Part shown: positions 1-64,000 of the stretch, in pieces
Layout: every line of letters begins with the position of its first letter
Position numbering within the stretch: the stretch's first letter is position 1
Assembly: GCA_030613505.1 (NCBI GenBank)
Contig: JAUWLW010000007.1
Location: 1 to 64,000 of the forward strand
DNA: 64,000 bases
Direction: 5' to 3'
Source of the DNA: Candidatus Zixiibacteriota bacterium
GTDB lineage: Bacteria; RBG-13-66-14; B26-G2; WVWN01
Notes under the pieces: model-generated
Databases searched by the model: none
What the model was told of the DNA's origin: nothing
The model's input: the letters and a program-made list of their open reading frames with translations, nothing else
Program-made: the position numbers and the translations under genes

Positions 1-154
1 AAAAACGATAGCGATGCCCGGCCTGCAAGAGAAGGCCAAGGTTGACCGAAAAGTCGTCCGCCGGAACGGAAACGGCGACGGCATAAACGGCCGCTCCGCC
101 GCTTATCGCCGTCGCCGCAATTAACGTCGACGTTAACTTAACTGCTCGCCTCAC
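1..154 (-). CDS. Exported protein, N-terminus only (partial)
   Basis: The frame opens with a GTG whose complement is at 152-154, with a GAGG element about 10 bases upstream, and runs open through the window edge. The visible 51 residues begin with basic Arg and Lys residues, followed by a hydrophobic Ala/Ile/Val stretch that looks like a signal peptide, and then a probable mature region. It lies 37 bases downstream of leuS on the same strand, so it is probably read from the leuS transcript. Nothing in the visible part identifies a family. Confidence 0.5.
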   Translation of the reverse strand, partial: MRRAVKLTSTLIAATAISGGAAVYAVAVSVPADDFSVNLGLLLQAGHRYRF

Positions 155-191
155 CCTAATGACCTCATCCCGTTATGCGTTCCGAGAAAGC

Positions 192-2696
192 TTACTTACA
201 TACTACGTTCAAAAGCTTGTCGGGCACAAGTATTTTTTTCACCGCCTTTTTACCCTCCAGGTAGCGCGCTACGTTGGCGTCGTCGGTTGCGGCCGCGAAG
301 ACCTCTTCTTGGCTCGAGCCCGCGGGGACGTCGACGCGGCCGCGAACCTTACCGTTCACTTGCACGACGACCGTAACCTGCGCCGCGGCGACCGCTTCCG
401 CGTCGTATTCCTCCCACGTCTCGCGGAAGACCGAATCGTCATGGCCCGCGCATCGCCAAAGCTCCTCGACCATATGGGGAGCGAAGGGCGCGAGCATCTT
501 CATCAGGTGATAGAGGGCGTAGCCGAAGGCCGGCGATTCTCGATCTTCGTACGCATAAAGGGTATTGACATAATCCATCAGGAACGCGATGCAAGTATTG
601 AAGTGCAGGCGCTCGAGGTCGTCGGTAACGCGCTTCAGCGTTCGGTGCGTCGTCAGGTACAGTTCTTTTTCGGCCGCGGCGAGAGCCACTACGTCGAGCG
701 AGTCGCGAACTGCCCGCATATTTCCGTCGACGAGACGCCACACGCGGCCGAGCCACTTCGCCGCGGCGCCTACGCCCTCGTCGGTCCACTCCATATCCTT
801 TGCCGGGGGGCCGGCGAACGTTATATACAACCGCGCGACGTCGGCGCCGTGCTCGGCGATGAACGGTCCCGCCGGGACGGCGTTCCCTTTGGACTTGGAC
901 ATAACCTCCATCGACGTAGAGCCGTCGGCTTTAGTCACGCGGCCCTTGACCATTCCCTGGTTGAAGAAGTGGGGGAAGGGTTCTACGTCGCGCACGAGCC
1001 CTTCGTCGGCGAGGAATTTCTGGAAGAAGCGCGCGTACAACATATGGCTTACGGCGTGCTCGTCCCCGCCGATGTACTGGTCTACCGGCATCCAGAAATT
1101 TACCCGTGCCGGGTCCCAAGGCGCCTCGTCGTTGCGCGCGTCGCAGTAGCGCAGGAAGTACCAACTCGAGTCCACGTACGTGTCCATGGTGTCGGCGTCG
1201 CGCTCCGCCGGGCCGCCGCATTTGGGGCAAGTCGTATCGACGAACTCGCGGCAACTCGCCAACGGCGAACGTTCCGCCGGCGTGAAGTCCACCTTGTCCT
1301 CGGGCGGAAGGAGTACCGGCAGCTCGTCGTAGGGGACCGGGACCTCGCCGCAGCTCGAGCAGTGGATTATCGGGATGGGCGCGCCCCAGTACCGCTGGCG
1401 GCTTATGAGCCAGTCGTGGAGGTGGTAGTTTACGGTGGGTTGGCCCCAGCCTTCCTTTGGGCCGTCTTCCGCGAGTTTAGCGTTACCTTCTTCGGTCGTC
1501 AGGCCGGAATACGGGCCCGAGTTCTCCATTACGCCGTAGTCCTCGAGCGCCTCCGTCATCTCGCTCTCATCTGCGAGGTCGCCGTCGACGGGCCGGATGA
1601 CGGGGACGACCGCGATGCCGTACTTACGGGCGAAGAGGAAATCGCGCTGGTCGTGGGCGGGGACGCCCATAACCGCACCTTCGCCGTAGCTGATAAGTAC
1701 GTAGTCCGCGACCCAGATAGGGACATCCTCGTCGCTCAAAGGGTTGCGGGCGTACCGGCCGGTGAATATGCCCGACTTCTCGCCGACCGCGGACGCGCGG
1801 TCGATCTCGGCTGTATTAATCGCGTCGCGACAGAACGACTCCACCTCTTCTTCCGTCGGTAACCCTTTAATAAGCTCGGGAATGGCGGCGTGCTCGGGCG
1901 CGAGCGCCATAAACGTTACGCCGTAAAGGGTATCCGCCCGGGTCGTGAATACGTCGAAATGCAAGCCGTCGTCATCCACCACGGGGAAGCGTACGACCAG
2001 GCCAACGCTTCGGCCTATCCAATTACGCTGCAACGTCACGACGTGTCGGGGCCAGTTTTCTTCGACCAACGCGAGGTCGTCGAGCAGGCGGTCGGCGAAC
2101 GCCGTTATCTTGAAGTACCACTGCTCGAGGTGGCGCCGCTCCACCGGCGTATCGCACCGGTAGCATGCCCCATCCACGACTTGCTCGTTGGCCAGGACCG
2201 TTTTGCACCCCGGGCAGAAGTTCGCGGGCCCGGACGCGCGGTAAGCCAGGCCGCGTTCGTAAAACTTGAGAAAGAGCCATTGCGTCCATCTATAGTAGTC
2301 GGGACGGTACGCCGCGACCTCGCGGCGCCAGTCGTAGCCGACGCCGGCGCTCTTCAACGTCTCGCGGGAAGTCGCGATGTTCTCTTCGGTCCATTTGTTG
2401 GGCGAAACGGCGCGTTGGATGGCGGCGTTCTCCGCCGGTAGGCCGAAGCTGTCCCACCCGATGGGGTGGAGGATTTCATAGCCCCGCATCATTTTGTAGC
2501 GAGCGAGGACGTCGCCGATGAAATAGTTCTTCATGTGGCCCACGTGAAGGTCGCCCGACGGGTAGGGGAACATCTCGAGCAAGTAAAACTTGGGCTTCGC
2601 CGAATCCTCGTCGGCCTCGAAAAGGCCGGCCTCTTCCCAGAATTCCTGCCACTTTTTTTCGACTGTCGGGGCGTCGTATTCGTCGGCCTTCGCCAT
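192..2696 (-). CDS. leuS: Leucine--tRNA ligase
   Basis: Class Ia aminoacyl-tRNA synthetase that charges tRNA-Leu in the cytoplasm. The 834 residues match a bacterial LeuRS. The HIGH signature appears as HVGH at residues 51-54 and the KMSKS loop as MSKSK at 599-603. A zinc-binding CxxC pair is followed by a second CxxC near residues 160-180, and the large CP1 editing insertion lies between the catalytic halves. The C-terminus ends in the usual compact domain (VNGKVRGR). The gene stands downstream of its own strong promoter at 2843-2871 with a leader of about 140 bases containing a hairpin. A 37-base gap separates it from the next, partial gene on the same strand. Confidence 0.97.
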   Translation of the reverse strand: MAKADEYDAPTVEKKWQEFWEEAGLFEADEDSAKPKFYLLEMFPYPSGDLHVGHMKNYFIGDVLARYKMMRGYEILHPIGWDSFGLPAENAAIQRAVSPNKWTEENIATSRETLKSAGVGYDWRREVAAYRPDYYRWTQWLFLKFYERGLAYRASGPANFCPGCKTVLANEQVVDGACYRCDTPVERRHLEQWYFKITAFADRLLDDLALVEENWPRHVVTLQRNWIGRSVGLVVRFPVVDDDGLHFDVFTTRADTLYGVTFMALAPEHAAIPELIKGLPTEEEVESFCRDAINTAEIDRASAVGEKSGIFTGRYARNPLSDEDVPIWVADYVLISYGEGAVMGVPAHDQRDFLFARKYGIAVVPVIRPVDGDLADESEMTEALEDYGVMENSGPYSGLTTEEGNAKLAEDGPKEGWGQPTVNYHLHDWLISRQRYWGAPIPIIHCSSCGEVPVPYDELPVLLPPEDKVDFTPAERSPLASCREFVDTTCPKCGGPAERDADTMDTYVDSSWYFLRYCDARNDEAPWDPARVNFWMPVDQYIGGDEHAVSHMLYARFFQKFLADEGLVRDVEPFPHFFNQGMVKGRVTKADGSTSMEVMSKSKGNAVPAGPFIAEHGADVARLYITFAGPPAKDMEWTDEGVGAAAKWLGRVWRLVDGNMRAVRDSLDVVALAAAEKELYLTTHRTLKRVTDDLERLHFNTCIAFLMDYVNTLYAYEDRESPAFGYALYHLMKMLAPFAPHMVEELWRCAGHDDSVFRETWEEYDAEAVAAAQVTVVVQVNGKVRGRVDVPAGSSQEEVFAAATDDANVARYLEGKKAVKKILVPDKLLNVVCK

Positions 2697-2731
2697 GTCC
2701 GCTGCACCTCGGTTTAGGTAATTACCAAAAC

Positions 2732-2750
2732 GGCGGGCTGAGCGCCCGCC
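2732..2750 (-). promoter_or_regulatory. GC-rich hairpin in the leuS leader
   Basis: A perfect 7-bp stem (GGCGGGC with GCCCGCC) and a five-base loop lie between the leuS promoter and the leuS start. On the minus strand it is followed by GTTTTGG, a short T run. It could act as an attenuator or weak terminator. No T-box specifier or antiterminator motif was recognised, so any regulatory role is inference. Confidence 0.35.
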
Positions 2751-2842
2751 TGTGGTTTTTGGGTATACTGCCGCCGGCGGACGCTCATGCCTCCCTTAGT
2801 AGTAGAGCGAGTTGCCGACTATTCTTTAGATACATCGTTTTT

Positions 2843-2871
2843 CTTATAGCATAAGTTTATCGCCGCGTCAA
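2843..2871 (-). promoter_or_regulatory. Sigma-70 promoter of leuS
   Basis: Read on the minus strand, TTGACG (2871-2866) is followed by a 17-base spacer and TATAAG (2848-2843). It sits just beyond the hemW stop codon and points at leuS, giving leuS a leader of roughly 140 bases. Confidence 0.75.
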
Positions 2872-2873
2872 CG

Positions 2874-3995
2874 TTAAATCAGGGCCGCGAAAACCTCGTC
2901 CGCGAGGAACAGGCCCGGCCGGGTGAGCCGTACGCTTTCGCCGTCGACCGTTACCAACCCCGTGGCGACGAATTCGGCGAGTTCTTTTTCGTAATACGTC
3001 TTGGGGTTGACGCCGAACCTCTCTTCGAAAGCCGCGGCGTCGACGCCTTCCGTCAGGCGGAGGCCCAGAACCGCCGCCGTCCGCATTTCCCGGTAGGCGT
3101 CGGACGGTTCGGGGTTCACGAGAGGCCACCGGCCCGTAGCCGCCGCGGCGCAGTATTCGTCCAAGTCGGGTGGATTGCGGTATCGCCCGCCGCGCCAATG
3201 GTTGGCCGCGGACGGCCCGAAGCCGAGATACTCCTCGTCGCGCCAATATTTCAAGTTGTGCCGGCACTCGCGGCCCGGCCGCGCGAAGTTCGACGTCTCG
3301 TATTGGGCGAACCCCGCCGCGGCTAGTTTATCTATCGCCGCGTAGTACATCGCGGCTTGCTCGTCGTCGTCCGGGAATTCGTAGGCCGCGCGCTCGCGGT
3401 AAAGTTTCACGTCCGGCTCGAGCGTAAGGCCGTAGAGCGAGACGTGCTCCGGCTTCAGCGCCAGGCCGCGCGCAAGGTCGCGCGTCCAGCCGTCTAGGCT
3501 CTGCCCCGGTAGGCCGTACATTAAATCGATCGAGACGTTGTCGAAGCCTTCGGCCTGGGCGTGCCAATAAGCGTCCTCGGCCTGTGTCGCGTCGTGCCGG
3601 CGGCCCAGGATTTTCAACGTCGCGTCGTCGAAGGTTTGTATTCCCAGCGACAAGCGGTTGACGCCGCCCTCTGACAGCGCATCCAGGATATAGGCGGTTA
3701 ACGACTCGGGGTTGGCCTCGCAAGTCACCTCGGCCTCGGCCGCAACTGCGAATCGGCCCGTTACCTCCGTTAAGACGTTCCTTAAACGCTCCGGGCCGAG
3801 CGCGGTGGGCGTCCCGCCGCCGAGGTAGAGCGTGTCGGCCCGCACCTTATCGACCATAAGCGCCGCGGCGTCGAGCTCTTGGCTCAACGCCTTAAAGTAA
3901 CGCGACGCCGCACCCTCTTCGAACGGCGCCGTCGCGAAGTCGCAGTAGCTGCAGCGGCTCGCGCAGAAAGGGACGTGTACGTAAACGCCCAGCAT
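2874..3995 (-). CDS. hemW: Radical SAM heme chaperone HemW-like protein
   Basis: A 373-residue member of the HemN/HemW radical SAM family. The N-terminus carries the cluster motif C11-x3-C15-x2-C18 followed by Asp-Phe, then GGGTP in the SAM-binding region, and a HemN C-terminal domain. The length and very short N-terminus fit HemW, which inserts heme into apoproteins, better than true coproporphyrinogen oxidase HemN. No Shine-Dalgarno sequence is visible before the ATG, and the terminator of the upstream lipoprotein gene ends only about 10 bases before it, so expression must come from read-through or an unseen start site. Downstream lies the leuS promoter. Confidence 0.88.
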   Translation of the reverse strand: MLGVYVHVPFCASRCSYCDFATAPFEEGAASRYFKALSQELDAAALMVDKVRADTLYLGGGTPTALGPERLRNVLTEVTGRFAVAAEAEVTCEANPESLTAYILDALSEGGVNRLSLGIQTFDDATLKILGRRHDATQAEDAYWHAQAEGFDNVSIDLMYGLPGQSLDGWTRDLARGLALKPEHVSLYGLTLEPDVKLYRERAAYEFPDDDEQAAMYYAAIDKLAAAGFAQYETSNFARPGRECRHNLKYWRDEEYLGFGPSAANHWRGGRYRNPPDLDEYCAAAATGRWPLVNPEPSDAYREMRTAAVLGLRLTEGVDAAAFEERFGVNPKTYYEKELAEFVATGLVTVDGESVRLTRPGLFLADEVFAALI

Positions 3996-4004
3996 ATTTT
4001 TCGT

Positions 4005-4032
4005 AAAAAAAAGGGGGCGACGTCGTCGCCCC
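4005..4032 (-). terminator. Intrinsic terminator of the lipoprotein gene
   Basis: On the minus strand a 7-bp stem, GGGGCGA (4032-4026) with TCGCCCC (4020-4014), has a five-base loop and runs into eight T residues. It follows the stop of the 191-residue lipoprotein gene and ends about ten bases before the hemW start. Confidence 0.85.
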
Positions 4033-4046
4033 TTGATTATAATTTG

Positions 4047-4622
4047 TTATTTAGCCGTTCTATCCCACCATTTCGTCAGCCGCCACCGGTCTTCGCTCTG
4101 TTCGTTCTTGTATTTCTCGAACTCGAAGTTGCAATAACCCTGGTCGGCAATGAAGCCGTTCAATTCGTCTATCATTACTAAAAGAGTTATGGTTATATTG
4201 TCGGCTTCGTACTTATTCTCTTCGGGTTCCGGTTCGCCGACGCGGCCCGTAGCTATGTTGAGGTTAATGTTGTAAGCATGATGGAACATGCCATCGGTCG
4301 CCTTCCAGTCTTCAGTGTAACTCCACGATTCCGGGATTATGTATGGTTTACCAGGCGGAGTTTGGCCCACGTCCCTCGGGTCGAAGTAGAAGACAAAATT
4401 CGTGCTAAGGGCCTTTTTGTAAAGGTCGATATACCGCTGGTTATAAGCAATTTCGACGTTCTTAAGTACGTTGGCAGGGCTAGTCATTTTGACCGGTTGT
4501 TGTGGCGGTATCGGGGGGGGGGGACTGAATGGGCACCCCGTCAACGCTAACGCCGCCGCCGCGGCCGCGGCCGTTATGAGGCCGGCGCGTAGCGCTCTAT
4601 ACTTTTTGCTTCGATATTTCAT
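4047..4622 (-). CDS. Lipoprotein of unknown function
   Basis: A 191-residue protein with a basic N-terminus, an Ala/Leu-rich hydrophobic segment and a lipobox Leu-Thr-Gly-Cys whose Cys is residue 30. A short proline-rich linker follows. The mature part contains aromatic-rich motifs (YIDLYKKAL, FVFYFDPRD, WSYTEDW) and ends WRLTKWWDRT, a pattern resembling NTF2/SnoaL-like cone-fold domains in which a short helix is followed by a curved sheet; that fold guess is inference. It forms a single-gene unit bounded by a consensus promoter and a strong terminator, so it is probably well expressed. Confidence 0.85.
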   Translation of the reverse strand: MKYRSKKYRALRAGLITAAAAAAALALTGCPFSPPPPIPPQQPVKMTSPANVLKNVEIAYNQRYIDLYKKALSTNFVFYFDPRDVGQTPPGKPYIIPESWSYTEDWKATDGMFHHAYNINLNIATGRVGEPEPEENKYEADNITITLLVMIDELNGFIADQGYCNFEFEKYKNEQSEDRWRLTKWWDRTAK

Positions 4623-4665
4623 CGGTACCTCTCGATTTCCAGTGTTCGTATTGTTAACAACGCTT

Positions 4666-4694
4666 ATTATATTCTAAAAACAGGCCGGTGTCAA
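4666..4694 (-). promoter_or_regulatory. Perfect-consensus sigma-70 promoter
   Basis: On the minus strand TTGACA (4694-4689), a 17-base spacer and TATAAT (4671-4666) form an exact match to both hexamers. It drives the lipoprotein gene starting at 4622. The rest of the 204-base gap (4623-4826) holds only small palindromes without a T run. Confidence 0.85.
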
Positions 4695-4826
4695 GATGTT
4701 TGCCGCCGTATAAGTATCGCCGCAGCGTAAAAAGTTACGCGTTTTTACAGCGGGAATGGCTTTTAGGGTAGGATTTATTCCGGCGTACGCCGATTATCCT
4801 TTACGGCAGGATAAAGGGGGAATTCG

Positions 4827-6773
4827 CTAGAAAGTGAAGCTAAAGCCGGCGTCGAAGTCGAAGAACGTTTCGTTCGGCACCTCTTTGTAGCGGCGTTTGC
4901 TGTTCTTAATATAGTACGAATGAGAGGCCCTCGAGTTCGACGTTAACGTCAGGTTTTTCGATACCACGTACGTGACGCCGACGCCGCCGGCGTAGCCGTA
5001 GTTTATTTGCCAATCGTCCGGGTCGGGTCTGAAGACGCCTTCGGTTTTTTCCCTCGAGTAGGAGAAGGTGAGGTTCAATTTAAGCTTGTCGGAGGTATTT
5101 ATCTCCGCACCCGGGTTGACGCCGATATTCCACCGGCGCTTATTGCTTCGGGGGCTTCCGGGGAAGTAATCGCGGCCGTACGTAATATCTACCCCTACGC
5201 TCGGCTTAAATAGCTCGCCGAAATCGCGCCGCACGTTCGTGTACAAGTGCCGGTTAATCTGTGCGGTGTCGGTACCCGTTGTCTCGGGGTCGACATAAGT
5301 CGTACTGTTTTTGCTGATATCCGTTTTAATCTCGACGGTAGTATTGCGCGTTACGTCGTATATGAAAGAAGTACCCAGCAAGATTTTTAGGTCGTCGCGG
5401 TCGCTGTCTATGGCCGTATCGGGGTCGTCGTGGCGGTATAGGACGACGTTCATGGCGGTATTTACGTCTACCCGTAGGGCCTTGGTCCAGTCGAAGCCGA
5501 CGTTGCCGTCCAGGTTATTGAACTTCGTCGTTTTATCTTGCTCCGGGAAGACGAGTTTGTGGGGCCGGCTCTCGGTAAGGTAATGGGCCAGGTGAAAAGT
5601 AACGTTTTCGCCGAGGGCCAGGTCGAAATCAGATGTGATTCTGTAACTCTTCGGCATTTCACACGAGCTGGCCGGGCCGGGGTCGTCTCGGGAGGGGAGT
5701 TCGCCGTCGGCGTCCCTTAAAATATTTTCGCTCTCCTCGTAATTGATGGCGACGTTGAATTCCGAATGCTCGCCCGGCGTAACGCGAACGTTGGCAGTGT
5801 TTGCAAACCTGGCTCTTCTAACGTCGTACCGTATTTCGTTGAATATTTTCCTGTACCGCTCCTTGTTCTCGTAGAAATCCCGGCCGCGGCTGAACGAAAC
5901 GGAATTGGAAAGCGAAAGTAACGAACTCAGGTCGTACGTAACGTCGCCGGAGGCGTTGCCGTCAAGCATATCGCTGTCCAGCGCCGGCTCCAACCTGTCG
6001 CGGCCTACGCTGTCGGTGACGCCGAAAGACACGTTGAGGTTAAGTTTTTCGCTCAGATCTTTGTTCATGCCGATTTGGCCGGATACCGTATTACCGATTT
6101 TGCGAGACAGCGCGGGTTTTATCTCACGCTCCGGATACGTCCGCGTCTTAGCTACTTCTATCTTGGAGGAGCTTATATCGCCGGAATAATCTACGCTGAA
6201 AGTGGTGGCCGCGGTTAGATTGTAGTCGATGCCACCGCCGAAATTGTGGCTGCGGCTTGTCGTCGGCGGCGGCACCTCCTCGCCGCGCGCTATTAATATT
6301 TCTTGCGACGAGTCCTGGACCCCCAGCCTTAAATCGGCCCTCAAATCGCTTGAGAATTCGTAATCCAGCGAGGAGTCCACGCCGTTGGAAGAACTCTCGG
6401 TTTTGAACTCGTCGTACTCTTCGGTGGGCGGACGGTGTACCAAATTATACGAGTTGCCGTACGAGACGCTCAAGCGCCACGGCGTAGGCGGGTCGTAGTC
6501 GATGCTAAGGCTGGTGTTCCTTCCGCGCGAGGACCTGTTGTCCTCGGGGTTATAGCCGTTATCGAGCGACGTCGACGTTGCGAAGTCCAGGTTGCGGGTC
6601 AGCGGTACGTTGTACGACACGCTCCCGCTGGCGTTTTTAGAATCGCTTTGCGAGTAGTAGTTGAAGTCAAACGTTTTGGCGGATTCGGCCTCCTCGCCGC
6701 CCTCGTCGGCTTGCGCGGACGAGAGGAGGATGGGTACCGCGAAGATTAAGAAGTATTTAATCGCTGATTTCAT
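4827..6773 (-). CDS. Putative outer-membrane beta-barrel protein
   Basis: A 648-residue protein with a clear signal peptide, cleaved after about residue 22 (SAQA). It is followed by a long run of alternating polar and hydrophobic beta-strand segments with repeated turns of Asp, Asn and Ser, and it ends Ser-Phe-Thr-Phe, the C-terminal aromatic signature of BAM-assembled barrels. Motifs such as LDFATS, LSVSYGNSY and LTFSYSREKT look like successive barrel strands. No specific family was recognised; a porin-like or TIGR03016-like barrel is possible. Its ATG lies 17 bases inside the end of deoB, so it is translated from the mtnA-deoB transcript. No T-run terminator follows. Confidence 0.8.
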   Translation of the reverse strand: MKSAIKYFLIFAVPILLSSAQADEGGEEAESAKTFDFNYYSQSDSKNASGSVSYNVPLTRNLDFATSTSLDNGYNPEDNRSSRGRNTSLSIDYDPPTPWRLSVSYGNSYNLVHRPPTEEYDEFKTESSSNGVDSSLDYEFSSDLRADLRLGVQDSSQEILIARGEEVPPPTTSRSHNFGGGIDYNLTAATTFSVDYSGDISSSKIEVAKTRTYPEREIKPALSRKIGNTVSGQIGMNKDLSEKLNLNVSFGVTDSVGRDRLEPALDSDMLDGNASGDVTYDLSSLLSLSNSVSFSRGRDFYENKERYRKIFNEIRYDVRRARFANTANVRVTPGEHSEFNVAINYEESENILRDADGELPSRDDPGPASSCEMPKSYRITSDFDLALGENVTFHLAHYLTESRPHKLVFPEQDKTTKFNNLDGNVGFDWTKALRVDVNTAMNVVLYRHDDPDTAIDSDRDDLKILLGTSFIYDVTRNTTVEIKTDISKNSTTYVDPETTGTDTAQINRHLYTNVRRDFGELFKPSVGVDITYGRDYFPGSPRSNKRRWNIGVNPGAEINTSDKLKLNLTFSYSREKTEGVFRPDPDDWQINYGYAGGVGVTYVVSKNLTLTSNSRASHSYYIKNSKRRYKEVPNETFFDFDAGFSFTF

Positions 6774-7962
6774 TTAAAAACGACGTGCCGGCCGCCAGCG
6801 GGCCGACGGCGAAGTTCTCCGCGACGGTCTGGCCTACGTCTGCGAGCGTAGCCCTCGTGCCTAGCGGGACGCCGCGACCGATGCGTCGGTGCCACGCGAG
6901 GAGGGGCGTATATTCGCGGCTGTGGTCCGTGCTGGGCGTCGTCGGGTCGTTGCCGTGGTCCGAAAGGATTAGTATTAAATCGCGCGCGTCCGTCTCACTC
7001 TCGACGGACGGCAAAGCGGCGTCGAAATCCTCCAGGGCCCGGGCGTAGCCCTCTACGTCGTTGCGATGGCCGTATACCGTATCCGTGTCGTTCAGGTTGA
7101 CGAACAGCAGGCCTTCGAACTCGTCGCGTAGTTCGTTTTTAACGGTGCTGACGCCGTCGGCGTTGTCCTTCGTGTGGCTGCAGTCGGTGAAGCCGCGGCC
7201 GGCGAAAATGTCGTCAACTTTGCCGACGCCCCTTACGTCGAATCCGCTTTCGCTGAGTTCGACTAGTAACGTGGGAGCCGGCGGGGGTAACGAATAGTCG
7301 CGACGGGCATCGTTACGCCGGTAAAACGAGCCGACGTCGCCCGCGAAAGGGCGTACGATTACTCTACCGACGGCGTACGGCCTCTTCATAGCGCCGCGAG
7401 CTTTCCGGCCGATGTCGTAGAGCTCGTCGAGCGGTACGACGTCGACGTGGGCGGCTATCTGGCAAACGCTGTCGGCCGACGTGTAGAGTATCAAAGCGCC
7501 GGTCCGAAGGTGTTCTTCGCCCAATTCGGCGATTATTCGCGTACCGGACGCGGCCCGGTTGCCTATGAACTCGCGGCCTGTCGCCGCCCTCAACTTTTCT
7601 ACCGTGTCCCGCGGGAACCCCTCCGGGAAGAGGGGAAAGCTCTTTTTTAAAACGACGCCGGCGATCTCCCAATGGCCGCTGGTGGAATCTTTGCCTACCG
7701 CGGTCATCGTCAACTTGCCGTATCCACCGGTAACGGCGGTTTCTTCAAAGCCGGGAAGGCGCGTCAAACGGTTAAGGCCCCGTGCGGCGAGGTGGGGGAG
7801 ACGCAGTCGTCCTCGCGCGTTGACGACGTTGCCCAAACTGTCGGACCCCTCGTCGCCGAATTCGCTCGCATCCGGCAATTCGCCAATTCCGACGCCGTCG
7901 AGTATAATAACGATAACGCGGTCGAACCGTCTATTCGTCCTAGTCACGGCGAAGCGCGGCAA
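6757..7962 (-). CDS. deoB: Phosphopentomutase
   Basis: Interconverts (deoxy)ribose 1-phosphate and 5-phosphate in nucleoside salvage. The 401 residues carry the alkaline-phosphatase-superfamily metal sites: DGVGIGELPDA near the N-terminus, the phospho-acceptor region DSTSGHWE, and DHGNDPTTPSTDHSRE near the C-terminus. It overlaps mtnA upstream by 23 bases and the beta-barrel gene downstream by 17, so the three form one transcription unit. The partner nucleoside phosphorylase gene is elsewhere in the window (28573-29868). Confidence 0.96.
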   Translation of the reverse strand: MPRFAVTRTNRRFDRVIVIILDGVGIGELPDASEFGDEGSDSLGNVVNARGRLRLPHLAARGLNRLTRLPGFEETAVTGGYGKLTMTAVGKDSTSGHWEIAGVVLKKSFPLFPEGFPRDTVEKLRAATGREFIGNRAASGTRIIAELGEEHLRTGALILYTSADSVCQIAAHVDVVPLDELYDIGRKARGAMKRPYAVGRVIVRPFAGDVGSFYRRNDARRDYSLPPPAPTLLVELSESGFDVRGVGKVDDIFAGRGFTDCSHTKDNADGVSTVKNELRDEFEGLLFVNLNDTDTVYGHRNDVEGYARALEDFDAALPSVESETDARDLILILSDHGNDPTTPSTDHSREYTPLLAWHRRIGRGVPLGTRATLADVGQTVAENFAVGPLAAGTSFLNEISD

Positions 7963-8977
7963 GCGCGGCGCCCAACGGTGGTTTGGCCACGCCCCCCTCC
8001 ATAATGACCGCGTCTATCAAGTACGCCGGCGTTACGTCGAACGCGGGATTATAAACGTCCACGCCCACGGGAGCGAAACGGGCGCCGGCGAAAGACGTTA
8101 CTTCCTCCGGGTTTCGCTCTTCTATCGGAATGTCCGCCCCCGAAGCCATGTCGAAGTCCACCGTCGAGAGGGGCGCCGCCACGTAGAAAGGAACCAGGAA
8201 ATGCCGCGCCAATATCGCTAGATTGAGCGTTCCTATTTTATTAGCGGCGTCGCCGTTAGCTGCGACGCGGTCGGCGCCGACGACGACGCAGTCGACCTTC
8301 CCCTGGGACATTACTGAGGCCGCCATGTCGTCGCAGATTAGGGTGGCCGGGATGCCGGCTTGCGTCAGCTCCCAGGCCGTCAAGCGCGCCCCCTGCAACA
8401 GGGGCCTCGTCTCGTCGACGTAGACCGATACGTTTTTTCCCTCTTCGACCGCGGCGTACACGACGCCCAGAGCGGTGCCATAGTCGACCGTCGCCAACGC
8501 GCCGGCGTTGCAGTGGGTTAGAACCGTAGCGCCGTCTTCCAGAAGGGCGGCGCCGAACTTGCCCAAGCGGCGGTTGGCCTCCCGGTCCTCTTCCTCGATA
8601 GCTTTCGCCTCGCGCTCGAGCCGTTCGTAAAGTTCTTGGGCCGAAGCCTCTTGCCCTTGGGCCGCGGCTTCCATCCGGCGGACGGCCCACGCCAAGTTGA
8701 CCGCTGTCGGCCGCGCCGCCGCCAATAACTCGGCCGCCCGGGCGACGTGCTCCCGCAATTCTTCGGGCGACGAATTTTTTGCGGAATGCGCGGCAAGCAA
8801 TACGCCGTACGCCGCGGCGACGCCGATAGCCGGCGCGCCCCGGACGACGAGGCGGTGGATGGCGTCCCGGACTTCTTCGGCCGAGTCGCAACGCTTTATA
8901 ACCAGCTCCGAAGGTAAGAGCGTCTGGTCGACGAGCTCGAGCGCATCGCCGGCCCATTTTAACGTCGGCAGCCGCAC
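7940..8977 (-). CDS. mtnA: S-methyl-5-thioribose-1-phosphate isomerase
   Basis: Converts 5-methylthioribose 1-phosphate to the ribulose form in methionine salvage or in related shunts that recycle the by-product of SAM-using enzymes. The 345 residues contain the family motifs RGAPAIGVAAAYG, THCNAG with the catalytic Cys156, and GADR with the catalytic Asp236, followed by NGDAANKIGT. The GTG start has GGAGG ten bases upstream. It is the first gene of the mtnA-deoB-barrel unit. No other methionine-salvage enzyme is in the window. Confidence 0.95.
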   Translation of the reverse strand: MRLPTLKWAGDALELVDQTLLPSELVIKRCDSAEEVRDAIHRLVVRGAPAIGVAAAYGVLLAAHSAKNSSPEELREHVARAAELLAAARPTAVNLAWAVRRMEAAAQGQEASAQELYERLEREAKAIEEEDREANRRLGKFGAALLEDGATVLTHCNAGALATVDYGTALGVVYAAVEEGKNVSVYVDETRPLLQGARLTAWELTQAGIPATLICDDMAASVMSQGKVDCVVVGADRVAANGDAANKIGTLNLAILARHFLVPFYVAAPLSTVDFDMASGADIPIEERNPEEVTSFAGARFAPVGVDVYNPAFDVTPAYLIDAVIMEGGVAKPPLGAALAALRRD

Positions 8978-9005
8978 GTTTTGGATTCCTCCACGTTAAA
9001 TAGCG

Positions 9006-9034
9006 ATTGTATTTAAAACCAGGGTTTAAGTCAA
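9006..9034 (-). promoter_or_regulatory. Sigma-70 promoter of the mtnA operon
   Basis: On the minus strand TTGACT (9034-9029), a 17-base spacer and TACAAT (9011-9006) each match consensus at five of six positions. It lies about 30 bases before the mtnA GTG. In the rest of this divergent 206-base gap no convincing plus-strand promoter was found. Confidence 0.75.
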
Positions 9035-9183
9035 GTGCTAACGCGTTCTCCCTATTGCGCTTGGTAAAAGGTTTATGGTAGATTTCAACGGTATGAGCGT
9101 TTATAGTAAGGCCTTGCCGACGTTTGTATATTACCCGGCCGCGGGTATATGTCGACGACCCGGGTTCGGTCGATAGCATAGAA

Positions 9184-9627
9184 ATGGTGAACGAAAAGAA
9201 GTTGGACGCAGGTGCCGGGCGGCAAGCGATATTGAAGCCCGAGCTAGAGGAAAGGCCGCCGCTGGGCCCGGTGGTGGCCGTCGTGCGTTTCGCGGCGCCC
9301 TGGTGGCGCGGCGCGGCGCGGCGTAGGTACGGAAAGTTCCTGGACGGCTTAGTCGCCGCTTTTCGGATCCGCGCCCGGGACGAGCCGGACCTGACGGTTA
9401 CCGAGGAGGGTAACCGCGTCGTCGTCCGGCGCCGCCTCGACGACGGGCGCACCGAGGTACGCCTCGAGCGCGACGGCCGTGCCCGCGGTACGTTATACTG
9501 CGACCGCCGCGAACTGGAAAACTTATACGTCTTGGGGGTCGTAGCCGGCGCAAAGGTATATCGCTCCGAGAAGATGGAGAAAGAGGCGCCGGGAACGCCG
9601 AGGGAAGATGCCGACAATAGCGGATAA
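9184..9627 (+). CDS. Small hypothetical protein upstream of the PLP-homeostasis gene
   Basis: A 147-residue frame from ATG 9184 (a TTG at 9124 would add 20 residues). It is rich in Arg, Glu and Asp, with a possible compact alpha/beta domain from about residue 25 to 125 and a charged tail. Its last 20 bases overlap the start of the yggS-type gene, as expected for translational coupling. No Shine-Dalgarno or family signature is evident. Antisense open frames cover the same stretch, so the call rests on the overlap and strand continuity only. Confidence 0.45.
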   Translation: MVNEKKLDAGAGRQAILKPELEERPPLGPVVAVVRFAAPWWRGAARRRYGKFLDGLVAAFRIRARDEPDLTVTEEGNRVVVRRRLDDGRTEVRLERDGRARGTLYCDRRELENLYVLGVVAGAKVYRSEKMEKEAPGTPREDADNSG

Positions 9628-10291
9628 CGTGAGGACGGTCTTGGACCGCATTGCAACCGCCGCTGCGCGGGCCGGTCGGAACCCGGAAGATGTAGCGCTC
9701 GTAGCCGCCGCGAAGACGCGGAGCGCGGCGCAGGTCCGCGCCGTCGTTGAGGCGGGCGTAAAATTCGTGGGCGAAAATCGCGTCCAGGAAGCCGAGGCCA
9801 AAATGGCCGAACTGGCGGATGTCGATTGCGCATGGCATATGATAGGACACCTTCAGCGCAATAAGGCGGCGAAAGCAGTGCGGTTCTTCGACGTGGTCCA
9901 GTCGCTAGACAGCCCGCGGCTGGCGGATGAGCTTCAAAAGAGGGCCGCGGCGGCCGATAAAGTTATGACCGTCTTGCTGGAGGTTAATACGAGCGGGGAG
10001 GAGACCAAGTACGGCGTGGTGCCCGAAGCAGCGGCGGATTTCGCGGCGTACGTCGCCACTTGCGCCAACCTCCGCGTCGAGGGTTTAATGACCATCGGCC
10101 CGCTCGGCGCGGGCCCGGCTACTACGGTGGCCGCGTTCCAAACGCTACGCGACCTCTTCGAAAAAATAGCGCCGTCTTTAGGCGGCGATTTCCGGTGGCT
10201 CTCTATGGGAATGACGGACGACTTCGAGCTAGCCGTCGAGGAAGGCTCGAACATGGTTAGGGTGGGGAGGGCGCTATTCGGCTCACGCTAG
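9608..10291 (+). CDS. yggS: PLP homeostasis protein (YggS/PROSC family)
   Basis: A fold-type III PLP-binding protein that buffers free pyridoxal phosphate in the cytoplasm. The 227 residues show LVAAAKTRS, in which Lys36 is the PLP Schiff-base lysine, HMIGHLQRNK, and the C-terminal block SMGMTDDFELAVEEG followed by VRVGRALFG. The length is typical. It overlaps the preceding small gene by 20 bases and meets the convergent minus-strand gene tail to tail with a four-base overlap. Confidence 0.95.
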   Translation: MPTIADNVRTVLDRIATAAARAGRNPEDVALVAAAKTRSAAQVRAVVEAGVKFVGENRVQEAEAKMAELADVDCAWHMIGHLQRNKAAKAVRFFDVVQSLDSPRLADELQKRAAAADKVMTVLLEVNTSGEETKYGVVPEAAADFAAYVATCANLRVEGLMTIGPLGAGPATTVAAFQTLRDLFEKIAPSLGGDFRWLSMGMTDDFELAVEEGSNMVRVGRALFGSR

Positions 10292-10824
10292 ACTATTTCG
10301 TAGTTCTCGGCGTGCGGGTTCGCGAGGAGGCCGCGCGAACGTTCGCGGGCGACGAGGATTTCTTTGACGTATTTCGGGTCCGCGCCGGGCGCGAGCTTGA
10401 TAGTCCATGCGACACCACGGCCGGCAGCCACGACGGCGTCGTACCCCAGCTCGATCGCCAAATGGCGACACAGCGACTCGTCGAAAAGCCCTTCGCGCGG
10501 GTACACGAGCGCGACGTAACTGTCGTCCTTCGATAATGGCCTTTCGACGGTTTGCACTACGAAGGTCTCTTTATTGGGATTGGCAAACACGGTGGTGCCG
10601 GCCGCGATTTCGCTCAAGTACGCAAGCGCCGCCGCTTCTTCTCCCGCTACGGCCACGCGGTAGTAGTCTTGGCGGTTTAAATCGGCCAGGATGTCGCCGT
10701 ACCCCAGCCGATCCGTCAAAGTCTGGCGAGCCGTAAGCGCTATGCGGTCTACGACCCTGAGAGTTACAAAAAGCTCCAACTCGACGTGTTTAGCCGTCTT
10801 CAACGCCACGCGTAAAAGTAACAT
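10288..10824 (-). CDS. Hypothetical protein with possible PurS-like fold
   Basis: A 178-residue soluble protein preceded by GAGG six bases before its ATG. The first 90 residues (VELELFVTLRVVD, then DYYRVAV, then FANPNKETFVV) recall the small ferredoxin-like PurS domain of formylglycinamidine ribonucleotide synthase. The second half, from about residue 90, contains another alpha/beta segment with SYVALVYPREG and LAIELGYDAV. No purine-synthesis gene is nearby. The PurS resemblance is weak and recalled from motif shape, so the function is unassigned. Transcription converges with the yggS-type gene. Confidence 0.65.
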   Translation of the reverse strand: MLLLRVALKTAKHVELELFVTLRVVDRIALTARQTLTDRLGYGDILADLNRQDYYRVAVAGEEAAALAYLSEIAAGTTVFANPNKETFVVQTVERPLSKDDSYVALVYPREGLFDESLCRHLAIELGYDAVVAAGRGVAWTIKLAPGADPKYVKEILVARERSRGLLANPHAENYEIV

Positions 10825-10860
10825 TATTCCTCTCAGGACGCAACGTCAATGTCTCCGCGT

Positions 10861-10889
10861 TTGACGACGTGGCACGGGTATGGTATATT
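10861..10889 (+). promoter_or_regulatory. Sigma-70 promoter of the DUF4388 gene
   Basis: TTGACG (10861-10866), a 17-base spacer and TATATT (10884-10889), about 40 bases before the ATG at 10931. Each hexamer matches consensus at five of six positions. Confidence 0.7.
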
Positions 10890-10930
10890 CGCGCTGTCGC
10901 GCGAGAGGGTTTTATCCGGCGGTAGATTAA

Positions 10931-11857
10931 ATGGATATTGAGAAAAACGGCGAGTTAGACAAAACGAGCCCGGCGGAAATCTTCGCGGCCGTCCATCGCG
11001 CACGCGCGTACGGCGTCATTCATTTCAAAAGCGCCGGTGGGGAGACCGTATTCGTTACGTTTAAGCGCGGCCTGGCCCAGCACGCTTACGGCAAAGCAGG
11101 TGAAGGGGAGGCAGCGGTAAAGGTAGTGCTAAATTGGCGGGAAGGAGAGTACCGCTTTATCGAGGACGTAATACCGGATGAAGAAAATTTCCCGGTCAAC
11201 GTACCGCCGGGGATCGCTGTAGCGCTGGGCGTCGGTAAGGGCGAGGGACTCGAGGGGGCGGCGTTGGCGAAGGTGCCGCCGCTACCTATCTTGACGGCGG
11301 GCGAACCGGCGGGCCAGGTCTCGCCCAAGGATGCGGGGGACCTTTTCGGCGAACTAGAAAAGGGGAAATTCACCGGTTGTTGCGCGGTCGGCCCACCGAC
11401 GGAGCGGTTGGGTTTGTTTTTGTTTATCGAGGGTGCCGCGATCGGCGGCCTTATGTGGGATTGCGACAGTTTCAGGCGCGGCGACGAAGCGGCGACGGCT
11501 TTGGAGAAGGTCTTCGAACGAATAAAAGGGGAACTCGAGCTATTTAGCGCGGGCGAAGAGGTCGCGTCGGCGATAGCGGTGGCCTTTGCCGGTCATTTAG
11601 CCATCGCGCGGATGCCTTCGGCCGCTATTAATATGGAGGAATATCTGTCGTGGGCCCGTAAGGTCGGGCTCACCGGTTTGGTTTCGATTATCGCCGGCGA
11701 AAAAGCCGCGAATATTTTGATAAAAAACGGCGACGTCCTCGGGGCCGTCGTCGCCCCCGACGCGACGGTCAACGCCGAGGCCGACGAGGCGTTGGCGTTG
11801 TTTTATGCGCGGGAGGCAACCGTCGAGGCTTACGCCACAAAGGCCGGGATTATTTAA
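10931..11857 (+). CDS. DUF4388-type (PATAN-like) protein
   Basis: A 308-residue soluble protein. Residues about 10-90 (SPAEIFAAVHRARAYGVIHF, then VTFKRGLAQHAYG and WREGEYRF) match the DUF4388 pattern, in which a short helix-strand unit is followed by 'function as input, colour as density' type strands; such domains are common in gliding and predatory bacteria as signalling modules. A second copy-like half around residues 230-305 has the same layout (MEEYLSWARKVGLTGLVSI, then ILIKNGDVLGAVV). It stands alone behind its own promoter and converges with an EamA transporter gene. The biochemical function is unknown; a relative lies at 24499-25692. Confidence 0.75.
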   Translation: MDIEKNGELDKTSPAEIFAAVHRARAYGVIHFKSAGGETVFVTFKRGLAQHAYGKAGEGEAAVKVVLNWREGEYRFIEDVIPDEENFPVNVPPGIAVALGVGKGEGLEGAALAKVPPLPILTAGEPAGQVSPKDAGDLFGELEKGKFTGCCAVGPPTERLGLFLFIEGAAIGGLMWDCDSFRRGDEAATALEKVFERIKGELELFSAGEEVASAIAVAFAGHLAIARMPSAAINMEEYLSWARKVGLTGLVSIIAGEKAANILIKNGDVLGAVVAPDATVNAEADEALALFYAREATVEAYATKAGII

Positions 11858-11893
11858 CATACGAACGCGGCTTATACCGGGAGGTTTCGTCGA

Positions 11894-12748
11894 CTAAGCG
11901 AATGCCATAAAGACAACGCCCGCGGTTATGGCGAACGCGCCACCCATACGGCGCCACCGCCCTCCTTCCCCCAAGAATCGGGCACCGAAGAGTACGCTGA
12001 ATATCATGCCGACGTTGCGCGCGGCGCCGACGTACGAGACGAACGTCATATTGAGCGCGACGAGCGCACACAGGAATCCGCCCATAGCGACGACGCCGAC
12101 GGCCGCGACGAGCAGAAAGTGGCGGTATACATACCGGGCCGCGGCGAAGAGAGGGCGGGTAACCACACAATATACGCCCAGCGTAGCCGCGGCGACGAGC
12201 CACGCCATGTAGATAGCGGCGTACGGCGAGACGAAACCGATAGCCCATTTATAACAAATGTGATGGGCCGCGATGGCGGCGCCGGTCAACAGGGAAAGTA
12301 GAACCGCGGCGGCGGTCACGCGCGCGCCGCGTCCGGGCCAGGCGACGGTACTTATCCCCGCTACGATTAGGGCGATGCCGACGTAACCCAGAAGCGTAAC
12401 GTCTTCCGCAAGCAGGAATAAGCCGCCCGCGAGGATGAATAGCGGCGCCGAGCCCCGGCTCACCGGGTAAACAAGGGAGAGGTCGCCGCGGCGGTAAGTA
12501 TACGTCAGCAGGATAAAATAGGTTCCTTCGATCAAACCTGCAAGCGTAGTCGCGACGAACGGCTCGAGGGAATGTGCGTCCAGATGAGGCGCGACGAATA
12601 TTACGAACGGGGGCGTATATATCGCGAGCGCCGACACGATGGCGCCGAGGAAGAATACCGACGGGTCCGCAGCCTTTTTAACCAGTAGGTTCCATACGGC
12701 CAAAATGAGTCCGGAAGCGATTACCAAGAATATGGCTGCGACAGGCAT
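11894..12748 (-). CDS. EamA/DMT-family membrane transporter
   Basis: A 284-residue inner-membrane protein with about ten hydrophobic helices arranged as two five-helix EamA repeats (residues about 1-135 and 145-284). Typical motifs include YPVSRGSAPLF at the end of helix 4 in the first repeat and the matching small-residue helix in the second. Family members export metabolites or amino acids in exchange for protons; the substrate cannot be told. The upstream region is divergent with a lipoprotein gene, and the downstream end converges with the DUF4388 gene. Confidence 0.9.
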   Translation of the reverse strand: MPVAAIFLVIASGLILAVWNLLVKKAADPSVFFLGAIVSALAIYTPPFVIFVAPHLDAHSLEPFVATTLAGLIEGTYFILLTYTYRRGDLSLVYPVSRGSAPLFILAGGLFLLAEDVTLLGYVGIALIVAGISTVAWPGRGARVTAAAVLLSLLTGAAIAAHHICYKWAIGFVSPYAAIYMAWLVAAATLGVYCVVTRPLFAAARYVYRHFLLVAAVGVVAMGGFLCALVALNMTFVSYVGAARNVGMIFSVLFGARFLGEGGRWRRMGGAFAITAGVVFMAFA

Positions 12749-12857
12749 AACGGCTCAAAGAATACCACCGCGGCCGCCTTGGGTCAACGCGAAACCCAAA
12801 TGTACGTATGCACCCGGTCGTACATCTCCAGTGCGTCTCCGGCCACGGGGCGTACGC

Positions 12858-13346
12858 TTGCCTTTCGTAATCGCGATGGCTTGTGTCACGGCCGCGGTTT
12901 TGTGCGCGTCGTGCGGCGACGACGGCGCCGGCCGCGGCGCGCCCGAAATACTCAAGGAGATCGCGCCCGAAGAATACGAAAAGCTCGTGGCCGCGGGCGA
13001 CGTCCCTTCTCGGGATTACGACGAGATGGGTGGAGTTTCGGATGAAGGCCTCGGGAGAGAGGGAGAGCCGCGCAAAGAATACCGGCGCGCCGGTACCCTT
13101 CGGGGAAAGGGGGACGCGGATTCGTTCGAAGTGTACGCTGGATACGATCAGGTCGACGTCGTATTCACGTGGCCCGAGGGGCAGGTAGATTTTTGGGTTA
13201 AAGTCTACGGCCGGGAAGGCGACGAGCTGGGCGACTTCGACTTGGATAAGGGCGAGATCATCCAGCTTTTAAACGGCGGGGAGTTTACGGTGGAGATATA
13301 CTCGAAAGAAGGCGGCGGCTCTTGGTCCGCGACGTATCAGAACTAA
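12858..13346 (+). CDS. Small lipoprotein with PPC-like domain, copy 1
   Basis: The frame is open from 12639, but the stretch before about 12858 reads antisense to the transporter gene. A TTG at 12858 (or ATG at 12876) gives a short hydrophobic signal ending in a lipobox whose Cys is residue 19. The mature protein has an acidic N-terminal segment and then a beta-rich domain of about 85 residues with GTLRGKGDADSFEVY, VVFTWPEG and GDELGDFDLDKGE. That layout recalls bacterial pre-peptidase C-terminal domains. The domain closely matches the next gene's (13499-13936), so the two are a duplicated pair. The start is uncertain. Confidence 0.75.
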   Translation: MPFVIAMACVTAAVLCASCGDDGAGRGAPEILKEIAPEEYEKLVAAGDVPSRDYDEMGGVSDEGLGREGEPRKEYRRAGTLRGKGDADSFEVYAGYDQVDVVFTWPEGQVDFWVKVYGREGDELGDFDLDKGEIIQLLNGGEFTVEIYSKEGGGSWSATYQN

Positions 13347-13414
13347 CGCCGGCGTGGCGGATAACGCGCGAAACGTAGCGCGCCGCATGAAAAAGGTCAA
13401 TCGGAGAAAAAATC

Positions 13415-13443
13415 TTGACACCCGCCGTCATTATTGGTATTTT
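13415..13443 (+). promoter_or_regulatory. Sigma-70 promoter of lipoprotein copy 2
   Basis: TTGACA (13415-13420), exact consensus, a 17-base spacer, then TATTTT (13438-13443) with four of six matches. The TTG start at 13499 follows AGGAGG at 13485-13490. Confidence 0.7.
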
Positions 13444-13498
13444 CTCATCGGAGACAAGACGCTATCATTAGTAAATGATTAACTAGGAGGTTCGCTTC

Positions 13499-13936
13499 TT
13501 GAAAGTAAAGCTATTTATAACGTTGGCGACGGCGGCGGTGCTGTGCGCCGCGATCATCGCGTGCAGCTCTTTGAAGGGCGGCGAAGAAGAGAAACCCGCC
13601 CCGACACCTACTCCCGCGCCCGCGCCTGAGCCGGAAGTCGGTAAAGTATCGAAAATCACGTCCGGAGACACAACAACGCTTTCCGGCATCCTGCGCGGCG
13701 CAAACGATTCCAATAAGTTCGATGTCTTCGCGGAAAGCGACTTAATCGAAGTCGAATTCGATTGGCCGGACGATACGTACTTCCACGTTAAAGTACTCGG
13801 CATGGCCGGAGACGAGTTGGGCGACTTTGACTTGAGCGAAGGCGAGGTTATCGAACTTACAGGAGGCGGTAAGTTCACGCTGATAGTCTATTCCAGAGGC
13901 GGCGACGGCCCCTGGGCGGCGACTTATACCGATTAA
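13499..13936 (+). CDS. Small lipoprotein with PPC-like domain, copy 2
   Basis: A 145-residue lipoprotein starting at TTG, supported by AGGAGG eight bases upstream. The hydrophobic signal ends in Ile-Ile-Ala-Cys with Cys22, followed by a Pro/Thr/Ala linker that would space the domain from the membrane. The C-terminal domain of about 90 residues (GILRGANDSNKFDVF, VEFDWPDD, GDELGDFDLSEGE, then GKFTLIVYSRGG and WAATYTD) parallels copy 1 residue for residue. It has its own promoter and a strong terminator, forming a single-gene unit. A carbohydrate- or protein-binding role is conceivable but unproven. Confidence 0.88.
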   Translation: MKVKLFITLATAAVLCAAIIACSSLKGGEEEKPAPTPTPAPAPEPEVGKVSKITSGDTTTLSGILRGANDSNKFDVFAESDLIEVEFDWPDDTYFHVKVLGMAGDELGDFDLSEGEVIELTGGGKFTLIVYSRGGDGPWAATYTD

Positions 13937-13957
13937 TTACGTAAACCCCTCCTCCTT

Positions 13958-13992
13958 GGGCGTCGGCCTTCGCGGGTCGGCGCCCTTTCTTT
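13958..13992 (+). terminator. Intrinsic terminator after lipoprotein copy 2
   Basis: An 11-bp stem with two G-U pairs (13958-13968 with 13975-13985), a six-base loop and TTTCTTT at 13986-13992. It ends only 16 bases before the cdd start codon. Confidence 0.85.
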
Positions 13993-14007
13993 AACGAGGG
14001 TCGTTCT

Positions 14008-14409
14008 ATGGTTACGATAGATCTCGACAAACTATTGGCCGCGGCGAGCGCGGTCCGAGAGCGAGCGTACGCCCCGTATTCGCATTTCGCGGTCGGCGCC
14101 GCGGCGTTGGGAAGTGACGGCCGGGTCTACGCGGGAACGAACGTCGAGAACGCCTCGTACGGCTTAAGCCTTTGTGCCGAACGCGCCGCCGTGGCCGCGG
14201 CCGTTGCGGGCGGCGCGTCGGAGATACTCGCCGTAGCGGTAATCGCCGACCGTCCGGTACCGCCCTGCGGCGCGTGCCTTCAGGTGATCGCGGAACTGGG
14301 GCCTACGGCTACCGTGGCCTGGGGGGACGGTACGGGCGGTTATAACGTTGCCGAAGTGGGCGAGCTCTTGACGAAGCCTTTCAGGCTCGAACGGGGCGAA
14401 GGTAGGTAG
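14008..14409 (+). CDS. cdd: Cytidine deaminase
   Basis: Deaminates cytidine and deoxycytidine to uridine forms for pyrimidine salvage. The 133 residues are the usual size of the homotetrameric enzyme. The zinc-site motifs are intact: Cys56-Ala-Glu58, with Glu58 the proton shuttle, and Pro-Cys87-Gly-Ala-Cys90. Substrate-binding motif NVENASYG precedes them. No promoter was seen between the upstream terminator and the start, so read-through from the lipoprotein promoter is the likely source of transcript. Confidence 0.95.
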   Translation: MVTIDLDKLLAAASAVRERAYAPYSHFAVGAAALGSDGRVYAGTNVENASYGLSLCAERAAVAAAVAGGASEILAVAVIADRPVPPCGACLQVIAELGPTATVAWGDGTGGYNVAEVGELLTKPFRLERGEGR

Positions 14410-14583
14410 CAACGCCGTCGTGGGCTTAGCGGGCTGCGGCAAGCGGTTACGCGGGTCGTGTGGGCAGGATTACTCTGCCAGTATTTTATTTTCGGCCCGT
14501 TCGCGGCCGTAGAAGCGGCGTATATAAAATATACAAAAACAACGAACCGGGGGCCAAGCTTACCTTAACTATCTTTAAATCGC

Positions 14584-14612
14584 TTGAAATAGAGGAGGTG
14601 GTTTATTATAAT
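14584..14612 (+). promoter_or_regulatory. Near-consensus sigma-70 promoter at the DUF362 gene start
   Basis: TTGAAA (14584-14589), a 17-base spacer containing AGAGGAGG, and TATAAT (14607-14612). If used, transcription begins near 14619, inside the longest version of the DUF362 reading frame. The spacer's AGGAGG and the ATG overlapping the -10 box could instead be a ribosome site. Confidence 0.55.
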
Positions 14613-15815
14613 GAAATAATCGAAAAATCGTACGAACATAAAAAAGAAGGCGACGACAGCGTTTTCGTCACGCGGGCCTCGTCGTACGAAGATAAAGAAC
14701 TTCGCCGGGCAGTAGAAGCTATAGTGGACGCGGCGGGCGGTTGGGATGAGGTAAGCCCACCCGAACGTCCGGTACTAGTAAAGCCAAACCTTATGGCCGC
14801 GCGGGAGCCGTCGCGCGCCGTTACGACGCACCCGGCGCTTATTAGAGTTTTAGGAGAGCTGCTGGCGGCCCGGGGCCGGGACGTGATAATAGGCGATAGC
14901 CCGGCCGGCGTCGCCAGAGGAATTAAACGCGTTTGGGAGATCACCGGCGCGGCCGAAGCGGCGCGCGCAGCTGGAGCGCGGCTAGTATCCTTCGAGGCAG
15001 AGGGGTCGGTACCGCGGCCGGTAAAAAGCCGCTTCGTCGAGGAAGTGCGAGTCACGCGTTTTTGCGACGAGGCGACGGTAATAGGTTTAGCAAAACTCAA
15101 GACTCATTTTTTAACGATTTTGACGGGGGCCGTAAAAAATTGCTTGGGCGTAATTCCCGGCCTGGCGAAAGCCGAGTTGCACCGGCGCGCGCCACACCCG
15201 GACGATTTCGCCGAGTTGCTGGTCGATTTAATCCCGGCGTTGGCGCCGAGGTTCAGCTTCGTGGACGGCGTCGTCGGCTTAGAGGGCGACGGTCCGGCGT
15301 CGGGTGACGCGCGTAATTTCGGCCTCGTCGTCGGCGGGTACAACGCCGCCGCCGTGGACGCGGTATTGGCACACATCGTGGGTTTTGCCCCGGACGACGT
15401 ACCGACGGTCAAGCTCAGCATCGAACGCGGCTTGACCCCTCGGGCGCCGGACATAATACTGCTTGACGCCAAGTACTCGGACTTGGTTTTCGACGACGTC
15501 GCGACGCCCGGCAGCCTGTGGGTAAAGCACTTGCCCCGGCCTTTATTGCGTTTCGCTGGGCGGCAGTTCATAATTAAACCCGCGGTAAAGGCAGATAAAT
15601 GCACCGGGTGTGAACGCTGCGTTGAATCTTGCCCGGTAGGGGCGGCGCGCATGGTGGATGGCGTCGCCGAAATTGACGCGTCTAAATGCATCGAGTGTTT
15701 GTGTTGTTACGAAACTTGCGCGGACGACGCCGTATATTTAAAGCCGTCCCGCGTAGCCCGTTTATACTACGCGCTGCGCGATTTCAGACACCGCCGCCGG
15801 CGGTTACGCGCGTGA
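14598..15815 (+). CDS. DUF362 protein with C-terminal 2[4Fe-4S] ferredoxin domain
   Basis: The DUF362 domain covers most of the protein: VFVTRASSY at its start, VLVKPNLM, then THPALIRVLGELL, IIGDSPAG and GAVKNCLGVIPG. It is followed by a ferredoxin domain with CTGCERCVESCP and a second set CIECLCCYETC. Family members are putative iron-sulfur oxidoreductase-like proteins of unknown reaction. The start is uncertain. The frame is open from a GTG at 14460, but its first ~45 residues do not resemble the family. The GTG at 14598 lies inside a promoter-like sequence, and the ATG at 14611 is in another frame and hits TAA after two codons. Confidence 0.85.
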   Translation: MVYYNEIIEKSYEHKKEGDDSVFVTRASSYEDKELRRAVEAIVDAAGGWDEVSPPERPVLVKPNLMAAREPSRAVTTHPALIRVLGELLAARGRDVIIGDSPAGVARGIKRVWEITGAAEAARAAGARLVSFEAEGSVPRPVKSRFVEEVRVTRFCDEATVIGLAKLKTHFLTILTGAVKNCLGVIPGLAKAELHRRAPHPDDFAELLVDLIPALAPRFSFVDGVVGLEGDGPASGDARNFGLVVGGYNAAAVDAVLAHIVGFAPDDVPTVKLSIERGLTPRAPDIILLDAKYSDLVFDDVATPGSLWVKHLPRPLLRFAGRQFIIKPAVKADKCTGCERCVESCPVGAARMVDGVAEIDASKCIECLCCYETCADDAVYLKPSRVARLYYALRDFRHRRRRLRA

Positions 15816-15846
15816 GTTCGTCGGACGCCTAATAGGCGGAGGTAAC

Positions 15847-16218
15847 GTGAAGACCATAGCTCTTATTCTGTTATCCGTGACGTTGGGCGTCACCGGCCAG
15901 ATATTCCTGAAACAGGGCGTCTCGGCCGACGGACCTATAACCGGCTTGAACCGGGCTTTATTGGTCACGTTTTTTAGGCCGCTGGTCCTTTTGGGCCTAT
16001 TTTGCTACGGCCTTTCGTCAATATCTTGGCTGGTCGTCTTGAGCCGAACCGAGCTCTCGTTCGCGTACCCCATGATCGCGCTCGGTTACGTCTTTGTGTT
16101 TTTCCTCTCGTGGTGGTTTTTCGGAGAACACGTGACGTGGATAAGAATAGCAGGCTTATTCCTTATATGCTTCGGCGTCGTGTTGGTGGCGATTACGAAA
16201 CCGCCGGGTACTCAATAA
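15847..16218 (+). CDS. Four-helix EamA/SMR-type membrane protein
   Basis: A 123-residue membrane protein with four hydrophobic helices, GTG start and GGAGG four bases upstream. The layout, with GVTGQIFLKQG at the end of helix 1 and SFAYPMIALGYVFVF in helix 3, matches half-size EamA proteins such as the ArnE/ArnF flippase subunits and small multidrug-resistance proteins. These work as dimers. A lipid-linked-sugar or small-molecule export role is possible. It lies 31 bases after the DUF362 gene and one base before the endonuclease V gene. Confidence 0.85.
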   Translation: MKTIALILLSVTLGVTGQIFLKQGVSADGPITGLNRALLVTFFRPLVLLGLFCYGLSSISWLVVLSRTELSFAYPMIALGYVFVFFLSWWFFGEHVTWIRIAGLFLICFGVVLVAITKPPGTQ

Positions 16219-16219
16219 T

Positions 16220-16903
16220 ATGGTTAAACCCTATTTCCCCAACGATATGAAAAAGGCTCTAGCTCTCCAGCGAGAATTAGCAGGGTTGGTAAAGCACGCG
16301 GGCCGGCCAAGACGTGTGCGTCGCGTGGCGGGCGTAGACGTCGCGTACCACCGCGGCCGGTCGCTGAACGTATGCGCCGTCGTCATTCTCTCGTACCCGG
16401 GGCTTGAGACGGAGGAGATCGTCTGCCGGCAGGGTCCTACGCCGTTCCCGTACGTACCCAGTTTATTGAGCTTTCGCGAAGCGCCCTTGTGCTTCGATAT
16501 TCTTGAGTCCCTCCGTAAGAAATTCGACATTCTTTTAGTAGACGGCCAGGGGATCGCCCACCCGCGCCGTTTCGGTATCGCTTCCCACCTCGGCGTCCTC
16601 CTCGACGTACCCACCATCGGCTGTGCGAAATCCCGCCTGATAGGCAAAGGACCGAAGAGATTGGGCAAAACTAAAGGCTCCCGCGGTTCGCTAACCCACA
16701 ACGACGAGCACGTAGGCACCGTGCTAAGGACTCGTACCGGCGTCAAACCGATGTACGTGTCCGTAGGCCACCGCAGCCGCCTCGATTGGGCTGAAGACCT
16801 GGTTCTCGAGCTAACCCCTCGCTTCCGCATCCCCGAACCTATCTCCCGCGCCCACAACGTCGTGACTAAGGAACGCCTAAGGATGGACATTGAAAATCAT
16901 TAG
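16220..16903 (+). CDS. nfi: Endonuclease V (deoxyinosine 3' endonuclease)
   Basis: Nicks DNA one phosphodiester 3' to deaminated bases, mainly deoxyinosine. The 227 residues carry the metal-binding acids in family motifs: RVAGVDVAY (Asp40), FREAPL (Glu87) and LLVDGQG (Asp108), followed by HPRRFGIASHLG and a conserved GCAKSRL. The wedge motif PYVPSLLSFRE is intact. It follows the small membrane protein by one base and probably shares its transcript. Confidence 0.95.
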   Translation: MVKPYFPNDMKKALALQRELAGLVKHAGRPRRVRRVAGVDVAYHRGRSLNVCAVVILSYPGLETEEIVCRQGPTPFPYVPSLLSFREAPLCFDILESLRKKFDILLVDGQGIAHPRRFGIASHLGVLLDVPTIGCAKSRLIGKGPKRLGKTKGSRGSLTHNDEHVGTVLRTRTGVKPMYVSVGHRSRLDWAEDLVLELTPRFRIPEPISRAHNVVTKERLRMDIENH

Positions 16904-16945
16904 TTTTGAGGTCGTTAACTATTACCAATTAATACGATTAATTAA

Positions 16946-17596
16946 GTGAGTATAACCGCGGAAGATTTCGTAAAATTAGTGAAAGGACGTCGCTCGGTAC
17001 GGACGATGTCCCCTGAGCCTATTCCTCGAGAACATTTGGATGCGATCATCGAATGCGGTCTTTTTGCCCCATCCGGTTCGAACCAGCAACCTTGGCATTT
17101 TGCGGTTGTTACAGATAGAAAATTAATAAATAAGATGAAAGATGCTGCGGTGGCGAAAGTCGAATTAATAAAAAGTAGGATATCGTCCGCCAGCGCGCAA
17201 CGGAGTTTCGACGGATATATTCAGTACATAACGTTCTTTGGTAACTCGTCGGCCGTAATCTGTTGTTTCTTCGAGCCTTACCGCGCGCTACTCGAGCGGC
17301 TACTAAACAGGTACGCGCCTGAAATATCGGTCAGTACGCGCGAAAACGCATCTATACAAAGCGTCGCCGCAGCGGTAGAGAATATGTTGTTGGCGGCGCA
17401 CGCCTTCGGGTACGTGGGGTGTTGGATGACCGGGCTGCTAATAGCGAAGGAAGACATCGAGGCGCTGGTGAAACCGGAGGGAAAATGGGAACTTATCGCG
17501 ATGGTCGCGCTAGGCCACCGGCGCGAGGGCAAGGGTGCGCCGCAAGCGCCTGAAAGACGGCCTAGGGATGAAACGGTATCGTATTTCGGGGAATGA
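16946..17596 (+). CDS. Nitroreductase family flavoprotein
   Basis: A 216-residue FMN-dependent protein. GRRSVRTM near the N-terminus is the FMN-phosphate-binding arginine motif, followed by APSGSNQQPWHFAVV. The C-terminal part has the dimer-interface GYVGCWMTG and ALGHRREG, which bind flavin and close the fold. Substrates of such proteins range from nitroaromatics to quinones or flavin; none can be chosen here. The GTG start lies in an AT-rich stretch with no clear Shine-Dalgarno sequence. The following lipoprotein begins five bases after its stop. Confidence 0.92.
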   Translation: MSITAEDFVKLVKGRRSVRTMSPEPIPREHLDAIIECGLFAPSGSNQQPWHFAVVTDRKLINKMKDAAVAKVELIKSRISSASAQRSFDGYIQYITFFGNSSAVICCFFEPYRALLERLLNRYAPEISVSTRENASIQSVAAAVENMLLAAHAFGYVGCWMTGLLIAKEDIEALVKPEGKWELIAMVALGHRREGKGAPQAPERRPRDETVSYFGE

Positions 17597-17600
17597 CGCC

Positions 17601-18383
17601 GTGGTATACGTTATTTCGAAAAACGTAAAATTCGCGTTCGCGGCGTTAGCGATAGCGTATGCGGTCGCAGGTTGTAGCGGGTCGGCTGAAGACGCCCAAG
17701 GAACGCCCGCAGCGGTGCCTGAAGCGACGGTAGTGGTCCTTAACGGTGCCGGTAGAGCCGAGGTCTGCGAGGCGGTTGCCGCTCAGCTCGGCGCGGAATT
17801 ACCGGGCGGCGTCGAGAATTATAGAAACGGCGACGAGTTGGACTATTCCGTTAGCGAAACGCTAATAAGGTGCGACGAACGTTATCGAGCGCAAGCCGAG
17901 GGTATACGGGGAAAATTGGGCTTCGGCGTTGTTTCGTATAAAAAAGGGCTGGATAGTATCGAAGTAGTCGTAGGCTGGGATGCGCCGCCCCCGTCGTTTG
18001 ACGAGCCGCCGGCGAACGGGGTATATATCGATAAGTCGGAGAAGGCGGTGTATTCCTTCCAAGACGGCGACCTCGCAAATATTTGGCCGTGCGCCACCGG
18101 AAAGGCCGAGACGCCGACTCCCACCGGCCGCTTCGAAGTTACCGTGACGCTGGAAAAACCGACCTGGTATTGGGAGGGTAAAGCTATTCCGCCCGGGCCG
18201 GACAACGGCTTAGGTGATTGGTTCATCGGGATTAATAAGAAAGGTTACGGCCTTCACGGCACGAACGAACCACCCAGCATAGGTACCGCCGCTTCGCACG
18301 GTTGCGTGCGGATGTACAACGACGACGCGGGCGCCTTGGTTAAACTTGTTTCGCCCGGAACGCCGGTAGTCATCGTGGAATAA
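17601..18383 (+). CDS. Lipoprotein with LytR-C-like and L,D-transpeptidase (YkuD) domains
   Basis: The frame extends back to 17535, but GTG 17601, just after the nitroreductase stop, gives a lipoprotein signal with Cys25 in Val-Ala-Gly-Cys. Residues about 38-130 (ATVVVLNGAGRAEVCEAVA, then DYSVSETLIRC and LDSIEVVVGWD) resemble the LytR C-terminal domain. Residues about 140-260 are a YkuD L,D-transpeptidase: NGVYIDKSEKAVYSF, TPTGRFEV, LHGTNEP, and the catalytic SHGCVRM with Cys235. It would cross-link peptidoglycan or attach proteins in the periplasm. The domain pairing is unusual. Confidence 0.88.
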   Translation: MVYVISKNVKFAFAALAIAYAVAGCSGSAEDAQGTPAAVPEATVVVLNGAGRAEVCEAVAAQLGAELPGGVENYRNGDELDYSVSETLIRCDERYRAQAEGIRGKLGFGVVSYKKGLDSIEVVVGWDAPPPSFDEPPANGVYIDKSEKAVYSFQDGDLANIWPCATGKAETPTPTGRFEVTVTLEKPTWYWEGKAIPPGPDNGLGDWFIGINKKGYGLHGTNEPPSIGTAASHGCVRMYNDDAGALVKLVSPGTPVVIVE

Positions 18384-18428
18384 GGTTGGCTGCGGGAACT
18401 TTTTGTTAAATTGGCGCGGAGGTCGAAG

Positions 18429-19364
18429 ATGCCGGAAGAAAAATGCCCCAATTGCGGTACGGCGTACGAGTCTGACGCGACGTTTTGCATAAATTGCGGC
18501 GCGAAACGTGAGGAAGCGCCGAAAGACGAACAACCCGAAACCCCGGCGGCCGCGGCCCCCGCGGAACCGCCTGCGGAAGACGAGCCGCCGCCGGCGAAAG
18601 AAGCCGCGGACGCCGAAGCGCCGCCACCGTTACGTCCTCAGTCCGAAGAGAAAGTCCTGGAGCACGTCGACGACGAAATGGAAAAAGCGGTACCGGAAGA
18701 GCCGAAGAAAAAGAGTAAGAAGGGTTGTTGTGTCGTCGCGGTCATCGGCGGCGTAATCGTCTTATTGGCGGTGGCTTGCGGCCTGACCATATACTTAAAG
18801 TATCCAGGCATGCTGGAGGAATGGGGCGTAGTCGTGGGCGGCGAGGGGTTCACTCACAACTTCGCGGTCGTTACGGAAGAAGATATCGCGGTATGGCAAA
18901 AGGGCGAGGGTACGGTCGTCAAACAAGAAAAAGAGATGTTGAAGGTCCGGAACGCGCTGGTGGGCGTAAACTACGACCCCGGGACAAATTATTCGGCTTC
19001 GTGTACCGTCTTCGTCCAAAATGTCGAAAACGAGGAGGGGTGGGCCGGCCTCGTTATGCGCGTGAATCCGAAGGGCGGGGACCGGTACGCTTTCGGGATA
19101 TTGCCCAAGAAAAAGCTCGCCCGTATTAATAAGATCGCGGGTGCGGGCGAGCCGCTGGTTCTCGCCAGCGCCCGCGTCGCCGCTTTGCGGGTTGGGATGC
19201 CGTTCACCGTAAACGCGACCGTTTCCGGCAACGACCTTACGATGGAAATAAACGGTACGGTGGTAGGCCAGGCCACGGACATCGGCTTACTCGAGGGCCC
19301 GATGGGCTTCGAGGTTCGCGGTGCTACGGCCTACTTCGACGATTTGAGAGTGCGGCCCGAATAA
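18429..19364 (+). CDS. Zinc-ribbon membrane protein with extracytoplasmic beta domain
   Basis: A 311-residue protein starting at ATG 18429, six bases after GGAGG. The N-terminal double-CxxC zinc ribbon (Cys6, Cys9, Cys20, Cys23) is followed by a Pro/Glu/Ala linker, a basic patch and one transmembrane helix around residues 100-120. The C-terminal part (about 130-311) is beta-rich with motifs GWAGLVMRVNPKGGDRYAFG, GMPFTVNATVSG and TAYFDDLRVRP, typical of LamG/DUF1080-type jelly-roll domains that bind sugars. A sensor or scaffold at the inner membrane is likely. No enzyme motif is present. Confidence 0.85.
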   Translation: MPEEKCPNCGTAYESDATFCINCGAKREEAPKDEQPETPAAAAPAEPPAEDEPPPAKEAADAEAPPPLRPQSEEKVLEHVDDEMEKAVPEEPKKKSKKGCCVVAVIGGVIVLLAVACGLTIYLKYPGMLEEWGVVVGGEGFTHNFAVVTEEDIAVWQKGEGTVVKQEKEMLKVRNALVGVNYDPGTNYSASCTVFVQNVENEEGWAGLVMRVNPKGGDRYAFGILPKKKLARINKIAGAGEPLVLASARVAALRVGMPFTVNATVSGNDLTMEINGTVVGQATDIGLLEGPMGFEVRGATAYFDDLRVRPE

Positions 19365-19398
19365 AGTACTCGGGTCGCCGACTCGTGCGGAGGTAACT

Positions 19399-20238
19399 TT
19401 GCACCCCGTTGTTTGGAGAATTACCGACACGATGGCGATCAAGTCGTACGGCATCGCGATCGCGGTTGCGTTTGTTTTGGGTATCTTACTCACGGCCCGG
19501 CACGCCCGCAAAGTGGGCTTGAAGTTCAACGATTTCGTGGACATGGGTTTCTGGGTTGTTATCGCCGCCATAGTGGGCGGCCGCATTTTCTATATCCTAT
19601 TCAACCTGCAGGACTACATCCAAAGGCCGATCGCAATCGTGCAAATATGGCACGGCGGCCTTATATTCTACGGCGGCCTTTTCGCCGCCGTTTTAACCGC
19701 CATCATTTTCGCGAAGCGTCGCGGCATCCCGGTTTGGTTGGGCGGCGACTTGATAGCGCCCCAGATCGCGCTCGGCTACGCCATAACGCGCGTTGGCTGC
19801 TTCCTAAACGGATGCTGTTTCGGCAAGGCTACTTCTTTGCCGTGGGGCGTCGAATTCCCGCTGGGATGCGGGGCCGGCCGGTATATCGGCGAGCTCTCTT
19901 TCGCGGCGTTCTTCTCGGGCCAGGCCGACGCCGTCATCCGCCTCCATCCGGTGCAGCTATACGCCGCCGCGGCAAACCTCGTCATCTTCGCTTTGTTGCT
20001 AGTCGCCTGGCGGCGCCGCGGCTTCGACGGTCAGATCTTCTGGTATTATACGGTGTTATACGCCGTCTACCGGTTCGCGATCGAGTTTCTCCGTGGAGAC
20101 AACCAACCTTTGGCGTTAAGCCTCACGACGGCGCAAATCATGAGCATAACGCTGTTCGCGTGCTCGCTCGTCGCGTGGTTCAATCTGCGCGCGCGAGGCG
20201 TGATACACGGCGCCGCGGCCGCTAAAATGACTAAATGA
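19399..20238 (+). CDS. lgt: Prolipoprotein diacylglyceryl transferase
   Basis: Transfers diacylglycerol from phosphatidylglycerol to the lipobox cysteine of prolipoproteins in the inner membrane. The 279 residues form about seven hydrophobic helices with family motifs GGRIFYILFN, HGGLIFYGGLFAA, and the Lgt signature RVGCFLNGCCFG, followed by HPVQLYAA and FAIEFLRGD. The TTG start has GGAGG eight bases upstream. Its stop overlaps the asnS start by four bases. The window's several lipoproteins would be its substrates. Confidence 0.95.
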   Translation: MHPVVWRITDTMAIKSYGIAIAVAFVLGILLTARHARKVGLKFNDFVDMGFWVVIAAIVGGRIFYILFNLQDYIQRPIAIVQIWHGGLIFYGGLFAAVLTAIIFAKRRGIPVWLGGDLIAPQIALGYAITRVGCFLNGCCFGKATSLPWGVEFPLGCGAGRYIGELSFAAFFSGQADAVIRLHPVQLYAAAANLVIFALLLVAWRRRGFDGQIFWYYTVLYAVYRFAIEFLRGDNQPLALSLTTAQIMSITLFACSLVAWFNLRARGVIHGAAAAKMTK

Positions 20239-21527
20239 CGCGTATATGGCTCGACGAGCTAGGCCGGCACGTCGGCGAAGAAGTCGAAGTCGGCGGTTGG
20301 GTTTTTAATTTCCGCAGCAGCGGGAAGATCCATTTTATCCAGCTCCGCGACGGTACGGCGCGCGTGCAGGCGGTATGCGCCGAGGATAACGTCTCCGACG
20401 ATGTCTTCGCCCGGTGCGACGGGCTCGCGTTGGAATCGTCGGTGCGCGTCGTAGGCGCCGTCCGCGAAGACGCCCGGGCGCCGGGTGGCGTCGAACTGGT
20501 TGTTAAAGACCTTGAGATATTATCGGCGGCGCTGGAATTTCCCATCCAGAAGAAAGAACACGGCGTCGACTTTTTATTGGACCGCCGGCACTTGTGGCTG
20601 CGTTCGCCGCGCCAGGAGGCTGTCCTCAAAGTGCGGTCGGCCGTCGAACGAGCCATAGCCGACTTCTTCGACGGGCGCGGTTTCGTGCGCGTGGATGCCC
20701 CTATCCTGACGCCCACGTCGCCCGAGGGCACGACGACGCTGTTTCAAACGGACTACTTCGGCGAACCGGCCTTCCTGAGCCAGAGCGGCCAACTCTACAT
20801 GGAGGCCGCGGCTGCGGCGTTCGGTAAGGTATATTGCGCCGGTCCGACCTTCCGCGCCGAGAAATCGAAGACCAGGCGCCACGTAATGGAATTTTGGATG
20901 ATTGAGCCTGAGGTCGCGTTCCTCGACCACGAGGGAAACATATCGTTGGCGGAAGATTTGGTATCAGCGATCGTGAGTGGCGTATTAGCGCGGCGCCGAG
21001 CCGAGCTCGACGTCTTGGAGCGCGACGTCGCCGCGCTCGAGCGCGTCAAGCCGCCGTTCCCGCGCGTTACGTACGACGAGGCTCACAAACTCCTTGCGGC
21101 CAAAGGCTACGACTTCCCGTGGGGCGGGGACTTGGGCGGCGACGAGCAAACGGCCCTCGCGGAGGAGTACGACACGCCCTTTTTCGTCGAGAAGTTCCCG
21201 GTCTCGGCCAAGGCTTTTTATATGAAGAGGTGCGAAGACGACGCGCGTTTAACGTATTCCATAGACGTATTCGCGCCGGAGGGCTACGGCGAGATAGTAG
21301 GGGGCTCGTGCCGCGAAGAGGATTTGGACAAGCTTATCGAAAACGTCGCAGCTCACAAGCTTCCGCCGGAACCTCTCGAGTGGTACCTGGACCTCAGGCG
21401 TTACGGCGCGGTTCCGATGGCGGGTTTCGGCCTCGGTTTGGGGCGGACCGTAATGTGGATCTGCGGCCTTAAGCACATACGAGAAGCCATACCTTTTCCG
21501 CGGATGTTGAACCGTTTTTATCCCTGA
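20235..21527 (+). CDS. asnS: Asparagine--tRNA ligase
   Basis: Class IIb synthetase charging tRNA-Asn in the cytoplasm. The 430 residues include an N-terminal OB-fold anticodon-binding domain (residues about 1-105) and the class II catalytic core: TPTSPEGTTTLF, GPTFRAEKSKTRRH with motif 2, EFWMIEPE, and motif 3 GFGLGLGRTVMW. The TSPEG and VEKFPVSAKAFYM motifs fit AsnRS rather than AspRS. The ATG overlaps the lgt stop by four bases, so the two are co-translated. Confidence 0.95.
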   Translation: MTRIWLDELGRHVGEEVEVGGWVFNFRSSGKIHFIQLRDGTARVQAVCAEDNVSDDVFARCDGLALESSVRVVGAVREDARAPGGVELVVKDLEILSAALEFPIQKKEHGVDFLLDRRHLWLRSPRQEAVLKVRSAVERAIADFFDGRGFVRVDAPILTPTSPEGTTTLFQTDYFGEPAFLSQSGQLYMEAAAAAFGKVYCAGPTFRAEKSKTRRHVMEFWMIEPEVAFLDHEGNISLAEDLVSAIVSGVLARRRAELDVLERDVAALERVKPPFPRVTYDEAHKLLAAKGYDFPWGGDLGGDEQTALAEEYDTPFFVEKFPVSAKAFYMKRCEDDARLTYSIDVFAPEGYGEIVGGSCREEDLDKLIENVAAHKLPPEPLEWYLDLRRYGAVPMAGFGLGLGRTVMWICGLKHIREAIPFPRMLNRFYP

Positions 21528-21540
21528 CGAAGCGCGCGTA

Positions 21541-21570
21541 CGCCGAAAGGCCGACGCGCCGACTTCGGCG
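21541..21570 (+). terminator. Possible weak terminator after asnS
   Basis: A 7-bp stem, CGCCGAA (21541-21547) with TTCGGCG (21564-21570), has a loop that can itself pair GGC with GCC, and is followed by TTTCGCTTG. The T run is poor, so it may only be a stable hairpin. Confidence 0.35.
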
Positions 21571-21627
21571 TTTCGCTTGCAAGATTCGGCGACGAACGGC
21601 GGTATACGCGTCACTCCGTTCAAACGG

Positions 21628-21966
21628 ATGGCGTACGTCCTCTCCGGCTTAGCGTACAACCGGCACGTGGGGCCGGTCGTGCTTGCCGTCGTAGTCGGCC
21701 TCGCCGCGATCGGCTTCCGCGAGCTGGTCCGTTTTTTCAATTTCATTTTACTGGAACGCGCCTGGGCCGAGGCTACGCCGCCGTACGGCCGCGCTACGTT
21801 GCCCGTGATTACCGGCGGCGGCGGATTGGTAGTCGGCCTACTCGTACACTATCTCGCCCCGGAGGCGAAAGGCTCGGGCATACCGGACGTTATAGGTGCC
21901 GCAAAACGGTGGGAATGTGGGCCGAAGGTCGCTAGCCCCGGCCGATCAACGGCCCTAATACTGTGA
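21628..21966 (+). pseudogene. ClC-type chloride channel, truncated remnant
   Basis: About 113 residues from ATG 21628 (TTG at 21577 possible). They contain a first hydrophobic helix, a second helix, and the ClC selectivity-filter motif GSGIPDV at the expected distance from the N-terminus. Normal ClC antiporters continue for over 300 more residues with GPxxH and GLFxP filter segments, which are absent. The frame ends shortly after in an unrelated-looking tail, and its stop overlaps the next start (GTGA). This looks like a gene that lost its centre by deletion, or an assembly collapse. It is unlikely to form a pore. Confidence 0.6.
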
Positions 21967-23183
21967 GTAACGCCACGCTCAGCTTATTACTTTTAGCCGC
22001 CCTTTCGGCCGGCGCGTTGTTTTCCGTTGCCGAGAGCGCGTTGTTTTCTCTGGGAAGCGTCCGGTTGCGACGGATGAAGCTGCGCCGCAGGCTTACGGCC
22101 CCTCTCGTGCGTTCTTTTCTGGTCCGGCCTCGCCAACTCCTCGTGACGGTGGTTATCGGCAATATGTTCGCGCTGGCCGCGGCCGCTTCTCTTGCGACGG
22201 CGTTGGGCGTCCGCGTTAATCCGCTGTACGGGCCGGCCATAGCCGCGGCCGTCACGACGGTCATAGTGTTCGTATTTGCCGAAACCCTTCCCAAAACGTT
22301 AGGCGTCGCCTGGCCTGAAAAAGGCGCGGCTTTAACCTCGCCGTTCCTCAAGCTCGTATTCTGGGTTTTATACCCGTTGAACCGGGCCGCGCTCGCCTTA
22401 ACCGATTTCTTGGCAGGGCGGCCGCAACGGCGGAGTTTGGACCCGGGCGTAGAGGATATCTACGGCCTGCTCAGAGAGAGCGAGGCCGGAGGTATTTTGG
22501 ACGACGTCGAGAGAGAAATGATCGAGCGGGTGGTGGCGTTCGCGGACCGCACGGCGGGGGAGATTGCAACCCCCCGCACGAAGATATTCGCCCTCAACGC
22601 CGATACAACCTTTCAGGAGGCAGCGCGTACCGTCGCGGATTCGCCGTACGCCCGCATACCAGTTTACGAAGATAATCTCGAGAACGTAATCGGTATTCTC
22701 TACGTCAAGGATATTTTGCTCGCCGGAGACGAGCCACCACCTAACCTCCGCGAGTCCGTGCGCCCCGCATATTTCGTGCCCGATAGCCAACCCGCGGTCG
22801 ATCTTTTCGTCGATTTTATAAGGAACCGTACGCACATAGCGCTGGTCGTAGACGAGTACGGCTCGCTAGACGGTTTAGTAACGATGACGGACGTTCTCGG
22901 GGAGATAATCGGCGAACCGGCGCAACCCGTCAAGTACGTCGGCGCGAGGCGGTTTATCGTCGCGGCCGACACGGACCTCGACGATTTCAACGATTTAACG
23001 GGTTCCAACCTCCAGGACGAAGATGCGGAGACTTTGGCCGGGTATCTATTGAACCGGTTCGGCCGCATACCGGCCGTAGGCGAGGAGTACCGCGAGGGCG
23101 ACCTTAAATTTACGGTCGAGGCTGCGGAACCACATCGGTTAACCGAAGTTATGGTCGAAAAAGCCCGAGGGTTGGAGGCTTAG
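21963..23183 (+). CDS. CNNM/CorC-family membrane protein (DUF21-CBS), copy 1
   Basis: A 406-residue protein: DUF21 domain with three to four membrane helices (residues about 1-140; AESALFSLGSVR), then tandem CBS domains (about 195-315; FALNADTTFQEAARTVADSPYARIPVYE and HIALVVDEYGSLDGLVTMTDV), and a C-terminal CorC_HlyC transporter-associated domain (GAEEYREGD-type strands). Relatives mediate or regulate magnesium and cobalt efflux. GTG start overlapping the ClC remnant by four bases. It is followed directly by a paralogue with no gap. Confidence 0.92.
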   Translation: MSNATLSLLLLAALSAGALFSVAESALFSLGSVRLRRMKLRRRLTAPLVRSFLVRPRQLLVTVVIGNMFALAAAASLATALGVRVNPLYGPAIAAAVTTVIVFVFAETLPKTLGVAWPEKGAALTSPFLKLVFWVLYPLNRAALALTDFLAGRPQRRSLDPGVEDIYGLLRESEAGGILDDVEREMIERVVAFADRTAGEIATPRTKIFALNADTTFQEAARTVADSPYARIPVYEDNLENVIGILYVKDILLAGDEPPPNLRESVRPAYFVPDSQPAVDLFVDFIRNRTHIALVVDEYGSLDGLVTMTDVLGEIIGEPAQPVKYVGARRFIVAADTDLDDFNDLTGSNLQDEDAETLAGYLLNRFGRIPAVGEEYREGDLKFTVEAAEPHRLTEVMVEKARGLEA

Positions 23184-24425
23184 TTGGGGATAATCTACCT
23201 ACTACTAGTAATAGCGTTATTGTTCGCCGCCGGGTTTTTTTCGTCGGCCGAGACGGCGGTCTTGGCGGCCAACCGTATGCGGTTGCGGCACCTCGCCGCC
23301 GTGGGCAACCGCCGCGCGGCCCGCGTCTTGTCGTTTCTGGAAAAACCAGACACCTTTCTCACGTCCATCCTATTTGGCAACAACGTTTCGTTGGTCGTCG
23401 CGACGTCGCTCTTAACCGTATTGATCGCCCGTTATTCGGGCGAGGCCGCGAGCGTCGTCGTTGCGACGCTCGCCATGACGGCCCTCCTAACCATATTTTC
23501 CGAAATTATCCCCAAATCGGTCGTCCTCGAGGACGCGGATTATTTCGCCATGTCCTTCGCGCCCGTCATCGGCTTTCTGGAGACGTTGTTTAAGCCCGTG
23601 GTTTGGGCCACCAACGTCGTCGCCGGCGGGTTGCTCGGCCTGGTGCGCGTTCGGGCGGAGCGGCTGCCGTTCGCGACGCGGGAGGAGCTGCGCGCCATAC
23701 TCACGTCCCGGCAGCCGCGGACCAGGACCGAAATCGTCCAGCGCCGCATGATACGGCGCATCTTCGGTTTCGGCGAAACGACGGCGAAGGACGTTATGGT
23801 GCCGCTCGCCGACGTAGTCGCGTTACCGGAAACGGCGACCAAGAAGGACATCGTCGCGGCGTTGGGGCTAAGCGGCTTCTCGAGCTACCCCGTTTATAGA
23901 GTTCGCCGCGAGGATATCGTAGGCGTCGTCGTGGCGCGCGATTTCACCACGTCACCCGCGGATGCACCCGTAAAAACCAACCTATGGATGCCGTTGTTCG
24001 TTTCAACCGGGGCAAGTATCGAGACCCTCCTGCCGCGCCTGGCGAAGCGGCGAGTAGATATGGCCGTAGTCCGAAACGAGAGCGGCCGCGCGGTCGGCAT
24101 AGTGACCGAGGAGGACATCGTCGAAGAGGTGGTAGGGGAGATCGAGGACGAATATAATTGGGGGTCGCAAGGGTTGATCCGTCACGGCGACGGTTATGCC
24201 GCGGACGCCCGCTTGGCGGTAAACTATTTTAATGAACGAATGCCGGTGCCGTTGCCGCGAGGGGATTATATTACGGTGGGCGGTTTTCTGGCCTCGCGGT
24301 TGGGGCGGGTGCCCAAATCCGGCGACGAATACGTTTGGCCGCCGTACCGTTTCCGGGTTTTGAGGGCTACGCCGCGGGCGGCGCGTCTTATCAGCGTTGA
24401 GACCCTTAAGGCGAACGGTAACTAG
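23184..24425 (+). CDS. CNNM/CorC-family membrane protein (DUF21-CBS), copy 2
   Basis: A 413-residue paralogue of the preceding protein with the same order: DUF21 helices (ETAVLAANRMRLR in the first, then SEIIPKSVV), CBS pair (about 200-320; SSYPVYRVRREDIVGVV and GRAVGIVTEEDIVEEVVGEIEDE) and a CorC_HlyC tail with RLGRVPKSGDEYVW. The TTG start immediately follows the TAG of copy 1. Tandem pairs of this family are common and may form heterodimers. A metal-ion transport role is inferred from the family. Confidence 0.92.
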   Translation: MGIIYLLLVIALLFAAGFFSSAETAVLAANRMRLRHLAAVGNRRAARVLSFLEKPDTFLTSILFGNNVSLVVATSLLTVLIARYSGEAASVVVATLAMTALLTIFSEIIPKSVVLEDADYFAMSFAPVIGFLETLFKPVVWATNVVAGGLLGLVRVRAERLPFATREELRAILTSRQPRTRTEIVQRRMIRRIFGFGETTAKDVMVPLADVVALPETATKKDIVAALGLSGFSSYPVYRVRREDIVGVVVARDFTTSPADAPVKTNLWMPLFVSTGASIETLLPRLAKRRVDMAVVRNESGRAVGIVTEEDIVEEVVGEIEDEYNWGSQGLIRHGDGYAADARLAVNYFNERMPVPLPRGDYITVGGFLASRLGRVPKSGDEYVWPPYRFRVLRATPRAARLISVETLKANGN

Positions 24426-24439
24426 GCGGCTCAAAGGGG

Positions 24440-24468
24440 TTGCGAAAGGAAGCGGCGAAGGTTATACT
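24440..24468 (+). promoter_or_regulatory. Sigma-70 promoter of the DUF4388/HD-GYP unit
   Basis: TTGCGA (24440-24445), a 17-base spacer and TATACT (24463-24468, five of six matches), 30 bases before the ATG at 24499. Confidence 0.65.
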
Positions 24469-24498
24469 TCGACGTAAAGACCCCAGGTCGGTACCGAT

Positions 24499-25692
24499 AT
24501 GGCATTAAAAGGCGATCTCGAGACTATCAACCTCCCGGACATACTTCAACTCCTTAGTTCGGCCAGGAAAACCGGCGCCCTTTCCATCCGGCGGGGCGCC
24601 GAAGAGAAGCGTTTATATTTCAGAGACGGGATGCTGGTTTACGCCTCGAGCACGGACGAGCGCGAGAAATTGGGCAGCGTTCTTGTACGGGAAGGTTATA
24701 TCGAACAAGATACCGTCAAGGGGGCGAGGGTGTCGCAGAATAAGTCGGGGCGCCCGTTCGGCCTTTGCCTGTTGGAACAAGGCAAAATTCCGCACGAAAA
24801 GCTCGTCGCCGGTTTGAAGACGCAAGGCCGGATGATTATTACCAACCTCTTCAACTGGTGGGGTGGCGAGTTCGAATTCTTGGAGGGCGACCAGGCCTGG
24901 CCGGAGGAGATCTCTATCGGTTTCGACGTCCAGGGGATAATCATGGACGCCGCAACCGCCGTCGATGAATGGAACCGCATCAAGGGAATGCTGCCCGACC
25001 TGGAAGTCGTACTGGAGGTCGTGCCCGCGCCGGCGCAGGGGAAAGGAGGGGTACAGTTCGACGCCGAGCAATGGCACGTACTCTCGCTGGTGAACGGCCG
25101 CCGCTCGGTGGTCGACATCGCGGCCGCCAGTAACCTCTCCGACATCGAGACGTGCTCGGTCGCGTGTCGTTTGCTGGACGGGGGCTTCGTGCGTCCCGTA
25201 GGCGTCAAAGCTCGGGAGGCGACGGCGCCGGCCGCGGAGACCTCCGGCGCCGTGGCCTTGCTCGATATCTACAATGAGCTCTTCGCGCAAGTAATATTCG
25301 CCGTGTCCGAAGAAGCGGGCGAGGAAGCGATCCGGAAGTTGAGCGAAGCCGCCGCGGCGAGATGCGACACCCTACCGCATTTGAGAGGTTGCTGGCAACT
25401 TACCCAGGGCGTCCTCAGTAAGCGTTGTGTTCTGAAGAACCTAGTCTTGGAGGACCCTGAGACGCGCGACGAAGAGCTGGCCGCATCCCTCTTCGAGTTA
25501 TTTCGGTACGAGCTTTCATCTACCGCGCAAATCCTAACTAGGCCCCGCCAAGCCGCGCTTATACAAGACCTGCAACCGCTTGCGGCGACACTGCTCAAGA
25601 AACACGACTCGAAATTGGTGGATTCGGGCGTACGGCGCGTTCTGAGCCGTTTCCTTTCGCCCACCGAAGTATCATATGCCGAAGCTGAATGA
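24499..25692 (+). CDS. DUF4388 domain protein
   Basis: A 397-residue protein whose first ~110 residues are a textbook DUF4388 domain: GDLETINLPDILQLLSSARKTGALSI cut by its conserved Leu pattern, then KRLYFRDGMLVYASS and LGSVLVREGYI. The middle part holds a winged-helix-like segment (residues about 190-245; EQWHVLSLVNGRRSVVDIAA) of the kind seen at the end of many DUF4388 proteins. The remainder is helical and unassigned. Its stop lies 17 bases inside the HD-GYP gene, so both are translated together, suggesting one signalling pathway. Family members are regulatory adaptors in delta-proteobacteria-like lineages. Confidence 0.88.
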   Translation: MALKGDLETINLPDILQLLSSARKTGALSIRRGAEEKRLYFRDGMLVYASSTDEREKLGSVLVREGYIEQDTVKGARVSQNKSGRPFGLCLLEQGKIPHEKLVAGLKTQGRMIITNLFNWWGGEFEFLEGDQAWPEEISIGFDVQGIIMDAATAVDEWNRIKGMLPDLEVVLEVVPAPAQGKGGVQFDAEQWHVLSLVNGRRSVVDIAAASNLSDIETCSVACRLLDGGFVRPVGVKAREATAPAAETSGAVALLDIYNELFAQVIFAVSEEAGEEAIRKLSEAAAARCDTLPHLRGCWQLTQGVLSKRCVLKNLVLEDPETRDEELAASLFELFRYELSSTAQILTRPRQAALIQDLQPLAATLLKKHDSKLVDSGVRRVLSRFLSPTEVSYAEAE

Positions 25693-26803
25693 CGACGCGG
25701 CCGCGCCGCATTTGGAGTTAGCGGAGAAGCGGCTCCGTTCACTCGTAGATATCTCGCGCGCCTTTTCCAAGGAGGTGGAGCTCTCCGCCCTGTTGGCGGT
25801 AGTAGCTCGCAGAACTTCGGATGCTATCGGCACGGAACGTACGTCGGTATTCCTGCGCGACCCCGAATGCCGCGAACTTTGGACCGTCGTGGCCGAGGGC
25901 GAGCTGCGTGAAATCCGCATCCCCGAAGACGCCGGCATCGCCGGGTGGGTAGCGATGCGGGGCGAACCTGCCGTCGTCTCGGACGTTACTAACGACCCGC
26001 GGTGGAACAAAGAGGTCGACCGCAAGACCGGGTATACTACGAGGAACATCCTCTGCGTTCCAATGGACGACGCCCAGGGCGAACGCTTGGGCGTCTTCCA
26101 GTGCCTCAACCGGACCCAAGGCAGCTTCACCGAAGACGACGTAAAGTTCCTTCAGGCCATAGCGTCCCAGGCCGCGATCTACATCCAGAACGCGCGCCTT
26201 TTAGAAGCCCGCAAACAGATGTTCGACAGCCTGGTCGATACCCTCGCCGAAACCATCGAATCCCGCGACCCGCTCACCGCCGGCCACAGCCGCGGCGTTA
26301 TGCGATACGCGGTAGGCGCGGCCAAAAAAATGGGTTTGCAGGCCGACGACTTAGAGGTGATCCGTTACGCCGCGTTGCTGCACGACTACGGGAAGATCGG
26401 CGTCCCCGACCACATCTTGCGCAAACCGACGGTGCTGACGCCTGCGGAGTACGAGGTAATTAAAAAACACGTTCTACATACGCAACAGATACTGGCCCGG
26501 ATACACTTCGAAGAGCGGTTGCGCGACGTACCGGCGGTGGCGGCCCACCATCACGAACGCCTCGACGGTTCCGGTTACCCCAAGGGGCTTCGCGGCGAAG
26601 ACATATCGCCCGGGGGGAAGGTCATCGCCGTCGCCGACGTCTTCGACGCCATGACGTCCCGCCGCCACTACCGCGGCCCTATGAGCGTAAACCAAGCCGT
26701 GGAGCTCATCAGCGACGGCGCCGGTTCGCAATTCGATGCCGACGTAGTCGAGGCGCTTAAGCGTTATCTGGTCGAAGAGGGGACCCTATCGGCCGGAGAT
26801 TAA
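25676..26803 (+). CDS. GAF plus HD-GYP protein, putative c-di-GMP phosphodiesterase
   Basis: A 375-residue cytoplasmic signalling protein. The GAF domain covers residues about 20-170 (SVFLRDPECRELWTVVAEG, then AGIAGWVAMRGEPAVVSDV) and would sense a small ligand. The HD-GYP domain covers about 185-370 with HSRGV, the metal-site HDYGKIG, HVLHTQQIL, and HHERLDGSGYPKGL containing the GYP motif. Intact HD and GYP residues predict hydrolysis of cyclic di-GMP, though no GGDEF protein is in the window. It overlaps the DUF4388 gene by 17 bases and is followed one base later by a small gene. Confidence 0.94.
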   Translation: MPKLNDDAAAPHLELAEKRLRSLVDISRAFSKEVELSALLAVVARRTSDAIGTERTSVFLRDPECRELWTVVAEGELREIRIPEDAGIAGWVAMRGEPAVVSDVTNDPRWNKEVDRKTGYTTRNILCVPMDDAQGERLGVFQCLNRTQGSFTEDDVKFLQAIASQAAIYIQNARLLEARKQMFDSLVDTLAETIESRDPLTAGHSRGVMRYAVGAAKKMGLQADDLEVIRYAALLHDYGKIGVPDHILRKPTVLTPAEYEVIKKHVLHTQQILARIHFEERLRDVPAVAAHHHERLDGSGYPKGLRGEDISPGGKVIAVADVFDAMTSRRHYRGPMSVNQAVELISDGAGSQFDADVVEALKRYLVEEGTLSAGD

Positions 26804-26804
26804 G

Positions 26805-27374
26805 ATGGATACCAGCGTTTGGAAAGAAATCGTCGACCTACTCGAGGGCGGAGACGCCGCCGCGGCGCTCGAGCGGTGTCGTCTTTATTGGGACGAAGCG
26901 GGCGGCCTGCCGCGCCGCGCATCGGGCGAGAACTCGTTGCGGGAGTTCAACCGCCGCCTTACGGTTTGGCAGCAAATAGAGCTTTACGTCGGCGAAGTCG
27001 ACCGACGTCCCGAGAACCCTCGCTCGTGGAAGCTTTTAGGGTACGCGTACATGTGGAGCGGGTTATATATACCGGTATTGCTGCGGGCGGCCGAACAAGC
27101 TTTGCTCGCGAGTGTCGCCCGCGAAGACGACGAAGCGTTGGTAGCCAACCTGGAAGAGAAAATGGAATTGTGCCGGCAGGCTCTCGCCGGCGGCAAAGAG
27201 GCCCGCACCGAGATCGCCGGGGGCGAAGGGCTTTTCGCCGAAACATTTGACGTTTTCCCGGCCGAGGTCCCTATGCCCGAGGCGTTCGTTAGCGCGCGTA
27301 TAGTCGCGTTGCCGGCGTTGAAAGTTACGGCCGCGGTAATCGCGCCCGACCTTTTAGATGTCCTTGACCGTTGA
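26805..27374 (+). CDS. Hypothetical soluble protein in the signalling unit
   Basis: A 189-residue protein starting one base after the HD-GYP stop. The first ~125 residues are predicted helical, with WKEIVDLLEGGDAAAALERC and RPENPRSWKLLGYAYMWSG resembling TPR-type helix pairs. The C-terminal 60 residues are beta-rich and acidic (AETFDVFPAEVPMPEAF). No catalytic motif is seen. Its close spacing suggests a partner of the DUF4388 and HD-GYP proteins; that link rests on context only. Confidence 0.75.
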   Translation: MDTSVWKEIVDLLEGGDAAAALERCRLYWDEAGGLPRRASGENSLREFNRRLTVWQQIELYVGEVDRRPENPRSWKLLGYAYMWSGLYIPVLLRAAEQALLASVAREDDEALVANLEEKMELCRQALAGGKEARTEIAGGEGLFAETFDVFPAEVPMPEAFVSARIVALPALKVTAAVIAPDLLDVLDR

Positions 27375-27382
27375 GGTAGCCT

Positions 27383-27769
27383 ATGGACCGCAAACTAGTA
27401 GGCCGATGTGGTAAATTTTGCGGCGAATGCCGGATTTATATTGCCGCTCACGCCGACGATCCCCAGACGGTCACCGAACTCGCCCGCGAAATGGGCGTCG
27501 AGCCCGAACGTATAAATTGCACTGGATGCCAGGGCCCCGCCGAAACTTGTTATAACGCCCAATGTAAGATCGCCGTCTGCCTCGACGAAAGGGGCTACCG
27601 TTATTGCGCGCAATGTGCCGAGATAAACGACTGTACCAAGTACGCCCAAAATAACGTTGAGTTCGACGGCCGTCCCAAAATCTACTCTAATCAATTAAAG
27701 GCCTGGGGCGAGGAACGCTGGTTGAGGTTCCACCTCGGCGACGCCGGCGAAGGTCCCGACGAGGATTAG
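27383..27769 (+). CDS. DUF3795-type cysteine-rich protein
   Basis: A 128-residue protein with the DUF3795 opening LVGRCGKFCGECRIY, followed by a second cysteine group (INCTGCQGPAETCY, CKIAVCL) and a third (YRYCAQCAEINDC). The nine or more cysteines imply metal or Fe-S binding; the family's function is unknown. It sits eight bases after the preceding gene and 18 bases before a shorter relative, in a block of three cysteine-rich genes that ends with a probable selenoprotein. Confidence 0.85.
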   Translation: MDRKLVGRCGKFCGECRIYIAAHADDPQTVTELAREMGVEPERINCTGCQGPAETCYNAQCKIAVCLDERGYRYCAQCAEINDCTKYAQNNVEFDGRPKIYSNQLKAWGEERWLRFHLGDAGEGPDED

Positions 27770-27787
27770 CACCGAGGAGTTACAGGT

Positions 27788-28048
27788 TTGGCCCGCAACG
27801 CGGATGGGAACCAGGGGCCCGGCCTGGTTGGACGTTGTGGCCTATTTTGCGGAAGCTGCGCTATTTACGCCGATTTGGATGAAAGGTACACGGGTATAAA
27901 AAGCCGCAACTTAACGCGGCGGCGGGAGCTCGGCGACGCGGCGTGGCTGGCTGAGCAACGCGCCGAACGCGCGTGCAGCCGGTGCGGTCGGCCCTTAATA
28001 TACGGCGACGACGAGTGCGCCTACTGCGGCGCGACGAGGACGGCGTAA
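27788..28048 (+). CDS. Short DUF3795-like protein with C-terminal zinc ribbon
   Basis: An 86-residue protein beginning at TTG 27788, with GAGGAG about ten bases upstream. Residues 13-25 (LVGRCGLFCGSCAIY) copy the DUF3795 opening of the upstream neighbour, but the rest of that domain is replaced by a small zinc ribbon CSRCGRPLIYGDDECAYCG. It therefore looks like a fused derivative of a duplicated gene rather than a full DUF3795 protein. Two bases separate its stop from the next start. Confidence 0.7.
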   Translation: MARNADGNQGPGLVGRCGLFCGSCAIYADLDERYTGIKSRNLTRRRELGDAAWLAEQRAERACSRCGRPLIYGDDECAYCGATRTA

Positions 28049-28050
28049 GA

Positions 28051-28524
28051 ATGTCAAGGCCGGGACGGGAAATTGAAGACGTCGACGCGCTCGCCAAAGC
28101 CGCCGTTAACCTCTTCTGCGAAGGTTTCAATTGAGCGGAAGCCGTGGCGACCGCGGTGAGCGGTTTCTTCGGCGCCGGCGAAAGTTGTTTACCCCGTGTC
28201 GCCACCTGCTTCGGTGCTGGTCTGGGCCGGCGGGGTGAGATATGCGGCGCCTTGGCCGGAGCGTTAATTGCGGTCGGTTTACGGCACGGGAGGCGTGAGG
28301 GCGAAGGGGACGAGGCGAAAGAACGGTCCTACGAGCGCGCCGCGTACGTGGTCGGGGCCTTCCGCGAACGCTTCGGCACGATCCTGTGCCGCGAGTTGAT
28401 CGACCTGGATTTAAGCGAACCGGAAGGGCGGGAGACTTACCAGCGTAAAAATATCCGAGACAAGTACTGCGTCGATTACGTGACGGCCGCGGTAAAGGCG
28501 GCTTACGAGGCAATCGGCTCTTAA
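28051..28524 (+). CDS. C_GCAxxG_C_C family probable selenoprotein (TGA at codon 28 read as Sec)
   Basis: Read through an in-frame TGA (28132-28134), the frame from ATG 28051 encodes 157 residues of the C_GCAxxG_C_C redox family. The family has four invariant cysteines. Here three are present: Cys65 in the CGALAG motif, Cys113 and Cys140. The first is exactly the TGA codon, in the context Gly-Phe-Asn-[Sec]-Ala-Glu-Ala-Val, which is the normal surrounding of the first Cys. The downstream hairpin with a GG-initiated loop fits a bacterial SECIS. GAGGA lies ten bases before the ATG. Without recoding, only the part after the TGA (from GTG 28144) could be made, losing the N-terminal redox residue. 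Substrate unknown; a thiol-redox or transporter-linked role is typical of the family. Confidence 0.8.
28150..28164 (+). promoter_or_regulatory. Candidate bacterial SECIS hairpin
   Basis: The stem ACCGC (28150-28154) pairs with GCGGT (28160-28164) around loop GGTGA, whose first two bases are G as bacterial SECIS loops prefer. The loop starts 20 bases after the TGA, inside the 16-37 base range usual for SelB. An alternative 6-bp stem with a three-base loop also exists upstream. Confidence 0.6.
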
Positions 28525-28546
28525 CGGTCGCACTTGAGCGCAAATA

Positions 28547-28566
28547 GCCGCCGGGGGGCGGCTTTT
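28547..28566 (+). terminator. Intrinsic terminator after the selenoprotein gene
   Basis: GCCGCC (28547-28552), loop GGGG and GGCGGC (28557-28562) are followed by TTTT. It ends seven bases before the phosphorylase ATG and contradicts the longer TTG start at 28534 for that gene. Confidence 0.65.
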
Positions 28567-28572
28567 AAAATA

Positions 28573-29868
28573 ATGGTCGCCGCAAGCTTGTGGTTCACGG
28601 ATTTAATCGTTCGCAAACGCGACGGCAAGGCCGTCGCCGACGACGATTGGCGCCGTTTCGTAGAAGCGCTCGGAGCCGGCGAGCTCCCCGATTACCAGAT
28701 ATCAGCGCTTCTCATGGCCGTATACTTCCGGGGAATGACCGTCGAGGAAACGGCGGCGTTGACGGCGGCCATGGCCGCTTCGGGCGAACAATTAGTGCTC
28801 GACGAGGGACCGTACGTCGATAAACATTCGACAGGCGGCGTGGGCGATGCTGTAACGCTCGTTGCCGTGCCCTGGGCGGCGGCTTGCGGGGCACGGATAG
28901 CTAAGCTCTCGGGCCGTAGCTTGGGACATACGGGCGGCACCGTCGACAAACTGGAAGCCATCCCCGGTATAAACCTATCGCTCACCGCCGAGGAGCTAAA
29001 AGAGCAAGCGAACCGCGTTGGGTGCGCCGTCGCCGAAGCGCACGCCGTTGCGCCCGCGGATGAAATCATCTACGCGCTCCGGGACGCCACGGCTACGGTG
29101 GAGGCGTTACCCTTAATGGTCTCCAGCATATTGAGCAAAAAACTCGCCGGCGGAGCTCCCGCTTTCGTCTTCGACGTCAAAGCGGGTAGGGGAGCCTTCG
29201 CCAAAGAAGAGAATTACGCTCGCGAGCTCGGCGGTAGTTTGATCGCCGCGGCTAAAGCGTCCGGTCGGAAGGCCGTCGCCGTAATCACGTCCATGGACCA
29301 GCCGTTGGGGCGCACCGTGGGTAACGCGCTCGAGGTCGCGGAGGCGGTTGAGACGTTACAGGGCCGGGGCCCCGACGACTTGCTCGAGGTTTCGGCTGTG
29401 ATCGCCGCCGAGATGCTGACCGTGGCGGGCATCGCCGGCCCGGAAGAAGCGCGACGCCGCTTGGAAGCGACCCTTGAGAAAGGGGAGGCTTTCGCGAAGC
29501 TCGACGAGATGGCGCGCGCCCAGGGTGCCCCCGCCGAATGGTGGACTCGCCTTCCGGAAGCGGCGAAGACGGCTCCCGTGAAAGCCGAACGGGGAGGGTA
29601 CGTATCGGGTTTGGACGCCTTCGCCGTAGCCCGGGCGGCCAACACGCTTGGGGCGGGCCGGCAGGTAAAAGAGGACGTCGTTGACCCGGCGGTCGGCGTC
29701 GTCCTGCACAAGAAGGCAGGGGAACCGGTATCGGCCGGCGACGTGTTGATGACCCTTCGCTACAACGACGACGAGCGCTTGCGCCGGTCCCTCGAATTCG
29801 CGCGAGTCGCCTTCGACGTCGGCGAAAAGCCTACGCCGCGTCCGTTAATACTCGGGGTATTGCGATAG
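28573..29868 (+). CDS. Pyrimidine-nucleoside (thymidine) phosphorylase
   Basis: Cleaves thymidine, uridine or deoxyuridine with phosphate to the base and pentose 1-phosphate, the substrate of phosphopentomutase encoded at 6757-7962. The 431 residues carry the family signature KHSTGGVGD, then SGRSLGHTGGTVDKLEAIPG, DVKAGRGAF and SMDQPLGRTVGNALEV. The C-terminal lobe ends in a typical hammerhead subdomain (LHKKAGEPVSAGDVL). ATG 28573 is preferred because a terminator precedes it; TTG 28588 is also possible. Whether it is the deoA or pdp type is not decidable by eye. Confidence 0.94.
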   Translation: MVAASLWFTDLIVRKRDGKAVADDDWRRFVEALGAGELPDYQISALLMAVYFRGMTVEETAALTAAMAASGEQLVLDEGPYVDKHSTGGVGDAVTLVAVPWAAACGARIAKLSGRSLGHTGGTVDKLEAIPGINLSLTAEELKEQANRVGCAVAEAHAVAPADEIIYALRDATATVEALPLMVSSILSKKLAGGAPAFVFDVKAGRGAFAKEENYARELGGSLIAAAKASGRKAVAVITSMDQPLGRTVGNALEVAEAVETLQGRGPDDLLEVSAVIAAEMLTVAGIAGPEEARRRLEATLEKGEAFAKLDEMARAQGAPAEWWTRLPEAAKTAPVKAERGGYVSGLDAFAVARAANTLGAGRQVKEDVVDPAVGVVLHKKAGEPVSAGDVLMTLRYNDDERLRRSLEFARVAFDVGEKPTPRPLILGVLR

Positions 29869-29892
29869 TGCCCACGGCGCTTTGGAAAGGCC

Positions 29893-31842
29893 ATGTTTAA
29901 ATTACGCCCCATCCTAGTCGTAGCAGTTATCGGCGGCGGCTCGCTGGCTGCTTCTTTCACTTTCTTCTACCATCAAGAAGGACACCGCGAGGGTTTATTT
30001 GCTTTGGCGAGCCACGGCGTCCATCTCATTCTGTTCGCCGCGCTGGCTTGGTCGGCTTACTTCGTGGGCAGGGCGGCGTCCCGATACGTATTTCGCCAAA
30101 GCCGGACCTATTGGGAGGTCGACGTTGCGTTGGGGTTCGCCGTCTTCGGCACGGCCGCCTTTGCGTTGGCCGCAACCCACCTTCTTTACGCGTGGCTTGT
30201 CCGGGGCGTGGTATTACTTGTTATTACGCTGTCGGCGCCGCTATGGTGGCGCTACGTCCGCGACGTACCGGCTTCCGTACGACGGAAGTGGAGCGGCGCC
30301 TCGGCCGGCGTCGTCGCCGTGGTCGCCGCCTCCATTCCATTCGCGCTCGCGGTCTTGGTGCGGGTGGGTTTGCCGCCCGTTGAATGGGACGTTTTGGTTT
30401 ACCATCTCTATTTACCCAAGGTCTTCGCCGAGGCTCACAGCTTCGTCTACCTGCCGCGCCTAGTATATGCGTCTATGCCGCTCGGCGCCGAGATGATATT
30501 CACGTGGGCGTACCTGTGGGACGGCTTGGGCGCCGCGGCGGCCGTCGCGCCGCTCCTGAATATCTTATTAGTCGTAGCAACGTGGCGGTTGGCGCGCCGC
30601 TACGTTGACGACCTTTGGGCCGCGGCGGCGGCGGCCTTGCTTCTCTTCACTCCCAGCTTCGCAACCGCGGTCGGTTCGTCGTACGTAGACTTCGTCGTCG
30701 GCGCCTTCGTCGTAATGGCTTTAGTCGCTTATTTAAACGGCTTCCGGCGTTACGCCGACGCGGCCTTGGCGGGCGTATTACTCGGCGCGGCATTGGCCGT
30801 AAAGTATACTGGGATATACGCGGTCATCGCGCTTCTACCCGTAATCTTCGTGGACGTTATCAAGCGGAAGTTGCCGCTCCGTTACGCGGCGGCGTTTCTG
30901 ATCACCGCCTTCGCCGTCGTCTCCCCGTGGCTCGTCAAGGCTCTAGTCGAACGCGGCAATCCTGTCTTCCCGGTTTTGTACGGCGTCTTCGGCGGCCACG
31001 ACCTGTCGCCCGAGGCGGCGGCGGGAATCCTCCCAGCGTTACGGCGCATCGGCATGGGCCGCAGCGCGGCCGATTATCTACTGCTCCCATACCGCGTTTC
31101 GGCCCTCGGCGGCAGCGGCTACGGCCGTTTCGCCGGCAGCCTCTGGCCATTTAGTTTTCTTATCGTACCATTTGCGCTGGTCTGGTTCCGGCGATGGCGG
31201 TTGCTGACCTTTACGGTCCTCTATTTCGCCGCGTGGGCTTTTATGTCACAGCAACTCCGTTTTTTAAGTGCGGCGTACGCGACGCTTGCCGTGTTGTCGG
31301 CGGGTGTTTTCGCCGCTGCAGCCGACGTCTTCAAAGGTCAGGCGCGCGCCGTAAGCCGCTTCGCATTCGTCGGTTTAATATTGATATTGGGTTACGTACT
31401 TAACGTGCCGAACATCTTAACGGGTTTGGGGAGTTTACATTACTACGAGAAAGGCGGCGCCGAAGCGTACCTGCGCGAAAACGCGCCGTGCTACGCGGCC
31501 GACGAGTTCGTCAACGATGAACTCCCCAAAGACGCAGTCATCCTGTTGCTGTTCGACAATTGCCTCTTATACCTGAAACGTCCTGCTATCTACGACTCGT
31601 TTTTAGACGCGTCGGTAACGATATACGAAATCCAGAAGTTAAAAAGCCCGGCTGGGGTGGCGGCATACGTTGACGGGCTCGGCGCGACCCACATTATGAC
31701 CTATCGCGTCGGCGCGGCGTTCTTTTGGAATTATTACGAGCGGTCGACGCGGCGCTTATGGGAGGCGTACCTGGCGCGGTACACGACGGCCATATACGAC
31801 GACGGTTATTACGAAATACGCGCGCTCGAGCGCCGCGGGTGA
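29893..31842 (+). CDS. Large GT-C-like membrane glycosyltransferase, copy 1
   Basis: A 649-residue inner-membrane protein with roughly 12-13 hydrophobic helices and a C-terminal extracytoplasmic domain of about 130 residues. A periplasmic loop after the fourth helix group carries PPVEWDVLVYHLYLPK, an acidic motif at the position of the catalytic Asp-Glu of GT-C enzymes (DxD or Glu-Trp-Asp). FVYLPRLVYASMPLG and ALAVKYTG recur in oligosaccharyl- and ArnT-type transferases. It would move sugar from a polyprenyl carrier to lipid or protein; donor and acceptor unknown. A paralogue follows at 32035. Confidence 0.75.
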   Translation: MFKLRPILVVAVIGGGSLAASFTFFYHQEGHREGLFALASHGVHLILFAALAWSAYFVGRAASRYVFRQSRTYWEVDVALGFAVFGTAAFALAATHLLYAWLVRGVVLLVITLSAPLWWRYVRDVPASVRRKWSGASAGVVAVVAASIPFALAVLVRVGLPPVEWDVLVYHLYLPKVFAEAHSFVYLPRLVYASMPLGAEMIFTWAYLWDGLGAAAAVAPLLNILLVVATWRLARRYVDDLWAAAAAALLLFTPSFATAVGSSYVDFVVGAFVVMALVAYLNGFRRYADAALAGVLLGAALAVKYTGIYAVIALLPVIFVDVIKRKLPLRYAAAFLITAFAVVSPWLVKALVERGNPVFPVLYGVFGGHDLSPEAAAGILPALRRIGMGRSAADYLLLPYRVSALGGSGYGRFAGSLWPFSFLIVPFALVWFRRWRLLTFTVLYFAAWAFMSQQLRFLSAAYATLAVLSAGVFAAAADVFKGQARAVSRFAFVGLILILGYVLNVPNILTGLGSLHYYEKGGAEAYLRENAPCYAADEFVNDELPKDAVILLLFDNCLLYLKRPAIYDSFLDASVTIYEIQKLKSPAGVAAYVDGLGATHIMTYRVGAAFFWNYYERSTRRLWEAYLARYTTAIYDDGYYEIRALERRG

Positions 31843-31955
31843 GCCGCATCGTTCCAAGCCGAGAAGAGCCGCGGCGTGTGCACGGCGGCCGTGATGCTAA
31901 AACATTTAGACCCGTCCGCTCCGTGAAACGCGGGCGGTGTCGAACACGATGGGGC

Positions 31956-31984
31956 TTGATATCGCCCGACGTAATCGCTATAAT
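31956..31984 (+). promoter_or_regulatory. Sigma-70 promoter between the paralogous membrane proteins
   Basis: TTGATA (31956-31961), a 17-base spacer and a perfect TATAAT (31979-31984), about 50 bases before the ATG at 32035. The remainder of this 192-base gap holds one GC-rich inverted repeat near 31911-31939 without a T run. Confidence 0.8.
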
Positions 31985-32034
31985 CTTAACGCTGACGTAA
32001 GTTTTTTTAAAACGGCGGTATTCGAGGAGAAGCG

Positions 32035-34005
32035 ATGTTGCGAAAATTGCAGGCTGTCGCCGCGGCGGTAGTCGTCACCGCGAGCGTGTTAGCGTCGGTG
32101 GCCGCGTTTTTCTACTATCACCAGAATCGCCTCGACATATTAACGGTTATCGCTAACGAGGTCGTGCACGTTTTCCTCTTCTTCGCGCTGGCATGGGCGG
32201 CGTATTTCGTGGGTCGGCTTGTCTACCGCTCAGTCTTTCGCCAACGCCAACCGTATTGGGAAATCCAGCTCGCGCTGGGTTTTATAATATTCGGCTTGGC
32301 CGCTTTCGCCTTAGCCGCCGTCCATTTGCTATACCCTTGGGTCGTCCGTGGCATCGTTCTAGTCATACTCGGGTTATCGGCCCCCCTCTTTTGGCGTTAC
32401 GTTAACGAATTCGGAAATTTTTTAAAGGACCGATTGTCGTCTTTAACCCTCGGGCCGCTCGTCGTCGCGGCCGCCGTAGCGCCGCTTGTCGCCGCAGCCC
32501 TTATACGCGTCGGCCTGCCGCCGTTCGAGTGGGACTCCCTCGTCTACCATATCTACGTTCCTAAAATTTACGCCGCGGCTCACGGCTTCGTGTACTTACC
32601 GCGTCTAGCGTATTCGTCCATGCCGTTGGGCCCGGAGATGATGTTCACGTGGGCGTACGTATGGGACGGCGTCGGCTGCGCCGCCGCGGTGGCGCCGTTG
32701 ATAAATTTCTTAATGGTCGTCGTGACTTGGCGGTTGGCGCGGCGGTATGTGGACAACCTATGGGCCACGGCCGCGGCCGCCTTTCTCTTTATTACCCCCT
32801 CTTTTTTAGTTTATTTCTCCTCGGCGTACGTGGATATGATATTGGGCGCTTTTGCGTTAATGTCGTTCTTTATTTATTTACGGGGGTTTAGAAGTTATGG
32901 CGAAGCGGCGCTCGCGGGCGTCCTCTTGGGCGCCGCGTTGGGCGTAAAATATACCGGCGTGTACGCGTTGATCGGCTTGGCCCCCATTTTAATTACCGAT
33001 TTATTCCGTCGTCGCGCTTCTCTCCGCCACGTGGCCGTATTTCTCACCGTGGCCTTTTTTACGGTATTACCCTGGTTGGGGAAAGCGTTCGTAGAACGGG
33101 GAAACCCGGTATTCCCATCGCTTTACAATATTTTCGGCGGCCGGGACTTATCGCCCGTAGCCGCGGAAAAAGTCTTGGTATGGCAAAAATCGATAGGAAT
33201 GGGGCGCGACCCCATAGATTACGTACTTTTACCGTACCGCGTATCTTTCCAAGCTGACTCCGGCTACGAAAAGTTCGACGGCTTTCTGTTGCCCTTTAGC
33301 CTTGTCGGCGTATTGCTATCCTTAATTTGGTTCCGGCGGTGGCGGTTGATAACGTACACGGCTTTTTACTTCGTCGCGTGGGCGTTTTTAGCGTCTCAAC
33401 AATTAAGGTTTTTAAGCGCGGCCTTCGCGACGTCCACGATTTTAACCGTGGGAGTTTTCGCACATATAACGGCGTCTTTTAGAAGCTCGGTGCGTTCGGC
33501 GTTGACGTTTATTTTGGTCGGTTCGGGAATAACCTTCGGATACGCCGTCACGGCGTTTGGGGTCTGTTACTACGTCCCTGACGCGTTGAAATATCTCATG
33601 AGCCGCGACGTCGACAGTTATTTATTACGAACAGTACCCGTATATCCCGCAGACAAATTCGTGAACGAAAATTTACCCGAGGACGCCGTAATTTTGATGA
33701 TTTTTAACGACCATTTGCTATACTTGGAAAGAAAGGCTATATACGACTCGTTTTTCGAGGCGTCTGAAACGTTGATCCACGTAGCGACGCTAAACACGCC
33801 GTCAGAGGTCGCGGATTACGTCGACGAGCTGGGGGCAACGCACATTTTCACGGGCCAATTCGCCACGAGCTATTTCTGGAGTCATTACGATCCCGCAACG
33901 CGTGTCCTTTGGCAAGCGTACCTCAATGGGTATACCGACGTGATTTACGACGACGGCGAAATCGAGATTCGTGTCATAAAGAACCGCGCGGCGACTCGTT
34001 TTTAA
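32035..34005 (+). CDS. Large GT-C-like membrane glycosyltransferase, copy 2
   Basis: A 656-residue paralogue of the previous protein along its whole length: PPFEWDSLVYHIYVPK, FVYLPRLAYSSMPLG, GVKYTGVYALIG, RGNPVFPSLYNIFGG and the final domain with VNENLPEDAVILMIF. Membrane helices and C-terminal domain align in order. To the eye it uses more A/T-ending codons (TTA, ATT, TTT) than copy 1, which may reflect a separate origin or older divergence. It has its own consensus promoter and a GGAG-type ribosome site. The lptA-like gene starts 41 bases downstream, pointing to an envelope-lipid role. Confidence 0.75.
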   Translation: MLRKLQAVAAAVVVTASVLASVAAFFYYHQNRLDILTVIANEVVHVFLFFALAWAAYFVGRLVYRSVFRQRQPYWEIQLALGFIIFGLAAFALAAVHLLYPWVVRGIVLVILGLSAPLFWRYVNEFGNFLKDRLSSLTLGPLVVAAAVAPLVAAALIRVGLPPFEWDSLVYHIYVPKIYAAAHGFVYLPRLAYSSMPLGPEMMFTWAYVWDGVGCAAAVAPLINFLMVVVTWRLARRYVDNLWATAAAAFLFITPSFLVYFSSAYVDMILGAFALMSFFIYLRGFRSYGEAALAGVLLGAALGVKYTGVYALIGLAPILITDLFRRRASLRHVAVFLTVAFFTVLPWLGKAFVERGNPVFPSLYNIFGGRDLSPVAAEKVLVWQKSIGMGRDPIDYVLLPYRVSFQADSGYEKFDGFLLPFSLVGVLLSLIWFRRWRLITYTAFYFVAWAFLASQQLRFLSAAFATSTILTVGVFAHITASFRSSVRSALTFILVGSGITFGYAVTAFGVCYYVPDALKYLMSRDVDSYLLRTVPVYPADKFVNENLPEDAVILMIFNDHLLYLERKAIYDSFFEASETLIHVATLNTPSEVADYVDELGATHIFTGQFATSYFWSHYDPATRVLWQAYLNGYTDVIYDDGEIEIRVIKNRAATRF

Positions 34006-34046
34006 GCGTCGAGTTGCCGCGACGTCGAGTTCATAAGACCCATATA

Positions 34047-35381
34047 ATGAATAGGTTAAACAAAGGATTTTTAAGTATATTGTTATTATCCTCTGGCGGG
34101 TTTTTACTTATGAACCCGGGTACCGGCCTTTGTGACGAAAAAACAGCGGTTGGAATAGAACCGGTGGAAACGGATGAACGCGGAGCTAAAATAAAAGAAG
34201 GGGCCGAGGAACCTTATCACGTCGAAGCGGACGTCACGGAAGGTTATTATACCGCCGGCGATCAGGTCCTGCACGGCATCGGCAACGTCGTTATAGTACA
34301 CGCCGGGACCACTATTACCTGCGACGAGGCATATTCGTACGAAGCGGATAAATTGGCGACGCTTCTCGGCAACGTGACGGTAAAGAACGACGTAAAGAAA
34401 TATACGTTAACCTCCGGATACGCCGAATATCGGCGCGACGATAAGCTCTCGGTGGCTACCAAGAGCCCCAGGCTGGTCATAGAACGAGACCGGCCCATAA
34501 CGATAACCGCGGATATAATGCGGATGTGGACGGACGAGGATTACAGCGAAGCCGCCGGCGACGTTAAAATAGTTTCTGAAGATGTGGAAGGTTACGGCCA
34601 GAAATTAAAATACTTTGGTAAAGAGGATAGGGTAGAATTGAGCGGAAAGCCGGTGGTACGCCAGAAGGATAGCCGCCTGGCGGGCGACGTAATAACGCTT
34701 TTCCTCGCGGAGGAGAAGTTGCGCCGCGCCGTCGCCGAAGGCTCCGCCCGTATTTTATATTTCTCCCGAAACGAAGAGAAAGAGGAAGAAGAAGGGACTG
34801 AGGAGGAAGCGGCTGGAGAACAAGGAGAAAGCGGGACGCCGGAACCGGCTGCGACCGCCGCCGAATCGAGTGAGGGGGCGCCGCCGACCGTCGCGACGGC
34901 CGAAGGCGAAGCGGGCGCGAGCACGGTTCCTACGGAAAAGACTGGGGTAGGCGCAGACGAAGAAGGAGAAGAACCCCCTTCCGGGCGGGTGGAGGCCGCC
35001 GGCCGGAGGATAGAAGGTTACTTCACGGACGGCATTCTCGAGCAGGTGGACATCGTCGGCGACGCAGAAGGCCACTATTGGCCTTTTGACGAGTTCGGCC
35101 GTGAGACAGGCGAACAGGTGGACGCTGTCGGCGACCTAATCCGAATAAAGATGGACGACGGCGAGGTCAAGAAAATTATCGTGGAAGGCAACGCGGAAGG
35201 CGTATACCGACCGGCTAAAGCCGAGGGGAGAAGCGGCGTGACGCAAATGGCGGGCGACCGGATCTCGGTCTTCGTTACGGAGCGCGAAGTACGGCGCATC
35301 GTCGTCTTCGGCCGCGCCCGAGGTTCGTACTTTACGGAGGAAACGCCCGCCGCCAAAGAACGCGAGGTTTCCGGTGGCTAG
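34047..35381 (+). CDS. LptA/OstA-like LPS transport protein with extended C-terminal repeats
   Basis: A 444-residue periplasmic protein from ATG 34047. A signal sequence (residues about 1-28, ending near GTGLC) precedes an OstA/LptA beta-jellyroll (about 45-225; [65 protein letters not shown]). A Glu/Ala/Pro-rich linker follows, then a second strand-rich lobe with three repeats: [18 protein letters not shown] and GRARGSYFT. LptA normally has about 180 residues, so the linker and repeats are additions. It overlaps lptB by eight bases, supporting a bridge role in LPS export. Confidence 0.85.
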
Positions 35382-36171
35382 GGTCGCAACCGAAGATGGA
35401 ATCAGGGAGGTTATTTCACCGTCGCGGGCGGCCGAAGCGAAAAAGGCCGACGCGGTTCTGAGGACCGACGACCTCGTAAAGATCTACTCCGGGCGGCGCG
35501 TGGTGGACCATGTATCAATCGACGTAAAACCGGGCGAGATCGTGGGTCTTTTGGGCCCAAACGGCGCCGGGAAGACGACTACGTTCTACATGATCGTCGG
35601 CCTCATTAAACCCAACGCCGGCAGGATATTTCTCGGCCCGAAAGAATTAACCAATTTGCCGATGTACAAACGAGCGCGGCGGGGCGTGGGTTATTTATCG
35701 CAAGAAGCGTCGATATTTAGAAAATTAAACGTCGAGGAAAACATCCTCGCCGTGCTGGAGGTCATGCATTGGAACGCTCGCGAGCGCAAACGGCGCGCTT
35801 TGGAATTGCTCAGCGTTATGGGCGTAGACCACCTGTCAAAAGCGAAAGCTTATACGCTTTCGGGCGGCGAACGCCGGCGAGTGGAAATCGCGCGTGCCCT
35901 CGCGTCGGAACCGTTGTACCTCTTGCTGGACGAACCGTTCGCCGGCATTGACCCTCTGGCCGTCGAAGACATCCAAAACATCGTTTTACAGTTGCAGAAG
36001 GCGGGGCTGGGGATCCTAATTACGGACCACAACGTCCGCGAAACCCTCGAGATAACGCACCGCGCTTATATAATGTTCGAAGGCCAAATACTGATATCGG
36101 GCGACGCCGAAAAACTTATCAACGACCCGGAAGCTCGCAAGATTTACCTGGGCGAAAGGTTCCGTATGTAA
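35374..36171 (+). CDS. lptB: LPS export ABC transporter ATP-binding protein LptB
   Basis: Cytoplasmic ATPase of the LptBFG complex that extracts LPS from the inner membrane. The 265 residues hold Walker [11 protein letters not shown]-loop region [12 protein letters not shown] typical of LptB, signature [15 protein letters not shown], Walker [13 protein letters not shown] and the switch His in TDHNVRET. A non-conserved N-terminal extension of about 28 residues precedes the domain, so the GTG start at 35374 could be too early. LptF/LptG are not in the window. The rpoN gene follows after 24 bases, the arrangement known from Proteobacteria. Confidence 0.95.
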
Positions 36172-36195
36172 CGGCCCGGACGCTAAGCTGCCGAC

Positions 36196-37569
36196 ATGAA
36201 AATTATCCAGAGACTGGAACAACGCCAAATAATATCGCAACGACTCCAGCAGTCGCTCCGCCTCCTCACGTTGAACAATCTGGAAATAGAGGATGCCATC
36301 GAAGAAGAATTGGAAACCAACCCGGTCTTGGAATGGGAACCGAGCCTCTCCGTCGGCGAGAGCGTTCGACCTTCTCTTGCTGAGCGCGTAGAGAATATCG
36401 ACTGGCAGGATTACTTCGAAAACGCGTCGCGGGGTGGATATTTTGCCGAGAGCGAAGATGAGTTCGACCAATTCGCGTCGGCCCCCGGCACGCCCGTTAC
36501 GTTGGCCGAGTATCTCATGCTTCAACTCGAAGTCTCGGGCGTCACCGATTCGGACTTCGAACTGGCGGCGGGCATTATTTCGGCGCTCGACCTCGACGGA
36601 TATTTACGCGTTCCAGTAGCGTCCGTCGCCGAGGAGATGGGTGTAGAGCCGAGCGAAGCAGCGCGTGTTTTAATCAAAATCGTCCAGAACCTCGAACCCC
36701 GCGGGGTGGGCGCGCGCGATCTTAGAGAAGCGCTATTCTTACAATACCAAGAGGTTAGCGACGAGGCGCCGCCGCTGGCAGGCGTAATAATCGACAAATA
36801 TTTAGAACAAACCGTAACCAAATCACCGTCGGAGCTAGCGGCCAAATTTAAGGTATCACAGCCGGAAGTGGAAGAAGCGATCGATTTCATAAAAAGCCTC
36901 GAGCCTCGCCCGGGCAGGGCTTTCGGCGGCGAGACAAACCCGTCCCTAATTCCCGACGTTCGCATCGAGCTTGTCGCGGGAAACGTCGAAATTACGCTGT
37001 TGGACGACAGGGTCGGGCGCCTATACATAAGCCCACGCTACCGCGCGTTGCTGGCCGGCGACGGCGACCCGGACCAGGAAACCGTTCGCTTTTTAAAAAA
37101 CCGTTTGACGGCCGCGGCGTCGTTCATCCGCGCCATCCACCAGCGACGCCGCACCCTTGAGCGGGTGGTCGCCGCTATATTTAAACGCCAACGCGAGTTC
37201 CTCGTCGTCGGCGAGCCCGGCCTTAAACCCCTTACGATGGAGGAAATAGCGGAACAAGTCGGTTTCCACGTCTCTACGGTCTCCCGGGCCGTCGCGCGAA
37301 AAGTGGCGGATACGCCCCCGGGCGTTTATCTCTTGAAGTACTTCTTTACGGGACGTGTTCAGGCGGCCGAAGGGCCGGTATCGGTGAAACGCGTCAAAGC
37401 CGTACTGGAAGATATTATCGAGGACGAGAATAAAAACACGCCGCTGTCGGACGAAGAATTGGCCGCGGAGCTATCCGAACGCGGCATACGCGTTGCGAGG
37501 CGGACGGTCGCGAAGTATCGCCGAGAGCTTAAAATCCCCGGAAAATATGGTAGGATGCAGAGAGTGTGA
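36196..37569 (+). CDS. rpoN: RNA polymerase sigma-54 factor
   Basis: Directs RNA polymerase to -24/-12 promoters that need an AAA+ activator. The 457 residues show the Gln/Leu-rich activator region (RQIISQRLQQSLRLLTLNN), an acidic linker, the core-binding domain, and the DNA-binding region with the helix-turn-helix and the RpoN box ARRTVAKYRREL near the C-terminus. It follows lptB as in many Proteobacteria and is expected to be followed by hpf and ptsN; here lpdA and lipA intervene. I found no convincing -24/-12 promoter in the window by eye. Confidence 0.97.
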   Translation: MKIIQRLEQRQIISQRLQQSLRLLTLNNLEIEDAIEEELETNPVLEWEPSLSVGESVRPSLAERVENIDWQDYFENASRGGYFAESEDEFDQFASAPGTPVTLAEYLMLQLEVSGVTDSDFELAAGIISALDLDGYLRVPVASVAEEMGVEPSEAARVLIKIVQNLEPRGVGARDLREALFLQYQEVSDEAPPLAGVIIDKYLEQTVTKSPSELAAKFKVSQPEVEEAIDFIKSLEPRPGRAFGGETNPSLIPDVRIELVAGNVEITLLDDRVGRLYISPRYRALLAGDGDPDQETVRFLKNRLTAAASFIRAIHQRRRTLERVVAAIFKRQREFLVVGEPGLKPLTMEEIAEQVGFHVSTVSRAVARKVADTPPGVYLLKYFFTGRVQAAEGPVSVKRVKAVLEDIIEDENKNTPLSDEELAAELSERGIRVARRTVAKYRRELKIPGKYGRMQRV

Positions 37570-38890
37570 CGTAGCCATTGTGGGCGGCGGCCCGGCGGGT
37601 TACCCGGCCGCGGTACGTGCCGCCCGGCTCGGCGCCGACGTCGTTTTAGTGGAGACGGGTCGTTTGGGCGGGACTTGCCTTAACGTCGGCTGTATTCCAA
37701 CGAAGTTTTATTGCCGGCGCAGCGCTACCGATACCCGTCCCTGGCGCGACGTCGTCGCCGATAAGGACAAACTGGTCGACGAGCTCGTCGCGGGAATTGA
37801 ATTCCTGTTCGCAAAGCGCGGCGTAGAGTTCGTACGTGGGCGGGGTCGTCTGGCCGGCGACGGCGAGGTTGCCGTCGACGGCGACGCGAATTTCGTAATA
37901 AAAGCGCGGAAAGGGATATTGTACGCGCCCGGTTCCGTGACGCTGTCTCTTCCGGTGATGCCGGTCGACCACCGGCTCGTCCTGGAGAGCGACGACCTTG
38001 TCGATTCGCCGCTCGATTTTAAAAGCCTCGTAGTCGTAGGCGGCGGCGCCATAGGGCTCGAGTGGGCTACTATATGCCGACGGCGCGGCGTCGAAGTGAC
38101 CGTGGTAGAGATGATGCCTCAGGTTCTACCGGGGCTCGACGCGGACGTCGCGCGGCGCCTTGCCGGCCTTATGAAACGCGCAGGCGTCAAGATAATGTTG
38201 GACGCCAAAGTAGAGAAGCTGGAAAAGCGCGGCGACGGCGTCGCCGTCTGCCTATCGGACGGCCGGGTGCTGGAGGCGGAAAGGGCGCTGTTCGCCGTGG
38301 GCCGGCAGGCGAATATCGACGAAGAGGAACTTCGGTCGGTAGGCGTAGAGAGCGACTGTCGCCGCATCAAAACGACACCGGCGATGGCGACCACGGCCGA
38401 AGGCATCTGGGCCGCGGGCGACGCCGCCGGCGTCGGGCCGATGTTGGCGCACGTCGCCACTCGGCAAGGCTTAGCGGCGGTGGAGAATATGCTGGGCGGC
38501 CACAAAGAGATGGACTACGACCGCGTACCTTGGGCCGTCTTCTCGGACCCGGAGGCGGCGGGCGTGGGTTTGAACGCGAACCACGCCCGGGAACGCGGCA
38601 TCGCCGCGCGGGAGGGGAAGGCCGACTACCGGGCGTTGGGGCGCCCGCGCGCCGACGGTTTCGTCGACGGCTTTTTTAAAATCCTGGCGGTGGAAGAGGA
38701 CGGTAAGATATTGGGCGCCCACGCCGTCGGCCACGACGCCGCGGAAATCGTCCAAATCGTGTCCGCGGCTATGGCGTGCAACGCGAGCGTGACTGAGCTT
38801 GGTGAATTCATAGCCATACACCCAACGTACGCCGAGCTGGTCGCGGAAGCCTTGGAGGACTGGCAGGGCTTGGCGACGCATAAGCCTTAA
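37547..38890 (+). CDS. lpdA: Dihydrolipoyl dehydrogenase-like flavoprotein
   Basis: FAD-dependent pyridine-nucleotide disulfide oxidoreductase that reoxidises dihydrolipoyl groups of 2-oxoacid dehydrogenases or the glycine cleavage system. The 447 residues have GGGPAGYPAAVRA (FAD), the redox pair in GGTCLNVGCIPTK, a second nucleotide fold VVGGGAIGLEWA, GDAAG, and the C-terminal catalytic His-Glu in IHPTYAE. The ATG at 37547 lies 23 bases inside the end of rpoN. The length is at the lower end for the family, and no dehydrogenase subunits are nearby. The following lipA supports a lipoyl role. Confidence 0.92.
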   Translation: MVGCRECDVAIVGGGPAGYPAAVRAARLGADVVLVETGRLGGTCLNVGCIPTKFYCRRSATDTRPWRDVVADKDKLVDELVAGIEFLFAKRGVEFVRGRGRLAGDGEVAVDGDANFVIKARKGILYAPGSVTLSLPVMPVDHRLVLESDDLVDSPLDFKSLVVVGGGAIGLEWATICRRRGVEVTVVEMMPQVLPGLDADVARRLAGLMKRAGVKIMLDAKVEKLEKRGDGVAVCLSDGRVLEAERALFAVGRQANIDEEELRSVGVESDCRRIKTTPAMATTAEGIWAAGDAAGVGPMLAHVATRQGLAAVENMLGGHKEMDYDRVPWAVFSDPEAAGVGLNANHARERGIAAREGKADYRALGRPRADGFVDGFFKILAVEEDGKILGAHAVGHDAAEIVQIVSAAMACNASVTELGEFIAIHPTYAELVAEALEDWQGLATHKP

Positions 38891-38893
38891 ACT

Positions 38894-39778
38894 TTGCGAA
38901 CGTACGAGAGCGAACGTATTCCCGCGTGGTTGCGACGGCCCGTAACCGACCGCGTCGGCCGGGGGCCCGCGCGCCGCGCCGTTGCGGAGGTGAACACCGT
39001 ATGCCAGGAAGCCCGGTGTCCGAACCGCGGCCGGTGTATGGGGGAGGATAGAACGGCTGCTTTTCTGCTAATGGGGCCCGGTTGTTCGCGCGATTGCCGG
39101 TTTTGCTCGGTGTCGCACGGCCCTAAATTCCTTGACCCGGGGGAGCCGGAGAAAGTCGCCCGGGCCGCGGCCGCACTCGAGCTGGAGTACGTCGTCCTCA
39201 CCTCCACTACCCGCGACGACCTGGCCGACGGCGGCGCGGACCACGTAACCGCGACCGTCGAAGCCGTCCGCGCTACGGTGGCCGACGCCGACGTCGAAGT
39301 ATTGGCGCCGGACTTCGCGGGGACTCGCCGCTCCGTAAACCGGGTGGCGTCGGCGCCGATAGCGGTGTTCGGCCACAACGTCGAGACCGTACCGCGTTTG
39401 TACGGCGGCGTTCGGCCGGGAGCCGAATACAAACGGTCGCTAAACGTATTAGCGTGGGCGGCGGAAGCCGGCGCGTTGACGAAGTCGGCCTTGCTAGTAG
39501 GTCTGGGCGAAGAGAAGGATGAAGTTTGCGCCGTTTTACGGGATTTACGGTCGGTCGGCGTTTCGATCGTCGCGATAGGGCAGTACTTCAGGCCGACCAC
39601 GCGCCAACTAGCGGTAGCTCGCTTCTGGGGACCTCGAGCTTTCGAGGAACTCGAGGCGACGGCACGCACGATGGGCTTCTTGGACGCGGCTTGCGCTCCG
39701 TACGTTCGTTCCTCGTACCAGGCCGGTAGCATATATCGCCGCGTAAACGGCGCCCGCCCGAAATCCGCCGCCGCTTGA
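38894..39778 (+). CDS. lipA: Lipoyl synthase
   Basis: Radical SAM enzyme inserting two sulfurs into octanoyl groups to make lipoate. The 294 residues carry the auxiliary cluster motif CQEARCPNRGRCM, the SAM cluster CSRDCRFCSV, and the conserved C-terminal RSSYQAG that ligates the auxiliary cluster. Further motifs: VVLTSTTRDDLADGGA and TKSALLVGLGE. TTG start three bases after the lpdA stop. No lipoyl protein or lipB is in the window. Confidence 0.96.
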   Translation: MRTYESERIPAWLRRPVTDRVGRGPARRAVAEVNTVCQEARCPNRGRCMGEDRTAAFLLMGPGCSRDCRFCSVSHGPKFLDPGEPEKVARAAAALELEYVVLTSTTRDDLADGGADHVTATVEAVRATVADADVEVLAPDFAGTRRSVNRVASAPIAVFGHNVETVPRLYGGVRPGAEYKRSLNVLAWAAEAGALTKSALLVGLGEEKDEVCAVLRDLRSVGVSIVAIGQYFRPTTRQLAVARFWGPRAFEELEATARTMGFLDAACAPYVRSSYQAGSIYRRVNGARPKSAAA

Positions 39779-39804
39779 AAATAATACCGTGGCTATGTTA
39801 AACT
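39775..39804 (+). promoter_or_regulatory. Possible sigma-70 promoter of hpf
   Basis: TTGAAA (39775-39780), an 18-base spacer and TAAACT (39799-39804, four of six matches) in the gap between lipA and hpf. Confidence 0.4.
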
Positions 39805-39872
39805 AGGTTCCGGTGACGCCGATTTTTACCCTTTGCCACCGTAATATTTAGCATTAGATGGAGGTCGTACAC

Positions 39873-40412
39873 GTGGGGTTGCAGATTACCGGGAAGCGCG
39901 TCGACGTTACGGACGCGATGAAAATTTATATCGGTAAAAAGATAGGTAAAATTACGAAAAGGCTTAGGGAAGTCCAGGATGTCATCGTAACGTTGAGGAT
40001 AGAGAGGTACCATCATATCGCCGAGATTACTATCGTGGCCGACTATTTGACGATAAGGGGCGAGGGCAATACCGCCGACATGTATTCGTCCATAGATATA
40101 GCTTCCAACAAGATCGAAAAACAGATAAGGAAGTACCGCAGTAGGATCCAGAGCCGCCGCGTTGCACGTCCCGAAAAAATACGCGAGGCCGTTATGACGG
40201 TATACGACCATCAGGCCATGGCGAGGGAACAGGACACGCGCGTTATCGTCAGCGTTGATAAGATACCGGTGAAACCTATGACCGTGGAGGAAGCGGTCAT
40301 GGAAATGGATCTAATGAGCCAGGATTTTTTAGTATTTAAAAACGCAGAAACGGATGAGGTAAGCGTTATCTACCACCGCCGCGACGGCAACATCGGCTTA
40401 ATTGAACCTTAA
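39873..40412 (+). CDS. hpf: Ribosome hibernation promoting factor, long form
   Basis: Binds the 30S decoding region and dimerises 70S ribosomes into inactive 100S particles in slow growth. The N-terminal domain (residues about 1-100; LQITGKRVDVTDAMK, DVIVTLRIERYHHIAEITI) has the beta-alpha-beta fold. The C-terminal dimerisation domain (about 125-180) has IPVKPMTVEEAVMEMDLMSQDFLVF and GNIGLIEP, which mark the long form. GTG 39873 is chosen because GGAGG lies eight bases upstream; an ATG at 39858 precedes that ribosome site. Its position upstream of ptsN is the standard rpoN-locus order. Confidence 0.93.
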   Translation: MGLQITGKRVDVTDAMKIYIGKKIGKITKRLREVQDVIVTLRIERYHHIAEITIVADYLTIRGEGNTADMYSSIDIASNKIEKQIRKYRSRIQSRRVARPEKIREAVMTVYDHQAMAREQDTRVIVSVDKIPVKPMTVEEAVMEMDLMSQDFLVFKNAETDEVSVIYHRRDGNIGLIEP

Positions 40413-40472
40413 GGCCGGGACGCTGCCGTCGATGCGCCCTTCGGGCGTACTGAAATGTGAGGTGACTTAGCC

Positions 40473-40931
40473 GTGAAGATTTCGGATTTCGTCGATCCAA
40501 GTGGTATAAAATTGGAGATAGCAGCCCAGGATAAAGACGGTGTCCTCCGTGAGCTCGTCGCGCTAGCTGCCGAAACCGGCAAAATAAACGACGAATTAGC
40601 GATCTTGAAAGCGGTGCGGGAGAGGGAAAACCTGTGCAGTACCGGGTTTGAGAACGGCGCCGCGATACCGCACCCGCGCCAAGGCCATCCCGACGTCGTC
40701 AAAGAATTGGTCGCCGTGTTCGCCCGCTCGTCAGAGGGAATCGACTTCGAAGCGCTCGACGAGAAGCCCGTACATTTATTCTTTCTCCTCTGCGCGCCCA
40801 CTGACAGCGAACATCTCCGGGCGCTGGCTAAGCTTTCGCGCTTCCTCAAAAAGGAAGCCGTTCGCAAAAGGCTCTTGGAGGCGAAAACGCCGGACGATAT
40901 ATTGGCGGCAATAAAAGAGGAAGAGGTCTAA
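40473..40931 (+). CDS. ptsN: PTS EIIA of the fructose/nitrogen (PtsN) class
   Basis: A 152-residue phosphoryl-carrier domain. The phosphorylated residue is His67 in AAIPHPRQGH, with GVLRELVALAAETGKI before it and HLFFLLCAPTDSEHL after, as in EIIA-Ntr. In Proteobacteria this protein signals nitrogen and potassium status through protein contacts rather than sugar transport. GTG start with GAGG upstream. A small GCCC-TTC-GGGC hairpin lies in the 60-base gap after hpf. It begins the phosphotransferase run, ending seven bases before hprK. Confidence 0.92.
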   Translation: MKISDFVDPSGIKLEIAAQDKDGVLRELVALAAETGKINDELAILKAVRERENLCSTGFENGAAIPHPRQGHPDVVKELVAVFARSSEGIDFEALDEKPVHLFFLLCAPTDSEHLRALAKLSRFLKKEAVRKRLLEAKTPDDILAAIKEEEV

Positions 40932-40938
40932 GGTCCGG

Positions 40939-41964
40939 ATGGCGAGACGCCGGAAGGAGATCGTCAACGTCGAAGAATTATCTCTGGGCGGCACGAAGCC
41001 GCCCGTCGGCGTAACGGTCGGCGAAATGTTCGCCGAGATGGAGGCGACCCTCAAGTTATCCTCGGTCGAGGACAATGGCGGGTTCGACCGGCGCGTGCGC
41101 GGCACGGAAATTAACCGGCCGGGTTTGGCCATTGCGGGTTACTTCGATCGTTTTTCGCATCGCCAGGTGCAGGTCCTCGGCATGACGGAGCTCTCGTACT
41201 TGGCCAGTATAACCGAAAGAAAACGCTCGGATATATTCAACAAAATCACGTCGTACGACGGTTTACCTTGCTTCGTTGTCGCGCGCGGACGGAGGCCGCC
41301 GCCGGCCCTAAAAGTCTCCGCACGTAATCGGGGAATACCCGTAGCCGTGTCGGGGCGACGCACCACTGACGTAATAGCACTCCTCTCCGACCACCTCCGC
41401 GACAAGTTCGCCCCCCGGCTGGCCTTTCACGGCGATTTGCTCGACGTCTACGGCGTCGGCGTTCTTATCCTCGGCCCCGCCGCGGTCGGTAAAAGCGAAT
41501 GCGCCTTGGATCTAATCGGCCGCGGCCATCGCATCGTTGCCGACGACGTGGTGTACGTGCGACGCCGCATAACGGGAGAACTCGTCGGCGATACCAAGGA
41601 GAGTATTCGCGAACATATAGAAATACGCGGTTTAGGCGTACTGAACGTCAAGCAATTATTCGGCATCCGTGCCGTCCGCAAGTCGAAGAACGTGGAGCTT
41701 ATCGTAAAGATCGAATTGCTGGACCCCAAAGAGGATTACGACCGTACGGGGCTCGACAGGACGGTCGTCAACATCCTCGGCATTGAAGCCCCTTTCATCG
41801 TTATTCCAGTGGTACCGGGTAAAAGCATTTCGTCGCTCGTAGAAGTCGCGGCGCTGGACTATCTATTGAAGCGTTACGGCTTCGACGCCGCCCGCGTTTT
41901 TAACGAAAAACTACGCGCCGAAATCGCCACCAACTACCAGCCGGATAAAAAAGGAAAACCATGA
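40939..41964 (+). CDS. hprK: HPr kinase/phosphorylase
   Basis: Phosphorylates and dephosphorylates HPr on its regulatory serine using ATP or pyrophosphate, according to metabolic state. The 341 residues have the N-terminal HprK domain, the Walker A GPAAVGKS, ADDVVYVRR, the hallmark LEIRGLGVLNVKQLFG (written here as IEIRGLGVLNVKQLFG) and the C-terminal PVVPGKS. The target HPr at 46473-46742 retains the serine (Ser48). It overlaps the next gene by four bases. Confidence 0.96.
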   Translation: MARRRKEIVNVEELSLGGTKPPVGVTVGEMFAEMEATLKLSSVEDNGGFDRRVRGTEINRPGLAIAGYFDRFSHRQVQVLGMTELSYLASITERKRSDIFNKITSYDGLPCFVVARGRRPPPALKVSARNRGIPVAVSGRRTTDVIALLSDHLRDKFAPRLAFHGDLLDVYGVGVLILGPAAVGKSECALDLIGRGHRIVADDVVYVRRRITGELVGDTKESIREHIEIRGLGVLNVKQLFGIRAVRKSKNVELIVKIELLDPKEDYDRTGLDRTVVNILGIEAPFIVIPVVPGKSISSLVEVAALDYLLKRYGFDAARVFNEKLRAEIATNYQPDKKGKP

Positions 41965-42383
41965 CCGGAATCATAATCGTCGCCCACGGCGAGTTGGCCG
42001 GCGAGCTAGTAAATTCGGTCGCAATGATAATGGGACGCGTTCCCTTGTTGCGGGCCGTAGGTCTCGGCAGCGACCAGAGCCTGGACGACTTAAAGCGCGA
42101 AATTGAAGAGGCGTGGCAAGAGCTCGAGCGCGGAGGCGCCCGACAGATCCTGGTCTTGGTCGACATGTTCGGCGGCTCTTGCTCGAACGTAGCGGCGCGT
42201 CTCGTCTGCGACAGCGAACCGGGGCAAATCGCCGTCGTAACGGGCGTTAACCTTCCCATGGTTTTGGAGGCGTCCATCGACCGCGACCTGTATCAATTGA
42301 AGGATTTAGTGGATAAGGTAGTGAAAGCCGGTAGGAAATCCATCGTCGACGTCCGGGCCGTTCTGGCCGAAAAACTCCGTTAA
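41961..42383 (+). CDS. PTS mannose/sorbose-family EIIA
   Basis: A 140-residue Man-family IIA domain: GIIIVAHG with the phosphorylated His9, then VDMFGGSCSNVA and VVTGVNLPMVLEA, the classical fold. It accepts phosphate from HPr and passes it to IIB. Start overlaps hprK by four bases, and the IIB gene follows after 23 bases. The sugar specificity of the system is not visible in IIA. Confidence 0.93.
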   Translation: MTGIIIVAHGELAGELVNSVAMIMGRVPLLRAVGLGSDQSLDDLKREIEEAWQELERGGARQILVLVDMFGGSCSNVAARLVCDSEPGQIAVVTGVNLPMVLEASIDRDLYQLKDLVDKVVKAGRKSIVDVRAVLAEKLR

Positions 42384-42406
42384 GTGACGTCGAGCGTCCG
42401 TTAAAG

Positions 42407-42892
42407 ATGGGCGTCTTATTGTACAGGGTAGACGACCGTTTGATACACGGCCAGGTCGTCGTCGGTTGGGGGCGTTTTCTAAAGATCAATTCTATACTGG
42501 TATGCAGTGAACGGGTAGCGGACGACGAATTGGCTCGTACGATGATGGAGATGGGCGCGCCGGCGGACGTCAAGGTAGAGGTGCTACGGCCGAAGGAGGC
42601 CGCGGCGAAGCTCAACCGCGACGCCTTCGCCGAGCGCGACGCCATCGTACTTTTCGAAACGCCGGCCGACGCCCTCTACCTTTTAAATATGAACGTAAAA
42701 ATCGAGAAGTTAAACATCGGCGGTATGCACTTCCGCCCCGGGAAACGGCAGATAATGGAAAGCGTTTCGGTGGACAAAGAAGACTGCCGGGCGCTCCACG
42801 AACTCTCCGCCCGGAACGTCGAGGTTTACTTCCAGATGGTACCGCAAGCCCGGCCGGTAGAGATCATTTCGAAGCTGCCGTGCGACCTATGA
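42407..42892 (+). CDS. PTS mannose/sorbose-family EIIB
   Basis: A 161-residue Man-family IIB protein with the phosphorylation site His14 in YRVDDRLIHGQVVVGW, then LETPADALYLL-type motif and LNIGGMHF typical of the family. It hands phosphate to the incoming sugar in the IIC/IID channel. It overlaps the GH57 gene by four bases (ATGA), placing an enzyme of alpha-glucan metabolism between IIB and IIC. Confidence 0.94.
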   Translation: MGVLLYRVDDRLIHGQVVVGWGRFLKINSILVCSERVADDELARTMMEMGAPADVKVEVLRPKEAAAKLNRDAFAERDAIVLFETPADALYLLNMNVKIEKLNIGGMHFRPGKRQIMESVSVDKEDCRALHELSARNVEVYFQMVPQARPVEIISKLPCDL

Positions 42893-44970
42893 ACGGCCCG
42901 CCGTCGAGGCTGAGCGAAACGTTTGGAGAGCGGGACGGGCGGTTAATATTCGCCTTCGCGGTACACGACCATCAACCCGTCGGCAACTTCCCGGAAGTCG
43001 TAGCGCGCGTTCACGAACGTGCGTACGCACCCTTCTTCGAAGTCGTAAAGCGGCACCCCTGCGTCAAGTTCTCGCTTCATATATCGGGGGCCTTATTAGA
43101 GTGGATGGAGAGCGAAGCGCCGGACGCGGTTACCGCGATCAGGGAAATGGTGGCGGAAGGACAGTGCGAAATACTGACGGGCACGTATTACGAAGCCCTT
43201 GCGCCGGTGGCACCCGAGCACGACGTTAAAAGCTCGATCGTCGCGTACGCCGCCAAATTAGCGAACGTTTTCGGCGCTGAAACCGGGGGAATGTGGCTTG
43301 CCGAAAGGGTTTACGAGCCGCACTTGCCGAGCATCTTGGCCGACGCCAACGTACGCTATACGGCCTTGGACGATTGGCATTTTCGGACCGCGGGGATCGC
43401 GCCCGACGAGCTCGACCGTCCGTGGTTGGCCGAGCACCAGGGCGCGACCGTGACGGCGTGCCCCATATCGGAACGCTTGCGGTACTCGGTACCGTTCGCA
43501 CCGGCGGGCGAAGTTATCGGTTACCTCAGAGAATTATACGAAGCGGGGGCGCGGATGGCGTGCCTCGCCGACGACGGCGAAAAATTCGGCGAGTGGCCCG
43601 GCACTCATAAACTCTGCTACGAGGACGGTTGGTTGGACGCATTCTTCGCGGCGCTAGCTGACAACGGCGATTGGCTGCGCGTAACAACGTTGGGAGAGGC
43701 GGTCGCCGCCGTACCCGCCGCGGGCCCCGCGTACCTTCCGGCAACCTCATACCGAGAGATGACGCGTTGGGCCTTGCCGACCGAAACGCAGCGGCGCCTC
43801 GAGCGATTGGGGCCCGACTTTGCCGCCAGCGACCTGGTTACGGGGGGCGGGTTCCGCTCTTTCTTCCAGAAGTACGCCGAAGTTAACTTCTTCCACAAGC
43901 GAGTCCAAGAAGTTAGTCGGCGTTTGGAAGAGGTAGACGACCGCCCCGATATGCAAGCGGACCGGATCCGGCGCCACCTTTGGCGGGCGGAAGCCAACGA
44001 TGCCTATTGGCACGGTGTCTTCGGCGGCTTCTACTTACCGCATCTCCGCCGGGGCGTTAAAAACGAACTCGTCCGCGCCGAAGAGATGCTCGACCATTAT
44101 TTAGGAACTTCGGCGAGCGAGCAAATAGGCGACTTGGACGCAGACGGCGTGGCCGAAATCACGTTGAAGAACGAAAACGTCGTGGCTGTGCTTACGGCAC
44201 AGGGTTTAGCGGCGGTGGAATTCACGCGGCGTTCGCCGCCGGCCGTTCTGACCGACGTTCCGGCCAGGCGCCCCGAACCTTATCACGATAAGCTGGTAGC
44301 GCTCGAAGACGGCGGCGACGGCGCGCCGAAGACAATACACGCGCCGCACCGTGTCAAAGAATCCGGCCTTGAAAATTACCTCATTTACGACCGGCATCCT
44401 AAAAGGTTATTCCTGGAGCGCCTGTTCGAAGGCGATGCGGACGCCGAGGCGTACGCGCGCGAGGATGCGGCTGAGTTCGTACCGTTTTCGTGGGGTAGGC
44501 CTGTTCGAGACGCCGGCGGTTGGCGCGTCCGCGGCGCGCTTAACGCCAGGCCGCGCGCGACGGTAGAAGTGGATAAAAAAATCGCGCTATCCGAACGGGG
44601 CCTTGCTTTGAACTACCTATTTTCCACGAAACTCTCTAAGCCGACGATCCTTGGGATAGAATTAACTTTAAATATTAGGTCCGAATCGCCTGGTCACGCG
44701 TTTCTTAGAAGCCGTGGCGAGTTCGGGTGTAACGACGTTTTCGCGGCTCCCGAAGAGACAGCGTTCGTGATAGCCGACCGCCTCGCCGAATGGGAGATAA
44801 CTTTAACGCTCGAGCCCGCCTACGCGCTGTGGCACGCGCCGATATATACCGTCAATCGTTCAGAGTGCGGTTTCGAAAAGGTTTACCAAGGGTCGTCTTT
44901 TTTCTTTTGGCGGCGGCAACCGGAAGGCGATAGCAGCTTCGAAAGTAGCATCGCATTAAAGGTCAGCTGA
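42889..44970 (+). CDS. GH57 family 4-alpha-glucanotransferase-like enzyme
   Basis: A 693-residue protein similar to the GH57 amylomaltase type. The catalytic half shows FAFAVHDHQPVGNF, GMWLAER with a probable nucleophile Glu139, and CLADDGEKFGEWPGT with the probable acid/base Asp229. Middle and C-terminal DUF1925/DUF1926 beta-domains follow (RPEPYHDKLVALED to the end). These enzymes transfer glucan chains or debranch. The gene overlaps IIB by four bases and precedes IIC by four, so it is an integral part of the PTS operon. The exact substrate (maltodextrin or glycogen) is inferred from the family. Confidence 0.92.
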   Translation: MNGPPSRLSETFGERDGRLIFAFAVHDHQPVGNFPEVVARVHERAYAPFFEVVKRHPCVKFSLHISGALLEWMESEAPDAVTAIREMVAEGQCEILTGTYYEALAPVAPEHDVKSSIVAYAAKLANVFGAETGGMWLAERVYEPHLPSILADANVRYTALDDWHFRTAGIAPDELDRPWLAEHQGATVTACPISERLRYSVPFAPAGEVIGYLRELYEAGARMACLADDGEKFGEWPGTHKLCYEDGWLDAFFAALADNGDWLRVTTLGEAVAAVPAAGPAYLPATSYREMTRWALPTETQRRLERLGPDFAASDLVTGGGFRSFFQKYAEVNFFHKRVQEVSRRLEEVDDRPDMQADRIRRHLWRAEANDAYWHGVFGGFYLPHLRRGVKNELVRAEEMLDHYLGTSASEQIGDLDADGVAEITLKNENVVAVLTAQGLAAVEFTRRSPPAVLTDVPARRPEPYHDKLVALEDGGDGAPKTIHAPHRVKESGLENYLIYDRHPKRLFLERLFEGDADAEAYAREDAAEFVPFSWGRPVRDAGGWRVRGALNARPRATVEVDKKIALSERGLALNYLFSTKLSKPTILGIELTLNIRSESPGHAFLRSRGEFGCNDVFAAPEETAFVIADRLAEWEITLTLEPAYALWHAPIYTVNRSECGFEKVYQGSSFFFWRRQPEGDSSFESSIALKVS

Positions 44971-44974
44971 GGAA

Positions 44975-45691
44975 ATGTTAGAGGGGTTCGTATTATTGGC
45001 GTGCGCGGAACGGGCGATTTGCGTCGCGTTCGTCGGCGCTCTATTAGGGTTGGATAACATCGCCATAGGCCAATTTATGTTGGCGCAACCGGCGGTAGGC
45101 GCCGTTTTAGTCGGCTATATGGTGGGCGAGCCGTTGTTGGGCGTGTGGGCGGCGTTAACGTTCCAACTTCTATGGTTGGGCCAGATCCCCGTCGGCGCAT
45201 ACGTTCCGCCAAGCGCACCGATTACGGCCATTGCCGCGGTCGGTTTGGCCGGGCCCTCGGCGGCGCCGTTGCCGGCTCGAGCGGTCGCGGCGGCGTTCCT
45301 CGCTATACCGGTCGGCGTATTGGCGGGCAAGCTGGATTTTTGGATTAAAAGCCGAAACGTCGGCATTTTGCACCGGAGCGAGAACGATTTGCTAGACGGT
45401 AGGCCGCTCGCGCTCGGCGGCGCGGTTATAAAAGGCGTGGCGAATTTTTTCTTGAAAGACTTTTTCCTCCTGCTTGTGGCAATCTTCGTCGGCTCGGCGT
45501 TGCTCACGTTGGCGTTAAGGCACATAACGCCGGGTTGGTACCCCGGCTTGGAGCTCGCGTTCGTAATTTCGCCCGCCGTGGGCATCGGCGCCGCGTTGAA
45601 GGTTTACTGGAAGGCCCGGAACCTGGCGGCTTTCGGCGTCGGCGCCGTAGTCGCGGCCGCCGTCGCCTTTATATTCTCGTTCTTAATATGA
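44975..45691 (+). CDS. PTS mannose/sorbose-family EIIC membrane component
   Basis: A 238-residue integral membrane protein with about seven helices, forming the sugar channel with IID. GEPLLGVWAALTFQLLWLGQ is recognisable, cut here by family consensus, along with VGAYVPPSAPITAIAAVG and PAVGIGAALKV. Four bases follow the GH57 gene, and the ATGA overlap links it to IID. The sugar transported cannot be told from sequence by eye; together with GH57, glucose or a maltose-type product is a reasonable guess. Confidence 0.92.
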   Translation: MLEGFVLLACAERAICVAFVGALLGLDNIAIGQFMLAQPAVGAVLVGYMVGEPLLGVWAALTFQLLWLGQIPVGAYVPPSAPITAIAAVGLAGPSAAPLPARAVAAAFLAIPVGVLAGKLDFWIKSRNVGILHRSENDLLDGRPLALGGAVIKGVANFFLKDFFLLLVAIFVGSALLTLALRHITPGWYPGLELAFVISPAVGIGAALKVYWKARNLAAFGVGAVVAAAVAFIFSFLI

Positions 45692-46467
45692 AACGCACGA
45701 GACAGCAGGGTGACCCGCCGTTGCCGCGCCGCACGCGCGCGGAGATGATAATCCGTTCGTTGTTCATCCAGGCTACGAACAATTTCGAGCGTATGCTGTC
45801 GTTGGGATTTTTATTCGCGCTATGGCCGGTGGTGAAGAGGTTATACCGTACACCCGAAAAGCGTCGAGAAGTCGTGATCAGGCATCTATCTTTTTTTAAT
45901 ACGCAGCCGTACTTCGCGAATTGTATTTTGGGCGTCGTAGCACATGTCGAGCTCGACCGCGGCGAGAACTTGAACGTTGAGGTTGCGAATATAAAAAACG
46001 CCATGATGGGTGCTCTCGGCGCTCTGGGCGACGACTTGTTCTGGACGGGCCTGATGCCTGCGGCGGCTTTATTAGCGCTGGTTTTTTACGGCGCTCTGCC
46101 GGGCTACGCCCTCGTCGGCGCGATCTCGGCGCTAGTTGTATATAACGTCTTCCATTTTTGGGCGAGGATAAAGCTCTTTAACGTGGGCCTGAGACTCGGT
46201 CGCAGGGTAACGAGTTATCTGAAAATGCTTCGCCTTCCTCGTTTTGCCGTGAGCGTCAAAGTAGTCGCTTCATTTCTTTTGGGGGCGTTTACGGTGGCCG
46301 TAATGTGGCGTGCAATACAAACCGGCTTCGGAGGTTTCGGAGCCGCGGCGGCGGTGGGCGGCGCCGTGCTCGCGTCGGTAGTCGTCCAAAGTTTAGGCGT
46401 TAAGCCGGGGCTGTGTTGGTACCTGGTGGCCGCGGCCGCGACGGTCGTGGGAGTGCTGACGGCGTAG
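45688..46467 (+). CDS. PTS mannose/sorbose-family EIID membrane component
   Basis: A 259-residue Man-family IID protein starting with ATG 45688 that overlaps the IIC stop by four bases; an extended frame upstream is antisense-like or out-of-frame with IIC. Motifs: RSLFIQATNNFERMLSLGF, then RREVVIRHLSFFNTQPYFANC and GDDLFWTGLMPA, all conserved in IID. About four to five C-terminal helices anchor it. It pairs with IIC to form the permease. Confidence 0.93.
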   Translation: MKRTRQQGDPPLPRRTRAEMIIRSLFIQATNNFERMLSLGFLFALWPVVKRLYRTPEKRREVVIRHLSFFNTQPYFANCILGVVAHVELDRGENLNVEVANIKNAMMGALGALGDDLFWTGLMPAAALLALVFYGALPGYALVGAISALVVYNVFHFWARIKLFNVGLRLGRRVTSYLKMLRLPRFAVSVKVVASFLLGAFTVAVMWRAIQTGFGGFGAAAAVGGAVLASVVVQSLGVKPGLCWYLVAAAATVVGVLTA

Positions 46468-46472
46468 GTCTT

Positions 46473-46742
46473 ATGGCGGCGATTCGTAAAAAGGTTACGG
46501 TTCAGCAAAAGTACGGCTTACACGCGCGCCCGGCGTCGTCGTTCGTGAAGCTTGCCCGTGTATTCGAAGCCGACATAATACTGGAAAAGAATGGCGAGCG
46601 CGTCAACGGCAAATCTATTATGGGCGTCATGATGTTGGCCGTGTCCCGGGGCGAAACGGTATACCTGGAAGTGGATGGTCCCGACAGGGAGCGCGCGTGC
46701 GAACGGCTTAAATCATTTCTGGAAGACGGTACCGACGAGTAA
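46473..46742 (+). CDS. ptsH: Phosphocarrier protein HPr
   Basis: An 89-residue HPr from ATG 46473. The active-site His17 is in YGLHARPAS, and the regulatory serine Ser48 is in GKSIMGVM. HPr relays phosphate from enzyme I to the EIIA domains; Ser phosphorylation by HprK throttles this. The presence of the Ser site and hprK together indicates a working serine-control loop. It sits between IID and ptsI with five- and six-base gaps. Confidence 0.97.
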   Translation: MAAIRKKVTVQQKYGLHARPASSFVKLARVFEADIILEKNGERVNGKSIMGVMMLAVSRGETVYLEVDGPDRERACERLKSFLEDGTDE

Positions 46743-46748
46743 CTAGAC

Positions 46749-48500
46749 GTGAGAGAGTTTACAGGCATTCCGGCAAGTGGCGGCGTAGCGCTTGGTAGAG
46801 CGTTCGTCGTAGCCCCGCGCGAGCTGACGGTCGAGCGGCGCGATATAGCCCTCGACGAGGTCGAGGCGGAACAAATGCGGCTGGAGCGGGCGCTCGCCGT
46901 AACGCGCGACGAGTTCGCGTCGCTGCGGGACGAGGTCAAAAAACACGAGGCGTCGATACGGGCCGAGATATTGGACGCGTACATGTTGGTACTGGACGAC
47001 GAAATGCTGACCGAAAAAGCTCGCGATATGATCCGCGAAGATAGGGTATCGGCCGAGTACGCGTTCAAAACGACGCTCGACGAAATGCTCGTGGTCTTTG
47101 AGGCTATGGAAGACCCGTACTTCCGCGAGCGCGCCGTAGATTTGCGGGGCGTCGGCAACCGCGTCGTAATGAACCTTCTGGGCGTGGCCTACCGTCTTTT
47201 CGAGGACGTTAGTGATAATTCGATACTCGTGGCCCACGACCTGCCGCCCTCCGACGCGGCCGCGCTGCCGCGCGAAAAAGTCGGCGCCATCGTTACCGAA
47301 GTCGGTAGCCGGACATCCCACACCGCGATTATAGCCCGCAGCATGGAGGTGCCGGCGGTAGTAGGCGCCGACGGCGTCGTTGGTTACGTCCGCGCGGGAG
47401 ACAGTTTGGTCGTGGACGGCATAAACGGGCGCGTTGTCGTAAACCCGACCGACGAGGTCGAGGCGAGCTACGAGGAATTGGGGCGCGAACTATTGGCGGA
47501 AGAAAAACGCCGCGCCCGAGTGGCAGAACTCCCCGCAACGACGCTCGACGGATACCGGATAGAGCTCTCGGCTAATATCGAACTCTTAGCCGAACTCGAA
47601 GCCGTAGCACGCCACGGCTGCGACGGCGTCGGCTTGTACCGTACGGAGTTCTTATTCCTGCACCGGAGCGACTTGCCGTCCGAAGAGGAACAACTGGACG
47701 CGTATCGGAAAGTAGCCGAGGCCTCCTTTCCGCACTCCTGCATTATCAGAACCATCGACATCGGCGGCGATAAGTTTTTATCTTTTCCCGAGGTGGCTCG
47801 TGAGATCAACCCTTTCCTCGGCTTACGCGCGATACGGTTTTGCCTCAAGCGCCGGGATATATTCCGGACGCAACTTCGCGCTATCTTGCGAACTACCGCG
47901 TACGGGAAAGTAAAGATTATGTTTCCCATGATTTCCGACGTGGAGGAACTGCGCACCGCCAAAGAAATTCTGGCGGACGTTAAGCGCGAGCTCGAGCGGG
48001 AAGGGCGTTTCGTCGACGAAGCGCTCGAAGTGGGCATTATGGTCGAGGTCCCGTCGGCGGCGCTCAGCGCCGACTTATTGGCCCAGGAGTGCGACTTCTT
48101 CAGCTTGGGTACCAACGACTTAATCCAATACACTTTGGCGGTCGACCGGGGCAACGAAAAAATCGCCTATCTATACGAGCCCTTTCACCCCGCGGTACTG
48201 AAGCTTATAAAAACAACCGCCGACGCCGCCCATCGTAATAGTATATGGATAGGTATATGCGGCGAAATGATCGCGGACCCCAAAGCGGCCATACTTTTGT
48301 TGGGCCTGTCCTTCGACGAATTCAGCGCGAGCCCGGCTTCCGTTCCGGATATCAAGATAGCCTTGAGGGCTGCGCGGTACGTCGACGCGCGCCGGGTCGC
48401 CGAACGGGCAGTCACAATGACGTCAGCTTCTGAGATTCGGTCTTTTTTAACCCGCGAGCTAGCCGAAATGGGCGTACCGGCGGTTCGATGCCAATGGTAA
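46749..48500 (+). CDS. ptsI: PTS enzyme I
   Basis: Autophosphorylates from phosphoenolpyruvate and feeds HPr. The 583 residues contain the N-terminal HPr-binding and swivel domains with catalytic His191 in GSRTSHTAIIARS, and the PEP-binding barrel with YRTEFLFL, RTIDIGGDKF, FLGLRAIRFCL and NDLIQYTLAVDR, ending with ICGEMIADP containing the catalytic Cys. GTG start. It closes the PTS cluster; its end overlaps the lipoprotein gene by 13 bases. Confidence 0.97.
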   Translation: MREFTGIPASGGVALGRAFVVAPRELTVERRDIALDEVEAEQMRLERALAVTRDEFASLRDEVKKHEASIRAEILDAYMLVLDDEMLTEKARDMIREDRVSAEYAFKTTLDEMLVVFEAMEDPYFRERAVDLRGVGNRVVMNLLGVAYRLFEDVSDNSILVAHDLPPSDAAALPREKVGAIVTEVGSRTSHTAIIARSMEVPAVVGADGVVGYVRAGDSLVVDGINGRVVVNPTDEVEASYEELGRELLAEEKRRARVAELPATTLDGYRIELSANIELLAELEAVARHGCDGVGLYRTEFLFLHRSDLPSEEEQLDAYRKVAEASFPHSCIIRTIDIGGDKFLSFPEVAREINPFLGLRAIRFCLKRRDIFRTQLRAILRTTAYGKVKIMFPMISDVEELRTAKEILADVKRELEREGRFVDEALEVGIMVEVPSAALSADLLAQECDFFSLGTNDLIQYTLAVDRGNEKIAYLYEPFHPAVLKLIKTTADAAHRNSIWIGICGEMIADPKAAILLLGLSFDEFSASPASVPDIKIALRAARYVDARRVAERAVTMTSASEIRSFLTRELAEMGVPAVRCQW

Positions 48501-49450
48501 ATAAAGCTCTATATATTTCGTTGGCGTTGGCCGCTTTGGCCTGCCGCAGCGACCTGCTCTTGGGCAAGGTCGAGGGCGTGGCTGCCAATATTTACGCCCC
48601 CAACGGCCGGACGCCGGCTTACCGCGCGGAAGTCGCGGTCGCCGACGTCAAGCCGGGTGGCTACTACGGCGAGGCCGTTACGTCGGCCAGCGGTTATTTC
48701 ACTATAACTGTCATACCCGACGGGTCATACCGCGCTAACGTAACCTCGCCGAACGGCTTGTTAAAAAGCAATTTCCACGCCGACGTCGTCGACGGCTATT
48801 CGGCGGGCGGCGTCGAAGTGTTACTGGCGCCGGCGAGAGCCGGTACGTTCGTTAACGTCCCTGGCCGTTATGACGATATGGGGACGATCTTCGTAGACCT
48901 CGGCTACCGATATAAAACCCTCGGCGTAGAAGCGCTCGCCCAAAAGCAAAACCCGTTGCGGGGCGCGGACATAGTGTGCCTCAACAGCGGCGTCGATACG
49001 ACGTGGGCTCAGAACGAGACGGTTATTAAGAACTTAAAATCGTTCGTGGAAAAGGGAGGGCGCCTGATAGCGACGGATCAAGCGTGGCCGTTTGTCAAGG
49101 CTTCGTGGCCGGGGAAAGTAACCTGGCCGACCGACCCGGCCGTAGGGAGTCCGTATCAAGACGTCGAGGGGGCATTCGTCGACGCCGACCTAAAAAGATG
49201 CGCTGCGGTTCCGAGGTGGCGGTTAAGGTACGACCTGGGGAACTGGGCCGTCCCGACCGATACGACAGGTACGGTTTTCGTTCGCGGCGACGTCGAAACG
49301 ACGTCCGGCAAAAGGGCCAACGCGCCGTTGCTCATCGGATTTGGATACGGCCGCGGCTTCGTCTCCTTCGGCACGTTCGATTGGCGAACGCAATATCGGC
49401 ATGGCCGGCTGGCGACCCGCGTCTTTAACTATCTTATAACTAATAAGTAA
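48488..49450 (+). CDS. Lipoprotein with carboxypeptidase-regulatory-like and GATase-like domains
   Basis: A 320-residue protein with a lipobox Ala-Leu-Ala-Cys (Cys19). Residues about 25-115 form a beta-sandwich with TPAYRAEVAVADVKPGG and SASGYFTITVIPDGSYRANV, matching carboxypeptidase-regulatory-like domains. Residues about 120-320 resemble a ThuA/GATase1-like alpha/beta domain (ADIVCLNSGVD, LKSFVEKGGRLIATD, FGYGRGFVSFGTFD). No catalytic triad is obvious. It overlaps ptsI by 13 bases, yet its role need not be sugar uptake. Two ATG codons six bases apart could start it. Confidence 0.82.
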   Translation: MPMVNKALYISLALAALACRSDLLLGKVEGVAANIYAPNGRTPAYRAEVAVADVKPGGYYGEAVTSASGYFTITVIPDGSYRANVTSPNGLLKSNFHADVVDGYSAGGVEVLLAPARAGTFVNVPGRYDDMGTIFVDLGYRYKTLGVEALAQKQNPLRGADIVCLNSGVDTTWAQNETVIKNLKSFVEKGGRLIATDQAWPFVKASWPGKVTWPTDPAVGSPYQDVEGAFVDADLKRCAAVPRWRLRYDLGNWAVPTDTTGTVFVRGDVETTSGKRANAPLLIGFGYGRGFVSFGTFDWRTQYRHGRLATRVFNYLITNK

Positions 49451-49528
49451 TATTGAGAATACGTCAATTGTGCCGCCGCGTCCCGGCGGCCTATACGGGC
49501 GCGTCGAGCGGCGCGCTCTTCGTGTACC

Positions 49529-50053
49529 ATGAAAAAAGAACCTGGGGTTCTTCCAATTTTAGGAGTGATAGCCGCCCCCGGCGTATCGCTGGAAGACGTC
49601 GTCCGGGCGGCGAACGACGAACTCTTCGAAACGGCGCAAAGTACCGAACCGGTACCCTTCTGCTTGACCGACTACTACCAACAGGAGATGGGGACGGGAC
49701 TTATACGCCTTTGGCGCGCCGGCACACGGCTGGTCCCACCTTCGGCGCTCGCCGACCACAAGTTGACCGGAGCAGCGCTGGAAGACCGGTGGCGTCAGGG
49801 GGGCGACAGGCGAGTTAACCTCGACCCGGGGTACGTTTCGGCGCTGCAAATGGTGCTCGCGACGACTAAGCCGCTGCCGCAAGCGATTTACCTCCGCGAC
49901 GGCATCTACGCGGTCGTCGAGCTTATTTATCGTGACCGGGCTTTCGCAGCGTTGCCGTGGACGTACCCCGACTACCGGAAAGCCGCGGCGGAAAACCTGT
50001 TCGAACCTTTCCGGTCGCACTTTTTAAAGCTACGGCGGGAAAAGGAGAAGTAA
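49529..50053 (+). CDS. DUF4416 protein
   Basis: A 174-residue protein with the DUF4416 hallmarks: LTDYYQQEMGTGLIRLW, then KLTGAALEDRW and RRVNLDPGYVSALQMVLATTK, and FAALPWTYPDYR near the end. The family occurs widely in anaerobic and FCB-type bacteria, but its biochemical role is not known. It is located five bases before the tsaE start, so it shares the transcript with the tRNA-modification genes tsaE, tsaB and rimI. Confidence 0.85.
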   Translation: MKKEPGVLPILGVIAAPGVSLEDVVRAANDELFETAQSTEPVPFCLTDYYQQEMGTGLIRLWRAGTRLVPPSALADHKLTGAALEDRWRQGGDRRVNLDPGYVSALQMVLATTKPLPQAIYLRDGIYAVVELIYRDRAFAALPWTYPDYRKAAAENLFEPFRSHFLKLRREKEK

Positions 50054-50058
50054 GCACC

Positions 50059-50523
50059 TTGCGAGTGACGGTTACCGATTCTCCCCAAGCGACGGCGGTG
50101 CTAGGCGAAAAGCTCGCGGGTGCATTACCGCCGGGTGCCGTTATCCTACTGAACGGCGACCTGGGAGGTGGCAAGACGACTTTCGTAGGAGGCTTGGCGC
50201 GGGGTTTAAAAGCAGCGCAGGAGGCACGGAGCCCGAGCTTCACGCTCGTGCGGGAATACGGCCCGCTAGTACACGTGGACTTGTACCGGCTCGACGCGGC
50301 GGAAGCCGCCGGCCTCGGCTGGGAAGACTATCTCGACGACAAGCGAATCGTCGCCGTGGAATGGAGCTCGCACCTACCTCCCGGCTTTTGGGGCAAAGGT
50401 TCCTTTTTAATAAAGCTATATTTCGAAATTGTAGACGAGAAACGCCGGCGGATAGTTTTGAAATGCGGCGAATCGGCCGCGGCGAAGCTCCGGCGGCGGC
50501 TCGAGCGTTTATTTTGCGTGTAG
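50059..50523 (+). CDS. tsaE: tRNA threonylcarbamoyladenosine biosynthesis ATPase TsaE
   Basis: ATPase of the TsaBDE complex that makes t6A37 in ANN-decoding tRNAs. The 154 residues show the P-loop LGGGKTT in NGDLGGGKTTFVGGLARG, HVDLYRL and VAVEWSSHLP. The chosen TTG 50059 follows AAAGGAG by 11 bases; GTG 50065 is an alternative, while the upstream extension overlaps DUF4416. It overlaps tsaB by ten bases. Confidence 0.92.
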   Translation: MRVTVTDSPQATAVLGEKLAGALPPGAVILLNGDLGGGKTTFVGGLARGLKAAQEARSPSFTLVREYGPLVHVDLYRLDAAEAAGLGWEDYLDDKRIVAVEWSSHLPPGFWGKGSFLIKLYFEIVDEKRRRIVLKCGESAAAKLRRRLERLFCV

Positions 50524-51152
50524 TCGCATTAGAGACTTCTACTACTCGGGCCTCCGTAGCGTTCGTGGATGCTGCGTCGTCTTTCGAGGCGGCTCGCCGC
50601 ATAGACGCGAAAGGGCGTTTGTCGCGCGTTTTAATACCGGCCCTCCGAGAGTTGGGAAAGGAGGCGTGGCCGGTGGCGGAAGCGGATTTGATAGTGACGG
50701 CGAGCGGGCCCGGGTCGTTCACGGGCCTCAGGGTCGGCATGGCCGCGGCCAAGGGTTTGGCGTTCGTCACCGGTTTGCCGCTCGTAGCCGTGTCCTCGCT
50801 CGCCGCCGTCGCGGCGGCGGCCCGCGACGACGGCGTCGTGGTAACGGCGTTGGACGCCCGGGGCGGTTATTATTTCTACGCCGCTTACGACAACACGGGT
50901 TCTTATCCGGAGGAAATCCTGGCCGCCGATATTGGAGACGAGGCTGCCTTAGCGAGTTTGCCGTACGACGTGTACGCCGGCCCGGTGACGCCGCCGGCCT
51001 GGCTCAGACCGGGCCGGCCGGCGGGCCGCTGGCTCGAGGTATGGCCCGACGCCGCGGTATTAGGTCGGTTGGGCGCTCGGGCGTTCGACCGCCGTGGCCC
51101 CGACGACGTAGCGACGCTTCGGCCTTATTACCTTAAAAGAGGGCAAGTGTGA
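50514..51152 (+). CDS. tsaB: tRNA threonylcarbamoyladenosine biosynthesis protein TsaB
   Basis: Scaffold partner of TsaD in t6A synthesis, an ASKHA-fold pseudo-kinase. The 212 residues from TTG 50514 start VVALETSTTRASVA and contain the family motif ASGPGSFTGLRVGMAAAKGLA, with VSSLAAVAAAA and the tail YLKRGQV. Upstream codons overlap tsaE, so the longer frame is not used. It overlaps the rimI GTG by four bases. TsaD and TsaC are not in the window. Confidence 0.92.
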   Translation: MRVVALETSTTRASVAFVDAASSFEAARRIDAKGRLSRVLIPALRELGKEAWPVAEADLIVTASGPGSFTGLRVGMAAAKGLAFVTGLPLVAVSSLAAVAAAARDDGVVVTALDARGGYYFYAAYDNTGSYPEEILAADIGDEAALASLPYDVYAGPVTPPAWLRPGRPAGRWLEVWPDAAVLGRLGARAFDRRGPDDVATLRPYYLKRGQV

Positions 51153-51619
51153 AAGTTACGTTAAGGTCCGCGGAACCGGGTGACGTGCCGGCGATAAGCA
51201 CCATCGAAAAGACGGCGTTTCCTTGTCCCTGGCCCGAGCGCGCCCTCTACGGCGAAATCGAAAACGACTTGGCTACGTTCAAAGTCTTATCGCTCGAGGG
51301 AAAGGTGATAGGCTACTACGACTTGTGGATATGCGCCGACGAGGCCCATCTACTAAACGTTGCCGTCGCGCCGCGGGCGCGGCGCCGAGGATACGGTACG
51401 GTATTAGTAAAGGACGCGATCGGCGAAGCTGAAAGCCGCGGCTGCCGCCGGATCGTTTTGGAGGTACGACCCGGCAACTGCGCTGCGATTTGCCTCTACG
51501 GAGAATTTGGTTTCAAAACCGTAGCGCGCTGGCCGCGTTATTACGCGAACGGCGAAGACGCCGACGTTATGTTAAAAGACCTTGGGGCCGCCCCCAATAC
51601 GTCGAAAGGCGCCCGCTGA
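51149..51619 (+). CDS. rimI: Ribosomal protein alanine N-acetyltransferase RimI-like
   Basis: A 156-residue GNAT acetyltransferase. The acetyl-CoA loop is VAVAPRARRRGYGTVLV, followed by LEVRPGNCAAICLYGEFGF, the C-terminal motif typical of RimI. It would acetylate ribosomal protein S18 or a related N-terminus. GTG start coupled to tsaB. The tsaE-tsaB-rimI order is widespread. It ends 31 bases before the convergent queE gene. Confidence 0.92.
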   Translation: MKVTLRSAEPGDVPAISTIEKTAFPCPWPERALYGEIENDLATFKVLSLEGKVIGYYDLWICADEAHLLNVAVAPRARRRGYGTVLVKDAIGEAESRGCRRIVLEVRPGNCAAICLYGEFGFKTVARWPRYYANGEDADVMLKDLGAAPNTSKGAR

Positions 51620-51650
51620 CCGGCCTCTTTATTAAATTACCGGTTTGGAT

Positions 51651-52379
51651 TTACCTCAATCTCAGAACGCGGTGAACCTGCGGTATAAGCCGCACGTCCG
51701 GGAGGATCGTCGTGAGTTGGGTAGTGAGGACAAGTAGCCGCTCCGCTTCGCCGGGAGGAGGAGGTTTTTCGTCGTAACGCGGTTGGACGATGAAGGGAAT
51801 ATGGCCCCCCACGTCCGCGACGAGGCGGGCCGCTTCCATAACTTCTCTCTCTCCGGTGTCCGGGCCCACGACGACCTTAACGTAGCAAGTTTTTTGCATG
51901 GCGATCGTGAGGAAGTTTTTAGTTGCGTTAACCGGCAAACGCCGTTCCGAGAACGACGGGAGCTTTACGTCTACGGCGACGACGTCGATCCTCGGTATCA
52001 CCTCCGCCAACTCGCGGTGATGGTAACCCCGCGTTTCGAGTAAAACGTGTTTACCCGTTTCGGAAAGACGGGTCAGGAGGAGGGACAAAAAACCGGGTTG
52101 CTCCAGCGGCTCGCCACCCGTGATCGCGAGGAACGGGAGACCTCGCAGGAGGGGCGTCGCGTGTGCCGTTAGGTCGACGACCTTCACCGGGTTGGCAACG
52201 ACTTTGGCGGTGGGGCCGTGAATGGGGAATTGCGACATTTGCGTCCGCGCGCGGGGCGTATCGCAACGCTCGCATGCCGCCTGGCACCCGCCGAACCGAA
52301 TGAACAACATCGGCGTGCCGACCAGCGGCCCCTCGCCCTGGACGCTTATAAATACTTCGTCAATATACCCTTTCAGCAT
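51651..52379 (-). CDS. queE: 7-carboxy-7-deazaguanine synthase
   Basis: Radical SAM enzyme of the queuosine (preQ0) pathway that contracts 6-carboxytetrahydropterin. The 242 residues include the QGEGPLVG motif, the cluster CQAACERCDT (C-x3-C-x2-C), ITGGEPLEQPG, and a C-terminal region with LVADVGGHIPFIVQPRYDE. Its ATG lies inside the end of the DUF366 gene, seven bases overlapping, so the two are co-translated in a coaE-queD-queC-DUF366-queE run. Confidence 0.95.
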   Translation of the reverse strand: MLKGYIDEVFISVQGEGPLVGTPMLFIRFGGCQAACERCDTPRARTQMSQFPIHGPTAKVVANPVKVVDLTAHATPLLRGLPFLAITGGEPLEQPGFLSLLLTRLSETGKHVLLETRGYHHRELAEVIPRIDVVAVDVKLPSFSERRLPVNATKNFLTIAMQKTCYVKVVVGPDTGEREVMEAARLVADVGGHIPFIVQPRYDEKPPPPGEAERLLVLTTQLTTILPDVRLIPQVHRVLRLR

Positions 52380-52933
52380 ACGCCCCTGACTTTACCAAGC
52401 GCTTCGACGAAACGTTCCACTTCGTCAACATATCTGGACATCACGACCGCGGCCAGTTCCTCGGCGTCAACGCCCAGCCGTCCCAGGTCGGAGACCTCTA
52501 CCGGCGCGCCGGTACCGTCTACGTTGACGCCGAAGTGTATGATCGCCGACGTAGGCGACGACGTGGCTATGGAGACCGTCAACTTGCCGTCCCCCGCGTA
52601 AACGTCGTCCCCTTCGCGCCGAAGCGGCGCTTGCGGCGCCCGCCGCCGCACTTCCTCCAGGATGATGGCGGCCAACAGGCGTTGTCGCCATATGGCTTCC
52701 GCCAGCGCCAAGCCGAAGTGTTCGACGATGAAATGCAGCATCCGCGCGGCGACGATCTTCGCGCCGGCGTGCCGGTCCGCCAGGTCCACAAGGTTTTCCG
52801 TGGGAACGTCGCAGGGCCCGACGAAAGCGACGATGGCGTCGCCCGCGACGCCGAAGTTCTTCAACGCGAAATGGCCGTACAGCTCGGTATAGGGCCGTTC
52901 GGTACGTTCGAAATAAGTTTTTAGGGATACCAC
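52373..52933 (-). CDS. DUF366 protein within the queuosine operon
   Basis: A 186-residue protein (GTG start) with the DUF366 shape: ELYGHFALKNFGVAGDAIVAFVGPCDV, truncated here, then HAGAKIVAARMLHFIVEHF and SATSSPTSAIIHFGVNVD-like strands near residue 120-140. The family is found in archaea and bacteria and has no assigned reaction. It overlaps queE by seven bases and lies after queC, so it is likely to function in 7-deazaguanine metabolism. A missing step here is GTP cyclohydrolase I, which is not in the window; whether this protein supplies it is speculation. Confidence 0.82.
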   Translation of the reverse strand: MVSLKTYFERTERPYTELYGHFALKNFGVAGDAIVAFVGPCDVPTENLVDLADRHAGAKIVAARMLHFIVEHFGLALAEAIWRQRLLAAIILEEVRRRAPQAPLRREGDDVYAGDGKLTVSIATSSPTSAIIHFGVNVDGTGAPVEVSDLGRLGVDAEELAAVVMSRYVDEVERFVEALGKVRGVC

Positions 52934-52986
52934 GTTGCCATTTAAAATCGATAATCAAACCGTTTTAAAACCAATAGTTCTGTAAA

Positions 52987-53679
52987 TCATTTCTTTCGCA
53001 ACGGCCCGCCGAATATTTCCTCGCGCAGCTCGGGATAACCCGCCGCTTCCACCGCCGCCGCGGTACGCCGGCAGGAGGCGCAACGCCCACAAGGCCGCGG
53101 CCCCTCGCCGTAACACGGATATACGTACCTCAGCGGTACGCCCATACGAACCGCTCTTTTCACTATAGCAGCTTTTCCCAGCGAGCTCGTATACGACACG
53201 AGCTTGACCTTGCCGGCCGTAGAGTAGCCAAGCGCGCGGTTCGCGGCCTTCACGAACGCCGCCGAGTTATCGGGGAAGTAAGCCGCCTCGTCGGCGTTGA
53301 AGCCGGCTACCACTACGTGGGCGCCGAGAGCTTCGGCGAACGCCGCGCCAACGGCCACGAAGACGCCGTTCCTGTTCGGCACCCAAACCGCATCTACGTC
53401 CGAAAGGCGAGAGGGGAGGGGCGCGCCTACTTCGCCTAGTCGTCGCGGCAATAGGTCGCGAAACCACGGCAACGGAACGAGCCGCCGGTCGATGCCGTAA
53501 TAAGCGCATAGTTTCTTTGCCGCGCGGGCCTCTGCCCGGGCCGCCCGGTGGCCGTAGTCGAAGGTCAGCGCCAGTGCCGGCGCGCGGTAACGCCGGGCGA
53601 GCGCCAGGTTGAGGGCGGAATCGAGGCCTCCGGATAGCAGGACAACGGCGTTATAGGTCCGGGACGAACGACGCGGCAT
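52987..53679 (-). CDS. queC: 7-cyano-7-deazaguanine synthase
   Basis: ATP-dependent conversion of 7-carboxy- to 7-cyano-7-deazaguanine (preQ0). The 230 residues show the PP-loop VVLLSGGLDSALNLAL and the C-terminal zinc-site cysteines in CYGEGPRPCGRCASC. GFNADEAAYFPDNS is the substrate pocket. Overlaps queD by 29 bases and precedes DUF366 after a 53-base gap. Confidence 0.95.
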   Translation of the reverse strand: MPRRSSRTYNAVVLLSGGLDSALNLALARRYRAPALALTFDYGHRAARAEARAAKKLCAYYGIDRRLVPLPWFRDLLPRRLGEVGAPLPSRLSDVDAVWVPNRNGVFVAVGAAFAEALGAHVVVAGFNADEAAYFPDNSAAFVKAANRALGYSTAGKVKLVSYTSSLGKAAIVKRAVRMGVPLRYVYPCYGEGPRPCGRCASCRRTAAAVEAAGYPELREEIFGGPLRKK

Positions 53680-54028
53680 ATTTCGGCGACTCCTCGACCG
53701 TTACGCGGCGCAACGTCGCGCCCAGCGCTTTGACCTTCGGCGCCAATTTCTCATAAACGAAGGCCGCGACGTTTTCCGCGGTGGCGTTGCGGGCCGAAAA
53801 CGCGGGTAACTCGTTCAAATTCCGGTGGTCCAAAACTTCCAGCACGTCGCCAAGGTGCTTGCTTAATTCCTTGAAGTCTACGGCGATTCCTATTTCGTTC
53901 AAGGTGGCAGCTTCGGCGACGACGGTTACGGCGAAGTTATGGCCGTGCAGCCTTTCGCACGAGCCGTCATACCCGCGAACCGCGTGCGCGGCCGCGAACC
54001 GACCCTCGACCTTAACTAGATAAGCCAT
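53651..54028 (-). CDS. queD: 6-carboxytetrahydropterin synthase
   Basis: Converts dihydroneopterin triphosphate to 6-carboxytetrahydropterin in the queuosine pathway. The 125 residues have the three zinc-binding histidines (FAAAHAVRG and RLHGHNF), DFKELSKHLGDVLEVLDHRNLNEL, and TAENVAAFVYEKL, with TVEESP supplying the glutamate. Six bases separate it from coaE, and it overlaps queC by 29. Confidence 0.95.
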   Translation of the reverse strand: MAYLVKVEGRFAAAHAVRGYDGSCERLHGHNFAVTVVAEAATLNEIGIAVDFKELSKHLGDVLEVLDHRNLNELPAFSARNATAENVAAFVYEKLAPKVKALGATLRRVTVEESPKYAASFVPDL

Positions 54029-54034
54029 AACTTA

Positions 54035-54676
54035 TTAAATCTCCAAAGGTTTGGTTTCGAGCATCCTCCCGTGAGCCATTTCTAATAATAGCCCGTACAA
54101 AAGGTCCACCTTCTTTGCCAGTTCGGCTAAGGGCCCAGAGTTGTCGACTATAACGTCCGCCCGAGCACGCTTGCGTTGGTCGTCGAATTGGCGGGATTGG
54201 CGGGCGTGGAAATTTTCCTCGCCGTACTTGCTCCACGACCGTTGCTTGCGAACCTCCTCGGGAGCGTCCACCACGACGACGACGTCGACCGGCAACGCCG
54301 TACCCCATTCTACTATAAGAGCCGCGTCTATGACAACCACGTCGGCGTCTTCGTGGGCCGCCACCTCGCGCTTTATGCGTTCCCACAACGGCGGGTGGAC
54401 TACGGCATTCAGTCGCTCCGCCGCCTCCTCGGACGCGAACGCTGCTCTAGCTAAAGCGTTCCTGTCGACGTCGCCGCAAGCCATGAATATGGATGGTCCG
54501 AACGCTGCTCGTAGTTCTTTTTTTACGCGGCTCGACGTCGCCAAAACTTCCCGGCCCAAGGCGTCCGCGTCAATAATCGGAACCCCCTTCTTGGATAATA
54601 ACTCGGCGACGGTACTCTTCCCGGCGCCGATTAACCCCGTAAGACCTACTACCAGCGTTTTGGACGACGTAACCAC
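54035..54676 (-). CDS. coaE: Dephospho-CoA kinase
   Basis: Last step of coenzyme A synthesis. The 213 residues hold the P-loop GLIGAGKST, DADALGREVL and KVRKQRSWSKYGEENF-like lid region with RQSRQFDDQRKRARADVIVDN. GTG start; a TATAAT on the minus strand at 54696-54691 without a good -35 lies so close that the transcript would be almost leaderless. It heads the run into queD, which is an uncommon pairing. Confidence 0.93.
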   Translation of the reverse strand: MVTSSKTLVVGLTGLIGAGKSTVAELLSKKGVPIIDADALGREVLATSSRVKKELRAAFGPSIFMACGDVDRNALARAAFASEEAAERLNAVVHPPLWERIKREVAAHEDADVVVIDAALIVEWGTALPVDVVVVVDAPEEVRKQRSWSKYGEENFHARQSRQFDDQRKRARADVIVDNSGPLAELAKKVDLLYGLLLEMAHGRMLETKPLEI

Positions 54677-54756
54677 GTATAATTTCTAACATTATATAAA
54701 ACGAAACGCAAGTTTTTTCCTTGCTTTTATGGTAGTTACGTGATAATGTCCTTTAA

Positions 54757-55881
54757 GTGGAGAATAGTTTAGTCTGTTACGTTATTCGGAATTTAATAGT
54801 CGTTTTAGCCTTAGCTACGGCCGCCGCGCTGGCCGCCGACGAGATTCACCTACAAAAGGATCTCTTTTCCGAAATACGAGGGATACCGGAAGTTGAAAGA
54901 GCGATGTTTAAAGAGGTTAACCGGGTTAGGGAAGAGCAAGGGTTACCTCCCCTTACGCACGACGACGGTTTGACGGCCGCGGCGCGTCAGCACTCCGACG
55001 AGATGACACGGCTTTATTATTTTGCTCACGATTCGCCGACCCCCGGTTTAAAAAACGTTTTGGGCCGCGTCTACAGCGCCGGCCTTACGGATATATCGGT
55101 CGCGGAGAACCTGGCCTCCGAGAACAGCGTGCCCCCTTCCGCCGACGCGGAAGAGGTGGGCCGCAAACTCACCAAGCTATTCCTCGCGAGCGAATATCAT
55201 CGCGAAAACATCCTCGACCGCCGTTTCACGCATTCGGGTATCGGGTGCGTGGCCTCCGAAGAAGGGACGCTTTTCTGTACCCAGGTCTTCTCTAAACGCT
55301 CCATAAAATTTAAAAAGATAAAACTCAAAAAGGAAACTGCTAACGTCCTGAAAGTGACCTTAACGCTAAAAACAGACGATTTGGTCGGCGTATGGTTAGA
55401 CGAAGTTAATACCCGCATATTCGAACCCGAAAACGGTTCCGTAGCGGTCGACCTGTGGTTCCGCGTTGCCGGCGGCCCGCACAAAGTTGTCTTCGCGAGC
55501 CGACCTGCGGACGAATTCGGTACCATGAAAGGCTTCTTTATGGGCAAATTCGACCCGGCGAAACCGTTCGACTTCAGCGCCGGGATAACCGACGTTGACG
55601 TTACTTCGGAGAACCGAGAGCACGGAGAATCGACCATCTACGTCCTGGAGACCGAGGGGGAACTATTGACGAACGCCGAAGGCTTAAAAATAGCAGACGG
55701 CAACGTCCAAAACATTATTAAATTGAGGGGTAAAAAATTCAAAACGAAATACCCTATATTGGCCGGGTCCGGCTTGCACGAAATATATTTCGTAACGGGT
55801 AACGAAACGGCCCACGGCCTAAAAGTAGACGCCGACCGCCCGCTCGCCGAGGCTTTCCGTCAAACGGTACCGGGAGATTAA
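54757..55881 (+). CDS. CAP/SCP-domain secreted protein
   Basis: A 374-residue exported protein. A hydrophobic N-terminal segment (residues about 10-27) ends near ALA-ADE. The CAP domain (about 45-175) has EVNRVREEQGLPPLTHDDGL, AARQHSDEM, the conserved YYFAHDSP and SEYHRENILDRRFTHSGIG. The C-terminal ~190 residues are beta-rich and unassigned (VWLDEVNTRIFEPENGSVAVDLWF), perhaps Ig-like. Bacterial CAP proteins are extracytoplasmic and of unknown catalysis. The GTG start is uncertain, since GGAG is contained in the first codons themselves. Confidence 0.85.
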   Translation: MENSLVCYVIRNLIVVLALATAAALAADEIHLQKDLFSEIRGIPEVERAMFKEVNRVREEQGLPPLTHDDGLTAAARQHSDEMTRLYYFAHDSPTPGLKNVLGRVYSAGLTDISVAENLASENSVPPSADAEEVGRKLTKLFLASEYHRENILDRRFTHSGIGCVASEEGTLFCTQVFSKRSIKFKKIKLKKETANVLKVTLTLKTDDLVGVWLDEVNTRIFEPENGSVAVDLWFRVAGGPHKVVFASRPADEFGTMKGFFMGKFDPAKPFDFSAGITDVDVTSENREHGESTIYVLETEGELLTNAEGLKIADGNVQNIIKLRGKKFKTKYPILAGSGLHEIYFVTGNETAHGLKVDADRPLAEAFRQTVPGD

Positions 55882-55888
55882 CGTTATT

Positions 55889-56836
55889 ATGAAGGTAGTT
55901 ACGGCCGCCGAACGTACGAGCGAAGTGCTCGCCCAGATAGCGGACTTAAAAAAAGCTAAGAACGCGGCCTTCCTGGTGCACAATTACCAGATCGCCGAAG
56001 TCCAAGACATAGGGGATTTCGTCGGCGATTCCTTGGGGTTGGCTCAGGTCGCGGCCCAAACCGACGCCGACGTCATCGTCTTATGCGGCGTTAGGTTTAT
56101 GGCCGAGACAGCGAAGTTACTCAATCCGGAAAAGGCGATACTCTTACCGGAACAAGATGCAAATTGCCCTATGGCGCAGATGGTCCGCCCTGGAGACGTT
56201 TTGGCGCTCAAAGAGAAACACCCCGGCGCGGTCGTCGTATCGTACGTAAACACGACCGCGGCGACGAAAGCCGTGACCGACGTTTGTTGCACATCGGCCA
56301 ACGCCGTAAAAGTCGTTTCTTCCATCCCGGAGGACCGCGAGATAATATTTACCCCCGACCAACACCTGGGCGCGTTTGTGCGCAAAATGACCGGGCGCGA
56401 CTTGATTATTTGGCCGGGGTGTTGCCCCACCCACGCCCGCGTTACCGCGGAGATGGTCCTGGAGGTCAAGGGTGAACACCCGGGCGCCGAAGTCGTGGTA
56501 CACCCGGAATGCCGTATGGAGGTAATCGAGCTCGCGGACGCCGTGCGTTCCACGAGCGGTATGCTCAAGTACTGCGCAGAGTCGGCTGCCTCCGACTTCT
56601 TAATAGGTACCGAGAAGGGGATGCTGTACCCGTTGAAGAAACGCTGCCCCGGGAAAAAATTCTGGCCCGTGGCCGAGGAGATGGTCTGCCCGAACATGAA
56701 GCTGACCAATCTCGAAAGCGTCCGTGCCGCGCTCGAGGATATGCAATACGAGATAACGGTGCCGCCGGATATCGCCGAACCCGCCCGACGGGCGATAGAC
56801 CGCATGTTGGAGATAGGGCGGGAAAGCGGGAACTGA
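55889..56836 (+). CDS. nadA: Quinolinate synthase
   Basis: [4Fe-4S] enzyme condensing iminoaspartate with dihydroxyacetone phosphate to quinolinate in NAD synthesis. The 315 residues carry the three cluster cysteines in VLCGVRFMAETAK, WPGCCPTHARV and MVCPNMKLTNLESV, plus VHNYQIAEVQDIGDFVGDSLGLA and VHPECRMEV. It is followed by nadC in the same unit; nadB is absent from the window. Confidence 0.96.
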   Translation: MKVVTAAERTSEVLAQIADLKKAKNAAFLVHNYQIAEVQDIGDFVGDSLGLAQVAAQTDADVIVLCGVRFMAETAKLLNPEKAILLPEQDANCPMAQMVRPGDVLALKEKHPGAVVVSYVNTTAATKAVTDVCCTSANAVKVVSSIPEDREIIFTPDQHLGAFVRKMTGRDLIIWPGCCPTHARVTAEMVLEVKGEHPGAEVVVHPECRMEVIELADAVRSTSGMLKYCAESAASDFLIGTEKGMLYPLKKRCPGKKFWPVAEEMVCPNMKLTNLESVRAALEDMQYEITVPPDIAEPARRAIDRMLEIGRESGN

Positions 56837-56848
56837 GGAACGTTGGCC

Positions 56849-57685
56849 GTGCCGGCCGATTCGGATTGGGATGACGTCATATCTCGGGCTCTCCAAGAGG
56901 ACGTGGGCACAGGAGATCTGACGACTACTTTGCTCGGCGTCGGCGACGTACAGGCGCGAGCCGCGGTCGTCGCCCGCGACGACGGCGTCCTTTTCGGGAT
57001 GGAAGTTGCGCACCGCGTCTTTCGTGCGTTAGACCGCCGGGTAATATTCAGAACCGTGGTAGAGGACGGTCGTAAATTTTCCGCGGGCCGGGCCGTGGCG
57101 AGGTTACAGGGGCCGGCCGGGCCGATATTGGCCGGCGAAAGGGTGGCGCTAAACTTTATACAACGGCTCTCGGGCATCGCGACGTTGACGGCGGCGTTCG
57201 TCGCGCGCGCCGATAACGTAACGGTGACGATACTAGATACGCGGAAGACGACGCCTGGCCTACGTTCGCTCGAGAAGGCCGCAGTACGGGCGGGAGGCGG
57301 CGAAAACCACCGCCTCGGCCTTTACGACGGCATCATGGTGAAGGACAGCCACAAATGGTTATGCGGCGGCGTTGCGGAAGCGGTTAAAAAAGCGCAAGAG
57401 AAACGCGGCCGCGGTATGCCGATTTATGTCGAGGTTGAAACCGCCGCGGAGGCGGAAGAGGCTGCAGCGGCTGGAGCCGACGTTATTATGCTCGATAACT
57501 TCGACCCCGACGCCGCGAGCGATGCATGCATCGCTATTGAAGGCCGCGCCGTCGTAGAGGTCTCGGGCGGCGTCACGTTGTCGAACGTAGCGGCGTACGC
57601 CCGCACGGGCGCGACACGCATATCCGTGGGCGCCCTGACCCATTCTGCGCCGGCGCTCGATTTCTCCTTGGAAGTGGAGATTTAA
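56849..57685 (+). CDS. nadC: Nicotinate-nucleotide pyrophosphorylase (carboxylating)
   Basis: Converts quinolinate and PRPP to nicotinate mononucleotide. The ~278 residues contain EDVGTGDLTT, LNFIQRLSGIAT, DTRKTTPGLRSLEKAAVRAGGGENHR, MVKDSHK and VEVSGGVT, all family motifs. GTG 56849 is nine bases after GAGGA; TTG 56843 is only three bases after it and so less likely. It directly follows nadA. Confidence 0.95.
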   Translation: MPADSDWDDVISRALQEDVGTGDLTTTLLGVGDVQARAAVVARDDGVLFGMEVAHRVFRALDRRVIFRTVVEDGRKFSAGRAVARLQGPAGPILAGERVALNFIQRLSGIATLTAAFVARADNVTVTILDTRKTTPGLRSLEKAAVRAGGGENHRLGLYDGIMVKDSHKWLCGGVAEAVKKAQEKRGRGMPIYVEVETAAEAEEAAAAGADVIMLDNFDPDAASDACIAIEGRAVVEVSGGVTLSNVAAYARTGATRISVGALTHSAPALDFSLEVEI

Positions 57686-57703
57686 GCCGCCGGGGGTAAC
57701 GTC

Positions 57704-58057
57704 ATGGTTGAAGATTTTCTAAGCGACCGCCACAAGATATTTTACTCCATCGGCGAGGTCTCGGCGCTCACCGGCCTTAAAAGTCATATCCTCCGGTACT
57801 GGGAATCGGAGTTCCCGACGCTGAAGCCAGAGAAAAGGTCCAACGGCCGGCGCGCGTATCGCAAGGCCGATATCCTGTTGATATTAGCCATAAAGAAATT
57901 GTTGTACAAAGAAGGCTACACCATCGCCGGAGCCCGCAAGAAACTCGCCGCCGCGCGCCGGCGGCCGAGCCAGGACAAGGATATGCTCGCCCAGCTCCGC
58001 GACGACCTCGAAAACTTGTTGGGCGTTCTCCGCGCCGAGAAGCGAAAGAAGCGGTAA
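57704..58057 (+). CDS. MerR-family DNA-binding regulator
   Basis: A 117-residue MerR-type protein: winged helix with YSIGEVSALTGLKSHILRYWESEFPTLKP and SNGRRAYRKADILLI, cut at motif boundaries, then a coiled helix (KKLLYKEGYTIAGARKKLAAARRR) for dimerisation. The short tail has no effector-binding domain, as in HspR-like or small MerR regulators. GGGGGTAAC upstream of ATG. Adjacent to nadC by 18 bases and to the tRNA-Pro promoter; targets unknown. Confidence 0.9.
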   Translation: MVEDFLSDRHKIFYSIGEVSALTGLKSHILRYWESEFPTLKPEKRSNGRRAYRKADILLILAIKKLLYKEGYTIAGARKKLAAARRRPSQDKDMLAQLRDDLENLLGVLRAEKRKKR

Positions 58058-58080
58058 CCGCTCGGGGGGCGGGAAGCAAC

Positions 58081-58109
58081 TTGCATTTAAAGAGCCTATT
58101 TATTATAAT
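58081..58109 (+). promoter_or_regulatory. Sigma-70 promoter of tRNA-Pro(CGG)
   Basis: TTGCAT (58081-58086), a 17-base spacer and perfect TATAAT (58104-58109), 35 bases before the tRNA. Confidence 0.75.
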
Positions 58110-58144
58110 AAACGGTCGCACGTCTACCGTGCGGCCGCGAATAT

Positions 58145-58218
<74 letters not shown>

Positions 58219-58225
58219 AAAATGT

Positions 58226-58256
58226 AAAGGAGACTCTCCAGGGAGCCTCCTTTTTT
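58226..58256 (+). terminator. Intrinsic terminator after tRNA-Pro(CGG)
   Basis: Stem AAAGGAG (58226-58232) with CTCCTTT (58247-58253), extended inside by CTC/GAG past one mismatch, then a run of six T residues (58251-58256). Confidence 0.9.
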
Positions 58257-58358
58257 ATGGTATACGCCAAAACGAACGACGTAAGGAAGTCCGGAAAATC
58301 GCCCTGGTCGCGCAAGGCCGTCGCCGAACGAAACGCCGCCGCGAGACGAATTTTTAGG

Positions 58359-58387
58359 TTGCCGCGCCGGCTCTTTTCATATATTAT
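58359..58387 (+). promoter_or_regulatory. Sigma-70 promoter of tRNA-Pro(GGG)
   Basis: TTGCCG (58359-58364), a 17-base spacer and TATTAT (58382-58387, five of six), 12 bases before the tRNA. The intervening 58257-58358 holds no gene. Confidence 0.7.
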
Positions 58388-58399
58388 ATTAATAGCCTT

Positions 58400-58473
58400 G
58401 GGGGCGTAGCGCAGTCCGGTAGCGCACCTGTATGGGGGGCAGGTGGTCGGAGGTTCAAATCCTCTCGCCCCCA
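58400..58473 (+). tRNA. tRNA-Pro (anticodon GGG)
   Basis: A 74-base cloverleaf, acceptor GGGGGCG with CGCCCCC and discriminator A, D-stem GCGC/GCGC, anticodon stem CCTGT/GCAGG with loop ATGGGGG (GGG then G37), T-arm GGAGG-TTCAAAT-CCTCT. It reads CCC and CCU. The D-arm differs from the upstream proline tRNA by a single base (AGTCCGGTA against AGTCGGGTA). Confidence 0.94.
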
Positions 58474-58521
58474 AATTACCGCCACCGCGGCCCGCCGGGA
58501 TCGCGCGTCGGCAATTTTTAT

Positions 58522-58974
58522 ATGTCAATACAAGTAAGCGTAATCGGCGACGCGGCCGCCGAGCCGGGGCTCGCCGAGACCGCCTACGAAGTCGGCCGTC
58601 GAGCCGCCGAACGCGGATGGGTCGTAATCACAGGCGGCCTGGGGGGTGCTATGGAAGCCGCGAGCAGGGGAGCCAAGGAAGCGGGGGGCACGACCGTAGG
58701 CATCCTTCCGACGTACGACGCCGCAGCCGCCAACGAATACGTCGAAATAATTATCCCCACCGGATTGGGCCACGCGCGGAACGCAATGGTCGTCGCCGCG
58801 GCCGCCGGCGTGATAGCCGTTGGGGGTCGATACGGTACGCTCTCCGAAATCGCGCTGGCCTTAAAACTCGGCAAACCAGTAGTAGGAATAAATACCTGGC
58901 CCGGCATAGAGGGGGTATGGCCGGCACCGGATGCCGAACGCGCGATAAATAAGCTCGCGTCGTTATTAGAGTAA
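58522..58974 (+). CDS. LOG/TIGR00725-family nucleotide-binding protein
   Basis: A 150-residue Rossmann-like protein: VSVIGDAAAEPGL, GWVVITGGLGGAMEAASRGA, TTVGILP, GLGHARNAMVVAAAAGVIAVGGRYGTLSEIALAL. This matches TIGR00725, relatives of lysine-decarboxylase-like LOG and DprA-type folds. The GGRYGTLSE loop is the likely phosphate-binding and catalytic motif. Some relatives release cytokinin-type bases; the substrate here is unknown. ATG 58522 is chosen because the frame upstream covers the tRNA. Confidence 0.88.
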   Translation: MSIQVSVIGDAAAEPGLAETAYEVGRRAAERGWVVITGGLGGAMEAASRGAKEAGGTTVGILPTYDAAAANEYVEIIIPTGLGHARNAMVVAAAAGVIAVGGRYGTLSEIALALKLGKPVVGINTWPGIEGVWPAPDAERAINKLASLLE

Positions 58975-58980
58975 ACGAAG

Positions 58981-59268
58981 ATGCCTTCTGCCGATGTCGT
59001 TAGGCGCAGGTTATTATTTTCGGGTATAGTCCAAGGGGTGGGGTTCCGCTATTGGGCGGTGCGCGAATCGGCGGCCTTTAGCGTGACCGGCTACGTGCGG
59101 AACTTGTACGACGGCTCGGTGGAGGCCGTTCTGGAAGGGCCGCGCGACGACGTGACGAACTTCGAACGGGTTCTCCGAGAAGGGCCGCCCTACGGTCGCA
59201 TCCGTCGCGTGGACGGGATGGATGAGGAGCCGAGGGGAAAATTCGCATCGTTCGACGTTAAATTTTGA
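58981..59268 (+). CDS. acyP: Acylphosphatase
   Basis: A small 95-residue ferredoxin-fold hydrolase of acylphosphates. GIVQGVGFRYW contains the substrate-binding Arg, and GYVRNLYDGSVE the catalytic Asn. RVDGMDEEPRGKFASFDV is the usual C-terminal strand region. Six bases follow the preceding gene. Confidence 0.95.
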   Translation: MPSADVVRRRLLFSGIVQGVGFRYWAVRESAAFSVTGYVRNLYDGSVEAVLEGPRDDVTNFERVLREGPPYGRIRRVDGMDEEPRGKFASFDVKF

Positions 59269-59282
59269 AAGGGGTGAAAATA

Positions 59283-61115
59283 ATGTTTAGGTATAGACTA
59301 TGCGCGGTTGCATTTTGCGTTGTTTTACTGTGCCCCGCGGTTACTGGCGCGACTCTCGAAGAGTTCGACGAAGTGCCGGTTACGCGTTGGGTTGACGGCG
59401 GCGGCGCAGAGCTAAAAACGCTCGAGCAAGTAAGGGCTTCGTGGTCGTCCAATTCGCCCTTCTTCATCGTACCCGTAAGACCTCCTCAACGGCGCGGGAA
59501 CGTATGTTGTATCGTCGTCAACGACTCGCTTTACCCGAAAGTCGAACAAAAACTGGCGCGCGATTTCGTCGGCGCACTCGAGCGCGAGGGGTACACCGTA
59601 AATATATACCGTACGGCAGGCGGCGAGCCCAAAGACCTTCGCGATTTCTTAATCGGGCGATATAACCAAGCCAGCGGGGAATTCACTGCCATATTCGTCG
59701 GCGACCTGCCGGTAGCCATGTTCGAGATCGAGGGCGGTTTTGAAAACGGTAAGCCGTTCCCCTGTGACCTCTTCTACATGGACCTCGACGGCGTATGGAA
59801 GGACGAGGGTTACGAGGAGGGCGTCTACGACGTACACGAGGGCGCGGTGGAAGCCGACATCCGGTTCGGACGCTTGACCGCTGGCCCGCTGTCGTACGGT
59901 AGCTCCGTAGAAGCCGACCTCGTAAACCATTATATCGACAAGGTTTTGGCTTGCCGCGCCGGCGAACTCCGTTGCCTGGACAAAGCGCTATGTTACGTAG
60001 ACGACGATTGGGAGCCGTGGGGACTCGAGTGGGCGAATAATTTACGTCTCGCTTATCCCGACGCCGACGCCGTGTACGACCCATACACAACGTGGGATAC
60101 CGACTACGAAACCCGCCTTCGTCACGACTACGAATTCATTCAAGTTTGCGTGCACTCTAATCCTCTCCTCCACCAATTCTTGCGCCCGGGCAGCCGCTCG
60201 AGCTATACGTATATGAGCGAACTCCACACCATCAAACCCTTGGCTCTTTTCTACAATCTATTCGCGTGCTACAACGCCCGTTTCACCGAGACCGACTACA
60301 TGGCCGGGTGGTACGCTTTTATGAACAACGACTACGGCCTAGCGGCGGTAGGCTCGACCAAAAGCGGGGGGATGTTGCACTTCGACGACTTCTACCGCCC
60401 CCTCGGCGGCGGAAAGACGCTCGGCGAAGCCTTCCGCTATTGGCTCGCGAAATGGGCGGACGCCAACGGCAAAACGAGCCGTGACTGGCACTACGGCATG
60501 ACCGTCGTCGGCGACCCGACGTTGCGTATAAGGCCGGACTATATCCCCGTCCTCATCCGCGGCTTCTCGGCCCGGAACGTTGGCGACGCCGTAGCGTTGG
60601 CGTGGGATTACGACCGCTTTTTTCCGGTACGCGGTTTTAACCTTTATCGCGCGTCGGGTGTGAGCGGACTTTCGGACTACAACCGCGTTAACCGCGCCCT
60701 GATCACCGGAACGCCGCCCATGCGGTACGTCGACGAAGGCGTATCGTCGGGGAGGACTTATACGTACGAACTCGAAGCCATTAAGGGTACTGCCCGGCGA
60801 ATAGTGGCGTCGGTCGACGTCGACGTAAAGGGGAAAAGGCCGCTGTCATTCGCTCTCGCACCACCTAGCCCCAACCCGGCCTACCATCAGACGACGATAA
60901 GGTTCGCCGTCCGGGGCCCCGGCGCCACGCTGGCCGTTTACGACGTCAAAGGACGTAAAATCAAGCAGTTCGACATATCGTCGGCAGGCCCGGGCCTCGT
61001 TACGTGGCAATTGAACGGCGGCGACGGTCGGCCCCTGGCGCCGGGCATATACATCATAAGGCTCCAAAACGGCCTTGACGTCGCCGCAGCCAGGCTCGTC
61101 GTGGTCCGCCGTTGA
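59283..61115 (+). CDS. Secreted clostripain/gingipain-fold peptidase with type-IX-like C-terminal domain
   Basis: A 610-residue exported protein (ATG 59283 after AGGGGTG; TTG 59265 less likely). Signal peptide to about residue 20. A caspase-like peptidase domain follows (about 60-425): CIVVNDSLYPKVEQKLARDF, AIFVGDLPVA, IRFGRL, and a probable His-Cys dyad, His291 in VCVHSNP and Cys329 in FNLFACYNARF (inferred from gingipain C25). An Fn3-like segment (about 430-520) precedes a ~85-residue FlgD-like/Por-type tail with SPNPAYHQTTIRF and APGIYIIRL. The end overlaps the sigma-factor region closely. Confidence 0.82.
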   Translation: MFRYRLCAVAFCVVLLCPAVTGATLEEFDEVPVTRWVDGGGAELKTLEQVRASWSSNSPFFIVPVRPPQRRGNVCCIVVNDSLYPKVEQKLARDFVGALEREGYTVNIYRTAGGEPKDLRDFLIGRYNQASGEFTAIFVGDLPVAMFEIEGGFENGKPFPCDLFYMDLDGVWKDEGYEEGVYDVHEGAVEADIRFGRLTAGPLSYGSSVEADLVNHYIDKVLACRAGELRCLDKALCYVDDDWEPWGLEWANNLRLAYPDADAVYDPYTTWDTDYETRLRHDYEFIQVCVHSNPLLHQFLRPGSRSSYTYMSELHTIKPLALFYNLFACYNARFTETDYMAGWYAFMNNDYGLAAVGSTKSGGMLHFDDFYRPLGGGKTLGEAFRYWLAKWADANGKTSRDWHYGMTVVGDPTLRIRPDYIPVLIRGFSARNVGDAVALAWDYDRFFPVRGFNLYRASGVSGLSDYNRVNRALITGTPPMRYVDEGVSSGRTYTYELEAIKGTARRIVASVDVDVKGKRPLSFALAPPSPNPAYHQTTIRFAVRGPGATLAVYDVKGRKIKQFDISSAGPGLVTWQLNGGDGRPLAPGIYIIRLQNGLDVAAARLVVVRR

Positions 61116-61123
61116 GGAAGAAA

Positions 61124-62101
61124 GTGGCAAAAAAACCACGCCCGGACAAAAGTCCCGAAAAACCGGACCGTCTCGACGAAAAGGCGGAAGCCGAAGAAGA
61201 AGACGCCCTCGGCCCCGACCAGATCTCCGAGGTCATAGACGAGCTCGAGTCGGAGAAGGAATACGAGGCCAACCTCGTGCGGGCATACCTGTCGGATATC
61301 TGCAAGATCTCCATTCTAACTAAAGAGGAAGAAATCGAGCTGGCTCGGAAGATAGAGAAGGGCGACGCCGACGCCAGGGCGAAGATGATCGTCTCCAACT
61401 TGCGCCTCGTCGTAAACGTAGCGAAGCAGTTTATCGGCCGGGGGATGTTTTTCCTAGACCTCATAGAGGAAGGGAACCTAGGGCTCATCCGCGCGGTAGA
61501 GAAATTCTCTTACCATAAAGGTTTTCGGTTCAGCACGTACGCGACGTGGTGGATTCGGCAGACTATTAACCGAGCGCTGATAAACCAGGGTAGAACGATA
61601 AGGGTACCGGTACACGTCGTCGACCTCACCAAGAAATATTTCCGTACTTTGCAAAGACTGGCTCACGAGCTGGAACGGGAACCCGCGCCGGCGGAAGTAG
61701 CAACTGTCATGGGTATCTCGCAGGAACAGGTTGAACGGATCCTCTTATCGTCGCGAAGGACCTACAAACTGGACGCGGATTTACCGGGGGCCGAGAGGTC
61801 CCTCTTGGAGAAAGTCGAGGACGACAAGGCCGAGGCGCCGTACGCCACGGCTTATTTGCTCGTGCGGTACGGCAGACTAGCCGAATTAATGAAACGTCTC
61901 AGCAAACGTGAACAGGAAGTTTTACGGATGAGGTTCGGCCTTGACGGTTACGAACAACTTACCTTGAAAAAGACCGGCGAGAAATTGGGGATAACGCGCG
62001 AACGCGTACGGCAAATCGAGAAAGAGGCTTTGAATAAATTACGTCAAATGGCCAAGGCCGAGGGGGGAGTAACCGACGGTTTGTTCGGCGACGTTACATA
62101 A
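61124..62101 (+). CDS. Primary-type sigma-70 factor
   Basis: A 325-residue RpoD/RpoS-like sigma factor from GTG 61124 (GAGGA five bases upstream; TTG 61112 alternative). A charged N-terminal tail replaces region 1.1. Then region 1.2 (LVRAYLSDICKISILTKEEE), region 2 with the -10 motif FSYHKGFRFSTYATWWIRQTINRA, region 3 (DLTKKYFRTLQRLAHEL), and region 4.2 with TGEKLGITRERVRQIEKEAL. It would recognise TTGACA/TATAAT, like the promoters listed here. No housekeeping-size region 1.1 is present, so it may be principal in a lineage lacking that region or an alternative RpoS-like factor. Confidence 0.92.
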   Translation: MAKKPRPDKSPEKPDRLDEKAEAEEEDALGPDQISEVIDELESEKEYEANLVRAYLSDICKISILTKEEEIELARKIEKGDADARAKMIVSNLRLVVNVAKQFIGRGMFFLDLIEEGNLGLIRAVEKFSYHKGFRFSTYATWWIRQTINRALINQGRTIRVPVHVVDLTKKYFRTLQRLAHELEREPAPAEVATVMGISQEQVERILLSSRRTYKLDADLPGAERSLLEKVEDDKAEAPYATAYLLVRYGRLAELMKRLSKREQEVLRMRFGLDGYEQLTLKKTGEKLGITRERVRQIEKEALNKLRQMAKAEGGVTDGLFGDVT

Positions 62102-62128
62102 CGTCGTGCCGGCCGAAAGGAGCGTTAA

Positions 62129-62653
62129 GTGGTCGAAGAGAAGTTGAAAAGTCGTATCCGGGACGTTCCCGATTGGCCTAAAGAAGGGATCATATTTAAA
62201 GACATAACGACCCTGCTGCGAGATCCGGAGGCTTTCAAGCTCGCCGTAGACGCCTTGGCCGATAGATATCGCGACCGCGATATTAACTGCGTGGCTTCCG
62301 TAGAAGCCAGGGGTTTTATCTTGGGCGCTCCCGTAGCTTACCTCCTTGACGTAGGTTTCGTGCCCATACGCAAACCGGGCAAATTGCCCTGCGAAACGCG
62401 GCGCGAAGAATACGAACTGGAATACGGGACCGACGCCGTAGAAGTGCATGCCGACGCTTTCGACGCCGGCGACCGAGTACTGGTATGTGACGACCTCCTG
62501 GCGACGGGCGGCACGGCGCTCGCTACGGCGAGGCTGGTGGAATCTTGCGACGCGACCGTGGAAGCTTTCGTATTCCTAGTCGAACTTGACTTTTTGTCGG
62601 GGCGCGATAAGATCCGCGACTACGAAGTGTTTTCGATAATCCATTACGACTAG
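62129..62653 (+). CDS. apt: Adenine phosphoribosyltransferase
   Basis: Salvages adenine with PRPP to AMP. The 174 residues include RDVPDWPKEGIIFKDIT at the start, EARGFILGAPVAY, the flexible-loop PGKLPCETRREEYELEYGTD and the PRPP site VLVCDDLLATGGTA. GTG start with GAAAGGAG upstream. Adenine could arise from methylthioadenosine turnover, linking it with mtnA, but the genes are far apart. Confidence 0.96.
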   Translation: MVEEKLKSRIRDVPDWPKEGIIFKDITTLLRDPEAFKLAVDALADRYRDRDINCVASVEARGFILGAPVAYLLDVGFVPIRKPGKLPCETRREEYELEYGTDAVEVHADAFDAGDRVLVCDDLLATGGTALATARLVESCDATVEAFVFLVELDFLSGRDKIRDYEVFSIIHYD

Positions 62654-62667
62654 TTTAGCACGCAATA

Positions 62668-62696
62668 TTGCACGAAACGCTTTATTATGTTATATA
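62668..62696 (+). promoter_or_regulatory. Sigma-70 promoter of tRNA-Arg
   Basis: TTGCAC (62668-62673), a 17-base spacer and TATATA (62691-62696), in an AT-rich stretch directly before the tRNA. Confidence 0.65.
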
Positions 62697-62716
62697 TTAT
62701 ATTCGGAGAGCCGGAA

Positions 62717-62790
62717 GCGCCCGTAGCTCAGCCGGATAGAGCGGTGGTTTCCTAAACCATAGGTCGGAGGTTCGAATCCTCTCGGGCGCA
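62717..62790 (+). tRNA. tRNA-Arg (anticodon CCT)
   Basis: A 74-base cloverleaf: acceptor GCGCCCG/CGGGCGC with discriminator A, D-arm GCTC...GAGC, anticodon stem GTGGT/ACCAT with loop TTCCTAA (CCT) and T-arm GGAGG-TTCGAAT-CCTCT. It reads AGG. Confidence 0.93.
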
Positions 62791-62812
62791 AAAGGCCGTC
62801 CTTGGAGCCGAT

Positions 62813-64000
62813 ATGGAATTTTACCTAAATATCAACGGGAACCAACGCGGGCCGCTAGACGAAGCCGAATTCCGCGAACTGGTGCGGAACAAGGCCGTGT
62901 CGCAGGAAGACTACGTTTGGGAAGCGAAGCAGGGTAGGTGGATTAAAATCAAATTCTACGCGGAGCTGGCCGCGGTTTTCGAAGAGGAAACGACCGCCCC
63001 GCCCGCGGAGGAAGAAGGATATTTTATCAACGTCGAAGGCAAAACCGGCGGCCCGTTCCTCAAGGATGCCATAATCAAAGAAATTGAAAGAGGCCGTTTC
63101 CAACGTTCCCATTTCGTCTGGGACGCCGAATCTAACCGATGGTTAAAAGCCTCGGAACACGCCGTATTCGCGGAATTACTTACCGAAGCCACGCCCCCGA
63201 AGGCCGTAAAAAAATATTACCTCAGTAAAGAAGGTGCGCGTTACGGCCCATTCGAATTCGGAGAAGTCGAAGAAAAGATTTTGAGCGGCGAGTTCGACCG
63301 GAGCCACTACGCTTGGGAACCGCAACTGAAGAAGTGGGTGGAACTCGCCGAGGTAGCCGACTTCGCGGATATATTCGCCGATTTAGCGGCTCCGGAACCG
63401 GAAGTTCCCCCGCCCATGCCGGTCCCGGAACCGACGACGCCGGCGCCGCCTGGCCCGGTCGCACCGCCGGAAAGGGCACCTCCGGAACCCATGCCGGCCC
63501 CGCCCGCCGAGGCGGGTTTAGCTCCGCCGCTCGAGTTGGCCGCTCCGCCTACGGAGCCAAAACCCCCCCCGGGACCGGTAGGGGTCCAACCTTTAGCCCC
63601 AGGCGCGGAACCGGCGATTACGCCGCCGGGAAGAGGTATCCCGGAGCCCCAAGTGGGAGATCTGGTTTCGATTTCCATACCCCCTCCTACGGCCGACGAT
63701 AAACCGCCGCCACCCGACGTGTCGAAAGTCTCGGTCGACGAGGTCGAGTTTAAGAAAGTATCAGCTGAGGAAGAAGAAGTTGCGTTGGGGAAGGGTAAAG
63801 ACGTAAAGATCGACCGCACGGTCGTATTGGATCTCTCGCGGCCTTCGTTTATCAGGCGCTTCGCAGCGCAATTGGTAGACCTATTCTTTATAAGCCTTTC
63901 TTATTTCGCCGTCGCTCTTATATTCAGCTTTTTGGAGATGAACCCGTACCTGCCGGGGCCCGACAGGTACTATTACCAACAATGGTTTTGGGGCGTGATA
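62813..64000 (+). CDS. GYF-like repeat plus RDD-family membrane protein (partial)
   Basis: Open from ATG 62813 through the window end, 396 codons. Three GYF_2/DUF4339-type modules occur (residues about 1-60, 68-130 and 140-195), each with YxxxxGxxxGP near the start and a conserved Trp (YVWEAKQGRW, FVWDAESNRW, YAWEPQLKKW). A Pro/Ala/Glu-rich linker (about 200-335) leads to an RDD domain at about 345 (RPSFIRRFAAQLVDLFFISLSYF) with its first membrane helix. The protein is a membrane-anchored cytoplasmic interaction scaffold by family expectation; its partner is unknown. Confidence 0.82.
   Translation, partial: MEFYLNINGNQRGPLDEAEFRELVRNKAVSQEDYVWEAKQGRWIKIKFYAELAAVFEEETTAPPAEEEGYFINVEGKTGGPFLKDAIIKEIERGRFQRSHFVWDAESNRWLKASEHAVFAELLTEATPPKAVKKYYLSKEGARYGPFEFGEVEEKILSGEFDRSHYAWEPQLKKWVELAEVADFADIFADLAAPEPEVPPPMPVPEPTTPAPPGPVAPPERAPPEPMPAPPAEAGLAPPLELAAPPTEPKPPPGPVGVQPLAPGAEPAITPPGRGIPEPQVGDLVSISIPPPTADDKPPPPDVSKVSVDEVEFKKVSAEEEEVALGKGKDVKIDRTVVLDLSRPSFIRRFAAQLVDLFFISLSYFAVALIFSFLEMNPYLPGPDRYYYQQWFWGVI

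Follow-up and report, generated by a model that had tools for sequence, protein, structure and literature searches.

The locus described here raises the question of whether an open reading frame broken by one in-frame TGA encodes a selenoprotein, or whether that TGA marks a dead, a shorter or a differently decoded gene. The frame occupies positions 28051-28524 of the window (the whole 64,000-nucleotide stretch of DNA that was analysed), and a first-pass annotation had proposed, from the letters of the sequence, a probable selenoprotein of the C_GCAxxG_C_C family with a SECIS-like hairpin behind the TGA. On re-reading the sequence, the coordinates, the frame, the single TGA and the terminal TAA given by that annotation all proved exact: the sole interruption is the TGA at 28132-28134, and the frame closes with the TAA at 28522-28524. 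The features of the locus are summarized in Table 1.

Table 1. Features of the locus, in window coordinates
Feature	Position	Strand	Details
Upstream neighbour, DUF3795 Cys-rich protein	27383..27769	+	PF12675 E=2.2e-14; syntenic in the genus
Second DUF3795-like ORF	27788..28048	+	Apparently internally deleted; Zn-ribbon-like C-terminal end
Likely ribosome-binding site	28036-28040	+	GAGGA, 5' of ATG 28051
Predicted C_GCAxxG_C_C family selenoprotein CDS	28051..28524	+	157 aa with Sec28; ATG start, TAA stop
UGA codon, predicted Sec reading	28132..28134	+	First of four invariant Cys columns; from homologues and Sec machinery
GTG-started 126-aa fragment	28144..28524	+	Expected standard gene-caller output; without Sec28
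Putative bacterial SECIS hairpin	28149..28165	+	6 bp stem; loop GGTGA (28155-28159); -8.7 kcal/mol
Downstream neighbour, pyrimidine-nucleoside phosphorylase	28534..29868	+	TIGR02644 461 bits; syntenic in the genus

When the TGA was read as selenocysteine (Sec), the product matched PF09719 with 87.9 bits (cut-off 27, E=6.6e-25) and TIGR01909, which carries the NCBI name 'C-GCAxxG-C-C family (seleno)protein', with 60 bits (cut-off 47.4), exceeding both curated cut-offs as a single-domain member of the family. The invariant positions of the product are Sec28, Cys65 (in the motif ICGALAG), Cys113 and Cys140, and their assignment to the four invariant Cys of the family, already made in the first-pass annotation, was borne out by all 57 homologues that we read. 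The same annotation had expected standard gene callers to report only the part after the TGA, and a GTG-started ORF of the corresponding extent is indeed present (Table 1).

To place the TGA among the homologues, we used a PF09719 search of 386 genomes, which found members in 70; the sequences read came from 56 of these 70 genomes and numbered 57. Thirteen genes in 12 genomes carried an in-frame TGA. The four Cys columns were invariant, with Sec allowed, in 57/57 sequences, and every in-frame TGA fell in column 1, where the remaining 44 sequences had Cys codons, so that the Sec28 column held Cys or TGA and nothing else. The TGA occurred at the same codon in the congeners G001 (86% identity) and G002 (53% identity), in the order-mate G004 and the class-mate G005, and in seven unrelated genomes, namely G037 (two genes), G322, G184, G160, G068, G150 and G223, whereas the congener G003 had TGC at the Sec28 codon. 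Of 30 genomes with selA, 12 had Sec forms, against none of 25 without it (P = 2e-4, uncorrected for kinship), a count that leaves out G010 because its selA match was partial. On the phylogenetic tree, about eight Sec/Cys changes were needed and at least three were forced by well-supported branches, so that this single position has switched repeatedly between Sec and Cys. Two-domain tandem C_GCAxxG_C_C proteins were also observed, in G037:C44 (L029) and in G002:C1:561039-561941 (L028), and the tandem protein of G037 has its TGA at the first Cys of the N-terminal domain.

These comparisons bear on two readings in which the gene is not a selenoprotein gene. The TGA could be a nonsense mutation or a miscall in a dead or mis-assembled gene; the assembly is in 100 contigs, and one base change would yield a Cys codon. 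However, 11 further genomes share this TGA, in each case in the first-Cys column, and its presence in independent genomes makes a sequencing error very unlikely. The close relatives have neither other stops nor frameshifts, which the first-pass annotation had named as what would speak against a selenoprotein, but TGA or Cys at the exact codon, and the window gene itself has no further stop or frameshift. In addition, the region after the TGA evolves as coding sequence, since 51 of the 73 differences from G001 lie at third positions. The 26 codons before the TGA, which are partly a short N-terminal tail, show 4/5/8 differences from G001 at the three codon positions, and the third-position bias there is not strong. 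We consider a pseudogene or an error very improbable. The second possibility is that translation stops at the TGA and that GTG 28144 starts a truncated product lacking the first conserved Cys; the 126-aa ORF is present and still matches PF09719. Against this start, G002, G004 and G005 have no such GTG, the stretch before the TGA is conserved in the family (GFN and so on), as is the first Cys without exception, and Sec forms are confined to genomes with selA. A start at this GTG is likewise very improbable.

The first-pass annotation had made its reading depend on selA, selB, selD and tRNA-Sec, and all four are present in the source genome G000 (2.86 Mb, 93% complete, 100 contigs). Profile searches of this genome gave scores above the curated cut-offs for selA (403 bits), selB (319 bits) and selD (344 bits), and the tRNA-Sec with anticodon UCA scored 66.7 bits, above the gathering score, with ARAGORN in agreement. 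General reassignment or suppression of TGA (to a reading such as Trp, Gly or Cys), which occurs in some bacterial lineages, can be dismissed as extremely improbable here, since TGA is the ordinary stop of 10 of the 31 long ORFs in the 64-kb window, the genome encodes a Sec system of its own, and its in-frame TGAs fall on Cys positions in families already known to include selenoproteins.

The selD gene (G000:C23:20762-21685, L054, outside the window) appears itself to encode a selenoprotein, with one in-frame TGA near the N-terminus and a SECIS-like hairpin behind it, as it does in the relatives of G000; having its own TGA and hairpin, it serves as an internal positive control. As a separate observation, the SelA model matched the SelA of the genome (G000:C95:11982-13136, L044, outside the window) only from about position 66-73. 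This N-terminally short match is common to G000 and all of its phylum relatives with a full match; the SelA frames begin at most about 60 residues upstream of the match (5-33 in most) and have no recognisable N-terminal domain. In Aquifex SelA, the N-terminal domain binds tRNA-Sec. In G005, 63 bp separate the end of the tRNA-Sec gene from the matched SelA region that follows.

Hairpins were scored with a script built on the published bacterial SECIS model rather than with bSECISearch itself. In this model, the loop has 3-9 nt with a G in its first two bases, the stem has at least 4 bp, the spacing is 16-37 nt and the MFE is at most -7.5 kcal/mol (PMC13188914). The window hairpin, whose 5-nt loop lies 20 nt after the UGA and has GG in the first two bases, agrees with the model on every point. 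The description in the first-pass annotation (ACCGC-GGTGA-GCGGT, a GG loop and 20-nt spacing) was exact, and the stem extends to 6 bp, but the weight of the hairpin as lone evidence is below what was implied there: by the same rule, 5.8% of all TGA triplets on both strands of the window have an equal or better hairpin, so that the hairpin by itself proves little. Against a null of synonymous codon shuffling, in which the protein and the codon usage are kept, the window hairpin alone gave P = 0.07-0.08. Among the homologues, a hairpin with a G in the first two loop bases lay 16-22 nt after the TGA in 13/13 TGA genes, three of which (G037b, G160 and G068) have hairpins weaker than -7.5, and the combined P value for the hairpins of the TGA genes was about 1e-6 with one gene per lineage. 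The sibling G003, which has Cys, has a degraded hairpin (-5.9), but a strong one has been retained in the Cys homologue of G010. The feature that exceeds chance expectation is the conservation of the TGA at one homologous column together with a hairpin after all 13 TGAs.

At the level of sequence, membership of the family, the Sec site, the interchange of Sec and Cys, the conserved position of the hairpin and the complete Sec machinery are established, and from these we infer Sec insertion itself. The machinery, the conserved TGA column and the hairpins strongly support the selenoprotein proposed at first, and we estimate a probability of about 95% that 28051-28524 is a genuine selenoprotein gene with Sec28 inserted at UGA 28132. 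In the mechanism that we propose, SelB would bind the hairpin just 3' of UGA 28132 and deliver Sec-tRNA(Sec), and the stop codon would be read as Sec28. The product would be a helical C_GCAxxG_C_C protein of 157 residues, with Sec28 standing in for the first of the four invariant cysteines, and selenium at residue 28 would provide a more nucleophilic, lower-potential ligand or redox residue.

The Olavius symbiont paper is said to have been probably the first to describe the C_GCAxxG_C_C family as selenoproteins. The statement of the first-pass annotation that family members occur as selenoproteins in some bacteria agrees with two reviews, one listing forms 1 and 2 of the family (PMC13188914) and the other giving it one entry (PMC9312934), both without a Sec motif for these forms. 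The selenoprotein status of the family is thus already known, and what is new is Sec at the same invariant Cys in many unrelated lineages. The window protein shares with the family (PF09719/TIGR01909) all four invariant Cys positions, one of them as Sec, and differs from the accounts in the reviews in having Sec assigned to the first Cys column and in its gene lying beside DUF3795. The best NCBIfam E-value was obtained with the HUGP/GUXX-star fusion selenoprotein NF045501 (residues 15-154), but the score of 67.3 bits is far under the cut-off of 325 and the model is longer, at 236 positions, which places the protein outside that family.

The AlphaFold model, built from a shallow alignment, is a helical domain with a pLDDT of 81. 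Structural realignment gave as top match the split-Soret cytochrome c 1H21 over 136 residues, with a Z of 12.2 (the next match had 6.5), in a range below about 13 that may be incidental for helical bundles. A sequence profile independently ranked 1H21 first (E=0.0011), and the first, second and fourth Cys were aligned; Foldseek against the PDB gave no significant match and single-sequence phmmer against the PDB nothing meaningful. Split-Soret cytochrome c is larger than the window protein and carries haems, whereas the window protein has no CXXCH and scored 19.9 against 400 bits with NF047622, placing it outside the cytochrome family. The title of 1H21 names 'A novel iron centre', and that work reportedly proposed a [2Fe-2S]-like centre. 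The second structural match was the C-terminal [4Fe-4S] domain of the L-cysteine desulfidase CyuA (9HE2; 122 residues), whose Z of 6.5 is too low to show kinship for a helical protein and whose cysteines (Cys287, 329 and 336; PMC12647591) are spaced differently; we set it aside as evidence for a [4Fe-4S] site.

In light of the split-Soret cytochrome c match, Sec28 may be part of a metal centre or a redox centre, and by analogy with this one solved relative we infer that Sec28, Cys65, Cys113 and Cys140 form such a centre, probably of iron-sulphur type. Calling the first Cys 'catalytic', as was done initially, is an overstatement, because the family has no known activity and the 1H21 match favours a metal or iron-sulphur centre at least equally. 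Within the selenoprotein reading, the strongest alternative is that Sec28 is a metal-free thiol-redox residue forming a selenylsulfide with another Cys, to which we give somewhat less than an even chance. It fits the name of the family ('putative redox-active protein'), the redox roles assumed for most bacterial selenoproteins (PMC9312934) and the fact that single-site Sec/Cys swaps are common. On the other hand, the protein has no CxxC/UxxC motif, and the four widely spaced invariant Cys and the 1H21 match suit a metal centre, without being decisive. On balance, the odds of a metal centre, as opposed to a site of thiol-redox chemistry alone, are roughly even. More specifically, but tentatively and with clearly less than an even chance, the family may hold a four-thiolate iron(-sulphur) centre whose first ligand is natively Sec in many lineages, with Sec and Cys swapped repeatedly, even within one genus.

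The surroundings of the gene form an array conserved within the genus, consisting of a DUF3795 gene, the C_GCAxxG_C_C gene and the pyrimidine-nucleoside phosphorylase gene. The second DUF3795-like ORF (27788-28048) has a full-length tandem counterpart in G004 and is absent at this place in G001. We considered the DUF3795 protein as a functional partner, but this is a weak lead only, because outside the genus the pairing was found solely in G004, where the two genes are a few kb apart.

The present reading corrects a gene truncated by gene callers and assigns Sec, in many lineages, to one of the four invariant Cys positions in a family of uncharacterised function. Two points merit follow-up, the conserved placement of Sec in the first column and the possibility of a Sec-ligated metal centre. 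G002 (Sec) and G003 (Cys), from one genus, offer a natural experiment on what selenium contributes to the possible metal centre. If the four-thiolate centre is real, the family would represent natural Sec-ligated Fe or Fe-S centres.
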